Assembly: GCF_000018585.1 (NCBI RefSeq)
Contig: NC_009976.1
Location: 1,111,982 to 1,175,981 of the forward strand
Direction: 5' to 3'
Length of the DNA: 64,000 bases
Origin: Prochlorococcus marinus str. MIT 9211
GTDB lineage: Bacteria > Cyanobacteriota > Cyanobacteriia > PCC-6307 > Cyanobiaceae
A model generated the notes under the pieces. That model was not told the origin of the DNA. It saw nothing but the letters and a program-made list of their open reading frames with translations, and made no database searches. Shown here in pieces: positions 1 through 64,000 of this stretch. Position numbers and translations under genes: made by a program. The number at the start of each line of letters is the position of its first letter. Positions within the stretch are counted from its first letter, which is position 1.

Positions 1-1
1 A

Positions 2-274
2 ACAGCTAAAGAAGTACTTGATATGAAGGAAAAATATTTGAAGACTAATTTACATAGGTTTCAAAGCTCTGAAGCACTAGAAGATACTTTTCGCTGGCTA
101 ATCATATTAGGCGTACTAAGAAGAGAGGTTGATGGTCAAGGCTTAACCTCAAAAGTTCGACTAACACCATTAGGTCGACAAATTCTTGTCAAATGTCCTG
201 AGCTACCAATTCAAAAAGCCAATTTCTTTGAGAAGGCTACAGATTTTCTCGTTCGAATATTTAGTTTTCTGTGA
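2..274 (+). CDS. Small conserved hypothetical protein, 5' end outside window
   Basis: The reading frame is open from base 2, so the ATG at 23 may be internal and the gene is probably cut by the window edge. The visible part (about 90 residues) is basic and ends in a winged-helix-like pattern (RWLIILGVLRREVDGQG followed by VRLTPLGRQIL). This resembles small cyanobacterial proteins of the Npun_F0494 type, which have no known function. Its stop codon overlaps the GTG start of cobQ by 4 bases, so the two are probably co-transcribed. The family assignment is from memory and is tentative. Confidence 0.6.
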   Translation, partial: TAKEVLDMKEKYLKTNLHRFQSSEALEDTFRWLIILGVLRREVDGQGLTSKVRLTPLGRQILVKCPELPIQKANFFEKATDFLVRIFSFL

Positions 275-1785
275 AACAATCCTCAGCAAAAAAAGCATTA
301 ATGATTCTTGGGACATCAAGCGGTTCAGGGAAATCTTTAATGGCTACAGCTATTTGTAGATTCCTGCAAAGTCATGGTGAAACAGTCTTGCCATTTAAAG
401 GGCAAAATATGAGTAACAATGCATGGGTAGACAAGAATAATTGTGAAATGGCCTACTCCCAGGCTGTACAAGCATGGGCAGCAAAAATAGATCCCTTATG
501 TTGCATGAATCCAATATTGCTAAAGCCAAAAGGTGATTCTATTAGTGAGGTGATTCACCTAGGTAAAAGTGTTGGAGTGACTAAGGCCAGAGAATACTAC
601 GAAGACTGGTTTGCTCCAGGCTGGAAAGCAATTCAAAAAGGATTAAAAGAACTCAAATCTATCCATCCGCAAGGCAGACTGATAGTAGAAGGTGCTGGTA
701 GTCCAGTAGAAATAAACCTCAAGCACAGAGACCTAACCAATTTACGTTTGGCACAATATATAAATGCCAACTGCCTATTAGTTGCAGATATTGAGCGAGG
801 GGGTGTTTTTGCTCAATTAATAGGTACTCTTGCACTTCTTAGCTCAAGTGAAAGAAAACTAATAAAAGGAATAATAATTAATCGATTCAGAGGTGATTCA
901 TCTCTATTTGATACCGGTCGAGAATGGATCGAGAAGGAAACAGGCATTCCTGTCTTAGGAGTAATGCCATGGCTAAATGAGCTCTTCCCAAAGGAAGACT
1001 CCTTGGATTTAATTGAAAGAGCTAAGAAAAAAAAATCAGCAGAAATTAACATCGTTGCCATAAGATTAAGTTCAATAAGCAATTTCTCTGACTTAGATCC
1101 ACTAGAAGCAGAGTCAACAATTAATATTCAATGGGTATTACCAGGTGGTTTACTTGGTAAACCAGATGCTGTGATTATCCCTGGCAGCAAAGAAACACTA
1201 AAAGACTTACAAGAATTAAAAGCGAGTGGGCTTGGAGATCAAATAAAAGATTATGCGATGAGTGGCGGTAATGTTTTAGGAATATGTGGAGGACTTCAAA
1301 TTCTTGGTGAAAGTCTGGAAGAAACTTATTGCGGTGAGAACTTACAGGCAGGCAAATCTTCTCTAAAGCTAGAAGGTCTAAATTTACTGCCAATTAAAAC
1401 AATCTTTAAACCTAAGAAGTCCCTTATCAATAGGGAGGTATTGGCTTTGTGGCCAGCAAAGTGTCAAGTTGAAGGTTTTGAGATTCATCATGGCATTAGT
1501 CATCTCAATAATGTCAAAAGCAATGAAACAAAACCATTCGCAGAAGACCCACTACTTGGTTGGGTTATATCAGATCCTGAGTCAGGAATTATTTGTGGTA
1601 CTTATCTTCATGGTGTATTTGAAAATGGAGAATGGCGAAGACATTGGATGAATGAAATAAGACAGAGGAAAGGGTTGCCTTTGCTAGGGATAAGAGAAGT
1701 TAACTATCGACATGAAAGAGATGAGATTATAAATCGACTAGCAGATTCATTCGCTAAGAATATCGATTTATCGCCGGTCCTATAA
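271..1785 (+). CDS. cobQ: Cobyric acid synthase CobQ
   Basis: This is the glutamine-dependent amidase that converts adenosylcobyrinic acid a,c-diamide to adenosylcobyric acid in cobalamin (pseudocobalamin in cyanobacteria) synthesis. The N-terminal half is a P-loop-like synthetase domain (GTSSGSGKS near residue 14, KGQNMSNNA near 45). The C-terminal half is a class I-like glutamine amidotransferase with the nucleophile Cys339 in ICGGLQ and His447 in YLHGVFEN. The length of 504 residues is normal for the family. The start is GTG at 271, in a GTGA overlap with the previous stop. The ferredoxin gene begins 3 bases after its stop. No missing residues were noticed. Confidence 0.95.
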   Translation: MKQSSAKKALMILGTSSGSGKSLMATAICRFLQSHGETVLPFKGQNMSNNAWVDKNNCEMAYSQAVQAWAAKIDPLCCMNPILLKPKGDSISEVIHLGKSVGVTKAREYYEDWFAPGWKAIQKGLKELKSIHPQGRLIVEGAGSPVEINLKHRDLTNLRLAQYINANCLLVADIERGGVFAQLIGTLALLSSSERKLIKGIIINRFRGDSSLFDTGREWIEKETGIPVLGVMPWLNELFPKEDSLDLIERAKKKKSAEINIVAIRLSSISNFSDLDPLEAESTINIQWVLPGGLLGKPDAVIIPGSKETLKDLQELKASGLGDQIKDYAMSGGNVLGICGGLQILGESLEETYCGENLQAGKSSLKLEGLNLLPIKTIFKPKKSLINREVLALWPAKCQVEGFEIHHGISHLNNVKSNETKPFAEDPLLGWVISDPESGIICGTYLHGVFENGEWRRHWMNEIRQRKGLPLLGIREVNYRHERDEIINRLADSFAKNIDLSPVL

Positions 1786-1788
1786 GAG

Positions 1789-2034
1789 ATGAAGAGAGGA
1801 CATGTTCACATAAAATGGCCTAATGGTTCTGAGTCAACTGTAAAAATTGGTTCTGACTGGCTGAAAGAAGCTAATAAGGTAGGGGTAGAAATCCCTACTG
1901 GATGCCTTAATGGTAGCTGCGGGGCTTGTGAGATCGAGGTTAACGGAGAAGTTATAAGGGCTTGTATAAGCTCAATTCCCAGCCAGGAAACAGGGCTTCT
2001 AGATGTAGAGTATTCGATCGACCCTTATTGGTAA
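1789..2034 (+). CDS. Small 2Fe-2S ferredoxin
   Basis: This 81-residue protein is of the plant-type 2Fe-2S ferredoxin fold. The cluster ligands are Cys39, Cys44, Cys47 and Cys59 (C-x4-C-x2-C-x11-C). It is shorter than photosynthetic PetF and lacks its usual acidic N-terminal region, so it is probably a specialised electron carrier. It starts 3 bases downstream of cobQ and is likely in the same transcript. Whether it works with cobalamin enzymes cannot be told from sequence. Confidence 0.85.
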   Translation: MKRGHVHIKWPNGSESTVKIGSDWLKEANKVGVEIPTGCLNGSCGACEIEVNGEVIRACISSIPSQETGLLDVEYSIDPYW

Positions 2035-2386
2035 GATGAAAATATGTTATGTGTAGATATTGAATCAATAGGTATTATTTTTTACAATAATATTCTTCCT
2101 AGGTAGTATCGTTATCAGAGATCTATTGTTTAAAGTAGAGCCGAGAATTAGAACTTATATTATTCTATTTTATTGATAAGGGGGAAGAGGTCTGATGGAT
2201 TAAAAAAGCTAGTATTGCGAGTAAAGTATAATATAGATTTATCAAATAAGAGGAATACTTTCAACGTAAAGCGCATACTAAAGATCAAATATTCTTAATA
2301 GGAAACTAAAGACCCAACCTAGTCCTTGAAGGAAAAGCTCTAAAGTCTATTTCTAATTTACGTAGTAAGTCCCTCAATTAACTAGA
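2035..2386. other. Intergenic region without recognised gene
   Basis: About 350 AT-rich bases lie between the ferredoxin gene and the first gene of the legionaminic-type cluster. No open frame of useful size, tRNA or clear hairpin with a T-run was seen. It must hold the promoter for the rightward sugar genes. It is also the junction between core-type genes and the sugar cluster. Confidence 0.4.
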
Positions 2387-3487
2387 ATGATAACGTTAGT
2401 CGAGGATTTCATAGGAAAAGCCTATATGGTTGATTTCAAGAAAGCATGCATAAATTATTCTTCTAGCGCATTAGAAGCACTAGAGGTAATTAATTCAAGC
2501 AATCATGCCTACATAGCACTTGTGGTAGATGATTCTAATCTTCTTATCGGAACAATAACTGATGGAGATATCAGACGAGGGCTATTAAAGGGAAAAACAC
2601 TGGAAGCAAAAGCTACAGACTTTATGAATAGGAATTTCGACAGCATTGATCAGCGAGAAGTTTCTAAATCATTAATTAATCAGAAATTTAAAAATGGGAT
2701 CAATCAATTGCCAGTAATTGATAACGAAGGGAAGATAGTTGGATTAATAATGAGGGAAGGTCAGACAAAGGAATGTCTTAGTACTAAGCCAAATTCAGTA
2801 GTAATAATGGCTGGAGGTAAAGGTTCTAGACTAAAACCACATACAAATAATTGTCCTAAACCAATGCTTCATGTTAATGGAAAGCCTATAATAGAAATAA
2901 TAATAAGAAATTGTATAGATTTTGGCTTAACCAAGTTCTTTATTTCTGTAAACTATTTAAAAGAGCAGATAATAAACCATCTAGGGGATGGATCTACTCT
3001 AGGGGTAGATATAGAGTATCTATACGAAGACATGCCATTAGGTACAGCAGGTTCACTTCATTTACTGCCAAAGGATATTAAAGAAACAATACTAATATTA
3101 AATGGTGATGTACTAACTAATTTAAATTTACATGGTTTAATTAATTTTCATCAAGAGAATAATGCTGATATTACTCTATGCGCAAGAGAAGAATCCACAT
3201 TGATACCTTATGGAGTAATTAAGCTAGATGGTATTAACGTAGAAGAGTTAAAAGAGAAGCCAATACATTCATACCTAGTAAACGCTGGCATATACCTAAT
3301 CAATCCTGGCATTCTAAGATTAATTGAGTCTAACTCCTATTTAGATATGCCAAACCTGATATTAAAGGCTAAGAAAAATGGATCGCATATTATTGCATTT
3401 CCTATTCATGAATACTGGATAGATGTGGGAAGACCAGAGACTCTTAAGCAAGCACACAATGAATGGAGCGTTAATGATAATATTTAA
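2387..3487 (+). CDS. ptmE: CBS-domain sugar-1-phosphate nucleotidyltransferase, PtmE-like
   Basis: Residues 1-130 form a pair of CBS motifs (for example TITDGDIRRGLL near 60 and QLPVIDNEGKIVGLI near 105). The rest is a nucleotidyltransferase with the signature MAGGKGSRLKP near 142 and a catalytic-type NGD (LILNGDVL). This architecture is that of PtmE, which makes GDP-GlcN from GTP and glucosamine-1-phosphate in the Campylobacter legionaminic acid pathway. LegB-, LegC- and LegF-like genes follow, which supports the role. The start could also be Met14 (position 2426). The actual nucleotide and sugar are inferred, not shown. Confidence 0.75.
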   Translation: MITLVEDFIGKAYMVDFKKACINYSSSALEALEVINSSNHAYIALVVDDSNLLIGTITDGDIRRGLLKGKTLEAKATDFMNRNFDSIDQREVSKSLINQKFKNGINQLPVIDNEGKIVGLIMREGQTKECLSTKPNSVVIMAGGKGSRLKPHTNNCPKPMLHVNGKPIIEIIIRNCIDFGLTKFFISVNYLKEQIINHLGDGSTLGVDIEYLYEDMPLGTAGSLHLLPKDIKETILILNGDVLTNLNLHGLINFHQENNADITLCAREESTLIPYGVIKLDGINVEELKEKPIHSYLVNAGIYLINPGILRLIESNSYLDMPNLILKAKKNGSHIIAFPIHEYWIDVGRPETLKQAHNEWSVNDNI

Positions 3488-3705
3488 CTTATAAAATTTC
3501 CTCTATAGTAAATTTTATTTGGGATATAAAGTCGTGGAATGAATTCTATATAGTATTATAATATAATGATTAAGTCATAGCTATTACAATTAACCATTTC
3601 AAAATAGTACTTATATGAATACAGTTTTCAACTCAAAACCAAGCAGCGTCCATCAGGAGTATATGAAAGCTACTTTACCCGTTGAAAGTACTGTATTGGC
3701 TACCA

Positions 3706-4707
3706 ATGACTAGGAAAGTACTGGTTACTGGTGCGGACGGGTTTATAGGCTCTCATCTGGTAGAGAGCTTGCTAGACAATGGCTATGAGGTTAAACCTTT
3801 TTGTTTCTATAATTCAAGTGGGAGCTGGGGATGGCTAGAAGAGCTATGTGATGAAAAAAGCAAGGAGCTTGATGTCTTTTTAGGTGATATAAGAGACCCT
3901 GTTTGTGTCAAGGAAGCCATGAAAGGATGCGACATGGTATTCCACCTCGCAGCACTAATAGGAATTCCTTATAGCTACATAGCCGCTAGAAGTTATATAG
4001 AAACAAACATTATTGGCACACTAAATGTATTAGAGGCAGCAAAAGATTTAGGGGTTTCGAAAATAATTCACACGTCTACGTCAGAAACATATGGTACGGC
4101 ACAATCTGTTCCTATAAATGAAAAGCACCCACTCTCTGGCCAATCTCCATATTCTGCAAGTAAAATCGGGGCTGACCAAATTGCTCTTAGCTTTTGGCAT
4201 AGCTTCAACATTCCCGTAACTGTTATACGTCCATTTAATACTTTTGGCCCTCGCCAGAGTAATAGAGCTGTAATACCTACGATTATTAGTCAAATTGCAT
4301 CAGGTGCAAAAAAAATTGAACTGGGCTCGCTTTCGCCAACAAGAGACTTTACTTATGTGTTAGATACATGCTCAGCCTATATAGCAATCGCCAATAGCAA
4401 TAAAGTCACTGGGAAGGTAATTAATGCTGCTAGTAATTTTGAAATATCAATTGGTGATACAGCAAGCTTAATTGCATCTTTAATGCAATCTAAAGTAGAT
4501 CTTTGTACTGATTCAAAGAGAATTAGGCCAATTAATTCAGAGGTCAACAGGTTATATGGAGACAATAGTCTTATAAAAGACTTGACAGATTGGCAGCCTA
4601 AATTCTCTGGTAAAAATGGATTTAATAATGGCCTTAAAAAGACTATAGAGTGGTTTCAAAAACCATATAACCTAAGTAAATATAAGCACAATATTTACTC
4701 AATATAA
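3706..4707 (+). CDS. legB: NAD-dependent sugar 4,6-dehydratase, LegB-like
   Basis: This extended short-chain dehydrogenase/reductase has the NAD motif VTGADGFIGSH at its N-terminus and the catalytic YxxxK as PYSASKIGAD. Its closest known role is LegB, the 4,6-dehydratase acting on a nucleotide-linked GlcNAc in legionaminic acid synthesis. I chose ATG 3706 because it opens directly with TRKVLVTGADGF. The frame extends upstream to a TTG at 3682. Its TAA overlaps the ATG of the aminotransferase by one base, so the two are translationally linked. Confidence 0.8.
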   Translation: MTRKVLVTGADGFIGSHLVESLLDNGYEVKPFCFYNSSGSWGWLEELCDEKSKELDVFLGDIRDPVCVKEAMKGCDMVFHLAALIGIPYSYIAARSYIETNIIGTLNVLEAAKDLGVSKIIHTSTSETYGTAQSVPINEKHPLSGQSPYSASKIGADQIALSFWHSFNIPVTVIRPFNTFGPRQSNRAVIPTIISQIASGAKKIELGSLSPTRDFTYVLDTCSAYIAIANSNKVTGKVINAASNFEISIGDTASLIASLMQSKVDLCTDSKRIRPINSEVNRLYGDNSLIKDLTDWQPKFSGKNGFNNGLKKTIEWFQKPYNLSKYKHNIYSI

Positions 4708-5930
4708 TGTCTGATCTCCTAATTGCAGATGAAATATTAGATTCCATAAAGAAGGTTACAGGTGTCCCTTCTGATTCAACTTTTATTGGGTTGCATGAAC
4801 CTCTATTTAAAGAGACTAATGCTTATAAATATGTCAAAGAATCTCTAGACAGTGGATGGGTAAGCTCTTCAGGCGAATGGGTTGAGCGATTTGAGAACGC
4901 GATTAAGAATTATACAAATTCAAATCATTGTATAGCAGTAAACAATGGAACAGTCGCACTTAGACTTGCATTACATTTAGCAGGAGTAAAGCCTGGGGAA
5001 GAAGTTATACTTCCACCACTAAGTTTTGTCGCAACGGCCAATGCTATTTCACATCTGGGGGGAGTCCCACATTTTGTAGATATTGAACGTGAAAATCTTG
5101 GTTTATGCCCAGTAGCTCTTAGGGTTAGATTAAATAATATCTGTGAGGAAAAGAATGGCTCATTAATTAATAAAGAAACTGGCAGAAAAATTGCAGCTGT
5201 AGTTCCTGTTCATGTTTTTGGAACTCCTGCAAAAATTCTATCCTTAAAGAAAGTATGTGACGATTTTAATCTACCTATGATTGAAGATGCTGCTGAAGCA
5301 TTAGGAAGTTTTAAAAAAATTGAACACCAATGGTTACATTGTGGTTTGATAGGTGAGATAGGAATCCTTAGCTTTAATGGCAATAAAATTATAACTACTG
5401 GAGGCGGGGGCGCATTATTGACAAATAATGCTGAGTTAGCAGTTAAAGCAAGGCATCTTTCAACAACTGCAAAGTTAAAACATAAGTGGGATTTCAACCA
5501 TGATGAGGTTGGTTGGAATGATCGCTTGCCAGGCATAAATGCAGCAATTGGCGTAGCTCAATTAGAGGAACTAAGCTCCCGAATAGAAATGAAAAGAGTA
5601 TTATTCCAGAAATATCTTAAAGAGTTGGGCTCTCTAGAAAATACTCAGATATTAAAAGAACCGCACAATTGCAAGAGTAATCATTGGTTAATAACATTAC
5701 GTTTATGCATGAAAGATACTATAGAGATAAATCAAGTAAGAAATGAGCTTCTAACCAAATCTCACGAATTAGGGATACAATTAAGGCCTTCATGGAAGCC
5801 TATTCATATGCTCCCAATGTATAGAGATATGCCTAAAGGAGAACTAATTAATATAGAGAATGAATTCAATAGACTAATAAATCTTCCAAGTAGTCCACAA
5901 ATACTAAGTAAAAAGATTATGAAAAATTGA
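4707..5930 (+). CDS. legC: PLP-dependent sugar aminotransferase, LegC-like
   Basis: This DegT/DnrJ/EryC1-type aminotransferase has 407 residues. The PLP lysine lies in FNGNKIITTGGGG, and the N-terminal substrate region has the typical GWVSSSGEWVERFE motif. LegC transfers an amino group to C4 of the 4-keto sugar made by LegB. The gene overlaps legB by one base and is followed 7 bases later by the cytidylyltransferase. No separate acetyltransferase (LegH) gene follows, which is unusual for a complete legionaminic pathway. Confidence 0.82.
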   Translation: MSDLLIADEILDSIKKVTGVPSDSTFIGLHEPLFKETNAYKYVKESLDSGWVSSSGEWVERFENAIKNYTNSNHCIAVNNGTVALRLALHLAGVKPGEEVILPPLSFVATANAISHLGGVPHFVDIERENLGLCPVALRVRLNNICEEKNGSLINKETGRKIAAVVPVHVFGTPAKILSLKKVCDDFNLPMIEDAAEALGSFKKIEHQWLHCGLIGEIGILSFNGNKIITTGGGGALLTNNAELAVKARHLSTTAKLKHKWDFNHDEVGWNDRLPGINAAIGVAQLEELSSRIEMKRVLFQKYLKELGSLENTQILKEPHNCKSNHWLITLRLCMKDTIEINQVRNELLTKSHELGIQLRPSWKPIHMLPMYRDMPKGELINIENEFNRLINLPSSPQILSKKIMKN

Positions 5931-5937
5931 TAAGTAA

Positions 5938-6669
5938 ATGAATTTAAGTAAATCAAACTTACTTTTCATTGTACCTGCTCGTAAGGGTAGCAAAAGAATC
6001 CCTAACAAGAATAGATTGCTAATTGAAGGCTACTCTCTAGCTGAAAGGTCTATTGCTACTGGAGAACAAATAGGTAATCTTCTTGGGATAGACTATGAAA
6101 TAGTTTTATCAACAGATGACGAGTATCTAATAAAGAATACAAGGCAATATCAGAACCTAAAAAAGGTTTTAAGACCTCCAGAATTAGCAAAAGACAGTAC
6201 TCGTATGTTAGACGTAATAAATAATATTTTTGAAAACCATGGAAATGAAAATACACTTACAATTTTGCTCCAACCTACAACACCTTTTAGAGACACAAAG
6301 CGTATCGCCAAATATATAAAATCTGTGTATTCCAAAAATATTAATCGACAGGTAACTATTGTTGCCACTCGTTTATGTAAAGAAAAGCCTGCTCATATAT
6401 ATAGTTTAAAGGGAAAAAAGTTGCATCCAATATTGCCCGAGCTAGCACTTCAATCCTATAACAGCCAAGAGCTTGCTAATTATTATGTACTTACTGGGGG
6501 GTTATATGTTTTCTGGAAGAAGTTTTTCTACCCAAAAAAGACATTAATCCATGGTGAGACGTATAATTTCAAAGTAAGGGGTAAATACGCTCTAGACATA
6601 GATACCAAGGAAGATATTAAAAGATTAGTTAAGTATACAGATATTAAAGAATCACATATACCTAAATAA
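5938..6669 (+). CDS. legF: CMP-nonulosonate cytidylyltransferase, LegF/NeuA-like
   Basis: The protein activates a nonulosonic acid with CTP to give the CMP-sugar donor. It has the N-terminal nucleotide-binding signature IVPARKGSKRIPNKN, a QPTTPFR motif near residue 115, and the C-terminal ALDIDTKEDI, all typical of the CMP-NeuAc synthetase family. Its length of 243 residues is normal. It ends 7 bases from the stop of the leftward phosphopantetheinyl transferase gene, so the two halves of the sugar cluster converge here. Confidence 0.85.
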   Translation: MNLSKSNLLFIVPARKGSKRIPNKNRLLIEGYSLAERSIATGEQIGNLLGIDYEIVLSTDDEYLIKNTRQYQNLKKVLRPPELAKDSTRMLDVINNIFENHGNENTLTILLQPTTPFRDTKRIAKYIKSVYSKNINRQVTIVATRLCKEKPAHIYSLKGKKLHPILPELALQSYNSQELANYYVLTGGLYVFWKKFFYPKKTLIHGETYNFKVRGKYALDIDTKEDIKRLVKYTDIKESHIPK

Positions 6670-6675
6670 ATTATA

Positions 6676-7323
6676 TTACTTCTGGCAAATAATAATGGGT
6701 TCATTGATTAAACTTTTATCATAAGCAATAGCGGTATACCAAGATTCAAAATGAATAATTTTTAGAGCAATTGTAAATCCCAATATTTTATGAACTGCGA
6801 GGTTCGATTCCTTATAGAACACCCAATTCGGCATATCACTAGCAATATTACCTTTTTGCCATTTAATTGCTGCTTCGTTTAAAACCCATTTCTCAAGAAT
6901 TGCTTTACGAAAACCTTCTTCACTTAATTCATCAAGTGAGTGATCTTCCTGCTTCGAGAAGTAACGGTTATTGAGCTTATTTGCTTGCAGATTCCTATCA
7001 ACTCTCTCAATGTCAACTCCAATTGATCTTGAAGACCACCCAATAAAAAGCCTGTCATTACAATGGCTAAAGCTTATATTACCCCATCCACTACTTAACT
7101 CAGGTGGTTTCCCTGGAGGAGCATATAAAGGTATATCTAAAGGGGATATTTTCCAAAGGTCTCCTAATGCTGAACGTACATGTCCTCTTGAATGTTTAAA
7201 TTGAAGAGATCTTCTTGGAGATAGTCCAATTGACCAGTCTTCCTCTTGTTTAGAAATTACTTTAAGCGGAGCATTTACTCGAAAGGACCAAAGCGCTATT
7301 TCGTTAGATGCTGCCCTTTTCAT
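6676..7323 (-). CDS. 4'-phosphopantetheinyl transferase (Sfp/HetI type)
   Basis: The enzyme attaches the coenzyme A phosphopantetheine arm to a carrier-protein serine. The conserved motifs are present: ISFSHCNDRLFIGWS near residue 104, the Mg-binding GVDIERV near 122, and WVLNEAAIKWQ near 166. In the last motif the usual Lys-Glu is Asn-Glu. Its ATG overlaps the stop of the LegG-like gene by 4 bases, which places it at the end of a legI-legG-PPTase transcript. Its target could be the fatty-acid acyl carrier protein. A direct role in sugar synthesis is not supported by the sequence. Confidence 0.85.
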   Translation of the reverse strand: MKRAASNEIALWSFRVNAPLKVISKQEEDWSIGLSPRRSLQFKHSRGHVRSALGDLWKISPLDIPLYAPPGKPPELSSGWGNISFSHCNDRLFIGWSSRSIGVDIERVDRNLQANKLNNRYFSKQEDHSLDELSEEGFRKAILEKWVLNEAAIKWQKGNIASDMPNWVFYKESNLAVHKILGFTIALKIIHFESWYTAIAYDKSLINEPIIICQK

Positions 7324-8501
7324 CGTAGATTAAAATCTAAATCAAAAAATTTTTTTCTTAGCAATTTTTCTATTTTGAGATTAGTCAATATGTACAATAT
7401 CTTTTGTACGGCTTCTCCTTCTCCATAAGGATTAGAATTATCATTTAGTAATTCCTGAAACTCTTTTGTATATATAGTAGATATTGAGTTATGTATTAAA
7501 TCTGCATCGGCTCTCACATTAATTACACTTTTTGCTGTCAATCTACCTTTTTGCCTTTCTCCAATGTTTATTGTACCTATATTGAAAGAGGGTGCCTCTA
7601 TAAGTCCACTTGATGAGTTTCCAATAACTGCATCGACATGAGACAGACAGGAAAGATACCGTAATTGGCCAAGGGATTTAAATGCAATAGCCGAATCATT
7701 TTCATTAACATATGAATTTATTATTTCTGTGATCCTGAAATTACCAGGGTCAGCATTAGGTAGAGTGAAAATCTGAAGAGTATTTTCCAGTCGAGATAAT
7801 GCTTTTATTAGTTCAACGACCTCTGATTCTGTTTGCTCTGATGAAGAAAGAGTTAAGGGATGGTATGTAATTATAAGATTTCTTTTGAGAAAATTTATTC
7901 CAATATCTTTCTCTAGATCTGCCCTACTTAAGAGATTTATTTTGTCAATTGCATCTACGCCTAACCCCCCTACATTATGCACATTAGAAGGTTTCTCACC
8001 TAATTGAATGACACGCTTACGATATTGCTCTGTAGCTACAAAGTGAATATGGGAAAGTTTAGTTAAACAATGCCTTATATTATCATCAAATGATCCTTCA
8101 GTTATTTCTCCTCCATGAATATGTGCAATTGGAATTCTGTGAACCATTGCTGCAGAAGCTGCTCCAAGTAATTCATAACGATCTCCTAATAATACGATTA
8201 AATCAGGTTTCATCCGCTCAAATGTGCCTGAAGCCTTAGTTATAATCTCTGCAAGAGAGAAACATGTAGATGAATTTGTATCTTCTTTTAAATCTATTTC
8301 AATTTCACTATCTATCAAAAAACCGTCTTTAATAATTTCATCTTTTGTATACCCATGTATTCTGGATAAGTGACTTCCAGTAACAACTAACTGAAGCGAA
8401 AGATCTCTTGATTGTTCAACTTCCTTCATTAAACATTTCAACAGTCCGTATTCAGCTCTTGTTCCAGTAATAAAACAAATTTTGTTTTTGCGTTTATTCA
8501 T
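7320..8501 (-). CDS. legG: Hydrolysing UDP/GDP-sugar 2-epimerase, LegG/NeuC-like
   Basis: This 393-residue protein belongs to the hydrolysing nucleotide-sugar 2-epimerase family. It removes the nucleotide and inverts C2 to give the hexose that the synthase condenses with PEP. Motifs include TGTRAEYGLLK at the N-terminus, IAHIHGGEITEGSFDDNIRH near residue 125, and IGNSSSGLIEAPSF near 290. It overlaps the LegI-like gene upstream by 8 bases and the phosphopantetheinyl transferase downstream by 4. NeuC is an alternative name. The LegB/LegC neighbours favour LegG. Confidence 0.83.
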   Translation of the reverse strand: MNKRKNKICFITGTRAEYGLLKCLMKEVEQSRDLSLQLVVTGSHLSRIHGYTKDEIIKDGFLIDSEIEIDLKEDTNSSTCFSLAEIITKASGTFERMKPDLIVLLGDRYELLGAASAAMVHRIPIAHIHGGEITEGSFDDNIRHCLTKLSHIHFVATEQYRKRVIQLGEKPSNVHNVGGLGVDAIDKINLLSRADLEKDIGINFLKRNLIITYHPLTLSSSEQTESEVVELIKALSRLENTLQIFTLPNADPGNFRITEIINSYVNENDSAIAFKSLGQLRYLSCLSHVDAVIGNSSSGLIEAPSFNIGTINIGERQKGRLTAKSVINVRADADLIHNSISTIYTKEFQELLNDNSNPYGEGEAVQKILYILTNLKIEKLLRKKFFDLDFNLR

Positions 8502-9507
8502 AATCTAATTCTATTATCTGATCTATACCAAATGATTTGGTGGCTTTTTGACCTAATACTTCTTCTAATCTCATGGGAGATATACCAGTTCCAGGTCGTT
8601 TAATACCAACATTTTCTTCAGTGAATAAATCACCTATCTTAATTTCATTTATAGCAACCAATGATTTTCTAACAATCTTGGCATTTTCTTTTTCAATAAG
8701 GGAGATATCCTTCACTCCAGAACCAAGTGCTAAATCTATTGATCTAATAGATTTTACCATTTCTTTTAATTCTATAGGCTCTAAACTTGCTTTATGGTCT
8801 GGCCCTTCCATTCCTCTATCTAATGTAAAATGTTTTTCTATAATATTTGCCCCAAGAGCTACAGCTGCTATCGGTATTTCTATGCCCATAGTGTGATCAG
8901 AGTAGCCTACATTAACACCAAAATTCTTCTTCAGTGTAGTTATAAAATTTAGATTAACTATTTCTTTTGGTGCTGGATATTCGCTAATACAATGAAGGAG
9001 GTTGACATTATTTTTCTTACATCCGCCTTTATATAAAATATTCAATGCTGCCTCAATTTCTGTTAATGTTGACATTCCTGTAGATAGGATAATCGGTTTA
9101 GCAAAAGAAGCTGCTCTTTCTAAATAAGGAAGGTTTGTTATCTCTCCGGAAGGGATCTTTAAATAATCAATGTTTAGTCTCTTGAGGAATTTTATCGCAT
9201 CTATATCAAAAGGACTAGATAAAAAACCTATATCATGATTAGCACATTCCTTTATAAGAGTATAATAATCATCTTCTTTTAATTCTAGTTTTCTAAGCAT
9301 ATCTAACTGAGTTTGACTGACTAAGTTATTTCTATTTTGGTAACTTGCACAATCGGAAAATTTAGTAACTAGTTTATCAGCAACAAAGCTCTGAAATTTC
9401 ACATAATTAGCTCCAGAGTCTGCTGCTACTTTAATAAGTTTCTTTGCCAAAGAAATATCACCATTATGGTTTACTCCTGCTTCAGCTATTACAATTGTAT
9501 TGTTCAT
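8494..9507 (-). CDS. legI: Nonulosonic acid synthase, LegI/NeuB-like
   Basis: The synthase condenses PEP with a 6-deoxy-diamino hexose or N-acetylmannosamine to form a nine-carbon keto acid. The N-terminal TIM-barrel domain opens with IAEAGVNHNGD and has the LHCISEYPAP strand near 170 and EKHFTLDR near 222. Residues from about 275 to the end form the SAF (antifreeze-like) domain (KRPGTGISP). The length of 337 is normal. It is the first gene of the leftward set. Legionaminic acid is preferred over sialic acid only because of the neighbours. Confidence 0.85.
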   Translation of the reverse strand: MNNTIVIAEAGVNHNGDISLAKKLIKVAADSGANYVKFQSFVADKLVTKFSDCASYQNRNNLVSQTQLDMLRKLELKEDDYYTLIKECANHDIGFLSSPFDIDAIKFLKRLNIDYLKIPSGEITNLPYLERAASFAKPIILSTGMSTLTEIEAALNILYKGGCKKNNVNLLHCISEYPAPKEIVNLNFITTLKKNFGVNVGYSDHTMGIEIPIAAVALGANIIEKHFTLDRGMEGPDHKASLEPIELKEMVKSIRSIDLALGSGVKDISLIEKENAKIVRKSLVAINEIKIGDLFTEENVGIKRPGTGISPMRLEEVLGQKATKSFGIDQIIELDYE

Positions 9508-9914
9508 TTAAGTTTGAGAAGAATTGGTAATCATTAATAAGAGCTGGTAGAAATAAATAGTCTCGTTATGTGAAATAGTATATAAACTATAATATATCAT
9601 AATTATTTTTTCTTATTTATAATGTCAAAGATGTAAATATAATGATCTAGCTTACAAATAAAAAAACATGCTTCATGTCTAGCAACATTGATAAATAGCC
9701 TTGAGCGAGCATTTATTGGTAAATTAACTTAGAGAGATTTGGAGCAACTATATCTTTTCACTTTCATCTTTCCTTTCGAAATTATAATTACATCTTCATT
9801 ATAAGATAACTTGACCATGAACTTGATTGCTTAGTTATTTATATGAGTTAAATTTAATTTTATAATAATCTCTTAGAGTTAAATTTTCTTTTTATAGCCA
9901 GTAAATAAATTTAT
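9508..9914. other. Intergenic region without recognised gene
   Basis: About 400 very AT-rich bases lie between the legI start and the stop of the next leftward gene. No convincing open frame, RNA gene or repeat was found. The legI promoter should lie near its right-hand neighbour edge at 9510-9600. Confidence 0.35.
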
Positions 9915-10520
9915 CTAAAACTGGTATTTGTCATATGTATTAAAGTCACTAGGAGATGAAGATGAGTTGCTATTCTGATTTGAGTTTATAGGTTTCATTC
10001 CACCTCCCATTCCGCTGCTCATTTGCCTACTACCCCTAGTAGCAGCTTGAATCGATTCAGGTGTAATTATGAGTGAGAGATAATACATTCCCCCAGATTT
10101 ACAAGCTCCACCAAACTCAGCACCTTTCACCAGTCCGCTAGAACTTGTGCGAATTGAGCATGTAACCTTTGTTACTTCAGAGTAATTAATATTCTCAACA
10201 TCATTCTCAACGGTAATGTTTTGCATCTCCTCATTATCATCAGAACAAATATCTACAAGATCAGTTCCTTCCCAAAATCTTACCAATTCGCGCCTAGCGG
10301 CTGTTTCTGCCCTTTTTCTAGCAAGTAAAAGCAAAGATGGGTTCTCTCCAGGAGCTCTAACTGCTGCAGTGCCGCGAAATTTGAAATTACCAGCATCATC
10401 TACTTGTACAGCTTCTACTCCAACACCAGGAGCTCCTTCACAAGTTGGCAATGCATATGCAGAGACAGGAAAGCAAAGGACTAGCAAGAGGCTAGGGATA
10501 GCATGAGAGCTTTTTATCAT
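9915..10520 (-). CDS. Secreted hypothetical protein, possibly LPP20-like
   Basis: This 201-residue protein has a clear signal peptide (hydrophobic SLLLVLCFPVSAYA, cleavage near residue 23). The mature part has an alanine- and arginine-rich helix (LLLLARKRAETAARRELVRFW) like those in LPP20/FlgT-N type periplasmic domains, then a Gly/Ser/Asn-rich tail. Four cysteines in the mature part (CEGAP, DICSD, VTCSI, GACKS) could form disulphides. The function is unknown. The gene stands alone between two roughly 400-base gaps. Confidence 0.65.
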   Translation of the reverse strand: MIKSSHAIPSLLLVLCFPVSAYALPTCEGAPGVGVEAVQVDDAGNFKFRGTAAVRAPGENPSLLLLARKRAETAARRELVRFWEGTDLVDICSDDNEEMQNITVENDVENINYSEVTKVTCSIRTSSSGLVKGAEFGGACKSGGMYYLSLIITPESIQAATRGSRQMSSGMGGGMKPINSNQNSNSSSSPSDFNTYDKYQF

Positions 10521-10925
10521 TTAATGCAGATCTGTTTAATTAAGGTTTAGATTAGCAAAACCATGCAAATTTTCAGAATTGCGTACGGTATTTATTCGAG
10601 AAAATGCATTCAATTCCCAATCCGGGTTCTTAATGCTCTAAAATTTCTATTATTTTCTAAAGGAAAAAACGGTTGAACTTATTTTAATACTCAAACTTCT
10701 CAATAAGCATAACCTTTTGAAATTGAGCTTATTTTATAATTGTCCTTATGGGGGAGCGGCCTATAATAAAAGCAGACTACAGTTGGCCTTTAAAGCAAGA
10801 GAAGGGTTGTAGATTAAAATAAGCCTTGACTGCTTTTAACAAAACAAGATCTACAAGCTCTTGAAATGCAAACTTCTAGAGTTGTTAGAATCAGCAACGT
10901 CAATTAAAAAAAGTCTTCTTTTACC
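10521..10925. other. Intergenic region between divergent genes
   Basis: About 400 bases separate the divergent secreted-protein genes at 9915 and 10926. A GC-richer patch near 10748-10805 (ggggagcggcctataa and following) stands out from the AT-rich surroundings, but I could not assign it to a known RNA. No open frame of useful length was seen. Confidence 0.35.
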
Positions 10926-11522
10926 ATGTTTATTATCTTGAAGAAAATATTACTTTTAATTGGTTTTTTCTCAATTATTGGTCCTAATTTTTCTGCTGAT
11001 GAAATTACCTATAAAGCCAATAAAAAACATAGCGGCAATAAGTCAATAAATACATTTATAGCGGAAAATAAAAATGTCAAAGTTGTTGTCATTGAAGGAT
11101 TTGGATCCGATTTCCCCGAAGCGGCTCAAAATGCAGCAAAAAATGCCTTAATGCAAGTAGTTGGATCTTTTATTGATACAGAAACAATTATGAAAATGCA
11201 GACTGAAATTAATAATGGCATTAATTCAGAAGCTGATGTTAATTTTGAATTCAAATCTAATGAGGATTATACAGAAGAGATAAAAGAGTATTCTCAAGGT
11301 TCTATAAAGTCATTTAGAATTCTTGAACGAAGGACTGAGAATGGTCTTTACATTGTAAAAGCTAGAGTTGATATAAGAATCGAAGATTTCAAAGCATATG
11401 TAAAGAAGTTAGCCTATGGTTCCCAAGAGGTTTCTATAAACCTATTCGCCAAAGCTGCCGCGGAAACGGAGAACCTATCGTCCAAGTATGACCTTTTGGT
11501 AAATAAGGTTTTTACCCCCTGA
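10926..11522 (+). CDS. Secreted FlgT-N/LPP20-like protein, 5' part of a frameshifted gene
   Basis: The frame opens with a signal peptide (MFIILKKILLLIGFFSIIG) and continues with a domain resembling FlgT-N/LPP20: VVVIEGFGSDFPEAAQNA, then FRILERRTENGLYIVKARVDI. It ends at a TGA directly after a C5 tract (11515-11519). The second frame is open from 11507 onward and continues the protein. One extra C would join them as VFTPLRNGEVYEID. It is therefore likely the N-terminal part of one gene ending at 12295. The cause could be a mutation, slippage during expression, or a sequencing error. Confidence 0.65.
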   Translation: MFIILKKILLLIGFFSIIGPNFSADEITYKANKKHSGNKSINTFIAENKNVKVVVIEGFGSDFPEAAQNAAKNALMQVVGSFIDTETIMKMQTEINNGINSEADVNFEFKSNEDYTEEIKEYSQGSIKSFRILERRTENGLYIVKARVDIRIEDFKAYVKKLAYGSQEVSINLFAKAAAETENLSSKYDLLVNKVFTP

Positions 11523-12295
11523 GGAATGGTGAAGTTTATGAAATTGATCTGGATGAACCAATAAATGTTCTAGATTTTTGGGCTTCAGATTATTGCAAAA
11601 AAAACCCTACCTATTCCTACTGTAAAACGAATGGAGTTTTAGCTGGATGGAATAGTAAGACAACTTTTATTTTCCCTTTTCAAATTAAATTGAAAAGAAA
11701 CTTCAAAGACAATATTATGAATATACTAGATAACATTAGTGATCAAAAGAAAATAGCCTTTAGTAGTACTAGCCCAAATTCTAAATTAGGTGGCGGTGCT
11801 AATGACCACTTCCTTACTATATTTGATACAACTTCTCCACAAGTAAAACAGACTGTTTATCGGATTAATGATATCTATGAACACATGAGAGATGAATATA
11901 ATGAGAAAAATCTGTATAATTACTGGATATGGAATTTATATAAAAACAGCAAACGAAGTTATGATGATGTATCTTACTTTAACCCTATTAGAATAAAGCT
12001 ACTTGACTCTTATGGAAATGTTTTAAATTCAAAGAACTACTCTGTACACTCTAGTTCTAGTACTTTAGGTTATAGCAAAGGAATTAATCTTACAGAAGTA
12101 GGCTGGCATGGAGTAAAAAGTTGTGATACATGCTACGGCTTATATCAATACTTACCAACATTCTCTCTTTGGGCTGGTGGTATAAATAGAGAGCAAGTTA
12201 TATTTACGAGTAGAAAGTATCTTATGGCAATAAATATTGATTTGGATACATTAAAAATACTTAAAAAAGTTGAAATTGATTTTGTAGATAATTAA
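11507..12295 (+). CDS. 3' part of the frameshifted secreted protein gene
   Basis: This frame is open from 11507, following a TAA at 11504, and has no convincing start of its own; the nearest is a TTG at 11690. It continues the product of the frame that begins at 10926, starting from about LRNGEVYEIDLDEPIN. It encodes about 260 residues with aromatic-rich segments (YNYWIWNLYKNSK, SCDTCYGLYQYLPTF) and ends IDFVDN. No domain was recognised. The intact protein would be roughly 455 residues, with the FlgT-N-like region at its N-terminus. Confidence 0.55.
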   Translation, partial: GFYPLRNGEVYEIDLDEPINVLDFWASDYCKKNPTYSYCKTNGVLAGWNSKTTFIFPFQIKLKRNFKDNIMNILDNISDQKKIAFSSTSPNSKLGGGANDHFLTIFDTTSPQVKQTVYRINDIYEHMRDEYNEKNLYNYWIWNLYKNSKRSYDDVSYFNPIRIKLLDSYGNVLNSKNYSVHSSSSTLGYSKGINLTEVGWHGVKSCDTCYGLYQYLPTFSLWAGGINREQVIFTSRKYLMAINIDLDTLKILKKVEIDFVDN

Positions 12296-12519
12296 TTTAT
12301 AGTCTTATTTATATCTTGAATATTTATCTTTTTAAATCAATATAAAAGACACCTCAACTAGGAGTATTCAATGGTTCTAGGCATTGAAAATTATACTTGA
12401 GTATAACTACTTTAAAGATTCAAAATAGTACTCATTTTATACAATTTAAAAATCAACCAACCTAGGCTTGCAAGATAGTACTATTATATTGCTTATTGAT
12501 AAGTATCAGTATTAAAACC

Positions 12520-13029
12520 ATGAGGAACCAATCTCTCTTGCTTGCTTTTCTACTGATAACCCCTTTTCAAGCGCTTGCATATGATGAGTTTCAGCCTGGG
12601 TACGCATCAGAGCGCAAATGCTTCAAAACTGAATACAGAGAAATATATGTCCCTGGTACAGAATCATCCCCTGGATACGTTAACTCCTTTAAAGATGAAA
12701 CTTCAGTGCCTTGCGAGTCTTCTGGTGTGAGAGCTGTTAGAAGGTATCACCATTACAAACCCTTTTGGCATAGAAGGTTAAATAGCGGTTATGTAATACA
12801 TGGACATCGCTATGCATCTGAACCGGTTAGAAGAAATTATGGTTATCACATACGGAGGAATCGCTATGACTCTCAAGAAGTTGCTACTAGCTGTAATAAC
12901 ACAAACAAAACAACTGGCGGATTGCTAGGAGGTGGACTTGCTGCTGCACTATCGAGAAAAGATGCTTATGGTTGGTCTATCCCATTAGGGGCAGTTCTTG
13001 GTATGGGGCTTGCAACCACAGATTGTTGA
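12520..13029 (+). CDS. Secreted protein with C-terminal glycine-zipper segment
   Basis: I chose ATG 12520 because it begins directly with a signal peptide (MRNQSLLLAFLLITPFQALA); the frame extends back to a TTG at 12496. The mature part is rich in Tyr, His and Arg. It ends with a glycine-rich hydrophobic segment (TGGLLGGGLAAAL and IPLGAVLGMGLATT) like glycine-zipper domains of envelope proteins. Four cysteines are present after the signal peptide. No function is known. The Gly-zipper suggests association with the outer membrane or cell envelope. Confidence 0.65.
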   Translation: MRNQSLLLAFLLITPFQALAYDEFQPGYASERKCFKTEYREIYVPGTESSPGYVNSFKDETSVPCESSGVRAVRRYHHYKPFWHRRLNSGYVIHGHRYASEPVRRNYGYHIRRNRYDSQEVATSCNNTNKTTGGLLGGGLAAALSRKDAYGWSIPLGAVLGMGLATTDC

Positions 13030-13313
13030 GTATTCAAGCTGAAAATAGGTTAATGATCATACAATTCCAGTAACAAAAAAACATTAACCCTAGAAAAGCT
13101 TTTGCCTGTTATTTGTTTCATCTTTTCCCGTACTTATATATACGTAACTAAAAAGAGTTTTGCCCCCGAACAAATTTTTTGTGGAGATCTACATAGGCAC
13201 AAAATTTGCTTTGAGTAGAGCCCCAAAGCGATAATCAAGGTACTGCAGTGTGCGAAGAGACTTGCACTTAAACCAAGCAGTAATCTAATTTAAGGATCTT
13301 AAGATAGAAATTA

Positions 13314-13571
13314 ATGATTTTAAAAAGAATAATTCGAAAGCTAAAAAGAAATTTGCTAGCTATTGGAGACAAACGGTTCAATAGGACATTGAAGGTTCTA
13401 GGAGAGAAAGATAGAAAAAACCTTTTCGAGATTTATGATTATGGAGAGCTCTGCCGATTCAGAGCTTCAAGTTTTTACACCAAAGAACCTGAGACAATTG
13501 GATGGATAAACAGCTTCGAACCTACAGATAGTTTTTTAGACATTGTCTTATCTGTGAGTTCTGTGGTTTAG
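13314..13571 (+). pseudogene. FkbM-family methyltransferase remnant (N-terminal part only)
   Basis: The 85-residue frame matches the start of FkbM-type methyltransferases as I know them: ELCRFRASSFYTKEPETIGWI followed by FEPTDSFLDI, where intact members continue FWDIGANVGLYS. After FLDI the sequence loses all similarity and stops. The SAM-binding glycine motif and the rest of the enzyme are absent, so the product cannot be an active methyltransferase. FkbM enzymes are common in surface-sugar islands, which fits the neighbourhood. Confidence 0.6.
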
Positions 13572-13669
13572 AAGCACCTAGACAGCACTGGAGACCCTAT
13601 TCCTACATCGAGCACCATAAACAGCATTGTGAGAAGAACCCTTCTATTCAAAAGGAGGAGAAGCAATGA
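13532..13669 (+). pseudogene. Cys/His-rich fragment fused out of frame to the FkbM remnant
   Basis: In the frame that opens inside the T6 run near 13529-13535 there is a 45-codon segment with a zinc-finger-like arrangement: CLICEFCG, then several His (QHWRPYSYIEHHKQHC). It has no start codon of its own and overlaps the end of the FkbM remnant. It may be the tail of another decayed gene, or a short gene whose start was lost. It ends within a strong ribosome-binding-site-like aaggaggag at 13652-13660, which precedes a 16-codon frame starting at 13666. Confidence 0.3.
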
Positions 13670-13806
13670 CAGGTACCGTAAATTCTATCGTCAATGATTT
13701 AGTGGATGACTTTTAACTAAAGACAATCTCAGGAAGGAACTAGTCCCTAGATCTTGACTAGTGAGTCTCGAGATTCTAGAACCATAAGATATCAATATAG
13801 ATTCTG

Positions 13807-14478
13807 ATGATAAGCAAAAAGGTTTTATTTCTTGGGAAAAAGAATGATCCTTATACTTTAAAGGCATTAAATCATCTTAGATTACTTTTTAGTGATGTAT
13901 ATTCTTGCCTAGGAGAATGGGGAGACAAGTTTCCAGAAGAAGCATCTTGGTGGGATGGAGACATTATAATATCGTACAAATCAAGATGGATTGTTCCAAA
14001 GTACTTGCTTGAAAAATCAAAGGAAGTAGCAATTAACTTCCATCCAGCGTCTCCTGATTTCCCTGGTATTGGTTGTATTAACTTTGCCCTTTATGAAGAT
14101 GCCAAAGAATATGGAGCGACTTGTCACCATATGGTACAAAAAGTGGATAGTGGTGACATTATCCAAGTATCTAGATTCCCAGTTTATCCTAATGATAATG
14201 TTGAAACATTGCTAACAAGAACCTACGATCATCAACTATGCTTGTTTTATGAAATAACTCATTATCTCTATACTGGTAAATTATTACCAAAAAGTGATGA
14301 GGAGTGGACCAGAGCTCCAATCCAGAGAAATGATTTTAATGAACTTACTAAGATTCAAATTGATATGGATAAGAATGAGATTAACAAGAGAATACGGGCA
14401 ACAATGTTCAAAGATTTCAGACCAGAGTTGTCACTTAATGGATTTATTTTTGAATTAAAAAACGATGGATCTAAATAG
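13807..14478 (+). CDS. Formyltransferase-fold protein, probable sugar N-formyltransferase
   Basis: The 223-residue protein has the formyltransferase fold of the methionyl-tRNA formyltransferase and GART family, which transfers a formyl group from N10-formyltetrahydrofolate to an amine. The catalytic triad is visible as Asn77 and His79 in INFHPASP and Asp114 in KVDSGDII. It lacks the C-terminal tRNA-binding domain of Fmt, and its length suits sugar N-formyltransferases. A 4-amino sugar from a surface-glycan pathway is a plausible substrate. It lies in an accessory region 4 kb from the legionaminic-type cluster. Confidence 0.7.
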   Translation: MISKKVLFLGKKNDPYTLKALNHLRLLFSDVYSCLGEWGDKFPEEASWWDGDIIISYKSRWIVPKYLLEKSKEVAINFHPASPDFPGIGCINFALYEDAKEYGATCHHMVQKVDSGDIIQVSRFPVYPNDNVETLLTRTYDHQLCLFYEITHYLYTGKLLPKSDEEWTRAPIQRNDFNELTKIQIDMDKNEINKRIRATMFKDFRPELSLNGFIFELKNDGSK

Positions 14479-14555
14479 CTCTAGATATTAAGATTATCAA
14501 TAGTTTTTGCACTATTCTTTATAACGAGAAGCACAAGATTCATTGCTACTAGAAG

Positions 14556-14601
14556 ATCCCCAACATATTCCATAAGAATCCCCAACATATCCCCAACATA
14601 T
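14556..14601. repeat. Three copies of atccccaacatat
   Basis: The 13-base unit occurs exactly at 14556-14568, 14578-14590 and 14589-14601, the last two overlapping by two bases. Start-to-start spacing is 22 and 11 bases, that is two and one turns of the helix. Such phasing is typical of protein-binding arrays, for example integrase arm sites. The array lies about 120 bases from the att-like copy of the tRNA-Ser end. Confidence 0.7.
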
Positions 14602-14720
14602 TTTTCCCAAAGTTGAACTATCCTGAATACTGGTGGATATCTCTTCACGCTTAAAATAGTAGTTACTGCAACGTATTTACGTGAAAGTGACTCGTCAAGA
14701 CAACTCCTGACAAATTAATT

Positions 14721-14734
14721 GAACGGAGAGGGTG
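14721..14734 (-). repeat. att-like partial copy of the tRNA-Ser 3' end
   Basis: The 14 bases gaacggagagggtg are identical to 16652-16665. That second copy covers the discriminator, the acceptor 3' strand and three T-stem bases of tRNA-Ser(CGA), plus three flanking bases. Elements that integrate by tyrosine recombinase at tRNA 3' ends leave such a short copy at the far boundary. The match is short, so chance is possible, but its position beside other repeats and an AlpA-like gene supports it. Confidence 0.5.
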
Positions 14735-14753
14735 TCTGTCGAGTTCGGCGAAA

Positions 14754-14780
14754 ATTAGACTGCATTAGACGGGATTAGAC
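14754..14780. repeat. Three ATTAGAC repeats at exact 10-base spacing
   Basis: ATTAGAC occurs at 14754-14760, 14764-14770 and 14774-14780, with a one-mismatch copy TTTAGAC at 14832-14838. A 10-base period places the copies on one face of the helix. They begin 20 bases past the att-like repeat. They may be binding sites for an integrase, excision factor or the AlpA-like regulator encoded 100 bases away. Confidence 0.6.
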
Positions 14781-14803
14781 AGGTTTTACAAGTCATTTAT
14801 GAA

Positions 14804-14827
14804 ATACCCTACAACATACCCTACAAC
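14804..14827. repeat. Tandem 12-base repeat ataccctacaac x2
   Basis: Two perfect adjacent copies lie at 14804-14815 and 14816-14827. They sit between the ATTAGAC array and the AlpA-like gene and add to the repeat cluster of this boundary region. The unit resembles the other repeat family (ccccaacatat) in its C-run followed by acaac or aacat, so both might bind the same protein. Confidence 0.6.
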
Positions 14828-14885
14828 GGATTTTAGACTGTATTGACGACAAATAACCGACGACTAATTATAAGAAAGAGGGGTT

Positions 14886-15086
14886 TTACCCCCTCGATTT
14901 ATCAACTTGTTCTTGCATCCATTGTTGGACATCTCTTTCCAACCAGACAACAAGGTTTGCTCCGATTGGTATTTGTTTAGGGAAGGTCCCAGCATGGATT
15001 TTGTTGTAGATAGTTCCTCTACTCATTCCAGTCCTATGAACAACTTCCCGAATGCGCAGAAAGCGTTCTCTGATGTCGATTTTCAT
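14886..15086 (-). CDS. AlpA-family regulator / excisionase-like protein
   Basis: This small MerR-like winged-helix protein has 66 residues and the typical AlpA pattern: FLRIREVVHRTGMSRGTIYNKI, then GTFPKQIPIGANLVVWLERDVQQWM. Such proteins regulate or assist excision of prophages and satellite elements. I chose ATG 15086 because MKIDIRERFLRI is the normal family start; the frame extends to 15140. It lies between the repeat cluster and the TPR gene. No integrase gene was found in the window, so the element, if it is one, is probably not self-mobile now. Confidence 0.8.
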   Translation of the reverse strand: MKIDIRERFLRIREVVHRTGMSRGTIYNKIHAGTFPKQIPIGANLVVWLERDVQQWMQEQVDKSRG

Positions 15087-15186
15087 TAGTGCTCCGAAGA
15101 GAAACAACGCTTCTATTGCAACGTTCTTGTCCCGCTCCATGAAAAAGCATATAGATTATTTAAACTAAATATAAAAGTAATGTTCT

Positions 15187-16515
15187 ATGAAACTTGGTTC
15201 TTCATTCGAACTTTCTTTAGTCCCCCTAATCTGGTCTCTGTTCCTTTCAGGGATACTCTTTGTATTTAATTTCTTTTTCCCTATAGTTCCAGATTGGTTA
15301 TTAACTATATCTGTAAATTTAGTAAGATTTTCATTTATATTTCCAGTTTATATTCTTTTATTTGATTCTTATATTGATTTCAAAGAAACACGTGCCCGAC
15401 GTAAATCGAGTAAAAATAAACAAATGAAAGATTTAGAAAATGTAGCAGAGATAAATAATAGAAAATCAACGAATTATAGCAAAGAAGAAGATGAGTTGTT
15501 CCACAAGGAAGAAATCAAATATTATAGTAAAGTATTAAATAATACCCCTAATGATATAGATGCTTATTTTCAAAGAGGGCAATCCAAGGCAGAGTTGAAT
15601 GATAATCAAGGTGCAATAGAAGATTTTACTAAGATAATAGATATCGATAATAATTTTGTTGATGCATATTTATATCGCGGATATTTTTTAATGCTTTTAG
15701 AAAATAATAAAGAAGCAATCGATGATTTCAACCAGGTTATAAGAATAGATCCTAAGAATGAGGTGGCATATAATCATCGTGCTTGTGCTAAAGAAAATCT
15801 AGGTGACCGTAAAGGTGCGTTAGATGATTTCAATAAAGCAATAGAATTAAATCCAGAATTTGCAATGGCATATAACGATCGTGGTCAAATGATATTTTCA
15901 TCTGGAGATCACAAAAGTGCATTCAATGACTTCGATAAAGCGATATCACTAGATCAAGAAAGTGGTCCTGCTTATCTCAATAGAGGTTTATGTAAAAATA
16001 TCGATGAAGATTATCAAGGTGCTATTTCCGATTTTACTAAAGCAGTCACGATCGACCCCTTTTTTACAGAAGGATATGGAAGTCGTGCAATATCAAAAAT
16101 AAATATTAACGACTACGAATCAGCACTGTATGATCTCAACAAAGTCATGGAAATTGATCCTGAAGAGAGTCAAAGAGGGGAAGCACTCTATTACAGAGGA
16201 ATTGCTAAGCATGAATTAGGAGATTATCAAGGTGCAATTTTAGACTTCAATAAACTAATAGAATTTGATCAGAGTAATTCTGATATCTATAACCGTAGAG
16301 GATGTGCCAAAATGTGTTTAGAAAACTATAGAGGTGCGATATTAGATTTTAATAAAGCAATAGAAAATAATTCAACATTTTCATTGCCATATTTAAATAG
16401 AGGTTTAGCAAAAGCGAATCTAAATAATCTTACGAGTGCTTGTTCTGATTGGAAGAAAGCATCAGAACTTGGAGAAGAAAGTGCTGTTGAATTATTGAAG
16501 GAACATGGCGAATAG
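15187..16515 (+). CDS. Membrane-anchored TPR-repeat protein
   Basis: The 442-residue protein begins with two hydrophobic segments (about residues 8-30 and 35-58). A basic stretch (ETRARRKSSKNK) follows, then about nine tetratricopeptide repeats of 34 residues starting near residue 120, each with the pattern AYxxRGxxK...GAIxDFxKAIEIDP. TPR arrays bind protein partners, so this is likely a membrane-bound scaffold on the cytoplasmic side. The partner is unknown. It is the only sizeable gene between the att-like repeat and tRNA-Ser, so it may be element cargo. Confidence 0.8.
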   Translation: MKLGSSFELSLVPLIWSLFLSGILFVFNFFFPIVPDWLLTISVNLVRFSFIFPVYILLFDSYIDFKETRARRKSSKNKQMKDLENVAEINNRKSTNYSKEEDELFHKEEIKYYSKVLNNTPNDIDAYFQRGQSKAELNDNQGAIEDFTKIIDIDNNFVDAYLYRGYFLMLLENNKEAIDDFNQVIRIDPKNEVAYNHRACAKENLGDRKGALDDFNKAIELNPEFAMAYNDRGQMIFSSGDHKSAFNDFDKAISLDQESGPAYLNRGLCKNIDEDYQGAISDFTKAVTIDPFFTEGYGSRAISKININDYESALYDLNKVMEIDPEESQRGEALYYRGIAKHELGDYQGAILDFNKLIEFDQSNSDIYNRRGCAKMCLENYRGAILDFNKAIENNSTFSLPYLNRGLAKANLNNLTSACSDWKKASELGEESAVELLKEHGE

Positions 16516-16654
16516 ATTTCACTTAATAGATCTTTTTGGATTTCCTCTGACAAACAAGCATTCAAAAATCTGAACTCGACTGAAGATGTTGAATTCACAC
16601 GAAACTTTGGACCGCTATGGACGCCCTGAGACGCCTATGGACAAAAGTCAGGAA

Positions 16655-16742
16655 CGGAGAGGGTGGGATTCGAACCCACGGACGAGCTTTACCCGTCTAA
16701 CGATTTCGAGTCGTTCGCTTTCGACCACTCAGCCACCTCTCC
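16655..16742 (-). tRNA. tRNA-Ser (anticodon CGA)
   Basis: Read on the minus strand, the 88 bases fold as a class II tRNA. The acceptor stem pairs GGAGAGG with CCTCTCC and the discriminator is G. The anticodon loop CTCGAAA gives CGA, reading UCG. There is a long variable arm (GACGGGTAAAGCTCGTC), and the T loop is GGTTCGAATCC. CCA is not encoded. Its 3' end is duplicated at 14721-14734, which marks it as a likely integration site. Confidence 0.95.
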
Positions 16743-16968
16743 AGAGATAAGCTCTTCTAGTTTATGCCTAGAAAAACTACTAACTATTTTTAGAGAAAGA
16801 TTGAACTAAAAGTCTTATGAAGAAAAAAAATTGATTTTCCTATATAGACCTAAATTTTGACTTTAAATACTCTAGTCATTAACTCTATAAAATTGATTTC
16901 GTGATGAGTTTATTGGTAATTATGAGTCGCTTTAATATAGATTTAATTAGAAATTTGCTATGAATATT

Positions 16969-18000
16969 TTATTCCCAACCTGTCTCAGCCATCAACTTGA
17001 TTGCCTTTGAGTTCAATAATCCTAACTCTTCAATTGTCACCTTATCAGGGGTAAAACCTCCGAAAGACTTAACCTCAGGACTTGTGTTAACCCCTTTCAA
17101 TGGATGTTCATAAGTTGGCCCAGCTAATCCAGAACTTCCAGTAGGAGATGCAAGGAATTCAAGTAATTCTATTGCTTCTGATTTGTTCTGGGCATATTTG
17201 GCTATCCCTCCAGCACTGACATTGACATGCGCTGGGTCTGGTGTAATTATCTCAACTTTTCGCGCGAAACGTCTATCTTTAACTCCATTTACTCCTGCAA
17301 GCATACGAGCAACATAATAGTGGTTTACTATTCCTACTCCGCATTTTCCTTGTGCAACTGCTCTAGTAATTCCAATATCCCCAGGGAAGAAAGGTTCAGA
17401 AACATTTTCTATCATTCCTTTTAACCATCGTTTGGTTTCTTTCTTCCCATAAAGAGCAATTTGGTCAGCAACAAGTGATTGATTATAAGGGCTATTTCTT
17501 TTACGCAGGCATACCAAACCTTTTAAGGAGGGGTCGGCAAGGCTTGAATATTTTTGTATTTTTTTAATATCAACGATCTTCGGATTTGCAACTAAAACTC
17601 GAACTCTTCTAGTAAGCGCATACCATCTTGATTCTGGGTCTCTATATTCAGCTGGTACAGATTTCTCTAATTTTTCAGATCGATAAGATTGCAACAATCC
17701 ACTCTTTGCAGCATTACTAATCCTTGCTGCATCTACTAAAAGTATTACATCTGCTTTTGAATTTCTTCCTTCTCTTTTAATTCTTTCAATGAGAGATATT
17801 CCTTGTGCTTCTATTAGGCGAACACGGATGCCTGTTTCTTCAGCAAACTTTTTAAAGACTTTACGATCAGTATTGTAATGCCTCCCTGAGTAAACTCTTA
17901 CCTCCCTAGTTGAGGCGATAGTGGAGTTCGTTAAAACTGTAGCAATTAAGCTTGAGGTTGCTACAAGAGTAGGAAGCAAACGATGCAAATTTTTCATCAA
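16969..18000 (-). CDS. futA: Iron(III) ABC transporter substrate-binding protein, FutA/IdiA type
   Basis: The 343-residue protein has an N-terminal signal sequence (VATSSLIATVLTNSTIAS). Its mature start is REVRVYSGRHYNTDRKVF, the hallmark of FutA/IdiA iron-binding proteins. Tyrosine ligands are likely in SGRHY near residue 40 and in GIVNHYYVARM near 225. It binds ferric iron in the periplasm for the FutABC transporter. In marine picocyanobacteria it is induced by iron starvation. It is divergent from a 2-oxoglutarate/Fe(II) hydroxylase gene across about 156 bases that probably hold the shared promoters. Confidence 0.92.
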   Translation of the reverse strand: MMKNLHRLLPTLVATSSLIATVLTNSTIASTREVRVYSGRHYNTDRKVFKKFAEETGIRVRLIEAQGISLIERIKREGRNSKADVILLVDAARISNAAKSGLLQSYRSEKLEKSVPAEYRDPESRWYALTRRVRVLVANPKIVDIKKIQKYSSLADPSLKGLVCLRKRNSPYNQSLVADQIALYGKKETKRWLKGMIENVSEPFFPGDIGITRAVAQGKCGVGIVNHYYVARMLAGVNGVKDRRFARKVEIITPDPAHVNVSAGGIAKYAQNKSEAIELLEFLASPTGSSGLAGPTYEHPLKGVNTSPEVKSFGGFTPDKVTIEELGLLNSKAIKLMAETGWE

Positions 18001-18107
18001 ACCAATTGATTAAGTAATAAGAGCTATTTCAAACATTTTATATAAGAGCAGAAGGTTTTGCTCTGATTTATCATATTATACATTTATAAGTATTAATTGC
18101 TGCTATT

Positions 18108-18126
18108 GATAATAGGCTATATTATT
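18108..18126. promoter_or_regulatory. Imperfect inverted repeat, weak Fur-box candidate
   Basis: GATAATA and TATTATT flank a 5-base spacer in the gap between the divergent futA-like and PKHD hydroxylase genes. They pair at 6 of 7 positions. The half-sites resemble the gataat core of Fur boxes, but the spacing is not canonical and the region is very AT-rich. It is listed only because both neighbours are iron-related. Confidence 0.25.
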
Positions 18127-18156
18127 TTGATATTGCTTGAATATATTAATTAACAG

Positions 18157-18822
18157 ATGGAACTCTTGATACACCAACTTCTTTCTAAAGAAGAAAGCAA
18201 GAAAATAACTTCAAATATCACTAAGGATAATAGCTGTTGGATAGATGGTAAAACTTCTGCAGGATCTTATGCAGCGAAGGTGAAGAATAACTTGCAGCTT
18301 AAAAAAGATTCAGAAGTTGGAGTAACTAATTCTAATAAAGTAAACAATAAGCTTACTTCAGATCAACTCATAAAAAGCTTTGCTTTACCTAGGAAAGTTC
18401 ATGGAACAATGTTTACTCGATCCTCTGTAGGTCAAGGTTATGGAATGCACGTTGACAATGCATATATGTCAAGTGGGAGGAGTGACTTGTCCTTCACTAT
18501 ATTCCTAAGTTCACCTAACGAATATCAAGGAGGTGAGCTATTAATTCAATCAATGCAAGGTGTTAAGGAAATAAAGCTTAATTGTGGGCAAATAGTTATT
18601 TATCCAAGCACCTCTCTTCACTCCGTAAAACAAGTTTCACAAGGAGAGAGAATCGTTTGCGTTGGTTGGATTCAAAGCTATGTAGCTAATAATGAAGATC
18701 GGAATTTTTTATTTGGACTTGATGCTGGAGCGAGAGGATTACTTGCTAAGCATGGGAGGTCAGACGAGCTTGATCTTGTTTTTCAAGCCTATAGCAACCT
18801 CCTAAGAAGACTTGGCGATTGA
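18157..18822 (+). CDS. PKHD-type Fe(II)/2-oxoglutarate-dependent hydroxylase, PiuC-like
   Basis: The 221-residue protein has the family fold and the metal-binding triad: His and Asp in GMHVDNAY near residue 97 and a distal His in TSLHSVKQV near 158. The 2-oxoglutarate-binding Arg follows in GERIVCVGW. PiuC-like members are often found with iron-uptake genes and respond to iron limitation, and here the gene is divergent from a futA-like gene. The substrate is unknown. The length matches the family. Confidence 0.9.
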   Translation: MELLIHQLLSKEESKKITSNITKDNSCWIDGKTSAGSYAAKVKNNLQLKKDSEVGVTNSNKVNNKLTSDQLIKSFALPRKVHGTMFTRSSVGQGYGMHVDNAYMSSGRSDLSFTIFLSSPNEYQGGELLIQSMQGVKEIKLNCGQIVIYPSTSLHSVKQVSQGERIVCVGWIQSYVANNEDRNFLFGLDAGARGLLAKHGRSDELDLVFQAYSNLLRRLGD

Positions 18823-18916
18823 ATCTATATCTTTTGATACTTAACTATGTAGCATTAGCTCAGCTTGCATTTGCCTGTTAGGAGCAAGATAATAACTATC
18901 AACAATCATAAAGAAG

Positions 18917-19150
18917 ATGAAAAGCTCACCTGTGGCGATATTTATAGCTGCGACAGCAATTGTTGCTGCAAGCTCGTTGCAAACAAATAATTTAGCCAAT
19001 TCTGAAGAGCTAGGGGGTCTCAAGGAATGGACAACTGATGAGTCAATCGATGCTGAAGGGACCCTCGATAAGGCAGCAAAAGCAGCAAAAAAGAAAGCCA
19101 AAGAAGAAGACGTCTGCATCCCAATAGGGGAAGGTGAGAATTGCTGGTAG
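18917..19150 (+). CDS. Small secreted hypothetical protein
   Basis: The 77-residue product has a signal-like N-terminus (VAIFIAATAIVAASSLQ), an acidic middle, a lysine/alanine-rich helix (AAKAAKKKAKEED), and a short C-terminal motif with two cysteines (DVCIPIGEGENCW). It ends about 35 bases before a strong terminator hairpin shared with the convergent porin gene. I recognise no family. The clean stop-to-terminator arrangement supports a real gene. Confidence 0.6.
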   Translation: MKSSPVAIFIAATAIVAASSLQTNNLANSEELGGLKEWTTDESIDAEGTLDKAAKAAKKKAKEEDVCIPIGEGENCW

Positions 19151-19184
19151 GACTCTTCTCTTAGATCAATTTTTAGAAATCAAA

Positions 19185-19212
19185 AAAAGGGTGCCTATAC
19201 AGGCACCCTTTT
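19185..19212. terminator. Bidirectional hairpin terminator
   Basis: aaaagggtgcct and aggcaccctttt form a perfect 12-base-pair stem with the loop atac. The A-run and T-run on the two sides allow termination in both directions, serving the rightward small gene and the leftward porin gene. An almost identical hairpin follows the second porin copy at 20931. Confidence 0.9.
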
Positions 19213-19238
19213 CTTTAAGTAATGTTTTCTTGAAGAAA

Positions 19239-20786
19239 TCAGAACTTAAATACAGTCTGAACTAGAGCACCAAAGATGTCATCGTTAGAACCGTCATAGA
19301 CATGAGAGCCACCGAATAGAGCTGGAGTGATGGTGATTCCATCAGTCAACTGGTAATCGTAATAGGCTTCCCAAACTAGGTTGTCATCAGCTTCGTCGTC
19401 ACCGGAACCTGCATAATCGGTAGCATGCTCACGAGAACCAAAAGCGATTCCAGCTCTGTTGCCATCGATCCAAGCGTCTTTCCAGTTAAGACCAACCATC
19501 CAAGCAGCAGTACTCTGAACTTCTGTGTCAGCTGCATCATCTAGCTCACGGTAATCCATACCGAGCTGAATAGAAGGCATTATACCTGTTTCAGCTGGTC
19601 TCCACCAATAGCGCAATGAATAAGCATTTTCGCCTTCTCCAGTTGCATTGTCGCCTGCAGCAGTTGAATAGTAGTCAGACCATGCTTTACAAGAGCTGTT
19701 TGCATCCTGGCCTGCGCAACCATGGCGAGCATAAGCAGCAGCGATCTGCCATCTCTTACCACCGTAAGTAACTTGAGTCAGCCACTTAGTTTGCTCATCG
19801 GTAAGGATACCCTTGGTAGCATCATCAGCTCCAACAGAGGCGTAGTTAGAGCTAACTGTCCACTTTCTATCAGCCTCAGTTGGCTGTGTCCAAGCGACAC
19901 CAAAACCTGCTGTTGTGCTTGAAGCATAAGCAGCAGTGTTACCACCTAAAGCAAATTGCTTCTGAACAGGCTTATAGATAGATGGAGAAGCTGCCAACAT
20001 GTAGTAGTTCTCGATCTTTGGACCGGCCCAGAATTTAAGGTCATCCTTGGTCCACTCATACCAGAGCTTATCTACCTCAAGAACTTGCTCGTGGTCGTTA
20101 GCGACAGCTAGGTAAGTACCACCATCTTTATCGCCCCATGGATTATTTCCATCCATGTTTCCAGTAATGATTCTTGTATACAAGCGGTCATTACCATTGA
20201 AGCTGGTATTTACATCAAGCCTGTAGCTGTAAGTACCAGTAAGCTTGTCGCCATGATCAACTGCTGTATCAGCACTGTCTTCATAGTCAACAGCACCTAC
20301 AACGAAAGCTGCCTTACCATTCAACTTGGTAGTTGATGAGAACTGACCAGCACTAAGCTCATTAAGCTTGTACTCAAGTCCATCAACACGGCCTTTGAGA
20401 ATTGCCATCTCAACGCCAAACTCATCGGCAAGAAGAGAAGCATCAGAAGAAAGACCTTCACCACTTGCAACCAGACCGTTATCAAGGCATGCATTTACTA
20501 ATGCAGCAGCTTCATAACGAGTTAAAGCAAGACCTGAATTAAGGTTTTGAGTGTAGGCATTATCTACACAACCGTAGCTAGCACTTAGGTTTTTAAGAGA
20601 TGTATAGGCCCAGTCCCCAGGAACGATGTCTGAGAATTGAGCACTAGAAGGAGCTTTGATGCTTTTAGCTGTTTTCGCCGCATACTTAGAAACATCAGTC
20701 ATATTGACTTCAGCTGCATTTGCAGCCAAAGGCGCAACCAATCCCAAAGCAGCAGGGAAAACCAGCAATTGCTGGAATAATTTCAT
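19239..20786 (-). CDS. som: SomA-type outer-membrane porin, copy 1
   Basis: The 515-residue product has a signal peptide (MKLFQQLLVFPAALGLVAPLAANA) and an SLH-like region (FSDIVPGDWAYTSLKNLSASYGC, LTRYEAAALVNACLD) that anchors cyanobacterial porins to peptidoglycan. A coiled segment near residue 130 (EFGVEMAILKGRVDGLEYKL) leads into a beta-barrel ending in Phe (VQTVFKF). I chose ATG 20786 over the GTG at 20798 because the GTG overlaps the ribosome-binding site GAGGA. This family is called Som or iron-uptake porin in annotations. It has a tandem twin of identical length. Confidence 0.92.
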   Translation of the reverse strand: MKLFQQLLVFPAALGLVAPLAANAAEVNMTDVSKYAAKTAKSIKAPSSAQFSDIVPGDWAYTSLKNLSASYGCVDNAYTQNLNSGLALTRYEAAALVNACLDNGLVASGEGLSSDASLLADEFGVEMAILKGRVDGLEYKLNELSAGQFSSTTKLNGKAAFVVGAVDYEDSADTAVDHGDKLTGTYSYRLDVNTSFNGNDRLYTRIITGNMDGNNPWGDKDGGTYLAVANDHEQVLEVDKLWYEWTKDDLKFWAGPKIENYYMLAASPSIYKPVQKQFALGGNTAAYASSTTAGFGVAWTQPTEADRKWTVSSNYASVGADDATKGILTDEQTKWLTQVTYGGKRWQIAAAYARHGCAGQDANSSCKAWSDYYSTAAGDNATGEGENAYSLRYWWRPAETGIMPSIQLGMDYRELDDAADTEVQSTAAWMVGLNWKDAWIDGNRAGIAFGSREHATDYAGSGDDEADDNLVWEAYYDYQLTDGITITPALFGGSHVYDGSNDDIFGALVQTVFKF

Positions 20787-20791
20787 TGGGT

Positions 20792-20800
20792 TCCTCACAC
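20792..20800 (-). promoter_or_regulatory. Predicted Yfr1 sRNA target site at the porin copy 1 start
   Basis: The porin mRNA reads GUGUGAGGA here. This is the exact complement of UCCUCACAC, the unpaired core of the cyanobacterial sRNA Yfr1. It covers the Shine-Dalgarno GAGGA and ends 5 bases before the ATG. In Prochlorococcus MED4, Yfr1 is known to bind porin mRNAs through this motif. Pairing would block ribosome access. Confidence 0.7.
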
Positions 20801-20930
20801 TGTGCCCATATAAAATATGGGTACATAGACTTTATCTATAGATGCAAGAGGAACAAGTTCGCCATGAGACAAGTCGATGTAACAGATGATACGAATTAGT
20901 CGTTCAAGTTGAACCTTGGGCATTCAATAA

Positions 20931-20958
20931 AAAAGGGTGCCTGTATAGGCACCCTTTT
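20931..20958. terminator. Hairpin terminator after porin copy 2
   Basis: aaaagggtgcct pairs with aggcaccctttt around the loop gtat, giving a 12-base-pair stem followed by a T-run for leftward transcription. It differs from the hairpin at 19185 only in the loop. It marks the left end of the second 1639-base repeat unit. Confidence 0.9.
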
Positions 20959-20984
20959 CTTTAAGTAATGTTTTCTTGAAGAAA

Positions 20985-22532
20985 TCAGAACTTAAATACA
21001 GTCTGAACTAGAGCACCAAAGATGTCATCGTCAGAACCGTCATAGACATGAGAGCCACCGAATAGAGCTGGAGTGATGGTGATTCCATCAGTCAACTGGT
21101 AATCGTAATAGGCTTCCCAAACTAGGTTGTCATCAGCTTCGTCGTCACCGGAACCTGCATAATCGGTAGCATGCTCACGAGAACCAAAAGCGATTCCAGC
21201 TCTGTTGCCATCGATCCAAGCATCATCCCAAGTAAGACCAGCCATCCAAGCAGCAGTACTCTGAACTTCTGTGTCAGCTGCATCATCTAGCTCACGGTAA
21301 TCCATACCGAGCTGAATAGAAGGCATTGCACCTGTTTCTACTGGCTTCCAGTAATAGCGCAATGAATAGGCCATCTCGCCTTCTCCAGTTGCATTGTCGC
21401 CTGCAGCAGTTGCATAGAGGTCAGACCATGCGTGACAAGAGCTGTTTGCATCCTGGCCTGCGCAACCATGGCGAGCAACAGCAGCAGCGATCTGCCATCT
21501 CTGACCACCGTAAGTAACCTGAGTCAGGAACTTAGTTTGCTCATCGGTAAGGATACCCTTGGTAGCATCGTCACCACCAATAGAGGCGTAGTTAGCACTA
21601 ACTGTCCACTTTCTATCAGCCTCAGTTGGCTGTGTCCAAGCGACACCAAAACCTGTTGTTGTGCTTGAAGCATAAGCAGCAGTATTACCGCCGAAGGCAA
21701 ATTGCTTCTGAACAGGCTTATAGATAGATGGAGAAGATGCCAACATCTGGTTGCTCTCGATCTTTGGACCGGCCCAGAATTTAAGGTCATCCTTGGTCCA
21801 CTCATACCAGAGCTTGTCTATCTCAAGAACTTGCTCGTTGTCGTTAGCGACAGCTAGGTAAGTACCACCATCTTTATCGCCCCATGGATTATTTCCATCC
21901 ATGTTTCCGGTCATGATGCTTGCATGCAAGCGGTCATTACCATTGAAGCTGGTGTTCAAGTCAAGCTTGTAGCTGTAAGTACCAGTAAGCTTGTCGCCAT
22001 GATCAACTGCTGTATCAGCACTGTTTTCATAGTCAACAGCACCTACAACGAAAGCTACCGTTCCGTCCAACTTAGTAGTTGATGAGAACTGACCAGCACT
22101 AAGCTCATTAAGCTTGTACTCAAGTCCATCAACACGGCCTTTGAGAATTGCCATCTCAACGCCAAACTCATCGGCAAGAAGAGAAGCATCAGAAGAAAGA
22201 CCTTCACCACTTGCAACCAGACCGTTATCAAGGCATGCATTTACTAATGCAGCAGCTTCATAACGAGTTAAAGCAAGACCTGAATTAAGGTTTTGAGTGT
22301 AGGCATTATCTACACAACCGTAGCTAGCGCTTAGGTTTTTAAGAGATGTATAGGCCCAGTCCCCAGGAACGATGTCTGAGAATTGAGCACTAGAAGGAGC
22401 TTTGATGCTTTTAGCTGTTTTCGCCGCATACTTAGAAACATCAGTCATATTGACTTCAGCTGCATTTGCAGCCAAAGGCGCAACCAATCCCAAAGCAGCA
22501 GGGAAAACCAGCAATTGCTGGAATAATTTCAT
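20985..22532 (-). CDS. som: SomA-type outer-membrane porin, copy 2
   Basis: This is the 515-residue tandem paralogue of the porin at 19239, offset by exactly 1746 bases with no net insertion or deletion. The signal peptide, SLH-like region and about the first 175 residues are the same. The last 80 or so residues differ at one place (DGSN versus DGSD). Differences lie in the middle barrel region, for example DRLYTRIITGN versus DRLHASIMTGN. I chose ATG 22532 because the longer frame would translate through the leader and ribosome-binding site. Confidence 0.92.
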   Translation of the reverse strand: MKLFQQLLVFPAALGLVAPLAANAAEVNMTDVSKYAAKTAKSIKAPSSAQFSDIVPGDWAYTSLKNLSASYGCVDNAYTQNLNSGLALTRYEAAALVNACLDNGLVASGEGLSSDASLLADEFGVEMAILKGRVDGLEYKLNELSAGQFSSTTKLDGTVAFVVGAVDYENSADTAVDHGDKLTGTYSYKLDLNTSFNGNDRLHASIMTGNMDGNNPWGDKDGGTYLAVANDNEQVLEIDKLWYEWTKDDLKFWAGPKIESNQMLASSPSIYKPVQKQFAFGGNTAAYASSTTTGFGVAWTQPTEADRKWTVSANYASIGGDDATKGILTDEQTKFLTQVTYGGQRWQIAAAVARHGCAGQDANSSCHAWSDLYATAAGDNATGEGEMAYSLRYYWKPVETGAMPSIQLGMDYRELDDAADTEVQSTAAWMAGLTWDDAWIDGNRAGIAFGSREHATDYAGSGDDEADDNLVWEAYYDYQLTDGITITPALFGGSHVYDGSDDDIFGALVQTVFKF

Positions 22533-22537
22533 TGGGT

Positions 22538-22546
22538 TCCTCACAC
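22538..22546 (-). promoter_or_regulatory. Predicted Yfr1 sRNA target site at the porin copy 2 start
   Basis: The same nine-base complement to the Yfr1 core (GUGUGAGGA in the mRNA) lies at the same place relative to the ATG as in copy 1, again including the ribosome-binding site. The flanking leader is identical in both copies up to about 37 bases upstream of the ATG. Confidence 0.7.
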
Positions 22547-22651
22547 TGTGCCCATATAAAATATGGGTAATCAGATGATACAACCAAACACCACAAAAAA
22601 GTACGTCTAAGTGTAAAATTTAATACATTCAATGTCAGTATTGACGGCCTG

Positions 22652-23533
22652 TTATTCCTTCGCATCGCCCTCGAGGAGGGGAAATCCAAGGGCTTGCCTC
22701 TCCTCTAGCCATAATTCAGCAACTTTACGCGCTAAATTGCGAATTCTTCCAATCGTTGAGGTCCTTTCAGTAACTGAAATAACACCTCTTGCTTCTAAAA
22801 GGTTAAATGTATGGCTACATTTCAGCACAAAATCTAAAGCAGGTCCTGGGAGTTTATTTAGAACGAGATCCGAGGCCTCACCCTCATAAATCTCAAAAAG
22901 CTCTTTTAATCTTTTGGGATTAGAGAACTCAAAATTATATTTACAATTACTTTTTTCTAAATCAAGCCAAATATCTCCATATTTATAAGTTTGATTCCAA
23001 CTGAGATCCCAAATGCAATCTACATTTTGAAGATACATTGCTAATCTTTCCAAGCCATAGGTGATCTCAATAGATACAGGCTTGCAATCCAAGCCTCCAC
23101 ACTGCTGGAAATAAGTGAATTGAGTCACTTCCATTCCATCAAGCCATACTTCCCATCCAACTCCCCAGGCACCTAAGGTTGGAGACTCCCAATTGTCTTC
23201 AACGAAACGAATATCATGATCCTTTGGATCAATGCCAATGATTTCCAAGGATGAAAGGTATGTTTCCTGAATCCCATCAAAGGATGGTTTTATCAATACT
23301 TGATACTGAAAATAATGCTGAGCTCGATTAGGGTTATCACCATATCTTCCATCAGTTGGTCTGCGACAAGGCTCCGGATAAGCCACAGCCCAGGGCTCTG
23401 GGCCAATAGCTCTCAAAAAAGTATGTGGGCTCATCGTACCTGCTCCCTTTTCAGTGTCATAAGGCTGCAAAAGCAAACAACCTTGTTTGCTCCAAAAGGA
23501 GTTGAGGGAAGAAATAATGTCCTGAAAGTGCAT
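22652..23533 (-). CDS. glyQ: Glycyl-tRNA synthetase alpha subunit
   Basis: The catalytic subunit of the alpha2-beta2 bacterial glycyl-tRNA synthetase charges tRNA-Gly. It begins [19 protein letters not shown] and has the class II motifs in [25 protein letters not shown]-like ([18 protein letters not shown]) and [14 protein letters not shown] chose ATG 23533, the family-typical start; the frame extends to 23614. At 293 residues the length is normal. The beta subunit (glyS) is not in the window, as is usual for picocyanobacteria. Confidence 0.95.
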
Positions 23534-23809
23534 GCGTATTGCTATAACTTGGTTGTCGAGGTGTTCCGTTATGGGAAGTTGTGATGTTAAAACCGAAGCA
23601 TCATGTAAACCCAATTAGTGCCATTTCCGAATGTCAAACTGTGTAGAGTCAAGTTAGTATAATTTTTGACATGAAATTAATTGATTGGCTTTTGTGCATT
23701 TGATTCACAATTCAAAATCATAATTTTAACTTGAACGAAGGATGCGAAAATAAAGGGAATTCGTTTTATAATAGAAAATTGAATATATTAAAATATATCC
23801 TCCCAGAGA

Positions 23810-25348
23810 ATGCGGAAACTTAAATTTAATCAATATCCAAGATTTATTGCATTGCCTTTATTAATTGGTTTCATATTAAGAACTATTCTACTAAATTCGC
23901 CAATTGTAGGAGTGCATAGTTGGCGGCAAGCTGATACAGCTGCAATGGCTAGACACTTTTATTTAAATAATACTCCTATATGGCTTCCGCAAATAGATTG
24001 GGCTGGCAATGGAGAAGGGTTTGTAGAATCAGAGTTCCCTATATTCCCATATTTAACTGCTCAACTCTACAAATTATTTGGTATCCATGAATGGATAGGA
24101 AGAAGTTTTTCAGTAATATTTAGCCTACTAACTATTTTGTTAATAATTAGAATTGGTGAGCTTTTAATTAATAAAGAAGCTGGTTGGTGGGGTGGAATAT
24201 TATTTTCAATACTGCCAATGAGTGTTTATTATGGACGAGCATTTCAAGCTGAGTCCCTATTACTTCTATTATCAGCATTAAGCCTAGAAAGGTTAATTGA
24301 ATCAATAAGATCTTATAAATATACAAATTTACTAATTAGCTGGGCTGCATTTGTTTTAGCATGTCTAATAAAAGTCCTACCTTTGGTTTGGCTGGGTTTG
24401 CCTTTAATTACTACTATAATTTTAGCAAGAAAAGAGCGTGATCAAAAGAATAGCTTTATAGGCTTAACAAAAAGATTGGCATCTTCTCAAATCATTTATA
24501 TTTATATGCTTGGTGCATTATTAATTTTATATTTATGGTATTCCCATGCTTACGAAATAGGAAAATTAAGTGGCCTTAGTTTTGGTTTTTGGGAAGACTC
24601 TGATAGAAGTAGTTTTAGTATGTTATTTAACACTCAAATGTGGGGTAACCTTATATTAAGGACAAGTATTAGATGCTTTGCAATACTTGGTTTACCTCTT
24701 CTTTTTATTGGAATAAGGACTACTTACAAAGGGTATGGTGGCAAAATCCTAATCTCAGGCATTATAGGAATACTTTTAACATTATTAATCTCAATCAGGT
24801 CGAGCAGCATACATGAATATTATCAACTTCCATTATTAATATTTAGCTGCCCATTTATGGGTCAAGGAGTCCAAGTATTAATTCATGCAATTAAGAAAGA
24901 AAAGTTACACAGAAAAGTACTTAGGATTACATTAATATTTATTGGTTTGATAAGTATTAATATTTTAGCATTTGATTATTATTTATTAGAAAAACGTCAG
25001 ACGAAGATATGGCTACCTCTTGCGTTAGAAATTAGGAACAATGTACCTTTAAATGAAAGAATTGTAAGTGTTACCAACCATGACCCTACTTTATTAAATC
25101 TAGGCAGAAGGCAAGGATGGTTAGTATCAGCAAGCAGCATCAATAAAAATAATATTGAGCTGTGGTTTAAAGAAGGCGCAAGTTTTATAGTTGGTAGTCT
25201 AAATTGGGCTGAGACTTACGCCACTCTTCCAGAAGGAACTACAAAAAAGAATTTAAATGACTTACTTTGCAATGCGCATGTATCCGAATCATGCCCTAAG
25301 CCACCTAATTTTACTTATATAATTCCTATAAAAAATCTAATCAATTAG
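23810..25348 (+). CDS. Membrane GT-C glycosyltransferase (PMT/ArnT-like)
   Basis: The 512-residue protein has about ten hydrophobic segments. The N-terminal first loop has HSWRQADTAAMARHFY, matching the acidic-motif loop of GT-C enzymes that use polyprenyl-phosphate sugars. The C-terminal part after about residue 400 is soluble. Such proteins transfer a sugar from a lipid carrier to lipids or proteins on the outer face of the membrane. The GtrA-containing GT2 at 25417 could supply the lipid-linked donor. The substrate is unknown. Confidence 0.75.
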   Translation: MRKLKFNQYPRFIALPLLIGFILRTILLNSPIVGVHSWRQADTAAMARHFYLNNTPIWLPQIDWAGNGEGFVESEFPIFPYLTAQLYKLFGIHEWIGRSFSVIFSLLTILLIIRIGELLINKEAGWWGGILFSILPMSVYYGRAFQAESLLLLLSALSLERLIESIRSYKYTNLLISWAAFVLACLIKVLPLVWLGLPLITTIILARKERDQKNSFIGLTKRLASSQIIYIYMLGALLILYLWYSHAYEIGKLSGLSFGFWEDSDRSSFSMLFNTQMWGNLILRTSIRCFAILGLPLLFIGIRTTYKGYGGKILISGIIGILLTLLISIRSSSIHEYYQLPLLIFSCPFMGQGVQVLIHAIKKEKLHRKVLRITLIFIGLISINILAFDYYLLEKRQTKIWLPLALEIRNNVPLNERIVSVTNHDPTLLNLGRRQGWLVSASSINKNNIELWFKEGASFIVGSLNWAETYATLPEGTTKKNLNDLLCNAHVSESCPKPPNFTYIIPIKNLIN

Positions 25349-25416
25349 TACGAATGTTGGAAATATACTATTTTTCATAAAAATAACCTTAAAGTTATTG
25401 ATAGCTTTATTTTGCT

Positions 25417-26532
25417 TTAAGGAGTATTCCAGACAAACCTTGAAGAAGCAACATAATTCCAGATAAATACTATTGAGATGCCAGCAAGCTGTGCCCAAGT
25501 CTCATTCTCAGACACAATGTTATAAAACGCTGTGGCAAGTCCAACATTTGCTATTACTGGGAAAGATGCAACTAAAAGGAACTTAAGAAGTCCTTTTAAT
25601 AAACTTATGCCAGCTAGCCTTTTTGACCTGAAAGTCAATGCATTGTTAATTAGATAATTTGAGGTTGCCGCACTTATTACAGCTATTGGAAGTGCTTCTT
25701 TAAAGGTTAAAAGAAAAAATCTCATCATTATATTAGTTGCAACCAACTGAACACCAACACCAGTCAAACCAACAATTGCAAAGCTTATTGCCCGTCTAGG
25801 AAGGATTCTGCAAGACAAAGTATGCAAAAGTGAGATCATAAAATCCCATACAATAGATATATCTAATTTTGAAGTCCCATGTAATCTAGGCTGAAAACTT
25901 AATGGCACCTCTCCAACCCATAGCCTTCCTTTAGTTAAAGCTAAAAACTCATACAAAAATTTAAAGCCATTAACATCTACTTTGTATATAATTGGCAAGC
26001 ATTTATTTAACCTTAAAACAAAGCATCCACTCATATAATCAGTTATATGATTATAATTTTTAGGTAAGCTTAATTTAGCAACATAGTTTGCCATAGAAGA
26101 TCCACCTACCCTTCTTTGGCTTAATCCAAGAATATTTGCTCTCTCTAAAAATCTACTCCCAATTACTAAGTCATAGTTATTGGAAATTAAATAATCAATT
26201 GCTTTAAAAACATCTACTGGTTGATGTTGGCCATCAGCATCCATCAAAGCAACAATATCACCAGTTGCATTTAAAAAGCCTTCTTTAATTGCACTAGCCA
26301 GTCCAGAGCGACCGACCCGTCTAATTATCCTTACGCGATGATCCTCTATAGAGAGATTTTTAACAAAGTCGAAAGTACCATCACGGGAATCATCATCTAT
26401 GATAAGAATCTCTAGTTCATAATAACTTCCTAACTTAAATAATTGCTCAACAATTTGAGGTATATTTTCCCTCTCTCTAAAAGTTGGCAAAACAATAGAG
26501 AGTCTTAAATTGCTGATAGAAATATCTGGCAT
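25417..26532 (-). CDS. Polyprenyl-phosphate glycosyltransferase fused to a GtrA domain
   Basis: Residues 1-230 form a GT2 domain of the dolichyl-phosphate mannose synthase type (SIVLPTFRERENIPQIVEQL, IIDDDSRDGTFDFV, LMDADGQHQP). Residues from about 245 form a four-helix GtrA-like membrane domain (FAIVGLTGVGVQLVATNIMM). It likely loads a hexose onto undecaprenyl phosphate and helps move it across the membrane, feeding GT-C enzymes such as those at 23810 and 27178. It is convergent with the first of these. Confidence 0.87.
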   Translation of the reverse strand: MPDISISNLRLSIVLPTFRERENIPQIVEQLFKLGSYYELEILIIDDDSRDGTFDFVKNLSIEDHRVRIIRRVGRSGLASAIKEGFLNATGDIVALMDADGQHQPVDVFKAIDYLISNNYDLVIGSRFLERANILGLSQRRVGGSSMANYVAKLSLPKNYNHITDYMSGCFVLRLNKCLPIIYKVDVNGFKFLYEFLALTKGRLWVGEVPLSFQPRLHGTSKLDISIVWDFMISLLHTLSCRILPRRAISFAIVGLTGVGVQLVATNIMMRFFLLTFKEALPIAVISAATSNYLINNALTFRSKRLAGISLLKGLLKFLLVASFPVIANVGLATAFYNIVSENETWAQLAGISIVFIWNYVASSRFVWNTP

Positions 26533-26730
26533 TTAATTTTTTACACAGGTAGATATGTCATTGCGAATAGTACTTCAGTCGCTTTAGAAGAGGAGTTAAG
26601 ATAAAAAAAAAGAAAAAGTTCTTTTGCCAAAAGTCCCAGATCAAAACCTTAGCTATCAATATAAAATCGTTACTAGGTACTAGTTCCTCGCTTATTAACC
26701 ACAGAAAAACGCAAAAGCACCGTAAAGAAA

Positions 26731-26871
26731 ATGACAAAACTTAAAAAAGAAAAAGAGCAAAGCCCATTAACCCAAAAAATAATATTGCTTACCTTTGGGA
26801 TAGGGCCAATCTTGATAATGGGTTGGTTTCTAGGTGCAAAAGGTTTTTTCAGCCCTCCTCCAGGTAGCTAG
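26731..26871 (+). CDS. Small single-span membrane protein, 46 residues
   Basis: ATG at 26731 opens a frame of 46 codons: a charged N-terminus (MTKLKKEKEQSPLTQ), one hydrophobic helix (IILLTFGIGPILIMGWFLGA) and a short tail FFSPPPGS. The composition and clear helix look like a real small photosynthetic-cell membrane protein. I recognise no name and no strong ribosome-binding site. It lies alone between the GtrA-type gene and a gap. Confidence 0.55.
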   Translation: MTKLKKEKEQSPLTQKIILLTFGIGPILIMGWFLGAKGFFSPPPGS

Positions 26872-27177
26872 GGACTACAAAAGTTTTTTTTCTTCAATAA
26901 GAACAGATAGCCCCCATAAGCCCCCCGTTGGGCAGCATTGAAAAAAAAACTTCTACGTGATAGGGTTACCTCTTAATCTTTCCTTTAGATTTAAGTGTCT
27001 ATTGTTTTTGCCGCAGACAAAAACAAGATCTTCCTTTCCCGCGCTGATCGGAAAAGACTGGCAAAAAGCCTCTTGGAGTTTATTCAGGAGGTCAATCATA
27101 AGAGGAAGATTTGATTGTTTCGTTTGTTGGCTTATAAATTAGTAGGTTTGGAAAAAGTTTTTTACAAGATTCAAATC
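26872..27177. other. Intergenic region, possibly transcribed
   Basis: This is a gap of about 300 bases. A GC-richer run near 26910-26940 (cccccataagccccccgttggg) and a patch around 27010-27060 stand out from the AT-rich background. A GTG-started 61-codon frame at 26957 has no family-like features. A small RNA is possible but I cannot assign one. Confidence 0.3.
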
Positions 27178-29001
27178 TTAAATCCTCTCCGGCTTTGGGA
27201 GTTGCCAGTCTGGCGATTGCCCTCCATCAATTAAAGAAATAGCTCGTTGCTCTAGCTTATTTCTGTCTAATCTCCAAATATTATAAATACTGTATTTACC
27301 AATTATCTCCGGGTTCAAGCCTCTCCAATGCCGATACTTACTTGTTTGGTCATCTATTACTACCAGAACAGTCCTTGATCCATTTACAGAGGAAAGAGAT
27401 GATCCTTTCCAACCTTGCCTAACTTCTAATTTTAATCTATCAGCTAAGTTAACAAGACCCTCAGCATCATTTGCTTCAAAAAGAATAACCCTATCAGTAT
27501 AGAAATGTAACGATGGCTTGTTAATACCAACCATTGCTATTGGCTCATCATTGTTCTGAGAAGAAACCAATAAAGTAGACACTTGCCTTAAAGGTAACTG
27601 ACGAAGTCTATCGCTAATATTCCACATAGGGAGCATAAATAATAACTGGAAAAAAATCAGCGGTACTTGGCTTAAAAAGATTTTATTTGGAGTATTCTTG
27701 ACAAGCAAGATAAAACATATAAGGGCTGATATTGCAAAACATATAGACCCTTTTAAATATAATCTGTTGTAAATAAATTCTTGAGAGAAGTTTGGTATCT
27801 CAGGGTCATTTATAGAATAAATCCATAAGCTAGAAGTGAATATAATTAAGGCTAATGTAAATGAAATTGCTGATGTAAAAGCAAGTGATAATTTATATCG
27901 ACCACTTTTAGATTCAATATTATGTGTCGATATTCCTATGACAATTGCTGCTGCTGGTGTTGCTGGAAGCCAATAGCTAGGCAACTTAGTAGCAGCGAAA
28001 GTAAATAGTAATAAAACAGAAATCAACCAACTTGCAGAAAAATTCAAAAGAGACTGGCTTGGAGGGTTCAACATCTGATTCTTATCCTTCAAAGAAGAAG
28101 ATATTACTTCTCCAAGTCCAAGAATTAAAAAAGGTGTAAATGGTAAAGAGGAAAGAACCAAAATCAGCAAGAAAAACCACCAAGGCTGAGAATGACTATT
28201 AACAACTGAGGTTAATCTCTGAAAATTATGATATCCAAAGAAACTATCCCAAAAAGGTTTTCCTTCTTTAATTAATTCCATTAAGTACCAAGGAATACTT
28301 ATTGATAAGCTCAGAAAGATTCCTCTAATAGGTTTAACCCTCTTAAAAAATATTAAATAGTCTCGTTGTATAATAGAAAAACAAATAAATGTCATTGCCG
28401 TTAGCACAATTGCCACAGGGCCTTTAGTAAGGACAGCAAGTCCTAGAAATATCCAAGACCAGTACCATTGATTGTTTTCTGGATTGGCATAACATCGCCA
28501 ACTAAGAATTAAACTTATTCCTAATGTTGAACATAGAAGGGCATCACTAACAGCAATTCGACTCCAAATAAGTACTAAAGGAGAGAGCGCAAAAGCCAAA
28601 GCCGCAACTACAGCAGCTCTTCTAGGTGAAACAATACCCTTAGGTGGCCATCTCAATAATGTATCCCCAAGCATCAACATCATTACTAAAGATGAGAGAG
28701 CAGAAGGGAGCCGAGCGGACCACGTCCCTAAAGGGTCCCAAATGTTTTGCCCTGGCACTGAATAAAAGATACCCATAAGCCAATAGACAAGAGGGGGCTT
28801 ATCAAATCGAGGTAATCCATTAACTCTTGGGGTTAGCCAGTCTCCAGTTCTACTCATTGCACGACTTGCCGCTGCAAAAAGTGGCGGTGTTTCATCAACC
28901 AAGCCCGTTGCACCTAGTTGCCAGCAAAAAATCAAAACACCTAAAAAAAGTATTAAACAAAGGCATCTTTGATATTTAGCTCTATTGATCAATAGCGTCA
29001 C
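27178..29001 (-). CDS. Membrane GT-C glycosyltransferase (ArnT/PMT-like)
   Basis: The 607-residue protein has a long series of hydrophobic segments up to about residue 450 and a soluble C-terminal domain. The first loop has VDETPPLFAAASRAMSRTGDW and PRFDKPPLVYWLMG, characteristic of ArnT-like enzymes. These transfer a sugar from undecaprenyl phosphate to a lipid at the periplasmic face. The start is GTG at 29001. Lipid A is not certain as acceptor here; glycolipid or protein is possible. It is transcribed with the genes upstream at 29037 and 30122. Confidence 0.8.
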   Translation of the reverse strand: MTLLINRAKYQRCLCLILFLGVLIFCWQLGATGLVDETPPLFAAASRAMSRTGDWLTPRVNGLPRFDKPPLVYWLMGIFYSVPGQNIWDPLGTWSARLPSALSSLVMMLMLGDTLLRWPPKGIVSPRRAAVVAALAFALSPLVLIWSRIAVSDALLCSTLGISLILSWRCYANPENNQWYWSWIFLGLAVLTKGPVAIVLTAMTFICFSIIQRDYLIFFKRVKPIRGIFLSLSISIPWYLMELIKEGKPFWDSFFGYHNFQRLTSVVNSHSQPWWFFLLILVLSSLPFTPFLILGLGEVISSSLKDKNQMLNPPSQSLLNFSASWLISVLLLFTFAATKLPSYWLPATPAAAIVIGISTHNIESKSGRYKLSLAFTSAISFTLALIIFTSSLWIYSINDPEIPNFSQEFIYNRLYLKGSICFAISALICFILLVKNTPNKIFLSQVPLIFFQLLFMLPMWNISDRLRQLPLRQVSTLLVSSQNNDEPIAMVGINKPSLHFYTDRVILFEANDAEGLVNLADRLKLEVRQGWKGSSLSSVNGSRTVLVVIDDQTSKYRHWRGLNPEIIGKYSIYNIWRLDRNKLEQRAISLIDGGQSPDWQLPKPERI

Positions 29002-29036
29002 TGAATCTCTCTATGGATTTAAACTAAATTTATGGA

Positions 29037-30125
29037 TTATTCCATAATATCTTTCTGGACCCAAGAGGTGATTCGTTTAGCAAATCCTTTGGAAGAAGCT
29101 GAGTCTATAGCCCAATTTCTACACTTAAGTCGATCAATTTCATTTACTCGATATGTGGCAGAGATTAAGGCATCCAAATCATCAGGAGCGACTAACCAGC
29201 CTGTACTGCCGGATTGGATTAATTCACCTGGGCCGCCTCGTTTATAGGCAACCACTGGAACACCACAAGCCAAAGCCTCTACAACAACATTTCCATAAGC
29301 TTCATTCCATTTTGGAGTATTAATTAAAGCCCTACACTTACCAAGTTGGTCCTGAAACTCATTTGTTTTAAGGAAGCCTCTCCAATCAATTGTTCCAGGC
29401 GGGTAAGATTCTTCAATTGTTCTGGCATAATTTTCATCTTCAATCAGTCCCCATACCAACAAAGTGTCATCAAAATGAGCCGCTACAGCCACTGCATCTT
29501 CTAATCCTTTTTCAGGAGCAACTCTTCCAGCCCAACCTAAAGGTCCATCAGACTTTGACTGGAATTTATATTGATTAAGATCAAAGCCATTGCCTACAAC
29601 TGTTGGAGTATCACTCAATTCATAATCTGAAGCCTGAACATGAGTATGAAAAGCAAGTCGAGAATGTTGTGTCTTAGATAGTTTCATTATCTGATCCTTA
29701 ATCACTTTTGAAACAGCTCCCATACTTATCAAATGAAATAATCTTGGCTCAACATGAGGTGTTAGCCATAAAGGCAACCAGTCATAGCCAAAATTCAAAA
29801 TCGCATCAAAATCTTCTTTCCCAACATCAAGTGCCTTTTCCCAAAGCATTGGAAGTACTCCGTTAGCTGGAATGATTACTGGAGAACCATAATCTTGATG
29901 TTGCCAACTTGGTTGATCAAATCCTGAAACATATCTAATTTCAACGCCTTCGCATTCTTTTGGAAGTTCTGAACCATTTGGAGCAATTAAAACAACTTCA
30001 TGCCCAAGTTCTAAAAGACCTTTAACTAAAGAGATCAAAGTCAATTCAACACCACCCCCTTGACCACTACCTAAAAAACCAATCGGAGTGCTTACTAATA
30101 AAAGCTTTAATGCTTTAACTGTCAC
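29037..30125 (-). CDS. GT4 glycosyltransferase, probable UDP-glucose:tetrahydrobiopterin glucosyltransferase
   Basis: This GT-B family 4 enzyme has 362 residues. Its N-terminal VSTPIGFLGSGQGGGVELTL and C-terminal EAYGNVVVEALACGVPVVAYKRGGP closely match BGluT, which makes glucosyl-tetrahydrobiopterin in Synechococcus PCC 7942. That assignment is from memory of the family. Biopterin glucosides are known in cyanobacteria and linked to UV-A responses. The GTG start overlaps the stop of the EamA transporter gene by 4 bases, so it is co-transcribed. Confidence 0.7.
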   Translation of the reverse strand: MTVKALKLLLVSTPIGFLGSGQGGGVELTLISLVKGLLELGHEVVLIAPNGSELPKECEGVEIRYVSGFDQPSWQHQDYGSPVIIPANGVLPMLWEKALDVGKEDFDAILNFGYDWLPLWLTPHVEPRLFHLISMGAVSKVIKDQIMKLSKTQHSRLAFHTHVQASDYELSDTPTVVGNGFDLNQYKFQSKSDGPLGWAGRVAPEKGLEDAVAVAAHFDDTLLVWGLIEDENYARTIEESYPPGTIDWRGFLKTNEFQDQLGKCRALINTPKWNEAYGNVVVEALACGVPVVAYKRGGPGELIQSGSTGWLVAPDDLDALISATYRVNEIDRLKCRNWAIDSASSKGFAKRITSWVQKDIME

Positions 30126-31084
30126 TTAGATATACCTCCTTTGAAGTCCTCTTGAAAATTATCCAAAGACTCCCATAGACGATTCCTTTGACTTACTAAG
30201 AAAACAGAAATAAGAACCAATCCAGCCCCAATCCATTGCAAAAAAAGTAGCCTTTCTCCAAGCCAAATACCTCCTGAGATAAGAGCAAATACAGGAGTCA
30301 AGAAGGCAAGGGTAGTGAAACTTGTAAGTTCTTTTTTATTAGCAAACCAAAAAAACAATCCATAAGCTAAAGCACCTCCAAAAAGACTTGCATAGCCCAT
30401 AAAGGACCATTGCACAATTGACCAATCAGGCCACAAAGGCCAACTTTTATCAAAAATATGCCAAGTCAATAAAGGAACACTTCCTAGAAGCATGTGCCAA
30501 CCTGTTACAGCGACCGGATCACTTTCTTTACATGTAAATCGAATTAAAACAGTTCCCAATGCCATAGCTATCGCTGCTCCAAGCATCCAACCTTGACCAT
30601 GGCTAAAAAGGCTCCCTTCAGAAACCACATCTCCCATTAATAACCACTGACTAATAAATTCTGGAGAGACTCCTAAGCAAATGATTCCTCCCAAGCCAAG
30701 CATTAACCCTGACCACCCAACTGGGTTGATTGCATCACCAAAAAGGCTTCTAGCAAGAATTGCCACAATTAAGGGTTGTGAGTCAATAAATACAGAGCCC
30801 AAGCCTGCGCCTGTTTCCAGTAGACCTCTTGCAAGCAAAAACTGAAAGACTGTTCCATCAATCAAAGTAAAAACTACGAACCATGCCAAGTCTCCCTTGG
30901 CAATTGTTAAAGGTCTCTTTAAGATTAATAAGGTTAAAATTACTGCAAAGCCCGCAGGCATGAGCCTTAAAAAAGCAACAATTTCAGGGCCACCTGATTG
31001 AACCAAGGGGGCCATAGCAGCCATCGCTGTTCCCCATAATGCAAAGGGAAGAATCATTAATAACCAATTCAACATTTCAAACAT
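30122..31084 (-). CDS. EamA/DMT-family transporter
   Basis: The 320-residue integral membrane protein has ten predicted helices arranged as two EamA repeats. Examples are the second-repeat ending GGIWLGERLLFLQWIGAGLVL and the first-half LARSLFGDAINPVGWSGLMLGLGG. The family exports small metabolites such as amino acids or nucleotide sugars. It overlaps the biopterin glucosyltransferase-like gene by 4 bases. The substrate cannot be told. It may start at the second Met (residue 4). Confidence 0.87.
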   Translation of the reverse strand: MFEMLNWLLMILPFALWGTAMAAMAPLVQSGGPEIVAFLRLMPAGFAVILTLLILKRPLTIAKGDLAWFVVFTLIDGTVFQFLLARGLLETGAGLGSVFIDSQPLIVAILARSLFGDAINPVGWSGLMLGLGGIICLGVSPEFISQWLLMGDVVSEGSLFSHGQGWMLGAAIAMALGTVLIRFTCKESDPVAVTGWHMLLGSVPLLTWHIFDKSWPLWPDWSIVQWSFMGYASLFGGALAYGLFFWFANKKELTSFTTLAFLTPVFALISGGIWLGERLLFLQWIGAGLVLISVFLVSQRNRLWESLDNFQEDFKGGISK

Positions 31085-31137
31085 GACCTCAGCCTGGTGG
31101 CTTCTTTTTAAGATCCAATGAAACCTGCACTAATTCA

Positions 31138-31947
31138 ATGATCTGGCCTTGGCGTCGTAAATCCAAAAAAAGAATGGCAAGAATCATTATTGATGGAGCA
31201 ATCAATGGTGATACAAGGAAGCTTTTCCTTAAAGCAGTGAAGCAAGTTGAGGAAAGAGAGTTCCCTGCTTTACTTGTGAGAATTGATAGTCCAGGAGGGA
31301 CTGTCGGTGATAGTCAAGAGATTCATGCAGCTCTTCTCAGACTTAGAGAAAGCGGGTGTCATGTAGTGGCAAGCTTTGGAAACATATCTGCTTCTGGAGG
31401 AGTATATGTTGGCGTAGCTGCAGAAAAAATTGTCGCGAACCCAGGAACTATAACTGGCTCTATCGGAGTAATACTTCGTGGCAATAACCTCTCAAAGCTT
31501 CTCGAAAAAATAGGTATTAAATTTGAGACCGTCAAAAGTGGTCTTTATAAAGACATTCTTTCACCTGACAGGGCCCTCTCTAAAGAAGAGAGAGAACTAC
31601 TTCAATCACTTATAGACAGTAGTTATGGCCAATTTGTAGAAGCAGTTGCGAAAGGGAGAGGTCTAAGTGAAGAAGTGGTACGTGGCTTTGCAGATGGCAG
31701 GGTATTTACAGGAACTCAAGCCAGAGAGCTTGGCCTAGTAGATGAATTAGGAGATGAGAATCATGCAAAGCTTTTGGCTGCAAAGCTTGCAGACCTTGAT
31801 GAGAAGTTACAACCAATTACTCTTGGTCGTCCCAAAAAGAAGTTATTAGGATTACTTCCAGGAGGAAATATTCTCAGAAATCTTGTAGAACAAGTAACTA
31901 TGGAGCTTTCAAATTCAGGTCAAATCCTTTGGCTCTTCCGACCATAA
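31138..31947 (+). CDS. sppA: Signal peptide peptidase SppA, short form
   Basis: This membrane-associated serine protease degrades leftover signal peptides. The 269-residue length corresponds to the single-domain form. The catalytic Ser lies in ISASGGVYVGVAA near residue 87 and the general-base Lys in VKSGLYKDILSP near 139. The substrate strand region is RIDSPGGTVGDSQEI. It is followed closely by the chorismate mutase gene, whose true start lies 23 bases beyond the sppA stop. Confidence 0.92.
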   Translation: MIWPWRRKSKKRMARIIIDGAINGDTRKLFLKAVKQVEEREFPALLVRIDSPGGTVGDSQEIHAALLRLRESGCHVVASFGNISASGGVYVGVAAEKIVANPGTITGSIGVILRGNNLSKLLEKIGIKFETVKSGLYKDILSPDRALSKEERELLQSLIDSSYGQFVEAVAKGRGLSEEVVRGFADGRVFTGTQARELGLVDELGDENHAKLLAAKLADLDEKLQPITLGRPKKKLLGLLPGGNILRNLVEQVTMELSNSGQILWLFRP

Positions 31948-31970
31948 AAACCACCCTCAATAAGCAAGAA

Positions 31971-32327
31971 ATGAAACTGCAAGCTGTGAGAGGAGCCACA
32001 ACAAGCTTAAGCAACTCGCCTAAAGCCATTTCGGAAGCTGTTACTGAGCTAGTTTGCGAGTTGGTTGAACGAAATAGTCTTGAGGTTACTCAAGTTGTTT
32101 CTATAACCTTCTCAGCAACTAAAGACCTAGATGCATGCTTCCCTGCTTCAATAGCAAGGAAACAGCCAGGGTGGGAAAAAGTCGCCTTACTTGATTGTCA
32201 ACAAATGTATGTCAAAGGAGATCTAAAAAATTGCATTAGAATTCTTGCTCATGTATGGATGCCAGATGAACAAACGCCTCAACATACTTACTTAGGTAAA
32301 GCCAATATGCTGCGACCAGACAGATGA
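31971..32327 (+). CDS. aroH: Chorismate mutase, AroH class
   Basis: It converts chorismate to prephenate in phenylalanine and tyrosine synthesis. The 118-residue protein has the AroH-class hallmarks: MKLQAVRGATTSLSNSP with the active-site Arg at residue 7, SITFSATKDLDACFPA, and the C-terminal arginine-containing strand. I chose ATG 31971 because it gives the typical start; the frame extends upstream to a TTG inside sppA. Confidence 0.92.
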   Translation: MKLQAVRGATTSLSNSPKAISEAVTELVCELVERNSLEVTQVVSITFSATKDLDACFPASIARKQPGWEKVALLDCQQMYVKGDLKNCIRILAHVWMPDEQTPQHTYLGKANMLRPDR

Positions 32328-32445
32328 GCTTTTCAATGACAGTTATATTGCTTGAACAAACTTCTAAAATCTAAAAAGTTTTAGACGACAATTAATCAAC
32401 TTAAATACCAAACTCATTAATCACTCATCCAATTAATTCTTTAAA

Positions 32446-33027
32446 ATGATTCATCTCAAAAAGCACATTCAGAAATTATTCAAAGGAGTCATTATCTCTT
32501 CATTAATGATTAGTGCCTTCCTAGGACTAGAAGAAGTAACTAAAAAAGCTTCTTTAGCTGGCCCAGGAATGATTGAATTTCAATGGGATCCTGACCCAAA
32601 CTTCAAAAAGCTAAGGTCCTATCAAAGTTCAGACGAAAGATTAGATAGAGCAATTTATTATTTTTTCCTAAGATCATCGGAACGAAAGACAGGAATTTTA
32701 AAGCTCTCAATAAAGATTCCTGACTACTTTGAGGCAAAAATAAAGCCTGAAAAGCTTAGTCTATGTCAAGCCAAAATAGGAGGCTGGCAAGAGAAAACAA
32801 GGTGTGTAAAAGAGATACCTGCAGATTTTGAAGTTTCTGAAAACCAAACATCTGTTGAAGTCTACCCAGCTCAGCCTATTCCTGTTGACTCCAAAACTTA
32901 TGCCGTGGTTATGAAAGTCTGGAACCCTAGGAAGTCTGGAATGTTTCAATTTCATGCCTATGCCCAATCGCCTGGAGCGATGCCTATATCTAGTTATGTT
33001 GGTACCTGGACCTTTGACGTCGATTGA
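32446..33027 (+). CDS. DUF2808 family secreted protein
   Basis: The 193-residue protein has a hydrophobic N-terminal export signal (IISSLMISAFLGLEEVTKKASLA) and a domain matching the cyanobacterial DUF2808 pattern: DPNFKKLRSYQSS, YYFFLRSSERKTGILKLSIKIPDYF, and the end GTWTFDVD. It is exported, but its function is unknown. Two cysteines (LCQAK, TRCVKE) may pair. It lies directly before the rpmH-rnpA block. Confidence 0.85.
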   Translation: MIHLKKHIQKLFKGVIISSLMISAFLGLEEVTKKASLAGPGMIEFQWDPDPNFKKLRSYQSSDERLDRAIYYFFLRSSERKTGILKLSIKIPDYFEAKIKPEKLSLCQAKIGGWQEKTRCVKEIPADFEVSENQTSVEVYPAQPIPVDSKTYAVVMKVWNPRKSGMFQFHAYAQSPGAMPISSYVGTWTFDVD

Positions 33028-33083
33028 ACTGGTAAATTACTTAAACAAGACAATAATTAATTCCTGAAAAGGATCTCACTCAA

Positions 33084-33221
33084 ATGACAAAAAGAACTCT
33101 TGGTGGAACAAGTCGAAAGAGGAAACGAGTCTCAGGCTTTCGAGTAAGAATGAGAACACATACAGGCAGGAGAGTTATTAGAGCAAGAAGGAAAAAAGGC
33201 AGGTCTCAATTGGCCGTCTAA
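33084..33221 (+). CDS. rpmH: 50S ribosomal protein L34
   Basis: The 45-residue basic protein begins [20 protein letters not shown] and ends [13 protein letters not shown], which is L34. It is part of the 50S subunit. As in most bacteria it lies just upstream of rnpA, 57 bases here. An AAAGGATC-like ribosome-binding site precedes the ATG by 10 bases. Confidence 0.97.
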
Positions 33222-33278
33222 TTAGCTTAGAGGAATTAAATCAATCCATTTAGAAACTGCCTTATAATATTAAACAGA

Positions 33279-33671
33279 ATGGTCTTACCAAAATCTATGC
33301 GAATAAAGGGTTATAAATCATTTGACTATCTTCACAAAACTGGTCTGAGGTATAACAGTTCATCAATGCTACTTAAGGTAGCGAAAGCTAATTCAAGGCT
33401 AATTAAATCCAAATTATCTGATTCGAAATTTATTAATTCAACTAGATGTGCAATTTCAATAAGTAATAAAGTTAGCAAGAGAGCTGTTGTTCGCAATCAA
33501 TTAAGACGGATGCTGCATGATTACTTGAAGGCTAAGCTTGCAAATATTCCTACCAATCAAAATTTGTGGCTTCTATTTAGCTTAAGGCCTAGCTCCTTGA
33601 ACAAAGATCCAAAAGAGTTGCTAAAAGAAATGGATACCCTAATTAGCAAAGCCAGAATTTTCAATGATTAA
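33279..33671 (+). CDS. rnpA: Ribonuclease P protein component
   Basis: This is the protein subunit of RNase P, which trims tRNA 5' ends. The 130-residue protein has the conserved RNR motif region [16 protein letters not shown] near residue 70 and the N-terminal [15 protein letters not shown]. Its stop overlaps the ATG of the PH-domain gene by 8 bases (ATGATTAA), so translation is probably coupled. Confidence 0.95.
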
Positions 33672-34065
33672 TTCTTCAGAAAAAGTTTTTTTCGAAGGTC
33701 CTCCTGCCAAAGAAGATCTTGTCTTCAATCTGTTAGCAGGCCTTACTATCATTGGTCTCCCTTTCACTTTCGGAGCTTTAGTAAGAGCACTTTGGCTTAG
33801 ATTCAAAGTAACTAATAAACGTATTTCTGTAACAGGAGGTTGGTTTGGAAGAGACAAAACCCAAGTGGTCTATTCACAAATAAGTCAAGTAAGATCTATT
33901 CCTAGGGGACTTGGTACATATGGAGATATGGTTGTGGTAACAAAAGACGGCGAGAAACTAGAAATGAGGTCTATCCCAAACTTCAGAGAAGTGTCAGATT
34001 ATATTCAAGAGCGAATTGATCAAACCAGTTCAAAATCTCCCTCAGATAAGATAAAAGGGTTTTAA
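33664..34065 (+). CDS. PH-domain membrane protein (bPH2 type)
   Basis: The 133-residue protein has one or two hydrophobic segments ([22 protein letters not shown]). A bacterial PH domain follows: [31 protein letters not shown], a typical first-strand pattern. Members of this family occur in cyanobacteria between rnpA and yidC, suggesting a link to membrane protein insertion, but no function is known. It overlaps rnpA by 8 bases. Confidence 0.88.
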
Positions 34066-34154
34066 CTCTAAAAAATCAGCCAAAAATCCAGAAAGAACTT
34101 ATTATCTTTTATTTAAAAGCACCATCAGCTTTCCTTCATCCTCATTAAGACATC

Positions 34155-35306
34155 GTGATCGGGTACATCTCTGACAATCTGCTTATCCCGATCCTGGATT
34201 TTTTCTATGGATTAGTACCAAGCTATGGTCTCGCAATAGTGGCTCTAACAATTGTGATCCGCTTAGCCCTATTCCCCTTAAGTGCTGGATCCATAAGGAG
34301 CGCAAGAAGGATGAAAATAGCGCAGCCAGTAATGCAAAAACGTCAGGCAGAAATTAAAACTCGTTACGCTAATAATCCACAAAAGCAACAAGAAGAGCTA
34401 GGAAAATTAATGGGTGAGTTTGGAAGCCCTCTAGCTGGATGTCTTCCATTATTGGTTCAAATGCCAATACTTTTTGCCCTTTTTGCAACCTTAAGGGGTT
34501 CACCTTTCGCAGATGTTCCCTATCTAGTGAATGTAAAGGTTCTTCCACCAGAGCAAATAGCCACAATTGAGCCAAAACCTTTTACAAGTCCTAAGCACTC
34601 AATATTTATTACAGAAAAAGACCATTTCCCTGTTATTGCCTCAATACCTGGAGGAACAAAAATAGCAGCTGGCGAGTCTGTAGATATTAAACTTCAAACC
34701 CCTAGTGGAGAAGGCTATAGCAATATGCTTTCTCGTTTCAAAGATGGATCTAAATTTACACCAACTTGGCGAGTGACCAAAGGGGATGATCTTGTAAAAG
34801 TTTCCAAAGAAGGAACTATAACTGCCCGTTACCCAGGAGATGCAACTATTGAAGGGAAAATCCCTGGTTTAGCTGCAAAAAGCGGATTCCTTTTCATAAA
34901 AGCTCTAGGCAATGTAGGTTTCTATGTAGATGGGTCAATTAACTGGGATATAGCAATTCTTGTAGGAGGGTTTGGGGTAACTCTTGTTATTTCTCAAGTT
35001 CTTTCAGGCAGAGGGATGCCACCTAATCCACAACAAGCTACAGCACAAAAAATTACACCAGTAATGATTACTGGTATGTTTCTGTTCTTCCCCCTGCCTG
35101 CTGGAGTACTCCTTTACATGGTGATTGCAAATATCTTCCAGGCAATTCAAACATTTTTACTTAGTCAAGAAGCTTTACCTGATAATCTACAAAAAATCCT
35201 TGAAGAACAACTGAAGCAGCAATCAAAGCAGTCTGCAAAAGAAGCCACAATAGATATTACGGCTGACACAGAAAGACTTCCATTTGAGCCAAAAAGCAAC
35301 AAATAG
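34155..35306 (+). CDS. yidC: Membrane protein insertase YidC/Oxa1
   Basis: It inserts proteins into cytoplasmic and thylakoid membranes. The 383-residue protein starts with GTG at 34155 ([19 protein letters not shown]) and has the YidC core: [20 protein letters not shown] and [22 protein letters not shown], then C-terminal helices from about residue 260. Between the second and third helices (about residues 165-250) there is an insertion with a Big-type immunoglobulin-like pattern ([28 protein letters not shown]). This domain would face the lumen or periplasm. Confidence 0.95.
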
Positions 35307-35400
35307 CCTATGAATATCAAGCTCCTATTCAGATTTATAAAGCGTATTTTTTTAGTGTTAATTATTAAATAATTTGATATATATGATAGCTATTTGATTT

Positions 35401-36879
35401 ATGCAGAACTGGAATGACCATTTTGATTTATTGATTAAATCTAAAACTCCATTAATTTTTGTTCGAAGTGGAGAAGAAGAAAGAGTTGAGTCTTTATTAG
35501 TCGAAGCAACAAAAAGACTCAATTCGAGACGCCTAGCAACTTGGGATTATATAGAAGGTTTAAGAGGAGTACTTAATTCAAAGGGTTTAGGTGCAAGACA
35601 GCCTATGGAAGTATTGCAATGGTTAAAAAATCTCGACACTGCATCACCAACAATTCTTCTTGCTAAAGACTTCCATCGATTTGCAGAAGATGCTGGTGTA
35701 TCAAGAATGCTAAGAAACTTATCTGCTGATTTAAGAAGCACAAAACATACTCTTGTGCTAACTGCAGGAGATTGGAATCCACCTAATGATTTGGAAGAGT
35801 CAATGACAATATTAGACCTCCCTTTACCTAAAGAAAATGAATTAAAAAGGCTTCTTAGAAACATAGCCCAAGCAAGTGAATCTCTACTGTCTGAGGATGT
35901 CCTAGAAGAATTAACCCACGCCTGTAGCGGCTTAAGCGAAATAAGAGTACGTCAAGTCGCTGCCAGAGCACTTGCCCAAAGAGGAAAATTAAGTAGGGAA
36001 GATCTAGAAGAAGTTTTAGCAGAAAAGCGTCAGGCTATTGCTAGAAGTGAAGTACTTGAATACTGCGAAACTTCAGCAACACCATCAGACATTGGGGGGC
36101 TAGATGCATTAAAAAACTGGCTTAACCAACGTCATGCAGCTTTTTCGGATGAAGCACGTAATTTCGGACTACCTTTGCCACGCGGAGTGCTTTTAATAGG
36201 ACCTCAAGGAACAGGAAAATCTTTAACCGCAAAGGCAATTGCTCATAGCTGGTCAATGCCCCTCCTTCGCCTTGATGTAGGCCGTCTATTTGCTGGTTTA
36301 GTTGGTGCAAGTGAAGCAAGAACAAGAGAGACTATCCGACGAGCAGAAGCAATGGCACCATGTGTTTTATGGATTGATGAGATTGATAAGGGTTTTGGAG
36401 GTGATGCAAGAAGCGATGGAGGAACAAGTCAGCGAGTTTTAGCAAATGTTCTTACATGGATGGCAGAAAAGACTTCTGCCGTTTTTGTAGTTGCTACAGC
36501 AAATGGTGTTGATCGATTACCAGGAGAACTATTAAGAAAAGGAAGATTTGATGAGATATTTTTACTTGACCTACCAACCACACAAGAGCGCCTAAGCATT
36601 CTCAACTTACATTTGAACCAAAGACGACCTGACTTGGAAATACCACTTCAGTCAATTGTTAGTCGCACAGATGGCTTTTCAGGTGCAGAGCTTGAGCAAA
36701 CCGTTATTGAAGCTATGCATCTTGCTTTCGCAGAAAGGAGAGAATTAGAGGAAACGGATCTAATTCTTGCAGCATCACAGCTTGTACCTTTATCAAGAAC
36801 CGCGAAAGAACAACTTGACTTTCTAAAAGAATGGGCATCTAGTGGCCGAGCTAGGCCAGCATCAATTAAGCTTGGTTAA
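35401..36879 (+). CDS. ycf46: AAA ATPase Ycf46
   Basis: The 492-residue protein is the Ycf46 family of cyanobacterial and plastid AAA ATPases. The N-terminal half ([21 protein letters not shown]) is family-specific. The AAA module carries Walker A GPQGTGKS near residue 269, Walker [10 protein letters not shown] near 324, and the arginine-finger region RKGRFDEIF near 380. Its role is debated and includes regulation of photosynthesis and carbon dioxide use. It is followed 7 bases later by serS. Confidence 0.95.
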
Positions 36880-36886
36880 AAAAATA

Positions 36887-38170
36887 GTGCTTGACCAGCG
36901 CCTTATCAGGGAAAATCCCAAACTAATTATCGAGGGCTTACAAACTCGGGGAATACAAGTTGATCTTGGAGATTTACAGCTAGATATTGAAAAGCTAAAG
37001 CAAATAGAGCAACAAAGGAATCTTCTTCAGGCTGAAGGTAATGAGATAGGGAAAGAAGTTGGTCAAAAAATCAGAAGTGGTCTTGACCCAAGTTCTCCAG
37101 AAATAGAATTACTTCGCAGCAGTGGTAATACGGTCAAAAAGAAAGTTAATGAATTAGAAGAGCTTGAGAAGGCTATCTCAGAAAAAATTACTGAAGAAAT
37201 TCTTCATTTACCAAATATTCCTGACAAAGAGTGTCCTATAGGTAAAAACGAAACGGACAATGTAGAAGTTCGTTCTTGGGGCGAACCTTTAGAAAGTAAA
37301 GCCTATAAAGAACATTGGGAAATTGCAGAAGAGCTTCAACTTTTAGATACTCAAAGGTCAGTAAAAATAGCTAAAAGTAGATTTGTCACTCTATTAAATC
37401 AAGGGGCCCGCCTTGAAAGGGCATTGATTAATTTCATGCTAGATATGCATTCAAAAAAAGGATATTTAGAAGTTCTTCCGCCGGTTTTAGTAAATACAGC
37501 CAGCCTGACTGCATCTGGACAATTACCAAAATTCTCTGAGGAAAGCTTTAGATGTGCTGAAGATGATCTCTGGCTCACTCCAACTGCTGAAGTTCCTCTA
37601 ACTTCATTACATAGAGGTGAAATAATTCCATCTGAAGAATTACCAATTAAATACGTTGCTTACACCCCTTGTTTCAGAAGAGAAGCTGGTAGTTATGGTA
37701 GAGATACAAGAGGGTTAATAAGACTTCATCAATTCAATAAAGTCGAGCTCTTTTGGTTTGTACATCCTGAGAAATCACCAGCTGCTCATGAACAAATAAC
37801 AAAAGACGCAGAGTCTATTCTTCAAGCTTTAGAACTACCTTATCGAGTCCTAGAGCTATGCACGGGAGATCTTGGATTCTCAGCATCACGAACATATGAC
37901 TTAGAAGTTTGGCTCCCAGGAGCCAATGCTTACAGGGAAATCTCAAGCTCTAGTATCTGTAATGATTTCCAAGCAAGAAGATCTTCAATTAGAACAAAAG
38001 AAGGCAAAAAAAGTCGACTGGTCCATACTCTTAACGCTAGTGGTCTTGCGATAGGAAGAACAATGGCTGCAATATTAGAAAATGGCCAAAACCTGGATGG
38101 GACAGTCAGTATCCCAGATGCACTCGTACCATATTTTGGCAAAAATAAGATTCAACCCGAAGCCAAATAA
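36887..38170 (+). CDS. serS: Seryl-tRNA synthetase
   Basis: It charges tRNA-Ser and tRNA-Sec types. I chose GTG 36887, giving [18 protein letters not shown], the normal N-terminus; the frame extends into ycf46. The N-terminal coiled-coil arm covers about residues 30-105. The class II core has [39 protein letters not shown] and the motif 3 region [17 protein letters not shown]. The length of 427 is normal. Confidence 0.96.
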
Positions 38171-38175
38171 ATACT

Positions 38176-39273
38176 ATGACTTTTTTTAATGTGATTGCTT
38201 CCATTGCCGTCTTAGCGCTTCTAATTTTTTTCCATGAAGCAGGGCATTTTCTTGCAGCCACATTGCAAGGCATTCGAGTCAGTGGATTTTCAATTGGCTT
38301 TGGTCCTGCACTTTTAGAAAAAGAATTTAAAGGTGTCACTTACTCAATAAGAGCATTCCCTTTAGGAGGGTTTGTATCCTTTCCTGATGATGACAATGAA
38401 AAAGAAAAGATTTCTCTAGACGATCCTGATCTATTAAGTAATAGGCCAATTTATCAAAGATTATTGGTTATTTCAGCTGGTGTTATTGCCAATCTATTAG
38501 TTGCATGGATTGCATTATTTAGCCAAGCAACTTTTATAGGCCTGCCAAATCAGCCTGATCCTGGTGTTCTTATTATTGGAGTACAAGATCAAGAAGCTGC
38601 TTACCAAGCAGGCCTAGAAATAGGCGATAAAGTCTTAAGCATTGACGGCATCAAACTAGGTTCAGGCCAAGAAGCTGTTCAATCTTTAGTTGACAAAATT
38701 AAAGCTTCTCCAGGTAAATCAATAGAACTTGATAAAGCAAATAGTAAAGGTAACTTTACTATCACCATCACTCCTTCAGATTATTTTGGCAACGGCAGAG
38801 TAGGTGCACAATTACAACAAAATACTGTTGTTTCTTCAAGGCCTGCAAAGGGAATATTAGAAATTATTGTTCATTCTAATTCTCAATTTACAGATTTATT
38901 AATTCGAACTGTTAAAGGGTATCAAGGACTGTTTACAGATTTCGCCTCAACATCAAAGCAAATTAGCGGACCAGTTAAAATTGTTGAATTAGGGGCCCAA
39001 ATGTCAGGGCAAGGGGTATCTGGATTAATATTTTTTGCTTCTCTAGTTTCAATAAATCTTGCCGTTTTAAATTCCTTACCCTTGCCGGTCCTTGATGGAG
39101 GTCAATTTGCATTAATTCTTATAGAGGCGGTAAGAGGAAAGCCAGTTCCAGAAAAAATTCAACTCGCTTTTATGCAATCAGGCTTTCTTCTTCTAATAGG
39201 ACTAAGCATTGTGCTTATTATTCGCGATACAAGTCAATTATCAATACTTCAACAATTAGCAAGTAATCACTAG
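38176..39273 (+). CDS. rseP: Site-2 membrane metalloprotease RseP
   Basis: This intramembrane zinc metalloprotease of family M50 has the active site HEAGH at residues 20-24 in the first helix and the third ligand in [14 protein letters not shown] near residue 308. A PDZ domain lies in the middle ([17 protein letters not shown]). It cleaves membrane-bound regulators after a first cut. The target in this organism is unknown. It follows serS by 5 bases. Confidence 0.95.
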
Positions 39274-39347
39274 TTAGACATTCTGCTCGCTTTAAACAAC
39301 CCAAAGGAGTAAAGTCTCTAAAGAAATTGCAGATCAACTCCTATTTC

Positions 39348-39650
39348 ATGGCAAAGAAATCGATGATTGCCCGCGACGTCAAGCGAAAGAAACTCGTTGA
39401 GCGCTATGCAACTAAGAGGAAAAAACTATTAGATGAGTTTAATTCTGCAAAAGATCCTATGGAGCGGCTTGAGATTCATAGAAAGATTCAAGCTCTACCA
39501 AGGAATAGTGCACCTTCAAGGATGAGAAATCGTTGTTGGGCAACTGGCAAGCCAAGAGGTGTATATCGCGATTTTGGCCTGTGCAGAAATCAACTTCGTG
39601 AAAGAGCTCATAAAGGTGAATTACCAGGAGTTGTTAAATCAAGCTGGTAA
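39348..39650 (+). CDS. rpsN: 30S ribosomal protein S14
   Basis: The 100-residue protein begins [20 protein letters not shown] and contains [21 protein letters not shown], typical of the long, zinc-free S14. I chose ATG 39348, since the frame extends upstream to 39327 without family similarity. It is part of the 30S head and lies between rseP and pnp as in other picocyanobacteria. Confidence 0.96.
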
Positions 39651-39841
39651 AAACAAAACTCAAGAAATTAACACCAAAAAAAAATCAGCGCCTAATAAAC
39701 CAAGAAGCCAATCTATCAAAGGGATCTTGAGCAAAAGGAGAACCTATACAACAATTTAGAAAGACGAGCAAATGAAGTTTTCTACTAAATAAGTACCTAT
39801 CAAGTGCAAGAATGTTAAAAGATAAAAAGACATAAGCAAAC

Positions 39842-42010
39842 GTGCAAGGTCAGACAACAACGGTCTCCTTTGATGGTCGGGAAATACGGCTAACTACAGG
39901 ACGATATGCTCCACAAGCTGGTGGTTCAGTACTTATTGAATGCGGTGATACCGCAGTCTTAGTTACAGCAACTCAGTCTCCAGGTCGAGAAGGCGCCGAC
40001 TTCCTTCCACTAATCTGTGATTACGAAGAAAGACTTTATGCAGCCGGAAGAATACCTGGCAGCTTTATGAGGCGGGAGGGGAGGCCTCCAGAGAGAGCTA
40101 CTTTAATTTCACGACTAATTGATCGCCCATTAAGGCCTCTTTTCCCAAGTTGGATGAGAGACGATATTCAAGTTGTTGCGACTTGTCTTTCATTAGATGA
40201 AAGAGTCCCTAGTGACGTACTTGCTGTAACCGCTTCATCAATGGCCACTCTGCTTGCAGAGATACCGTTTTACGGACCAATGGCTGCAGTAAGAGTTGGC
40301 TTGCTTGGAGATGACTTTGTTTTAAACCCAAGCTTTAGGGAAATAGAGCGTGGCGATCTTGATCTAGTAGTTGCTGGAACTCCAGATGGAGTAGTGATGA
40401 TAGAAGCAGGGGCCAATCAACTTTCCGAACAAGACGTTATTGAAGCGGTAGATTTTGGGTATGAAGCAGTCACAGAATTAATTAAAGCTCAGCAATCGAT
40501 TCTCAAAGAATCTGGAATAGATCACAAAAAGCCAGATGAACAAGAGATCGATGAAACACTGCCTAATTATTTAGACAAGAATGGCAGAAAGCCAATAGGT
40601 GAATTACTCAAAAAGTTTGAACTCACAAAAAAAGAACGAGATTTAAAACTTGAAGAAATCAAAACTAACTTAGGTGAGAAAATAGATTCTTTAAAAGAAG
40701 ACAATGCTGTAAAGAAAGCTATTTCCTCAAACCCAAAACTACTTACCACCAGCTTTAAATCCCTCACTAAGAAACTTATGAGGGAGCAAATAATTAAAGA
40801 TGGTAAGCGTGTGGACGGTAGGGCTTTAGACGAAGTAAGAAAAATCGAAGCTGCCGCTGGCATTCTTCCAAAAAGAGTTCATGGTTCAGGACTATTTCAA
40901 AGAGGTCTTACCCAAGTGCTATCAACAGCAACATTAGGTACACCAAGTGATGCTCAAGAGATGGATGATCTAAACCCTAGCTCTGATAAAACCTATATTC
41001 ATCATTACAACTTTCCACCTTATTCAGTTGGGGAGACACGACCAATGAGGACCCCAGGCCGAAGAGAAGTTGGCCATGGGGCATTAGCAGAAAGAGCTCT
41101 TATACCAGTATTACCTCCAAAAGAGTCTTTCCCTTATGTCCTGAGGGTGGTTAGCGAAGTACTCAGTTCCAATGGTTCAACTTCTATGGGTTCAGTTTGT
41201 GGAAGTACTATTGCCCTTTTAGATGCAGGCGTTCCATTGAAAGCTCCTGTAAGTGGAGCAGCAATGGGTCTAATTAAAGAAGGTAAAGAAATAAGGATAC
41301 TCACAGATATTCAAGGGATTGAAGACTTCCTTGGTGATATGGACTTCAAAGTCGCTGGGACAGAAAAAGGAATTACTGCTCTTCAAATGGATATGAAAGT
41401 AACTGGGTTAGAAGTAAAAACAATTGCAGATGCCATAAATCAAGCCAAGCCTGCAAGGACACATATCCTTGAAAAAATGAATGAGACTATTGACAAGCCT
41501 AGAGAAACACTTTCTCCTCATGCACCTAGACTTCTAAGCTTCAGAATTGATCCAGAGCTTATTGGTACTGTTATTGGTCCTGGTGGTAGAACTATTAAAG
41601 GGATAACTGAAAGAACAAATACAAAGATAGATATTGAAGATGGAGGAATAGTTACCATTGCTTCTCATGATGGTGTCGCAGCGGAAGAAGCCCAGAAGAT
41701 TATTGAAGGGTTAACCAGAAAAGTACATGAAGGAGAGATCTTTACAGGTTCAATAACTCGCATTATCCCAATAGGAGCATTTGTTGAAATTCTTCCTGGC
41801 AAAGAAGGAATGATACATATCTCTCAATTATCAGAAGCTAGAGTAGAGAAAGTTGAGGATGTAGTAAAAGTCGGCGATGAGGTCACAGTAAGAGTTAGAG
41901 AAATTGATAATAGAGGTAGAATTAATCTTACTTTGCGAGGAGTTTCTCAGAATAACAATGACATGAATTACCCTCAACCAACCCCTACTCCAGTAGCACC
42001 ATTAAATTAA
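39842..42010 (+). CDS. pnp: Polyribonucleotide nucleotidyltransferase (PNPase)
   Basis: This phosphorolytic 3'-5' exoribonuclease degrades and tails RNA. The 722-residue protein starts with GTG at 39842. It has two RNase PH domains (first [17 protein letters not shown]; second [15 protein letters not shown]), the catalytic [10 protein letters not shown] near 500, and the KH domain ([15 protein letters not shown]). A C-terminal S1 domain ([19 protein letters not shown]) follows. It ends 14 bases from the convergent cysQ stop. Confidence 0.97.
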
Positions 42011-42024
42011 TAGGTTTATCTAAT

Positions 42025-42942
42025 TTAAATTTCAAAAAAAGGGTCTAATTTTTTTATTTCATCTTCAGCTAGTTTACATATAAGGTCATGGTTTTTACCA
42101 TGGCTAACAATCAAGCATCCTCGTTGCTCATAGTTATCTTTGTTGTATGAAAGGGGTCTACCATCGGCGTGTGTAAATCCTCCTCCTGCAGCCCTTAGGA
42201 CTGCCTCAGGTGCTGCCATATCCCAATCTTTAGGAGCTGTTTTGCCTGACAAAGATATATAGAAATCTGCTTCTCCTCTAAGTATGGTCCCTACTTTGCA
42301 TCCAACACTTCCAATACCTTTAGTCTCTCCAGGAGAGATCCTTTCCATTAATTGAGACAGTGTTTTATCTCTATGACTTTTACTTGCTACAAGAATCATT
42401 TCCGAAATTTGCGTTCTATTACTAAATTTCACATTCCTTTTTTCTCCCAACCGATTCTCACACCACGCGCCTTCCCCTAAAACTCCGAACCATAATTCTT
42501 CCTTCTCTGGAATCAAAACGACCCCCATTTTTAAATGATGATCATTCACAAGTGCCAAATGCACGGCGTATTCTCCCGTTCCTTTAATAAAATCCTTAGT
42601 CCCGTCAAGAGGGTCTAAGATCCAGATCCAACCATTACAAGCTGAAAGTCCTTCAACAAATTCTTCTTTTGCATTCTCTTCACTCAATAACTTCCAAGTT
42701 GCAGTAGGAAACTTAGAGTTAATACCATCAAGCAACCAACTATTAACGGCCAAGTCAGCTGCAGAGACCGGTCCTCCAGGATTATCTTCGATCTCCAATT
42801 CCATTGGAAAACCATAAGGAGGCTTACTTCCCCTGGCATATGCCATCAAAATATCAGCAGCTCCCCAACTCAAACTTCTAAGACCTTCTAATAGATCTTC
42901 AAGATTGACCCCATTCGGAAGAAAACAATCAGTAGAACTCAT
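42025..42942 (-). CDS. cysQ: 3'(2'),5'-bisphosphate nucleotidase CysQ
   Basis: This inositol-monophosphatase-fold enzyme hydrolyses 3'-phosphoadenosine 5'-phosphate formed in sulphate assimilation. Metal-site motifs are WILDPLDGTKDFIKGTGEY and DWDMAAPEAVLRAAGG. I chose ATG 42942 (MSSTDCFLPNGVNLEDLL), 305 residues; the frame extends further upstream over rsmI. This start shares two bases with the divergent rsmI ATG in the sequence CATG. Confidence 0.9.
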   Translation of the reverse strand: MSSTDCFLPNGVNLEDLLEGLRSLSWGAADILMAYARGSKPPYGFPMELEIEDNPGGPVSAADLAVNSWLLDGINSKFPTATWKLLSEENAKEEFVEGLSACNGWIWILDPLDGTKDFIKGTGEYAVHLALVNDHHLKMGVVLIPEKEELWFGVLGEGAWCENRLGEKRNVKFSNRTQISEMILVASKSHRDKTLSQLMERISPGETKGIGSVGCKVGTILRGEADFYISLSGKTAPKDWDMAAPEAVLRAAGGGFTHADGRPLSYNKDNYEQRGCLIVSHGKNHDLICKLAEDEIKKLDPFFEI

Positions 42943-43861
42943 GGATTTTTTAGAAAACGAAGCTTTAGGAAAATCGAGCGAACCAACCTCAGGGAATCTA
43001 TACATTATTGGAACACCTATAGGAAATCTTGGAGATTTATCTCCAAGAGCAAAATCTATACTTCAAAAAGTCTCACTTATAGCTTGTGAAGACACGCGTC
43101 ATAGTGGGCAGCTTCTAAAAAAGTTAGGAATTAAAAATAATCTTATAAGTTTTCACAAGCACAACACTCAAAGCAGACTCCCGAAGCTATTGAAATGCCT
43201 AAAAGAGGGACAAAATATTGGATTGATTAGTGATGCTGGACTTCCGGGCATTAGCGACCCTGGCGAGGAGCTTGTTAAAGCGGCTAAAGAAGCCGGTTAT
43301 TCAGCGATTTGCATACCGGGTCCCTGTGCAATAACTACAGCGTTAGTCAGTAGTGGCTTACCTTCGCAAAAGTTTTGCTTCGAGGGATTTCTTCCATCAA
43401 AGACAAAAGATCGCAACAAAGCTCTTTCTTCTATTGCAAATGAAGAAAGAACAACTGTTATTTATGAATCTCCTAAAAAGTTAATAAAGCTATTAGAACA
43501 ACTATATGAATTATGCGGAGAAGACAGGCCGGTTCAAGTCGCCCGAGAATTGACCAAAAAATATGAGGAGCATATTGGTCCAACTCTTGGAGAAGTACTA
43601 AAACATTTCAAAGAAAATAAGCCTAAAGGTGAATGCACAATTGTCTTGGGAGGCACTGAAAAGTATAAAAAGAAAATAGCCAATCAAAGCCAAACTGAGT
43701 TGCTTAAAAAGATGGAAGCTATAATCAAAACAGGTGCAAGCGCAAATTTTGCTGCTAAACAAATCTCAAATGAAACTAAATTATCAAAAAGGTTTCTTTA
43801 TGAATTACTTCACAATAAATCCAATCTTGATAGTCAAATAGACACTAAAGAGGCAAAATGA
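42941..43861 (+). CDS. rsmI: 16S rRNA (cytidine1402-2'-O)-methyltransferase RsmI
   Basis: It methylates C1402 in the decoding centre of 16S rRNA. The signature GNLYIIGTPIGNLGDLSPRA near residue 20 and CEDTRHSGQLL, SDAGLPGISDPGE and PGPCAITTALVSSGLP identify the RsmI/YraL family. I chose ATG 42941 (MDFLENEALG), 306 residues. A 78-residue membrane protein gene follows after 27 bases. The start overlaps that of cysQ by two bases on the other strand. Confidence 0.94.
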   Translation: MDFLENEALGKSSEPTSGNLYIIGTPIGNLGDLSPRAKSILQKVSLIACEDTRHSGQLLKKLGIKNNLISFHKHNTQSRLPKLLKCLKEGQNIGLISDAGLPGISDPGEELVKAAKEAGYSAICIPGPCAITTALVSSGLPSQKFCFEGFLPSKTKDRNKALSSIANEERTTVIYESPKKLIKLLEQLYELCGEDRPVQVARELTKKYEEHIGPTLGEVLKHFKENKPKGECTIVLGGTEKYKKKIANQSQTELLKKMEAIIKTGASANFAAKQISNETKLSKRFLYELLHNKSNLDSQIDTKEAK

Positions 43862-43888
43862 ATATCTATACTGTTGCTTAAGTATTAA

Positions 43889-44125
43889 ATGCTAAAAAAA
43901 CTTCTTCTAGTTTTTTTTACTTTTGCTAACGCAAGTTTAATTCTTCTTGTTCTTTGCTTAGGTACTCAAAACCTTAATAGCAGAAAATCACTAAACCTAG
44001 GCTTTTCTTCAACATCTTCATATCCAACAGGATTTATTGTAGGTATGTCAATAACTTTAGGCTTTATTAGTGGTGGCTGCACAGCAGCTGTACTAACTTC
44101 TAATCAAAGAGAGTCTGATAATTAA
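43889..44125 (+). CDS. Small two-helix membrane protein
   Basis: The 78-residue protein has two hydrophobic segments (LLLVFFTFANASLILLVLCLG and FIVGMSITLGFISGGCTAAVL) and a short charged tail NQRESDN. The layout is like LapA/DUF1049 proteins, but the match is only by shape. It probably shares a transcript with rsmI. Its stop overlaps that of the convergent HTH-type gene by 4 bases. Confidence 0.7.
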   Translation: MLKKLLLVFFTFANASLILLVLCLGTQNLNSRKSLNLGFSSTSSYPTGFIVGMSITLGFISGGCTAAVLTSNQRESDN

Positions 44126-44856
44126 CTTATCTCCTTCTCTATAATATCAAGGGCTATTAAGCAATCATCAATTATTAATCTGGTAATTCCTTTAGACAGC
44201 AAAAAAGGGCACGACAGTTTAAAAACATCTGGGTTAGGGACCTTAAGAACTCTCTGATTTCTAGAGCAATTCCTCTTTGCAGAGCGCTGATTAGAAAAAA
44301 GCATTATTGCCAGCCTTTCCTGATCATGTTCTGGGAGAAAGCTCCATTGAGAGAATTCCTTTAAAGGTTTCGATTCCAATTCCACCTTCTTATCAACAAG
44401 CATATATACAGTTTCAGGCAAAAGTTCAACAGCAAAGGCTTTTGCAGCAACTTCCTTTTGTTCTTCCCAAGCAAATTCAGAAATCAATGGAATTACTTCT
44501 TGGAAGTTTTCCTTTGGGTCCTGATCATTGAACTCAGAATTTTCTTCCTCTTCGTCAAATACTTGAGAAAATTGATTATTCTCAAAGTCATCTTCTCTAA
44601 CCAAGTTATTTCCTAAAGTTTCACTCTGATTTTCTTTGGAGAGATTCTCAGGAGCTTGGTCTTGATTTAAAGGATTAAACTTAGACCGTAATTTTTTTAA
44701 AGAAAGGTACTCTTGATCAGATAAACACCCTTTGACTGTTCTTGTTATTGTGCTTGGAGTACAATCATATTCTTTTGCGAGTTCCCCAAAAGGCATCCCC
44801 AAAAGAGCTTTTTTAACAATCTCCGATTTTTGATTTTTCGAAAGCTTCCTAGCCAA
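44122..44856 (-). CDS. Hypothetical protein with N-terminal helix-turn-helix
   Basis: The 244-residue protein starts with a transposase/resolvase-like helix-turn-helix (KSEIVKKALLGMPFGELAKEYDCTPSTITRTVK). A long acidic, Asn- and Glu-rich linker follows (about 65-115), then a hydrophobic C-terminal domain (QWSFLPEHDQERLAIMLFSNQRSAKRNC). It looks like a picocyanobacterial DNA-binding protein of unknown role. Its target cannot be seen. It lies next to tRNA-Arg on the core side. Confidence 0.7.
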   Translation of the reverse strand: MARKLSKNQKSEIVKKALLGMPFGELAKEYDCTPSTITRTVKGCLSDQEYLSLKKLRSKFNPLNQDQAPENLSKENQSETLGNNLVREDDFENNQFSQVFDEEEENSEFNDQDPKENFQEVIPLISEFAWEEQKEVAAKAFAVELLPETVYMLVDKKVELESKPLKEFSQWSFLPEHDQERLAIMLFSNQRSAKRNCSRNQRVLKVPNPDVFKLSCPFLLSKGITRLIIDDCLIALDIIEKEIS

Positions 44857-44922
44857 ATCGATTAAATTGAAATTGGACTAAACATAGTTTGGCACCTTAT
44901 CAATCACTAATATTGAAATACT

Positions 44923-44996
<74 letters not shown>

Positions 44997-44997
44997 T

Positions 44998-45022
44998 TTG
45001 AAAGCCTTTTTAAGGCTTTCAA
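44998..45022 (+). terminator. Hairpin terminator after tRNA-Arg
   Basis: ttgaaagcctt pairs with aaggctttcaa in an 11-base-pair stem with a ttt loop, two bases after the tRNA. There is no long T-run after it, so it may act as a processing or weak termination structure. Confidence 0.65.
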
Positions 45023-45246
45023 CAAAAGATTTCTTAAATCAGCGTGATGCATACAAAAACCTCACTTCCCAATAAATAAGAGATAAGAACACAACGCTCG
45101 CTACAGTGATCTCAAAAGGGATCATCAGAATCAACAGAGAACTTTTTTAATTTTGTATCTAATTACACAAGATTCAAGCTAGAAGTCTACTGGCTTAAGA
45201 AAAGTTTATCTATGAAGCATCATTTCACAAGAAATTCCTAAAAAAG

Positions 45247-46314
45247 CTAAATGGCTTTATTTAAATAGCCCTGGGGATTAAGCATTTGCCATTTCCAACC
45301 ATCACGACATATATCTTCTAAGCTTCTTTTAGGATGCCAATTTAAAGTTTTAATTGCCAATTCATTATTTGCGACAGAGACAGGGACATCCCCCAATCGC
45401 CTATTGCAAAAAGTATAAGGTACTTTGCAGTCATTGACATTTATAAATGTATTAATAAGTTCAAGAACACTTGTACCTTTTCCTGTACCGATATTTAGAT
45501 TAGTCAATATAGATTCATTATCTAATAAGTATTCCAATGCTGCATGGTGAGCTTCTGCTAAATCCATGACATGAATGTAATCACGAATTCCTGTCCCGTC
45601 AGGCGTCGGCCAGTCATTTCCAAAGATGTTTAATATATCCCTAGCCCCAACAGCAACTTGACTGATATAAGGGAACAAATTGTTTGGTTTACCTAATGGG
45701 GACTCTCCAATCTCTCCAGATTGGTGGGCACCAATTGGATTGAAGTAACGGAGATTTGCTATACGCCACTGTTGGTCAGTGTGTTGAAAAAGATCACTAA
45801 GTATTTGCTCAATAGCAGCCTTTGTTTGCCCATAAGGGTTTAAAGGGGCAATGTCAGAATCCTCTTTCAATAGTTCATCAGTTTTAGGAGCGTAAATTGT
45901 CGCACTACTGCTAAATACAATCGTTCTGCAACGGAATTCATCCATAACACGCAATAAGTTAATTGACCCGCCGACGTTGACATCCCAATAAAGCAAAGGA
46001 TTCTCCACTGATTCCTCCACAGCTTTTAAACCAGCAAAATGTATGACTGCTTCAATAGGTTTCCCATTTAATTTCGACTCAAAGAATAATTTTTTCAGAA
46101 ATTTATAGTCTCTAATATCACCTGAAATCTGCATTAATTGATTATTGGATATTTGATTATTCCTTTTATGCAAAATAATTACTTTTTTTATAGCAATAGG
46201 AGAGCTATTTACATATGAATCTAATACCAATAAATCATATCCATGGTCTAGGAGAGTTAAACATGTATGGCTACCTATAAAACCAGCCCCACCAGTAATC
46301 AAGATAGTTCTCAT
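45247..46314 (-). CDS. galE: UDP-glucose 4-epimerase
   Basis: It interconverts UDP-glucose and UDP-galactose, supplying galactose for surface glycans. The 355-residue SDR protein has ILITGGAGFIGSHTC at the start, the catalytic Ser-Tyr-Lys in SSSATIYAP and YGQTKAAIE, and the GalE-specific PDGTGIRDYIHVMDLA near 240. It is the first island gene after tRNA-Arg. The upstream gene at 46387 is on the same strand, 72 bases away. Confidence 0.93.
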   Translation of the reverse strand: MRTILITGGAGFIGSHTCLTLLDHGYDLLVLDSYVNSSPIAIKKVIILHKRNNQISNNQLMQISGDIRDYKFLKKLFFESKLNGKPIEAVIHFAGLKAVEESVENPLLYWDVNVGGSINLLRVMDEFRCRTIVFSSSATIYAPKTDELLKEDSDIAPLNPYGQTKAAIEQILSDLFQHTDQQWRIANLRYFNPIGAHQSGEIGESPLGKPNNLFPYISQVAVGARDILNIFGNDWPTPDGTGIRDYIHVMDLAEAHHAALEYLLDNESILTNLNIGTGKGTSVLELINTFINVNDCKVPYTFCNRRLGDVPVSVANNELAIKTLNWHPKRSLEDICRDGWKWQMLNPQGYLNKAI

Positions 46315-46386
46315 AATTTCACAAAAAAATTACTTTCTGAGATACAAGAGAGAAGATAAGTATCTTTAATATTAACTCATATTTAT

Positions 46387-47424
46387 TCAGCATTTATAAA
46401 AGTCGCGATACCATTTTGTAAACATCTTGACTCCCTCTTCTATAGATGTTCTTGGCCTAAAATCTATCCACTTTTCAAGTAAATTTGTATCAGCAGCAGT
46501 TGCAACTACATCTCCAAGCTGCATAGGCAGCATATTTTTAATGGCCCTTATGCCTAAAGAGTCTTCTAATAATTCAATAAACCTTAAAAGCTCTATTGGC
46601 TCACTGTTTCCTATATTAAAAATGCGATGCGAAGCCAAAGAACTTGAAGGGTCAGGGTTCAATGAGTCGAAATTAGAATTCGGAGTAGCTGGCTTGTAAC
46701 AACAACGAAGTAGCGACTCAGCTATATCATCTATATAAGTGAAATCCCTAAGCATCTCCCCTTGGTTATAAATGTTGATCGGCTTCCCAGAAAAAATTGC
46801 TTTAGCAAAAATCATTGGAGCCATGTCAGGTCTGCCCCATGGGCCATATACTGTGAAGAACCTTAAACCTGTGGCAGGAATTTTATAAAGATGACTATAT
46901 GAATGAGCCATCAACTCATTAGATTTTTTTGTAGCTGCATAGAAACTTACAGGATGATTAACTGGCTGAGTTTCCACAAAAGGTAGATTCCTATTACCTC
47001 CATAAACAGAGCTGCTTGAAGCATATATCAAATTTTCAACGGAATGATGACGACAAAGTTCTAGAATATTGAAAAATCCAACCAAATTACTATTGAGATA
47101 TGCAGATGGGTTTTCTATTGAATACCTAACTCCTGCCTGCGCTGCAAGGTTAACCACAACCGAAGGTGATTTTTCGAGAAATAGTTCCCTTAAAGAATCC
47201 ATATCTTCTAAACCAATTTTGTAAAAAGCCCATTCACTTGAAGAAGGTTTTAATATTTTCTGAATCTCATCAAGTCTTGCTTGTTTTAAGCCAGGATCAT
47301 AATAAGAATTTAAATCGTCTATACCAATTACTTTTTCTCCATTTTTAAGCAGCTTTTTTACTAAAGCTGCTCCAATAAATCCCGCTGCACCTGTAACTAA
47401 AAAAGGTCTTGAGAAAGAAGGCAT
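46387..47424 (-). CDS. NAD-dependent epimerase, UDP-glucuronate 4-epimerase-like
   Basis: The 345-residue extended SDR has LVTGAAGFIGAALVKKLL, DDLNSYYDPGLKQARL, the catalytic SSSSVYGG and YAATKKSNE, and GPWGRPDMAPMIF. This combination is that of the bacterial UDP-glucuronate 4-epimerases (LspL/CapI group), which make UDP-galacturonate for capsules and LPS. It is co-directional with galE. The exact substrate is inferred. Confidence 0.87.
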   Translation of the reverse strand: MPSFSRPFLVTGAAGFIGAALVKKLLKNGEKVIGIDDLNSYYDPGLKQARLDEIQKILKPSSSEWAFYKIGLEDMDSLRELFLEKSPSVVVNLAAQAGVRYSIENPSAYLNSNLVGFFNILELCRHHSVENLIYASSSSVYGGNRNLPFVETQPVNHPVSFYAATKKSNELMAHSYSHLYKIPATGLRFFTVYGPWGRPDMAPMIFAKAIFSGKPINIYNQGEMLRDFTYIDDIAESLLRCCYKPATPNSNFDSLNPDPSSSLASHRIFNIGNSEPIELLRFIELLEDSLGIRAIKNMLPMQLGDVVATAADTNLLEKWIDFRPRTSIEEGVKMFTKWYRDFYKC

Positions 47425-47698
47425 TGATAGAGAAACTTTAGATAATTATACTTTCAAGAATAGATTATAACTACTACTTTAGTAAAAAATGGGTTGCTAA
47501 AGCTAAATTTGGCCTCGAAACATATTTAGGCTAGGCTAAAGTTAATTAAATAGCTTATTTACTATCTCACAAATAGTCGTATATTTAAACGACTTAAGGT
47601 TTTGTTTAATTATGAATAAACTCATATTTAAACTAACTTTATGTGTTTAGCAGATCAAAGAATACGATATATTGTGAATAGAGCGAGTTAATAAGAAG

Positions 47699-48349
47699 AT
47701 GACTAAGAAATTCTCGGTTTCTAACTGTGCAAAGTTGTTTGTTGACTTTGATGGTGTATTGGTAGATTCAAATAGATTCAAGGAAGATGCAATACATCAG
47801 TCAATTAAAGAGGTTGCTGGCAACACAATTCTTGCTAAAGAAGCAATAGATTATTTCAATGAATATGCTGGTATCAGCAGAAAGGTGAAATTAAGAAAAT
47901 ATTTTAAGATGGGCGATGTTGATTTAATAATGCAAAGTTATGGGAAAAAGTGCAGAGAATTCTTCGTCAACTCTAAGTCAACAAGCGGTTCTATCGATTT
48001 CCTTAAAAGGGTCAAGGCGATTAAACCTTCCATAAAAGTATATATTTTAAGTGGTGGAGAAAAAGAAGAAATAAGATCTTTCATACTTAAGAATAAGATG
48101 GATAGTTACTTTAATGAATTGCTGTGTTCAGAAGAAAGCAAGTCTTATCACCTAAAAAGGTCTAAGGCCAATAGAGATGATATTTTTATAGGCGACAGCA
48201 AGAGTGATCTGAGCGTTGCTTTAAGTCATCCATTAAAGTTTATATATGTAGATGGTTTTGTTTCAGACCATTCCAGTCCAACAAAAGATCAATTCGATGC
48301 TATTAACATTACAGTTAAAAATCTAAGTGAACTAGAGCCAATAATATGA
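47699..48349 (+). CDS. HAD-superfamily phosphatase of module A
   Basis: The 216-residue protein has HAD motif I as LFVDFDGVLVDS, motif II in YILSGGEKEE, and motif IV in DIFIGDSKSDLSVAL. It is likely a sugar- or keto-sugar phosphatase. Its stop overlaps the start of the GAPDH-like gene by 4 bases (ATGA), so it belongs to the rightward set running to 53645. By position it may remove a phosphate before CMP activation, like KdsC or NeuA-linked phosphatases. The substrate is unknown. Confidence 0.8.
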   Translation: MTKKFSVSNCAKLFVDFDGVLVDSNRFKEDAIHQSIKEVAGNTILAKEAIDYFNEYAGISRKVKLRKYFKMGDVDLIMQSYGKKCREFFVNSKSTSGSIDFLKRVKAIKPSIKVYILSGGEKEEIRSFILKNKMDSYFNELLCSEESKSYHLKRSKANRDDIFIGDSKSDLSVALSHPLKFIYVDGFVSDHSSPTKDQFDAINITVKNLSELEPII

Positions 48350-49404
48350 AGAATACAATTAAGGTTGGAATAAATGGACTAGGCCGAATAGGAAGGCAAA
48401 TATTTCGCTTAGCAATTAAAGATCCTCAAATTGATATAATTGGAGTAAATGAACTTAATCCAGACATTAAGAATTGGGCTTATACATTAAATTACGATAC
48501 AATTTATGGAAAATTAGACACCACAGTTACCACTAAAGAAAATAGATTAATAGTCAATGGTAATAGAATCAATACATCACACGAAGAGGACATAGACAAG
48601 GTTGATTGGGGAACATGGAATGTTGATATTGTTATAGATTGCACGGGGATACAAAAAAATGTAATCAATGCAAGAAAGCTACTAGAGCGAAATGATGCTA
48701 AGAAAGTTATAGTTACTCACTCACCTGATGAAGTTGACTTCACAATGGTAATGGGTGTAAATGATAATAAATACAATCATAAGACTGATCATTTAATATC
48801 ATCTAGTATTTGTGATGCTACAGCTATTGGACCGGTTACTAAATTAATTAATGACAACTTTAGAATTGATTCTGGTTATGTAACAACACTACACCCATGG
48901 CTTAGTTATCAAAACCTTATGGATGGACCATCAAGTTCATGGGCAGTTGCAGGAGAAATTTTCCATCATTATGCACTTGGAAGGTCTGCAATAGGGAACA
49001 TGATCCCAAAGCCTACATCGGCAATGGATGCAGTCTTTAAAGTTATTCCTTCCCTTAGCTCAAAATCTATTGGCTCACTATCTTACCGGACACCAACTCA
49101 AATAATAGGATCTGCAGATATAACATATATAGTTAATTCTAAGGTAAGTAAAGATAACCTAATAAAACTTTTTAAATGTTATGAAGAGAATCAAAGCAAT
49201 CCAATAATTAAAATGTCAAATGAACCTCTTGTATCATTAGATTATATTGGAGAAGATTATTCTGCGATTATAGACACACGGTGGTTAGATGTAATAGGCG
49301 AAAATCTTATTAAGGTTGTTCTTTGGTATGATAATGAATATGGTTACTCTTGTAAGGTGATGTGTCAAGTAAAGCATATTGCTAGTTTCTTTAATAGTAT
49401 ATAA
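48346..49404 (+). CDS. GAPDH-like dehydrogenase with altered active-site motif
   Basis: The 352-residue protein has the GAPDH fold: VGINGLGRIGRQIFRLA at the N-terminus, NYDTIYG, and the catalytic-type His in VTTLHPWLSYQNLMDG. The usual SCTTNCLAP motif is replaced by SSICDATAIGP: the Cys is kept but the Thr-Thr-Asn is changed. The phosphate-binding STGAAK region reads PTSAMD. It is unlikely to be the glycolytic enzyme. It may oxidise a different aldose, as Epd does for erythrose-4-phosphate. It lies in an operon with a cytidylyltransferase and an aldolase. Confidence 0.82.
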   Translation: MKNTIKVGINGLGRIGRQIFRLAIKDPQIDIIGVNELNPDIKNWAYTLNYDTIYGKLDTTVTTKENRLIVNGNRINTSHEEDIDKVDWGTWNVDIVIDCTGIQKNVINARKLLERNDAKKVIVTHSPDEVDFTMVMGVNDNKYNHKTDHLISSSICDATAIGPVTKLINDNFRIDSGYVTTLHPWLSYQNLMDGPSSSWAVAGEIFHHYALGRSAIGNMIPKPTSAMDAVFKVIPSLSSKSIGSLSYRTPTQIIGSADITYIVNSKVSKDNLIKLFKCYEENQSNPIIKMSNEPLVSLDYIGEDYSAIIDTRWLDVIGENLIKVVLWYDNEYGYSCKVMCQVKHIASFFNSI

Positions 49405-49427
49405 GGAATAAATAATTATCTAAAAAA

Positions 49428-50135
49428 ATGTATAAAGGAAATCTACCAAGAGTCATAGCGGTTGTACCAGTCAAAAAGGTTTCCGAGAGAGTACCTAATA
49501 AAAACTTTAGAGAATTTACCAAAGATGGTTCTTCTCTATTAGATATACTTTTAGAGAAGTTATTAAAGATAAAGACTGTAGATCATATATACATTAGTAC
49601 AAACTATCAAGATTTAAGCATTGAAAGCGATAATAAAATCAGTCTTATAGACCGAGATGATACTTATTGCAATAACATAACTTCTTGGAGTGATGTTATC
49701 TATAATATAGTTAACTCTATTCCTGAAGATGATAACTCAATAATACTATGGTGTCATACAACAACACCACTTTTCGATGAGTACCAAAAAGCATTGAATA
49801 AATTTATAGACCTAGATAAAAATAATTTCAATTCTTTAGTAGTTGTAGAAAAACTTAAAGAATTTATTATAGATGATAAGGGCAGGCCCTGGAATTATTC
49901 CTATGGAGTATGGCATCCCTATTCACAGAATCTACCTTCCCTATACAAAATATCAGGTTCTTTATTCATAAATTATCTTGCGGAAATGAAAAAGACTAGA
50001 TACGTTATAAATACAAAGCCATTCTTATATGAAATTGATTCAAAGTATGGAATTGACATTGATACAAAATGGGAGTTTAAGATGGCACAAATTCTGAATG
50101 ACAACAAAAATGAACTTAATAATATTGAGAAATGA
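49428..50135 (+). CDS. CMP-ulosonate cytidylyltransferase, NeuA-like, module A
   Basis: The 235-residue protein belongs to the acylneuraminate cytidylyltransferase family. The nucleotide-binding segment VVPVKKVSERVPNKNFR is a variant of the usual PARxGSKRxPxKN. LWCHTTTPLFDEY replaces the QPTxPxR motif, and the end has YGIDIDTKWEFKMAQ. It probably attaches CMP to an acidic keto sugar. Its divergence from LegF at 5938 and from KdsB-like 59658 suggests a different substrate. It overlaps the aldolase gene by 4 bases. Confidence 0.78.
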   Translation: MYKGNLPRVIAVVPVKKVSERVPNKNFREFTKDGSSLLDILLEKLLKIKTVDHIYISTNYQDLSIESDNKISLIDRDDTYCNNITSWSDVIYNIVNSIPEDDNSIILWCHTTTPLFDEYQKALNKFIDLDKNNFNSLVVVEKLKEFIIDDKGRPWNYSYGVWHPYSQNLPSLYKISGSLFINYLAEMKKTRYVINTKPFLYEIDSKYGIDIDTKWEFKMAQILNDNKNELNNIEK

Positions 50136-50890
50136 ATTTTAGAGAAAAGCTAATAAAAAGAGAAAAAGTCCTAGGCACATGGGTTACAAGCCCATCCGTT
50201 CATAGCTTAGATTCAATTTGCTCTACTGGAATTGATTTTGTGATTCTTGATCAAGAGCATGGGACAATTGCTTTTGGTGACTTGCTGCCCCTAATCAATA
50301 CGGCTAAGGCTCATAACTGTTTCGCGATGGTTAGGCCTTCATCAATTAATAAAGATTCCATTCAACAAGCCTTAGACAATGGAGCTCATGGTATACAAGT
50401 ACCAAATGTTGAGAATGTACAGGATGCAATGCTAGTAGTAGATTATGCTAAGTACCCACCAATCGGTTCTAGAGGTTATTCCCCATTTGTACCAAGTTCA
50501 AATTATCAGAACAATGGGCCATCATGGAATATTCAAATGAATGAACTTCTTGTTACTGGAATCAATGTAGAAGGCAAAGAAGGAATAGAGAGTATAGATT
50601 CTATTATGTCTATCGATGGGATAGATATTATATTTGTTGGTCTATTTGATTTGTCGAAAGCTTTAGGGATAGCTGGTGAGGTTCAAAATCAAATAGTTAT
50701 TGATAAACTTAAAGATGTTATAAAAAGTGCCAAGAAGCATAAAAAATCAATCGGGACAATTGCTACATCATTTGATCATATGAAATTTCTAATGAGCATA
50801 GGAGTTAACTTTATTGTTCACATGGTAGATATGAATATATTAAATGAGTCATATAAAATGATACATAATTCATTTAAAGAAAACCTATAA
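50132..50890 (+). CDS. HpcH/HpaI-type aldolase, module A
   Basis: The 252-residue protein is a class II, metal-dependent aldolase of the type that joins or splits pyruvate and an aldehyde. Motifs are FVILDQEHG near residue 38, AMVRPSSIN, GIQVPNVEN near 91, the RGYSPF loop, the metal-binding Glu in GINVEGKEGIE, and FVGLFDLSKALGI near 173. It overlaps the cytidylyltransferase by 4 bases and precedes a D-2-hydroxyacid dehydrogenase. In this context it may make a 2-keto-3-deoxy sugar acid. Confidence 0.87.
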   Translation: MNFREKLIKREKVLGTWVTSPSVHSLDSICSTGIDFVILDQEHGTIAFGDLLPLINTAKAHNCFAMVRPSSINKDSIQQALDNGAHGIQVPNVENVQDAMLVVDYAKYPPIGSRGYSPFVPSSNYQNNGPSWNIQMNELLVTGINVEGKEGIESIDSIMSIDGIDIIFVGLFDLSKALGIAGEVQNQIVIDKLKDVIKSAKKHKKSIGTIATSFDHMKFLMSIGVNFIVHMVDMNILNESYKMIHNSFKENL

Positions 50891-50900
50891 AAGAATCAAC

Positions 50901-51854
50901 ATGCAGAATGATATAGTATCAGTAACAGATCATATAAAAGATTATATTGTTGAAAGAGATATTCTTGGAGAATACTTTTCAGATCAATTAACTAGTCAGA
51001 CTACAATAGCTTTAGTTTGGCATGAAGTAATCAATCAAGATTTTCTATCAAAATATCCAAGTATTAGAGCAATTGTAAGATATGGAGTTGGCTTTGACAA
51101 TATAGATCTAGAAATCTGTAGAAAAAGAAAAATAATTGTTGTAAATACTCCTGACTATGGAATTGACGAAGTATCTGATACTGCTCTAGCGATGATCTTA
51201 TGTTTAACAAGAAAAATTAATTCCTTTCAAGAATTTGCCAAAGAAGATGAATATTCTTGGAGCGGGAAAGATATACCCTTCCCTGTTAAAAGGATACGAG
51301 ATATGAGCCTAGGGATAATTGGTCTTGGTAGGATAGGCGGCTGCTTAGCTAGGAAATTCACAGCATTATCAAATAATGTTGGATTCCACGACCCTTACCT
51401 GCCTTCAGGCGTGGAGAAAGTCCTTGGATTAAAAAGGTTTCAGAGTTTGCAAGATTTACTTCGAAATTCGGATATTGTTTCAATTCATACTCCTCTTAAC
51501 CATGAGTCAAAAGGGTTAGTCAATGAAGACTTCATATCAAACATGAAGGATGGTTCTTACCTAATTAATGTTTCAAGAGGTGCCATAGTGAAAGACAAGA
51601 GCATAATCTATGATGCTCTTGTCTCACACAAATTAGAAGGATATGGGACCGATGTATGGACACAAGAGCCTCCAACAGACAAAGATCAGTTATATATAAA
51701 TTGGAAAAAAGAAAATGCTTATGCAGGTAGAATAATAATTAACCCGCATACTGCCTACTATAGTCACGAATCATTAGAAGAGGCTAGGACCAAGGCCTGC
51801 AAAAATTGTCTAAATATTATTAAAGGCAGAAATATTATTAATAGGATTGTTTAA
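50901..51854 (+). CDS. D-2-hydroxyacid dehydrogenase, module A
   Basis: The 317-residue protein is in the D-isomer-specific 2-hydroxyacid dehydrogenase family. The NAD-binding motif is LGIIGLGRIGGCLARKF near residue 142. The catalytic Arg, Glu and His are in NVSRGAIV, DVWTQEPP and INPHTAYYS. It interconverts a 2-hydroxyacid and a 2-keto acid. With a GAPDH-like gene nearby, the pair recalls Epd and PdxB of the vitamin B6 pathway. It could also serve a sugar-acid precursor. Confidence 0.87.
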   Translation: MQNDIVSVTDHIKDYIVERDILGEYFSDQLTSQTTIALVWHEVINQDFLSKYPSIRAIVRYGVGFDNIDLEICRKRKIIVVNTPDYGIDEVSDTALAMILCLTRKINSFQEFAKEDEYSWSGKDIPFPVKRIRDMSLGIIGLGRIGGCLARKFTALSNNVGFHDPYLPSGVEKVLGLKRFQSLQDLLRNSDIVSIHTPLNHESKGLVNEDFISNMKDGSYLINVSRGAIVKDKSIIYDALVSHKLEGYGTDVWTQEPPTDKDQLYINWKKENAYAGRIIINPHTAYYSHESLEEARTKACKNCLNIIKGRNIINRIV

Positions 51855-51905
51855 CTAATGAGCATTAATTTAGCATCAAGAAGATTAAATTAGTAAAAAT
51901 TTGCC

Positions 51906-53645
51906 ATGAAAGAAGCCAATGAAATTTTGCATATTCTTGTAAAGGAGACTGATAAAGATCGAATTAATCTAAAAAATACAAGCCATTACTCTATAACACC
52001 ATTAATATCTACTGAATGGTTATTTCAAAGTCAAGTAAATAGTCATCCCAATCCCAATAAAACAGCTTCTTTGTCAGCAAATTTATTAGAGAGGGTAGAG
52101 GCAGCAACAACCCTAATAAATAATTTAATAGAGAATTGTACAACACTAGATTGTATCAATTCGATCGAGGAGCTAATGGCACCTTACCTTCACGTAAGAC
52201 TATCCTCTTTTTACTACCTAGAAAGTATAATACCTAATTCGAAAAGATATTCATTATTTAATAAAGGTAAGTGGATTGTTTTAACTAATAAAACAGATCT
52301 AATTATTGGTATAGAGAATATTCTTATACAAGACAAAGGTAGTTCCTTAGTCAGTACATATAGATATAGTAGACTATCGTCAAACCTATTAAGCAGTTGC
52401 CTGATAAGGCTACAAAGGTACCTAATTGGGTTTAGACTAAATTCTAAACAAAAACATTATTTTCTTTCAGACAGATCCTCATATTATTTCCCCAAAATAA
52501 AAGATAAGCTAAAAAAAGAAAATAAGAGATTAATTACTTTTCAATGTACTAAAGATTTAAGAAAGATTTTTATTTTGATGTTAATTAACATCGTTAATTT
52601 AATTTTTAAGCGGAGCCGTGCTCCTATTAGGATGATACTCCACCCCTATGAAGAGAAGACTAAGCTAAGTAGTAAAGTAATCCTAAGGTTAATTAAAAAA
52701 GTACCATTAGAACTAATTCCGGAAAAATACAAAGGAATTTTGGCATTAGATATATCAAACTATCTTAACCTTACAATTTCATATATTGATTATTTAAGTA
52801 CAATTTTTAAAGGGAGAAATATAACCTCTATCTTTCATAGCACTAGATACCCTGATCTGTATGCTTTAGCCTCTACTTTAGAAAAGGCCAAAGGTAAGAT
52901 GTATCTCATATCGCATGGAACACATACTCTTCAAATGAAAGGTTCACCTTCTTTCATTGCATCTAGACAGCTAGCATTAGGAGTTCTTTACTCTAATTTA
53001 AAATCTATTATACATTGCAGTCAGTCAATATTTACTGATAATTACTTCGATTCCATTGGTTACAAGTATTTAAATATATTACCTCTAGGTCAAGTAACTA
53101 TTAATAATAAAATTCCTTGTGAGGGAACAATAAAGAATTCTAAGTTAACGATTTTACATGCATCAACTTTTAAACCTGAAGGTGTAAGGCGTTATTATTT
53201 CGAATCTTCTTATGAATACTTAAGTGGCCTAGTAAATATTTGTGAAAAGCTTGCTCCAATTAAGGATGATATTGAATTTATTGTAAGAGTCCGTTTTCAT
53301 GAGAATGAAGTGAACAAGATTTATCTAGAAAATATTCTTCGTCGGTTTTCACAATTTACCAGACTATCGAGTAATAGCACTCTTAAAGAAGATCTATATA
53401 AATCAGATTGCCTAATAGCACACTCATCAACAACACTAGAAGAAGGCTTTAACTCTTCTATACCTGTAATGAGTATAGGGAAAACCAGTTATGATCACCT
53501 TTCATATTATAAACAGCTTAAACTTCCAAATAACCATCCTAAGTATCTTCAACTTCAAAGGATTGAAAAACTACTAATGAGAACTTTTATTTACAGTACT
53601 AATCCATTAGAAGGTCGTAAAAACAATTTCTTAGATGTCATATAA
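51906..53645 (+). CDS. Large putative GT-B-type glycosyltransferase, module A
   Basis: The 579-residue protein has no clear family name. Its C-terminal third is typical of nucleotide-sugar or CDP-glycerol GT-B transferases: MYLISHGTHTLQMKG near 340, KLTILHASTFKPEG near 420, and SDCLIAHSSTTLEEGFNSSIPVMSI near 510. The N-terminal half is basic and poorly conserved by eye, with a hydrophobic segment (IFILMLINIVNLIF) near 222. It follows the module A sugar genes, so a CMP-keto-sugar donor is plausible. A second protein of similar size and ending lies at 57856. Confidence 0.6.
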   Translation: MKEANEILHILVKETDKDRINLKNTSHYSITPLISTEWLFQSQVNSHPNPNKTASLSANLLERVEAATTLINNLIENCTTLDCINSIEELMAPYLHVRLSSFYYLESIIPNSKRYSLFNKGKWIVLTNKTDLIIGIENILIQDKGSSLVSTYRYSRLSSNLLSSCLIRLQRYLIGFRLNSKQKHYFLSDRSSYYFPKIKDKLKKENKRLITFQCTKDLRKIFILMLINIVNLIFKRSRAPIRMILHPYEEKTKLSSKVILRLIKKVPLELIPEKYKGILALDISNYLNLTISYIDYLSTIFKGRNITSIFHSTRYPDLYALASTLEKAKGKMYLISHGTHTLQMKGSPSFIASRQLALGVLYSNLKSIIHCSQSIFTDNYFDSIGYKYLNILPLGQVTINNKIPCEGTIKNSKLTILHASTFKPEGVRRYYFESSYEYLSGLVNICEKLAPIKDDIEFIVRVRFHENEVNKIYLENILRRFSQFTRLSSNSTLKEDLYKSDCLIAHSSTTLEEGFNSSIPVMSIGKTSYDHLSYYKQLKLPNNHPKYLQLQRIEKLLMRTFIYSTNPLEGRKNNFLDVI

Positions 53646-53723
53646 TTTTCATAGTTTGCTTTAAATCTAATACGATATTTTAGAAACTAATCCCTATATG
53701 ATCTCGCATGTTATTATTGATAA

Positions 53724-54824
53724 ATGAATCTGAACACAACATTCAAAAATAAAAGAGTAGTTGTAACCGGTCATACTGGCTTTAAAGGTTCATGGCTCTC
53801 AATTTGGCTATTATCCCTTGGAGCAAAAGTATATGGAATAGCACTAGATCCTCCTAGCTTGCCTTCTCTTTTTGATGAAGCATTAATGAGTGAGAGAGTA
53901 GTGGATAATAGAATTAATATAAAAGATACTAATAAAGTTATTGAAATTATAGACGAAGTTAAACCTGACTTTTTATTTCATTTAGCTGCACAACCTTTGG
54001 TAAGAGAGTCATACCTTGACCCAGTTGAAACATGGCACACAAATGTGTTAGGTACAGTTAATGTTCTAAATGCTCTTAGGGTAGTAAACCATAGATGTAC
54101 AGCCATAATAATTACAAGTGATAAGTGCTATGACAACCAGGAATGGTTATGGGGTTATAGAGAGTCTGATAAGTTAGGAGGAGGAGATCCTTATAGTGCC
54201 TCTAAAGGATCTGCAGAGTTAGCATTTAGTTCTTTTTATCGTTCTTATTTTCATGACAATAATAGTAAGGTAACTATAGCTTCAGCAAGAGCAGGTAACG
54301 TTATAGGAGGAGGAGATTGGGCCAACAATAGAATAGTCCCAGACTGTATAAGAGCTTGGACACAAGAGAGAGAAGTTTCTATTAGAGCTCCATATTCAAC
54401 AAGACCATGGCAACATGTGCTTGAGCCCCTAAGCGGATATCTTTGCCTTGCACAACAATTAACCTCAGAAAGTTTGCTTAATGGGGAGTCATTTAATTTT
54501 GGCCCAACATCTTCTCTGAACTATTCAGTTCTAGATGTTGTGAATGAACTAGCTAAAGGATGGTCATACAATTTATTGGATATAGAAGAAAAGAGTGAAT
54601 CAAAAGCTAATGAATCAGCACTTCTAAAATTAAATTGTGACAAAGCCTTGGCCCAATTAAGCTGGCAATCTACACTTAACTTCGAATCAACTCTACTGTA
54701 TACAAGCTCATGGTATTTAGATTATTATTCAGAATCAAAATCTATAGACCCTTATGAGCTTTGTCTTAAACAGATTAATTCTTACTCTGCCGAAGCCAAG
54801 TTAACTGGTAACAAATGGATATAA
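53724..54824 (+). CDS. rfbG: CDP-glucose 4,6-dehydratase
   Basis: It converts CDP-glucose to CDP-4-keto-6-deoxyglucose. The 366-residue SDR protein has VVVTGHTGFKGSWLSIWLL, the Tyr-Lys of PYSASKGSAELAF, and SARAGNVIGGGDWANNRIVP, all specific to RfbG. The 3,5-epimerase-like gene overlaps its end by 10 bases, then rfbF and a reductase follow. No rfbH (C3 dehydratase) is present, so the product is probably a CDP-6-deoxyhexose and not a 3,6-dideoxyhexose. Confidence 0.95.
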   Translation: MNLNTTFKNKRVVVTGHTGFKGSWLSIWLLSLGAKVYGIALDPPSLPSLFDEALMSERVVDNRINIKDTNKVIEIIDEVKPDFLFHLAAQPLVRESYLDPVETWHTNVLGTVNVLNALRVVNHRCTAIIITSDKCYDNQEWLWGYRESDKLGGGDPYSASKGSAELAFSSFYRSYFHDNNSKVTIASARAGNVIGGGDWANNRIVPDCIRAWTQEREVSIRAPYSTRPWQHVLEPLSGYLCLAQQLTSESLLNGESFNFGPTSSLNYSVLDVVNELAKGWSYNLLDIEEKSESKANESALLKLNCDKALAQLSWQSTLNFESTLLYTSSWYLDYYSESKSIDPYELCLKQINSYSAEAKLTGNKWI

Positions 54825-55246
54825 GTAGCAGTCAAAAAATAATACAAATGCCTCTAAAAAGAATAGGAGTAGAAGGAGGAGATGTTCTACATGTACTTAA
54901 ATCAACAGACAGACAATATAATTGTTTTAATGAAGCTTACTTCTCAATAATAAAGTCTGGATCAATCAAAGCATGGAAAAAGCACCAAAGAATGACCCTT
55001 AACATTGTCGTTCCTATAGGAAATGTACAATTCATATTTTATGAAGATCAAAAGCTCATACTAAATACCATAATCGGAGAAGATAACTACTGTTTACTGA
55101 CTATCAGACCTGGAATCTGGTTCGGATTTAAAGGTTTATCTGAAAGCGATAGTTATATACTAAATATTGCTGACATTATTCATGATGGCAATGAAGTGGA
55201 AAGACAACCACTGAATTTCCTTAAGTTCTTACCTGTTCAAAAATGA
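54815..55246 (+). CDS. RmlC-like sugar 3,5-epimerase family protein
   Basis: The 143-residue cupin is shorter than RmlC but has the related pattern MPLKRIGVEGGDVLHVLKS, GEAYF-like NEAYFSIIKSGSIKAWKKHQRM, and RPGIWFGFKGL. Members of this short group occur with CDP-glucose dehydratase genes and probably epimerise the CDP-4-keto-6-deoxy sugar at C3 and/or C5. It overlaps rfbG by 10 bases and rfbF by 4, so its membership in the pathway is strong. Confidence 0.85.
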   Translation: MDISSSQKIIQMPLKRIGVEGGDVLHVLKSTDRQYNCFNEAYFSIIKSGSIKAWKKHQRMTLNIVVPIGNVQFIFYEDQKLILNTIIGEDNYCLLTIRPGIWFGFKGLSESDSYILNIADIIHDGNEVERQPLNFLKFLPVQK

Positions 55247-56004
55247 AAGTAGTAATTTTAGCAGGCGGTTATGGCACTAGGCTCTCCGAATATACTGCTG
55301 TTATACCAAAACCTATGATCAGAATTGGTGATAAGCCAATTATTGAACATATAATGAATATATACTCAAAATATGGCTTGAATGATTTCTATCTAGCTCT
55401 GGGTTATAAAGCTGAGATCATAAAAGATTATTTTTATAACTACCAAATCCTAGACTCTGACTTTAAAGTTGATCTTGCTAGTGGAGCTGTAGTCCCTTAC
55501 CAAAGGCATTCACCAAATTGGTCAGTCAGCCTAATAGACACTGGTAAAGACACAATGACTGGGGGGAGAGTCTTAAGGCTAAAGAAGTATATTAATAACG
55601 AGACATTTTTATTAACTTATGGCGATGCTGTAAGCGATATAGATATCAATGAAACAATAAAATTTCATAAGTCACATGGCAGGTTGGTTACTGTCACAGG
55701 GGTGAGGCCGACAGCTAGGTTTGGAGAACTAAATATATCAAAAACAAATCAAGTTACTAGCTTTAGGGAAAAGCCTCAACTTGAAGAAGGATGGATTAAC
55801 GGTGGATTTTTTGTAATAGAACCTGAGTTCCTGGATTATATTTCAGGAGATTCAACAATCCTAGAGAAAGAACCATTAGAAAGAGCTGCAAAAGACTCGC
55901 AGTTGATGGCTTACTTACATCAAGGCTACTGGCAATGCGTAGATACAAAAAGAGATAAGGATATGCTTGATAAGTTAATAAGTGAAGGTTCTAAAATATG
56001 GTAA
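55243..56004 (+). CDS. rfbF: Glucose-1-phosphate cytidylyltransferase
   Basis: It makes CDP-glucose from CTP and glucose-1-phosphate, the entry step of the CDP-sugar branch. The 253-residue protein has the signature VVILAGGYGTRLSEYT and IPKPMIRIGDKPIIEHIM, a YGDAVSDID metal-binding region near residue 127, and GEL..FREKPQ. It overlaps the cupin gene before it by 4 bases and the reductase gene after it by 7. Confidence 0.95.
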   Translation: MKVVILAGGYGTRLSEYTAVIPKPMIRIGDKPIIEHIMNIYSKYGLNDFYLALGYKAEIIKDYFYNYQILDSDFKVDLASGAVVPYQRHSPNWSVSLIDTGKDTMTGGRVLRLKKYINNETFLLTYGDAVSDIDINETIKFHKSHGRLVTVTGVRPTARFGELNISKTNQVTSFREKPQLEEGWINGGFFVIEPEFLDYISGDSTILEKEPLERAAKDSQLMAYLHQGYWQCVDTKRDKDMLDKLISEGSKIW

Positions 56005-56921
56005 TTAAAAAGAGTGCATTAGTTTCTGGGGGTTCGGGCTTTATTGGTTCTCATGTTATAGATAGCCTATTAGAAGATGACTATAATGTAATCAGTATTT
56101 CGAAGAATCAACCTATAGGTACCAAATATAACCCAAAAGCTACTTATATAGTCCATGATATAACCAGACCAATACCTAAGAATATATTAGAAAGAATATC
56201 TAATGTAGAATACATAGTTAACTGCTCAGGTTATATCGATCACAGAAGTTTTGAAAGTGGCGGTCAATCAGTATTCGATAACAATATGAAGTCATTAATT
56301 AATTTAGTGGAAATAGCCAAAGCTATACCTTTAAGAACTATGATTCACTTAGGATCGAGCGACGAATATGGCGACATAGGTTCACCTATAGATGAAAAAG
56401 CAAGAGAAAAACCTATATCTCCCTATTCCCTAAGCAAAGTAATGTGTTCACATTATCTTCAACACTTGTTTAGATCAAAGTCTTTTCCTGTAATCATACT
56501 AAGACCATTTCTTATATATGGTGAGAAACAAAAAACTGATAGATTTCTTCCATTTATCATCAAAGAGTGCATAAACAAAAAAGAGTTTAAGGTAACAGAA
56601 GGTTATCAATTAAGAGATTACTGCTATGTAAAAGACTTTACATCTGCAATTAGAAATTGCATAGAAAACAAAAGTGCCTATGGTGAAATAATTAATATAG
56701 GATCTGGAAAGCCTATATCTATTAGAGAAGTTACAAACAAAGTGGTTAATATTATAGGTTATGGGAAACCCCTTTATGGTGAAGTAGCTTATAGAGATTC
56801 AGAAAGTATGGCTCTATACCCTAACCTAGAAAAGGCAAAGAGTATACTCAATTGGTCTGCTAACTATGAAATGGAAGATAGCCTCTATAGTGTGATTAAT
56901 TGGTATAAGAATAATGTATAA
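55998..56921 (+). CDS. NAD(P)-dependent sugar reductase/epimerase of the CDP branch
   Basis: The 307-residue SDR protein has ALVSGGSGFIGSHVIDSLL, the catalytic region HLGSSDEYGDIG and SPYSLSKVMC, and a typical INIGSGKPISIREV near 235. From its place after rfbF it is probably the 4-keto reductase that finishes a CDP-6-deoxyhexose. This resembles the reductases of CDP-abequose or paratose pathways. It overlaps rfbF by 7 bases and the GT2 gene by 8. Confidence 0.82.
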   Translation: MVIKKSALVSGGSGFIGSHVIDSLLEDDYNVISISKNQPIGTKYNPKATYIVHDITRPIPKNILERISNVEYIVNCSGYIDHRSFESGGQSVFDNNMKSLINLVEIAKAIPLRTMIHLGSSDEYGDIGSPIDEKAREKPISPYSLSKVMCSHYLQHLFRSKSFPVIILRPFLIYGEKQKTDRFLPFIIKECINKKEFKVTEGYQLRDYCYVKDFTSAIRNCIENKSAYGEIINIGSGKPISIREVTNKVVNIIGYGKPLYGEVAYRDSESMALYPNLEKAKSILNWSANYEMEDSLYSVINWYKNNV

Positions 56922-57834
56922 ACAGCCACTAATAAGCATAATAATGAATTGCTTCAATGGTGAAGAATTTCTTTGTGAAGCAATTGATAGTGTAATAAAC
57001 CAAACATATAGCAATTGGGAGCTGATATTTTGGGACAACCTTTCTACTGACAATTCAAAGAGTATAGTACTTAGTTATCAAGATGAAAGAATTAAGTATT
57101 ACAAGGCTGGGAAGAGGACAAATCTTGGGGAAGCAAGAGCACTTGCCTATAATAAAATAACAGGTGAGATGTTAACAATCCTAGACTGTGATGATATATG
57201 GATGCAAAATAAATTAAGTGAGCAAGTAAAATACTTCAAGCAGGAAGAGGTGGGCATCTGTTACTCAAATACAATATTTTTCAGCCATAAGAACCAAATG
57301 AAGTTATACACGGATGACATTCGGATCAATGATAGTACAGATAGTTTAATAACAAATTATCACATTTCCCTTGAGACAGTAATGCTAAGAGTGAGAGACC
57401 TAAAAAAATTGGAAAAAGCTTTTGATCCTGACTATAGCCATATATCTGACTTCGATTTAATAACAAGATTGTCTAAGGTAACTAAGATTGTATATGTGCC
57501 AAAGACTTTGGCCATGTATAGAATCCATGCTCAAAGTGAGGGCAATAAAAAGCCCAGATTGTTTGATATAGAGAAATTAAAATGGGCAAAATGTAACCTT
57601 GTAAATAATCTTTTTTCTTATGAAAAAATGGCCCTAGAAGAGTTACTAAGGATTATAAAGGCTAAGACTAGAATGGAGAGTTTATTCCCAAGCTACAAAG
57701 ATATGAAAGATCTTTTCTTTAACTATAAAATAAGGAAAAACCATTTATTTGTAATACTTTCCTTTATTCCAATAGTTGGCTATATTTCAATGAAATTTAG
57801 GAATTATCTATATAATAAGAAATGGCTATATTAA
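56914..57834 (+). CDS. GT2 glycosyltransferase
   Basis: The 306-residue family 2 transferase has LISIIMNCFNGEEFLCEAIDS, NQTYSNWELIFWDNLSTDNS, and the metal-binding DCDD in LTILDCDDIWM. A short hydrophobic region near the C-terminus (FVILSFIPIVGYISMKF) suggests membrane association. It overlaps the reductase by 8 bases, so it probably uses the CDP-6-deoxy sugar made by the genes before it. Confidence 0.87.
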   Translation: MYKQPLISIIMNCFNGEEFLCEAIDSVINQTYSNWELIFWDNLSTDNSKSIVLSYQDERIKYYKAGKRTNLGEARALAYNKITGEMLTILDCDDIWMQNKLSEQVKYFKQEEVGICYSNTIFFSHKNQMKLYTDDIRINDSTDSLITNYHISLETVMLRVRDLKKLEKAFDPDYSHISDFDLITRLSKVTKIVYVPKTLAMYRIHAQSEGNKKPRLFDIEKLKWAKCNLVNNLFSYEKMALEELLRIIKAKTRMESLFPSYKDMKDLFFNYKIRKNHLFVILSFIPIVGYISMKFRNYLYNKKWLY

Positions 57835-57855
57835 AGTTTAAGTATTTATTCCAAC

Positions 57856-59469
57856 TCAAATTCTAGTTAGAAACTCCTTTTTAAAGTGATTTATATGTAT
57901 AGGTGGATTTCTTAGATAGGATGTGGTTATTGCTATAACATTAGCCTTTGACTCTAATGCTAAATTTACATATGATGAGTTGCTAAAGATGCAAAATTCT
58001 GTATAGCTGATTGACTCTAAGATAGATTCTTGTTTAGAGTTTATTATTTTAAAATTAGGTAATTCTAAATTAGATTCTCTCCTTAGCTTTTTTAATTGCC
58101 TAAGTGCTTCTGTTAATGATATGCTTGGATGTAAACGTAAATAAAAATCATTATGCTTTAACTCAGCATAAGTTATTTGACTGTAGTTATAATGATGGAA
58201 GAAACGTCTTAAACAAATATAGATTTCCTGAGACTCAGAATGAGAGAAGTAAGTAATATATCTAGATTCTGATGGGGGAGTTTCTCTTATAGAAAGTTGT
58301 GGTGATTTATATCTTTTCAAAGATATCCTAGCCAAAGAAAATGATGATTTTGAACTATTATTTTTTGTGGCTTCCTTTAGTTCCAATAAGGATGTTTTAT
58401 CTTGTAGCATAAAGTTGTTGACTGCACAAAACCCCATTTCTTGTTCAAACTGTGTTGGCTTATACTGAGGTAAAGAGTTAAGTGAATAGGCAAATCCATA
58501 ATAAGTAATTATGTTAGATGCGAGTTCAGGGATAAAATATTTAGAGTTTAAAAGACCAATACTCAGTGACTTGTTATAAATTTGGTTTTCCTGCCAGAGA
58601 TATATTCTCTCAGACCTATATCTTTTAAGAATTGCATCTGCTGAATAATAGTTTAATAGAGAATAATAACGTTGATGTAAACTCGAGAAAGCTTTAAATG
58701 AAGCTATGAAAGAAGAATATGAAAAATACCTCACATATGATAACTCATAGAAATGAATCAATACTAATCTATATATGGCCTGGAGAATATGAATAGGTTT
58801 AATAAAGTCTAAGGCTGAATGAATATTTCTAAATCTAAAAGTAGATAGAATTCCGAAGGTTATAAATTTAAATCCATAAAAGGAAGTAGCTAATGCAGAG
58901 TTAATATTAGATTGATCGTTAAAGTCAGGATAATAATATTCTATGGATTTTTCTTCTTTTGTTTTCCAGAAATAAATAGTATACAAATCATTTTTTAAGG
59001 AATCTATTTCTCTTCTATTAAAAGGGGAAGGTAAAGCATACTTATAGAAAGAGTATAGAGTGGTAAGTAAAATAATTCCAATTAAATCAATGGTTGACTT
59101 GAGTATTTTTATTAGGAGAATGAGAAATGAAGTGGCTATATACTTGAAATCCTTAAAGGTAAGTATCAATTTTAAAGCATATAATTTACCTATCCTATAG
59201 GCTATTTTTTCTTCTTCATTTAAAGAAGCGAATAAATCGGCTGATATAGTATGATTAGTTGAACCTAAAATAAACATTGTTTGTAAAGGAGTAGTGTCTA
59301 AACCTCCAATGTCCCTATCACAAATAAAGGAAAGTAATAAGTATCTTTTCCTAGAATATAAAGATTTACTAGATATCTTTCTGAACTCATTTAAGCGAGA
59401 TAGCGCTAAGAAAAGTTTATTTGCTTCTGTGAAAGAAACTATAAAAGGTTCCTGCCTGTCAAGAAACAT
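57856..59469 (-). CDS. Large putative glycosyltransferase, module B side
   Basis: The 537-residue protein is not recognised as a whole. Its last 60 residues (LESISYTEFCIFSNSSYVNLALESKANVIAITTS) resemble the donor-site end of GT-B transferases, like that of the 51906 gene. Residues near 440-460 (NDFYLRLHPSISLTEALRQL) also fit. The N-terminal part has a hydrophobic segment (SFLILLIKILKSTIDLIGIILLTTLYSF) near 115-140. It is convergent with the GT2 gene and divergent from the KdsB-like gene. It may transfer the module B sugar. Confidence 0.5.
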   Translation of the reverse strand: MFLDRQEPFIVSFTEANKLFLALSRLNEFRKISSKSLYSRKRYLLLSFICDRDIGGLDTTPLQTMFILGSTNHTISADLFASLNEEEKIAYRIGKLYALKLILTFKDFKYIATSFLILLIKILKSTIDLIGIILLTTLYSFYKYALPSPFNRREIDSLKNDLYTIYFWKTKEEKSIEYYYPDFNDQSNINSALATSFYGFKFITFGILSTFRFRNIHSALDFIKPIHILQAIYRLVLIHFYELSYVRYFSYSSFIASFKAFSSLHQRYYSLLNYYSADAILKRYRSERIYLWQENQIYNKSLSIGLLNSKYFIPELASNIITYYGFAYSLNSLPQYKPTQFEQEMGFCAVNNFMLQDKTSLLELKEATKNNSSKSSFSLARISLKRYKSPQLSIRETPPSESRYITYFSHSESQEIYICLRRFFHHYNYSQITYAELKHNDFYLRLHPSISLTEALRQLKKLRRESNLELPNFKIINSKQESILESISYTEFCIFSNSSYVNLALESKANVIAITTSYLRNPPIHINHFKKEFLTRI

Positions 59470-59657
59470 GTTTTAGAAAATATGTATTGTTTGCTTTAAA
59501 GTTAACATCTTAGTAATTTACTAGTTTGATAATACAATAGCACATTTATATTCTTGTTAAAATAGGTTTATATTTAATCAATGTGAAGCTACGCAAGTAT
59601 ATGATTTCTATAAAAATAATTTCAATTTTTGCTAGAATTTAGAAAATCATTTATCTA

Positions 59658-60416
59658 ATGGTCAAAAGCAATAATTCCAGTTGGGTCCTCATTATTCCAG
59701 CGAGGCTAGATTCAAAACGTCTGCCAAGCAAACCTCTGATAAAAATACTAGGCAAGACAATCATTGAAAGAACCTATAGCCAGGCATTAAAAGCAGTAAA
59801 GGACAAAAACAAAATCATAATTGCAACAGATTCCTTAGAAATAAAGAAGCATTGTGATGATATCAATGCCAAAGTTTGCCTAACTTCTAAAAATTGTCTA
59901 ACTGGAACTGACCGAGTTGCCGAAGTAGCCAAGCATATTGAAGTAGATCAATATATAAATCTTCAGGGCGATGAGCCAATTTTCCCAGTCAGCGAATTGA
60001 ACGAATTTATTAATAGCGTCAATGTCAATAACAAATTTGTTTATACGGCTGTAAAGAGGATAACTTCAAAGGAAGAATTTTTTAATAGTTCAATCCCTAA
60101 AATGGTCTTTACAAAATCAAAAAACTTGCTTTATTCTTCTCGTGCTCCTATACCATCTAATAAACAGAGTTCTTTTAGTTTCGGTTATAAGCATATTTGT
60201 ATTTATGCTTTTAATAGATTACATTTAGAAGCTTTTTCTCAATGCATTAAAAAAACAACTTTTGAGGATGAAGAAGACCTTGAAATTAATAGGTTTTTAG
60301 AGTTAGATATAAGAGTTAAATGTATTGAATTGAAGAATTCAGGAAAAGCTGTTGACAATGAATCTGATTTAATAGATGTGACAAAAATCATCAGCAGTAA
60401 TCCCTCATTATACTAG
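59658..60416 (+). CDS. kdsB: KdsB-like CMP-ulosonate cytidylyltransferase, module B
   Basis: The 252-residue protein closely follows KdsB (CMP-Kdo synthetase): LIIPARLDSKRLPSKPL, TGTDRVAEVA near residue 83, NLQGDEPIFP, YSSRAPIP, and AVDNESDLIDV near the end. No kdsA, kdsC or kdsD gene is present in the window, and marine picocyanobacteria generally lack Kdo. It may therefore act on a related 3-deoxy-ulosonic acid. Its 3' end overlaps the convergent aldolase gene by 26 bases. Confidence 0.87.
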   Translation: MVKSNNSSWVLIIPARLDSKRLPSKPLIKILGKTIIERTYSQALKAVKDKNKIIIATDSLEIKKHCDDINAKVCLTSKNCLTGTDRVAEVAKHIEVDQYINLQGDEPIFPVSELNEFINSVNVNNKFVYTAVKRITSKEEFFNSSIPKMVFTKSKNLLYSSRAPIPSNKQSSFSFGYKHICIYAFNRLHLEAFSQCIKKTTFEDEEDLEINRFLELDIRVKCIELKNSGKAVDNESDLIDVTKIISSNPSLY

Positions 60417-61134
60417 TATATTCAATTACATCACTATTCAATGAGTTAAAGAATTTCGATGTATCTACAGAGGCGATAGGATATTGTACTCCTAGTTCCA
60501 ATAAGATCTTCAACTCATCCAATGTCCTGTAAATAGCAAGCATTTTCTTTTTATAATGCTTTGAAAGTTTTAATAATTCTCTAAGTTGGTTAATAACAGG
60601 TTCAGAGAAGATATCTCCCTTGCAAGATAGCTCAACCGAAATATCATATGCTCCAAAATATACAAAATCAATATAAGAATCAGCTAATAAATCATCTGAT
60701 GATTTAATACCCTTTAAAGATTCAATCAGAATTCCTATATTAGGATTATGGTCTTTAGCAGGTGATGCTTTCCCATAAGAAAATCTATGGACAAATGGAC
60801 TGAAACTTCTATTACCTGCAGGGTATAACAGAGCATTACTTTTTAAACTATCTATTTGTGATGTATTTTCAATATGTGGGAAAAGTATTCCATCAACACC
60901 TGAATCAACAAGTTGATTCAAATATGGATAGTTTATAGAAGGTACTCTAACAATTGTAAGCAAGTTATTAGATTGTGCAGCAAAAAGACATTTTTGAACA
61001 GTTTGATGGTCATGCAGACCATGTTCTAAATCTAATATGGAAAGATCAAAGCCTGACTTGCCAATAATATCCGTAATTAGCTCAGAAGAAAGTATTTGCC
61101 AGATTCCTAGGCCTGATCTAAAAGTCATAACCAA
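60391..61134 (-). CDS. HpcH/HpaI-type aldolase, module B
   Basis: The 247-residue protein has the family motifs LSILDLEHGLHD near residue 34, TIVRVPSIN, GILFPHIEN, the NRSFSPF loop, the metal Glu in GILIESLKG and the metal Asp in FGAYDISVEL. It is therefore probably an active pyruvate-type aldolase. Its start overlaps the end of the LdpA-like gene by 17 bases, so the two are translated together. It is a distant paralogue of the aldolase at 50132. Confidence 0.85.
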   Translation of the reverse strand: MVMTFRSGLGIWQILSSELITDIIGKSGFDLSILDLEHGLHDHQTVQKCLFAAQSNNLLTIVRVPSINYPYLNQLVDSGVDGILFPHIENTSQIDSLKSNALLYPAGNRSFSPFVHRFSYGKASPAKDHNPNIGILIESLKGIKSSDDLLADSYIDFVYFGAYDISVELSCKGDIFSEPVINQLRELLKLSKHYKKKMLAIYRTLDELKILLELGVQYPIASVDTSKFFNSLNSDVIEYTSIMRDYC

Positions 61135-62143
61135 GATTATTAGAAATTAATTTATGTGCTGATGAAACAGCATCATATATATTATGACTAGTATCTCCTA
61201 AAATTATAGACTGAATCTCATTTTTAACTATTTTTCTAGCATGCGTTCCTATAGTAATTCCTGAGAAGTTAACTTCACATTGACGAGCGAGTTGTCCAGT
61301 TAAGGTATTAGTACCACCTGATATAAGAACAGGCATTTTGCTAAATTTTCTGTCTTTTAATTTCAGTTCTTTATTTATGATATCTGCTATTGCTACTGCC
61401 TGAAGAGTAGTATTAAAGTCATCTTTACCTCCACTCATTGGTATCCCATCTGCTTGTATAATTATGCGATCATCTGCTATTTGCTGTGCTTGTTTAATTC
61501 GATCTATTAAATGTACATTTGTCATATGATATCTATCTAGGCACATAGATACCATTCCATTTGGGACTGCTTCACATACAGTTTTCCATTCATTCATAGT
61601 AGTTTTATCATCAGGAACACCAGCATGCAGCTCAATACTTTCAGCTCCAGCATCAACGCATTGAGGAAGTATCAAGGAAAGTTCTTTAGCATTATGCCTA
61701 TAAGTAATAGCTGAAGCTGCAGGGGGGCATACTGCCTCACAATTACCACATCCTATGCATAAGCTATCTACAATTTCTAGCGTTGAAGGAATAGCATCTG
61801 TTGGACAAACAGGGATGCATAAATTACATTTTACGCAATCATCAGTGATAATTGCCTTTCTAACATGATGGTCTCCAGGCATCCCAACACTTACGGTAAT
61901 AAAAGGAGGGTCTTTAGGGTCTGACCAGTATGGATTAGGATAGGAGTACGCAGAATCAATACCTTCCTTGCAAGCCCTGACTACATCAGGACTAGCAGAA
62001 ACATCGAACCCCTTACATCCAGCCAAGGTATATATAAAGGATAGTTTTCTGACTTCATTGATGTCTTCATTACCTGCGCCACAAACCAGCTTAAAAAAAG
62101 ATCCCGTCGACAAAAGCTCCTTATATCTCGCGAATCTATCCAT
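61118..62143 (-). CDS. LdpA-like protein with two 4Fe-4S motifs
   Basis: The 341-residue protein resembles LdpA, a cyanobacterial iron-sulphur protein linked to light input to the circadian clock. The similarity is in the start (GSFFKLVCGAGNEDINEVRKL, YTLAGCKGFDVSASPDVV) and the following domain. It has two full ferredoxin motifs, CVKCNLCIPVCP near residue 99 and CIGCGNCEAVCP near 130. The C-terminal half looks like a TIM barrel (IIIQADGIPMSGG, VLISGGTNTLTG). It is probably a paralogue recruited to the sugar set and not the clock protein. It overlaps the aldolase. Confidence 0.75.
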   Translation of the reverse strand: MDRFARYKELLSTGSFFKLVCGAGNEDINEVRKLSFIYTLAGCKGFDVSASPDVVRACKEGIDSAYSYPNPYWSDPKDPPFITVSVGMPGDHHVRKAIITDDCVKCNLCIPVCPTDAIPSTLEIVDSLCIGCGNCEAVCPPAASAITYRHNAKELSLILPQCVDAGAESIELHAGVPDDKTTMNEWKTVCEAVPNGMVSMCLDRYHMTNVHLIDRIKQAQQIADDRIIIQADGIPMSGGKDDFNTTLQAVAIADIINKELKLKDRKFSKMPVLISGGTNTLTGQLARQCEVNFSGITIGTHARKIVKNEIQSIILGDTSHNIYDAVSSAHKLISNNLGYDF

Positions 62144-62197
62144 CGATCAATTAAATACATGTAGATAATAACATTTTTAAAGGTAAAAGGAATTAAC

Positions 62198-62959
62198 CTA
62201 CTGTTGATTGACAATAATTTCCTTTAGGGTTTGAACTGATGAAGGATTAATTGAAAGTAATTCTTCTAATCCTATTTGACCTGTTGCTACAAGTATTGAA
62301 CCCGCTAATTCTGCTTTGTTGGCCATAATATAATCCATTTTCGCATCTCCTATTGCCATAACATTATTAGGAGATAAACAAAGAGATTTACAAACCTGCA
62401 AAGCTGGTTCTCCTGTAATCTTTTTCCCATACCCAGAATCTCCGCCTAAAATAATCTCGAAAATATTCATTAATTCTAATTTTTGTAAAGTGGAAATAGC
62501 GTTATACTCCTTATCACTTGTAACCAATGCAAGCTTAACTCCTAATGAATATAATAGCGTGGCAAAATTTAGTGCTGATTCTAATGGCTTAATATAATTA
62601 TTAGATTCTATTTTGAAGCCTAATTGAACTGATTCAAAGATTAAGTTTATTTCTTTTTCTGTAGATTGTATTGAATGATTATATAAATATCTTAAAACAG
62701 CATCTATAACTTCATCCCTACTTTTTATAGCTATTGGTCCCTCTGGCAAAAGTCGATTAGATGAGCTGTCAAATCCCATTGATAGCATAAGGCTATGCAA
62801 ATATGATTTTGGGAGTTTAAACTCTTTTAAAAGAATATTAGCCCTCCTTAAGATAATTTCTTTCCAGTAGATATGACTATCTGTAAGAGTACCATCTTTG
62901 TCAAAGATGACAGCCTTGATGTTTTTATAAGTTCTCTGGTTTACACTAATATCTACCAT
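62198..62959 (-). CDS. HAD-superfamily phosphatase, module B
   Basis: The 253-residue protein has motif I AVIFDKDGTLTDS, motif II in LALVTSDKEYN, the Lys in YGKKITGEP, and motif IV AIGDAKMDYIMA. It has a long cap domain (residues 25-130), as in phosphoglycolate and beta-phosphoglucomutase types. It lies 6 bases after the CitE-like gene and before the LdpA-like gene. By analogy with KdsC it may dephosphorylate the keto-sugar phosphate. The substrate is unknown. Confidence 0.83.
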   Translation of the reverse strand: MVDISVNQRTYKNIKAVIFDKDGTLTDSHIYWKEIILRRANILLKEFKLPKSYLHSLMLSMGFDSSSNRLLPEGPIAIKSRDEVIDAVLRYLYNHSIQSTEKEINLIFESVQLGFKIESNNYIKPLESALNFATLLYSLGVKLALVTSDKEYNAISTLQKLELMNIFEIILGGDSGYGKKITGEPALQVCKSLCLSPNNVMAIGDAKMDYIMANKAELAGSILVATGQIGLEELLSINPSSVQTLKEIIVNQQ

Positions 62960-62965
62960 ATTAAT

Positions 62966-63757
62966 TCATTCAATCCTGGCTTTTATTACACCTATCCTAA
63001 TATTCTCTTCTGCTGATCGAAGTTCATATAAGGCCCTCTTATATCTTAACCAAGCAAGTTCAAACTGTAGTCCTTTATTGATAATATCTACAAAATATTC
63101 CCTTGAACAGTTTTTTGAAGATCTAAAGGTACATTTCCTAGACTCAAAAGAATCGAGTCCAAAAGAACTTAGTCGGTCTATAAATTCAAAACTATTTGTT
63201 GACAAATTACCGCCTACGGTAAATCCTATAGACCTTGAGGATGCCTTTGTATGAATTTGTTTGGCAATCTCAAAAATTTCTAGCGAGTTAACATCACTTA
63301 TATTTAAAGAAGCGGAAAGGTCTGTCCTACCTAAGACAATAGAAGAGATAGGCAGTTTATAGGAATCGATAGTCTGTAAAATCGAATCAAAATTTTTAAC
63401 TGCTAATTTTGTCTCTATGTTTACAAAAAGCTTCGGTTTCTGTTTTAATACATGGAAAACAGGCAAAAGTTTCGAGAAAGTCTCTGAACAAACTTCTACA
63501 GCAAATGAGGACTCAACCATTGGTATTAAAATATTAGAAGCTCCTAATTGAAAAGCTTCATAAATATCTCTACTTGCAGACGGTCCTCCCACTTTTAGAG
63601 TAAGAGGAATTGAGTATTTACAACAAAGTTGAGATAATACAGATAGCTCTTCGATACGAGTTCCTTCTGCCTCAAATTCCGCCTTAATAGCCAATAATTG
63701 ACTTGTTTTAGAAAGATCTAGAAGACTATTCTCTAAAACAGATAAATACGTTTTCAT
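62966..63757 (-). CDS. CitE/HpcH-type aldolase/citrate lyase family protein, module B
   Basis: The 263-residue protein has the family signature of sugar-island aldolases: LLAIKAEFEAEGTRIEEL near residue 22, LTLKVGGPSASRDIYEA, ILIPMVESSFAVE near 77, a metal Glu in FVNIETKLA near 112, and the metal Asp in VLGRTDLSASLN near 144. It is a different branch from the aldolases at 50132 and 60391 and lacks their DxEHG motif. Its ATG overlaps the stop of the gene upstream by one base. Confidence 0.78.
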   Translation of the reverse strand: MKTYLSVLENSLLDLSKTSQLLAIKAEFEAEGTRIEELSVLSQLCCKYSIPLTLKVGGPSASRDIYEAFQLGASNILIPMVESSFAVEVCSETFSKLLPVFHVLKQKPKLFVNIETKLAVKNFDSILQTIDSYKLPISSIVLGRTDLSASLNISDVNSLEIFEIAKQIHTKASSRSIGFTVGGNLSTNSFEFIDRLSSFGLDSFESRKCTFRSSKNCSREYFVDIINKGLQFELAWLRYKRALYELRSAEENIRIGVIKARIE

Positions 63758-63999
63758 TAAACTAAACTCTCAATTATAAAATTCATCATATGCATTTGCC
63801 TCTTGTTTACATAACTATGTTTAAAGTGCATTGAATTATTCATAAGGTCAAGTAGCTTGGCTTCTATACTTTGAAAGTTTAATATTTTTCTAGAGAGTTC
63901 ATCTATAGAAAAACCTTCTCTTGATATAGTAAACAAGCCTGTTTTGATAAAATCAGGCTTAATATTAGCTTTGCCTAGACAATGAAGACTTTGATTACT
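63757..63999 (-). CDS. 3' end of an unidentified gene, cut by the window edge
   Basis: An 80-codon open frame reads leftward from the window edge and ends in TAA at 63757-63759, whose last base is the A of the next ATG. This tight link makes it part of the module B operon. The visible tail is rich in Lys, Asn and Met (NSMHFKHSYVNKRQMHMMNF). The last half looks helical, and no family is recognised. Confidence 0.55.
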   Translation of the reverse strand, partial: SNQSLHCLGKANIKPDFIKTGLFTISREGFSIDELSRKILNFQSIEAKLLDLMNNSMHFKHSYVNKRQMHMMNFIIESLV

Positions 64000-64000
64000 T

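Follow-up and report, generated by a model that had tools for sequence, protein, structure and literature searches.

The window, by which we mean the whole 64,000-nucleotide stretch of the Prochlorococcus marinus str. MIT 9211 genome analysed here, contains at positions 47699-51854 a tandem of five open frames, all on the + strand, encoding a HAD phosphatase, a GAPDH-like enzyme, a cytidylyltransferase, an HpcH/HpaI aldolase and a D-2-hydroxyacid dehydrogenase (HADH), and the family of each has been confirmed with Pfam and NCBIfam models. These genes, and the one that follows them, are listed below.

47699..48349, + strand: HAD-type phosphatase (HAD_2; PF13419, 5.8e-11)
48346..49404, + strand: aldehyde dehydrogenase with the GAPDH fold, in a clade of its own (Pfam/NCBIfam models, tree and residues)
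49428..50135, + strand: NeuA/PseF-like cytidylyltransferase (CTP_transf_3; PF02348)
50132..50890, + strand: HpcH/HpaI class II 2-keto-acid aldolase (PF03328, 1.6e-23; HpaI, 1.2e-38)
50901..51854, + strand: D-2-hydroxyacid dehydrogenase (HADH) of a distinct clade (PF02826, 5.6e-42; PF00389)
51906..53645, + strand: 579-aa protein of no assigned family (no Pfam or NCBIfam match)

As read from the sequence, a 4-bp ATGA overlap joins the HAD and GAPDH-like genes (48346-48349) and another joins the cytidylyltransferase and aldolase genes (50132-50135), while gaps of 23 nt and 10 nt separate the GAPDH-like gene from the cytidylyltransferase gene and the aldolase gene from the HADH gene, respectively. 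An earlier note on this DNA had described a tight rightward five-gene set with 4-base overlaps at two junctions, and the frames, the junction sequence and the family models all agree with that description.

The five-gene set goes beyond chance, since all five families recur jointly in six further loci (L007, L010, L088, L131, L151 and L152), found in one Denitrovibrio MAG (Deferribacterota), three Bacteroidota genomes and two viral contigs, and the gene order in L010 and L151 is identical to that in the window. Variants of the cassette occur in Cyanobium, in Pelagibacter and on other phage contigs, some with an FAH-family gene replacing the aldolase; the cassette is accompanied by surface-glycan genes and is also carried on contigs bearing T4-like phage structural genes. 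Among the 201 family genomes and 386 phylum genomes sampled, matches to the GAPDH clade were found only in the window genome and one Cyanobium, and among the records listed for isolated phages and plasmids the clade was absent and only ordinary GAPDHs of about 35% identity or less appeared. The cassette type is well supported, and the five genes are best read as a self-contained cassette that moves horizontally, including between unrelated bacteria and phages. A search of the literature for this gene combination, or for hexulosonic or pentulosonic acid biosynthesis, found no described equivalent.

In the aldolase, the catalytic residues His43, Arg68, Glu147 and Asp173, of which the Glu and Asp bind the metal, are those of HpcH/HpaI class II enzymes and are invariant across the seven loci in which the gene is present, and the window copy carries Pro121 where the other six have Arg. 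Family and catalytic residues are common to this enzyme and the class II pyruvate aldolases HpaI, GarL and YfaU, but its scores of 107-133 bits fall short of the curated cut-offs (369-441) and its setting is biosynthetic. The grouping of the two dehydrogenase families with an aldolase, on which the earlier note had remarked, holds in the window and the six further loci but is not universal, as the complete Cyanobium genome (G154) has a reduced core of GAPDH, cytidylyltransferase and HADH with no aldolase relative at E<=1e-8, and in L086 and L137 an FAH-family gene stands in the aldolase's stead. The aldolase is therefore accessory and lies outside the universal core.

The earlier note had also likened the two dehydrogenases to Epd and PdxB and had proposed a phylogeny of both, regarding a firm grouping inside glycolytic GAPDH and SerA as contrary to its reading; that grouping did not appear. 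The GAPDH-like proteins of the cassettes form one clade (support 100/100) outside GapA, Gap2, ArsJ-GAPDH and Epd, and the cassette HADHs form one clade (support 99/99) that leaves E. coli SerA, E. coli PdxB and the host SerA-like protein outside; in the trees built, neither clade has a member from outside the cassettes. Identity with Epd was rejected for the GAPDH-like enzyme (188.7 and 171.6 bits against cut-offs of 539 and 530.55), as were identity with PdxB (84 and 47 bits against 434 and 687) and with SerA (190 bits against 454) for the HADH. These positions and scores argue that the GAPDH-like enzyme is neither Epd nor a glycolytic GAPDH, and likewise that the HADH is neither PdxB nor SerA. 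What endures of the likeness is the pairing rather than the membership, as the two enzymes belong to dedicated clades and co-diverge (distance r=0.84, permutation p=0.001), which supports a genuine, long-lived pair.

The catalytic residues of the pair are intact. In the GAPDH-like enzyme the equivalents of Cys149, His176 and Arg231 are kept as Cys156, His183 and Arg248, and its catalytic residues, including the Cys156 and His183 that correspond to the catalytic pair of type I GAPDH, are invariant in the ten loci compared. The Pi site of type I GAPDH, however, is lost, with Ser148 replaced by Ile (Ile155) and Thr150 by Asp (Asp157), both invariant among cassette copies; the S-loop carries an insert of about 10 residues, which AlphaFold predicts at low confidence, and the curated type I score is 263 bits against a cut-off of 367. 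In the HADH, the triad Arg226-Glu256-His283 and Asp164, as expected of the D-2-hydroxyacid dehydrogenase superfamily with its Rossmann NAD site, are invariant in ten loci, Trp40 is conserved, and Asp164 suggests NAD as the cofactor.

Both enzymes have broad GAPDH and 2-HADH fold membership, and they might accordingly be ordinary housekeeping proteins (the GAPDH of glycolysis with SerA, or enzymes of vitamin B6 synthesis) lying by chance in a polysaccharide island. This is very improbable, as the separate clades in the trees already contradict it, the GAPDH clade has just the two cyanobacterial matches given above, and the host genome holds its own SerA-like gene and another GAPDH. Vitamin B6 as the main role was rejected because, of the cyanobacterial genomes sampled, no more than two carry the GAPDH clade and because neither enzyme groups with Epd or PdxB, and a role in the serine pathway was rejected because of the separate SerA-like gene. 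Compared with Epd and PdxB, which convert erythrose-4-phosphate to 2-oxo-3-hydroxy-4-phosphobutanoate for vitamin B6, the cassette resembles them in pairing a GAPDH-fold enzyme with a D-2-HADH, plausibly for consecutive C1 and C2 oxidation, and differs in the clades of its enzymes, in its partners (cytidylyltransferase, phosphatase and aldolase), in the company of surface-sugar genes and in its occurrence on viral contigs.

The cytidylyltransferase, underweighted in the earlier note, suggests that the product is a nucleotide-activated sugar acid. Its family profile matches CMP-NeuAc synthetases best (1eyr, 4.8e-32), and the conserved Asp pair of NeuA-type CMP-ulosonate synthetases, the DxD of DIDxxxDF, is present in every full-length row aligned, the viral copy in L131 reading EID. 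The enzyme is proposed to activate a 2-keto sugar acid with CMP, and the HAD enzyme, homologues of which sit before the GAPDH gene in L007, L010, L085-087, L151 and L152, is proposed to free the sugar-acid phosphate. It is likely that the cassette makes a CMP-activated acidic sugar. The cassette shares with the CMP-nonulosonic acid and CMP-Kdo pathways (NeuB/NeuA and KdsA/KdsC/KdsB) a NeuA-like cytidylyltransferase, a HAD phosphatase, a surface-glycan setting and, elsewhere, nearby Maf-like PF01973 genes. Neither the open frames nor the Pfam/NCBIfam models show a PEP-condensing NeuB-type synthase in the cassette, the host NeuB lying about 40 kb away; in its stead are two NAD-type dehydrogenases together with either a class II pyruvate aldolase or an FAH-family protein.

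It would be possible for the aldolase to take the place of such a synthase by joining pyruvate to an aldehyde, giving a classic 3-deoxy-2-ulosonate to be dephosphorylated and CMP-activated, with the dehydrogenases preparing the acceptor aldehyde or oxidising the far end of the chain. Aldolase, HAD enzyme and CMP transferase would then parallel KdsA/KdsC/KdsB, and the aldolase has every catalytic residue intact in its seven loci; yet the complete Cyanobium genome keeps the other three genes without it, L086 and L137 have an FAH-family gene instead, and the conserved dehydrogenase pair is left without a clear task, so we consider this scheme rather unlikely.

The best chemical reading of the dehydrogenase pair is C1 followed by C2 oxidation, and with a probability of roughly 0.4 the cassette would make a CMP-activated 2-keto sugar acid (ulosonate) for surface glycans by this oxidative route rather than by PEP condensation. 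We infer the order of the reactions, the sugar and the role of the aldolase. The GAPDH-like enzyme would oxidise an aldose phosphate at its C1 aldehyde, yielding an aldonate phosphate that is released by thioester hydrolysis and not phosphorolysis because the Pi site is lost, and the HADH would then oxidise C2 to give a 2-keto-aldonate phosphate, following the logic of Epd and PdxB with enzymes of other clades. The HAD enzyme would strip the phosphate and allow ring closure, the NeuA-like enzyme would move CMP from CTP onto the anomeric hydroxyl, and a glycosyltransferase, often Maf-like PF01973 in other genomes, would place the sugar. That the host already has a SerA-like gene, another GAPDH and a NeuB to cover the usual jobs speaks for the oxidative route, as does the use of 2-keto acids as substrates throughout the HADH, HpcH, FAH and NeuA families. 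The aldolase, or the FAH-family enzyme in some lineages, may tailor the 2-keto acid by way of a metal-bound enolate, with chain extension and C3 epimerisation as examples, or may choose which ulosonate forms. Its occurrence in seven loci counts against the oxidative route, as plain C1/C2 oxidation needs no aldolase.

Another arrangement would use all five enzymes in one line, the GAPDH-like enzyme and HADH giving 3-phosphohydroxypyruvate, from which the HAD enzyme frees hydroxypyruvate for the aldolase to add to an aldehyde, yielding a CMP-activated 3-hydroxy ulosonate. The HADH profile does lie near CtBP and phosphoglycerate dehydrogenases of the PDB, but 3-phosphoglycerate is already abundant, which makes a special GAPDH redundant, the altered Pi site speaks against the usual GAPDH reaction, and the Cyanobium core persists without the aldolase; we regard this arrangement as improbable.

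The GAPDH clade may not always serve C1/C2 oxidation, because a Pelagibacter SAG (L011) has the GAPDH and cytidylyltransferase with no HADH found nearby, and a second Pelagibacter genome (L138) has a clade GAPDH beside a KARI-like enzyme, a 2-phosphoglycerate-kinase-like protein, an SDR and a sugar nucleotidyltransferase. The latter neighbourhood would suit a reductive use, in which the GAPDH-like enzyme would make an aldehyde from an acyl phosphate or other activated acid, the HADH would likewise work as a reductase, on a 2-keto acid, and the resulting hydroxy acid or polyol would be nucleotide-activated. No kinase that makes acyl phosphates was seen in the other cassettes, however, the Pi site meant for an acyl phosphate is altered, and NeuA-like enzymes act on anomeric hydroxyls; such a use is improbable.

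To our knowledge, every CMP-activated ulosonate, be it a sialic acid, Kdo, pseudaminic acid or legionaminic acid, is 3-deoxy and comes only from a PEP-condensing synthase, so the 3-hydroxy product of the oxidative route would be unprecedented, which counts against the route. As a tentative proposal, the cassette may represent a novel way of making nucleotide-activated ulosonic acids: oxidation of an aldose phosphate at C1 and C2 by a dedicated GAPDH-like/HADH pair would replace PEP condensation, the C3 hydroxyl would be kept, and the genes would be mobile between bacterial phyla and phages. If true, this exchange of PEP condensation for two dehydrogenases would bring to light a class of surface sugar so far overlooked in ocean bacteria, and with five small enzymes the predicted sugar and each step are directly testable. 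The E. coli K3 capsule holds 4-deoxy-2-hexulosonic acid (as cited in PMC10433991), which, as far as that citation goes, indicates that ulosonates not named 3-deoxy occur in capsules.

With regard to transfer of the sugar, Maf enzymes draw on CMP-ulosonic donors, and their PF01973 domain resembles the sialyltransferase Cst-II (PMC11339370). PF01973 genes lie near the cassette in L007, L010, L151 and L152, and weakly in L086, which is circumstantial as a sign of the cognate transferase; none was observed next to the window's own cassette. The 579-aa protein, whose gene starts 51 nt downstream, is possible as the cognate transferase. It is not conserved with the cassette, its one relative in the 201 family genomes (37% identical) having no cassette genes beside it, and its AlphaFold model is uninformative (mean pLDDT 43).

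That some contigs carry the cassette together with T4-like phage structural genes suggests its use or dissemination by phages, perhaps to alter receptors. The epaA-epaB genes of Acinetobacter prophages are likewise phage-carried and modify an acidic sugar on the surface of the host, but they epimerise an existing sugar (PMC12053666), whereas the cassette appears to build a CMP-sugar acid from central metabolites.

Pfam and NCBIfam confirm that five families lie in tandem, GAPDH-like enzyme and D-2-hydroxyacid dehydrogenase (HADH) among them, with the coordinates and order proposed in the earlier note:

47699-51854, + strand: HAD phosphatase, GAPDH-like enzyme, cytidylyltransferase, HpcH/HpaI aldolase, D-2-hydroxyacid dehydrogenase

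The two 4-base overlaps it described are likewise present, as ATGA at the HAD/GAPDH and cytidylyltransferase/aldolase junctions, and the remaining junctions are gaps of 23 and 10 nt. The cassette has a GC content of 0.30-0.34 vs 0.38 in the window's upstream sequence, so the region fits an acquired island, and on both sides genes that by eye resemble sugar-nucleotide epimerases and dehydratases place it in a surface-polysaccharide region. Two long proteins are also encoded in the window, one at 51906-53645, which lacks any Pfam or NCBIfam match, and another at 57856-59469 (- strand).

The earlier comparison with Epd and PdxB, which carry out consecutive oxidations of erythrose-4-phosphate, is useful as a chemical analogy but does not extend to family membership, with both cassette clades lying outside Epd and PdxB. 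A more informative description would be a mobile cassette for a CMP-activated sugar acid; searches of mostly non-subscription literature gave no account of this five-gene set. In a 37-sequence tree, whose midpoint root calls for caution, nine cassette GAPDHs form one group (100/100 support) that excludes Epd, E. coli GapA, the other GAPDH of the host, and ArsJ-type GAPDHs assigned by motif. These enzymes retain both catalytic residues, Cys and His, as well as the equivalent of substrate-binding Arg231; in every cassette compared the inorganic phosphate site has Ser148 replaced by Ile and Thr150 by Asp, while Thr179 is replaced by Leu and the S-loop carries about 10 extra residues. The AlphaFold model of the GAPDH-like protein (mean pLDDT 86) matches GAPDH structures, though confidence is low in the insert. 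The cassette HADHs also form one group (99/99 support), separate from E. coli SerA, E. coli PdxB and the additional HADHs that the carriers encode; all ten loci preserve the catalytic triad of the cassette enzyme, and the host has a separate SerA-like gene. Pairwise distances correlate between GAPDH and HADH (r=0.84, permutation p 0.001), GAPDH and cytidylyltransferase (0.71), and HADH and aldolase (0.87), which supports long co-inheritance, although alone this is no proof of a shared pathway because the carriers' shared descent contributes.

Searches using the GAPDH-like protein, or alignments built on it, located close relatives in few places only. Besides the window, all five families occur in a Denitrovibrio MAG (L010, identical order), three Bacteroidota genomes (L007, L151 and L152, with identical order in L151) and two viral contigs (L088 and L131), and the five-gene set is a conserved unit. 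Near the cassette in two Bacteroidota genomes lies a second cytidylyltransferase of another type (L152:7973-8887 and L151:3829-4503). Three related viral contigs, L085-L087, share an arrangement of HAD, GAPDH and HADH matches, and a full reading of L086 shows a cytidylyltransferase and an FAH-family gene in between. In a Pelagibacter genome (L137), GAPDH and HADH face a cytidylyltransferase and an FAH-family gene. Cyanobium ATX 6A2 has GAPDH-cytidylyltransferase-HADH only, its complete genome yielding no HpcH relative; a Pelagibacter SAG has GAPDH-cytidylyltransferase only, and contig L084 ends after the same pair. Since another Pelagibacter locus (L138:9701-13613) pairs a member of the GAPDH clade with a different gene set (2-phosphoglycerate-kinase-like, KARI-like, SDR and sugar nucleotidyltransferase genes), the clade may not be confined to a single pathway.

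The cyanobacterial search covered overlapping samples of 201 genomes from the family and 386 from the phylum, and matches came only from the window genome and Cyanobium. Such scattered occurrence is consistent with horizontal transfer in which phages are among the carriers. The GAPDH closest to that of the window (63% identity) is on L084, which encodes T4-type tail-sheath stabiliser, head-closure and head-tail adaptor proteins, while L086 encodes a late sigma factor family member. The 175-kb viral contig L131, with its full cassette, encodes a 2-aminoadenylosuccinate synthetase family protein (L131:51-1058), which hints at modified phage DNA. A contig binned as Thioalkalivibrio (L009) has GAPDH and HADH close to those of Cyanobium and a flanking gene (L009:365-988) resembling Cyanobium L006:15196-15798 by eye; it is probably a contig of cyanobacterial origin placed in the wrong bin.

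For the cytidylyltransferase family profile, the best matches are CMP-N-acetylneuraminate synthetases. PF01973 genes lie inside or within about 10 kb of the cassette in the Denitrovibrio and all three Bacteroidota loci, and weakly in L086; in Maf glycosyltransferases the central PF01973 domain resembles sialyltransferase Cst-II, and both CMP-Neu5Ac and CMP-Kdo can serve as donors for Maf enzymes (PMC11339370). Four families involved (HADH, HpcH, FAH and NeuA) work on 2-keto acids, and the simplest product class would accordingly be a CMP-activated 2-keto sugar acid. The host strain also has a gene of the PEP-condensing nonulosonate pathway, a separate NeuB-type synthase (PF03102, window 8494-9507, - strand) about 40 kb from the cassette. 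Since the smallest set seen in a complete genome dispenses with the aldolase yet keeps GAPDH and HADH, the favoured origin of the keto acid is oxidation at C1 and then C2; phosphate removal and CMP transfer would follow, with each step's direction inferred. The aldolase might extend the chain or act through an enolate, for example as an epimerase, and this would further account for an FAH-family enzyme standing in its place. Residue 121 of the window aldolase (50132-50890) is Pro, as opposed to Arg in 6/6 other cassette aldolases (SPFVPSS vs SPFTRAG in most), and the window enzyme may differ in its acceptor.

A second set, whose genes other than that of the KdsB-like enzyme were assigned by eye or by similarity to the first cassette, is also present in the window:

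59658-63757, on into the following DNA (L003) to about 3438: KdsB-like cytidylyltransferase, HpcH aldolase, 4Fe-4S protein, HAD phosphatase, further HpcH-like proteins, D-lactate-dehydrogenase-like protein

Here the cytidylyltransferase-HAD-aldolase theme recurs with other oxidoreductases.
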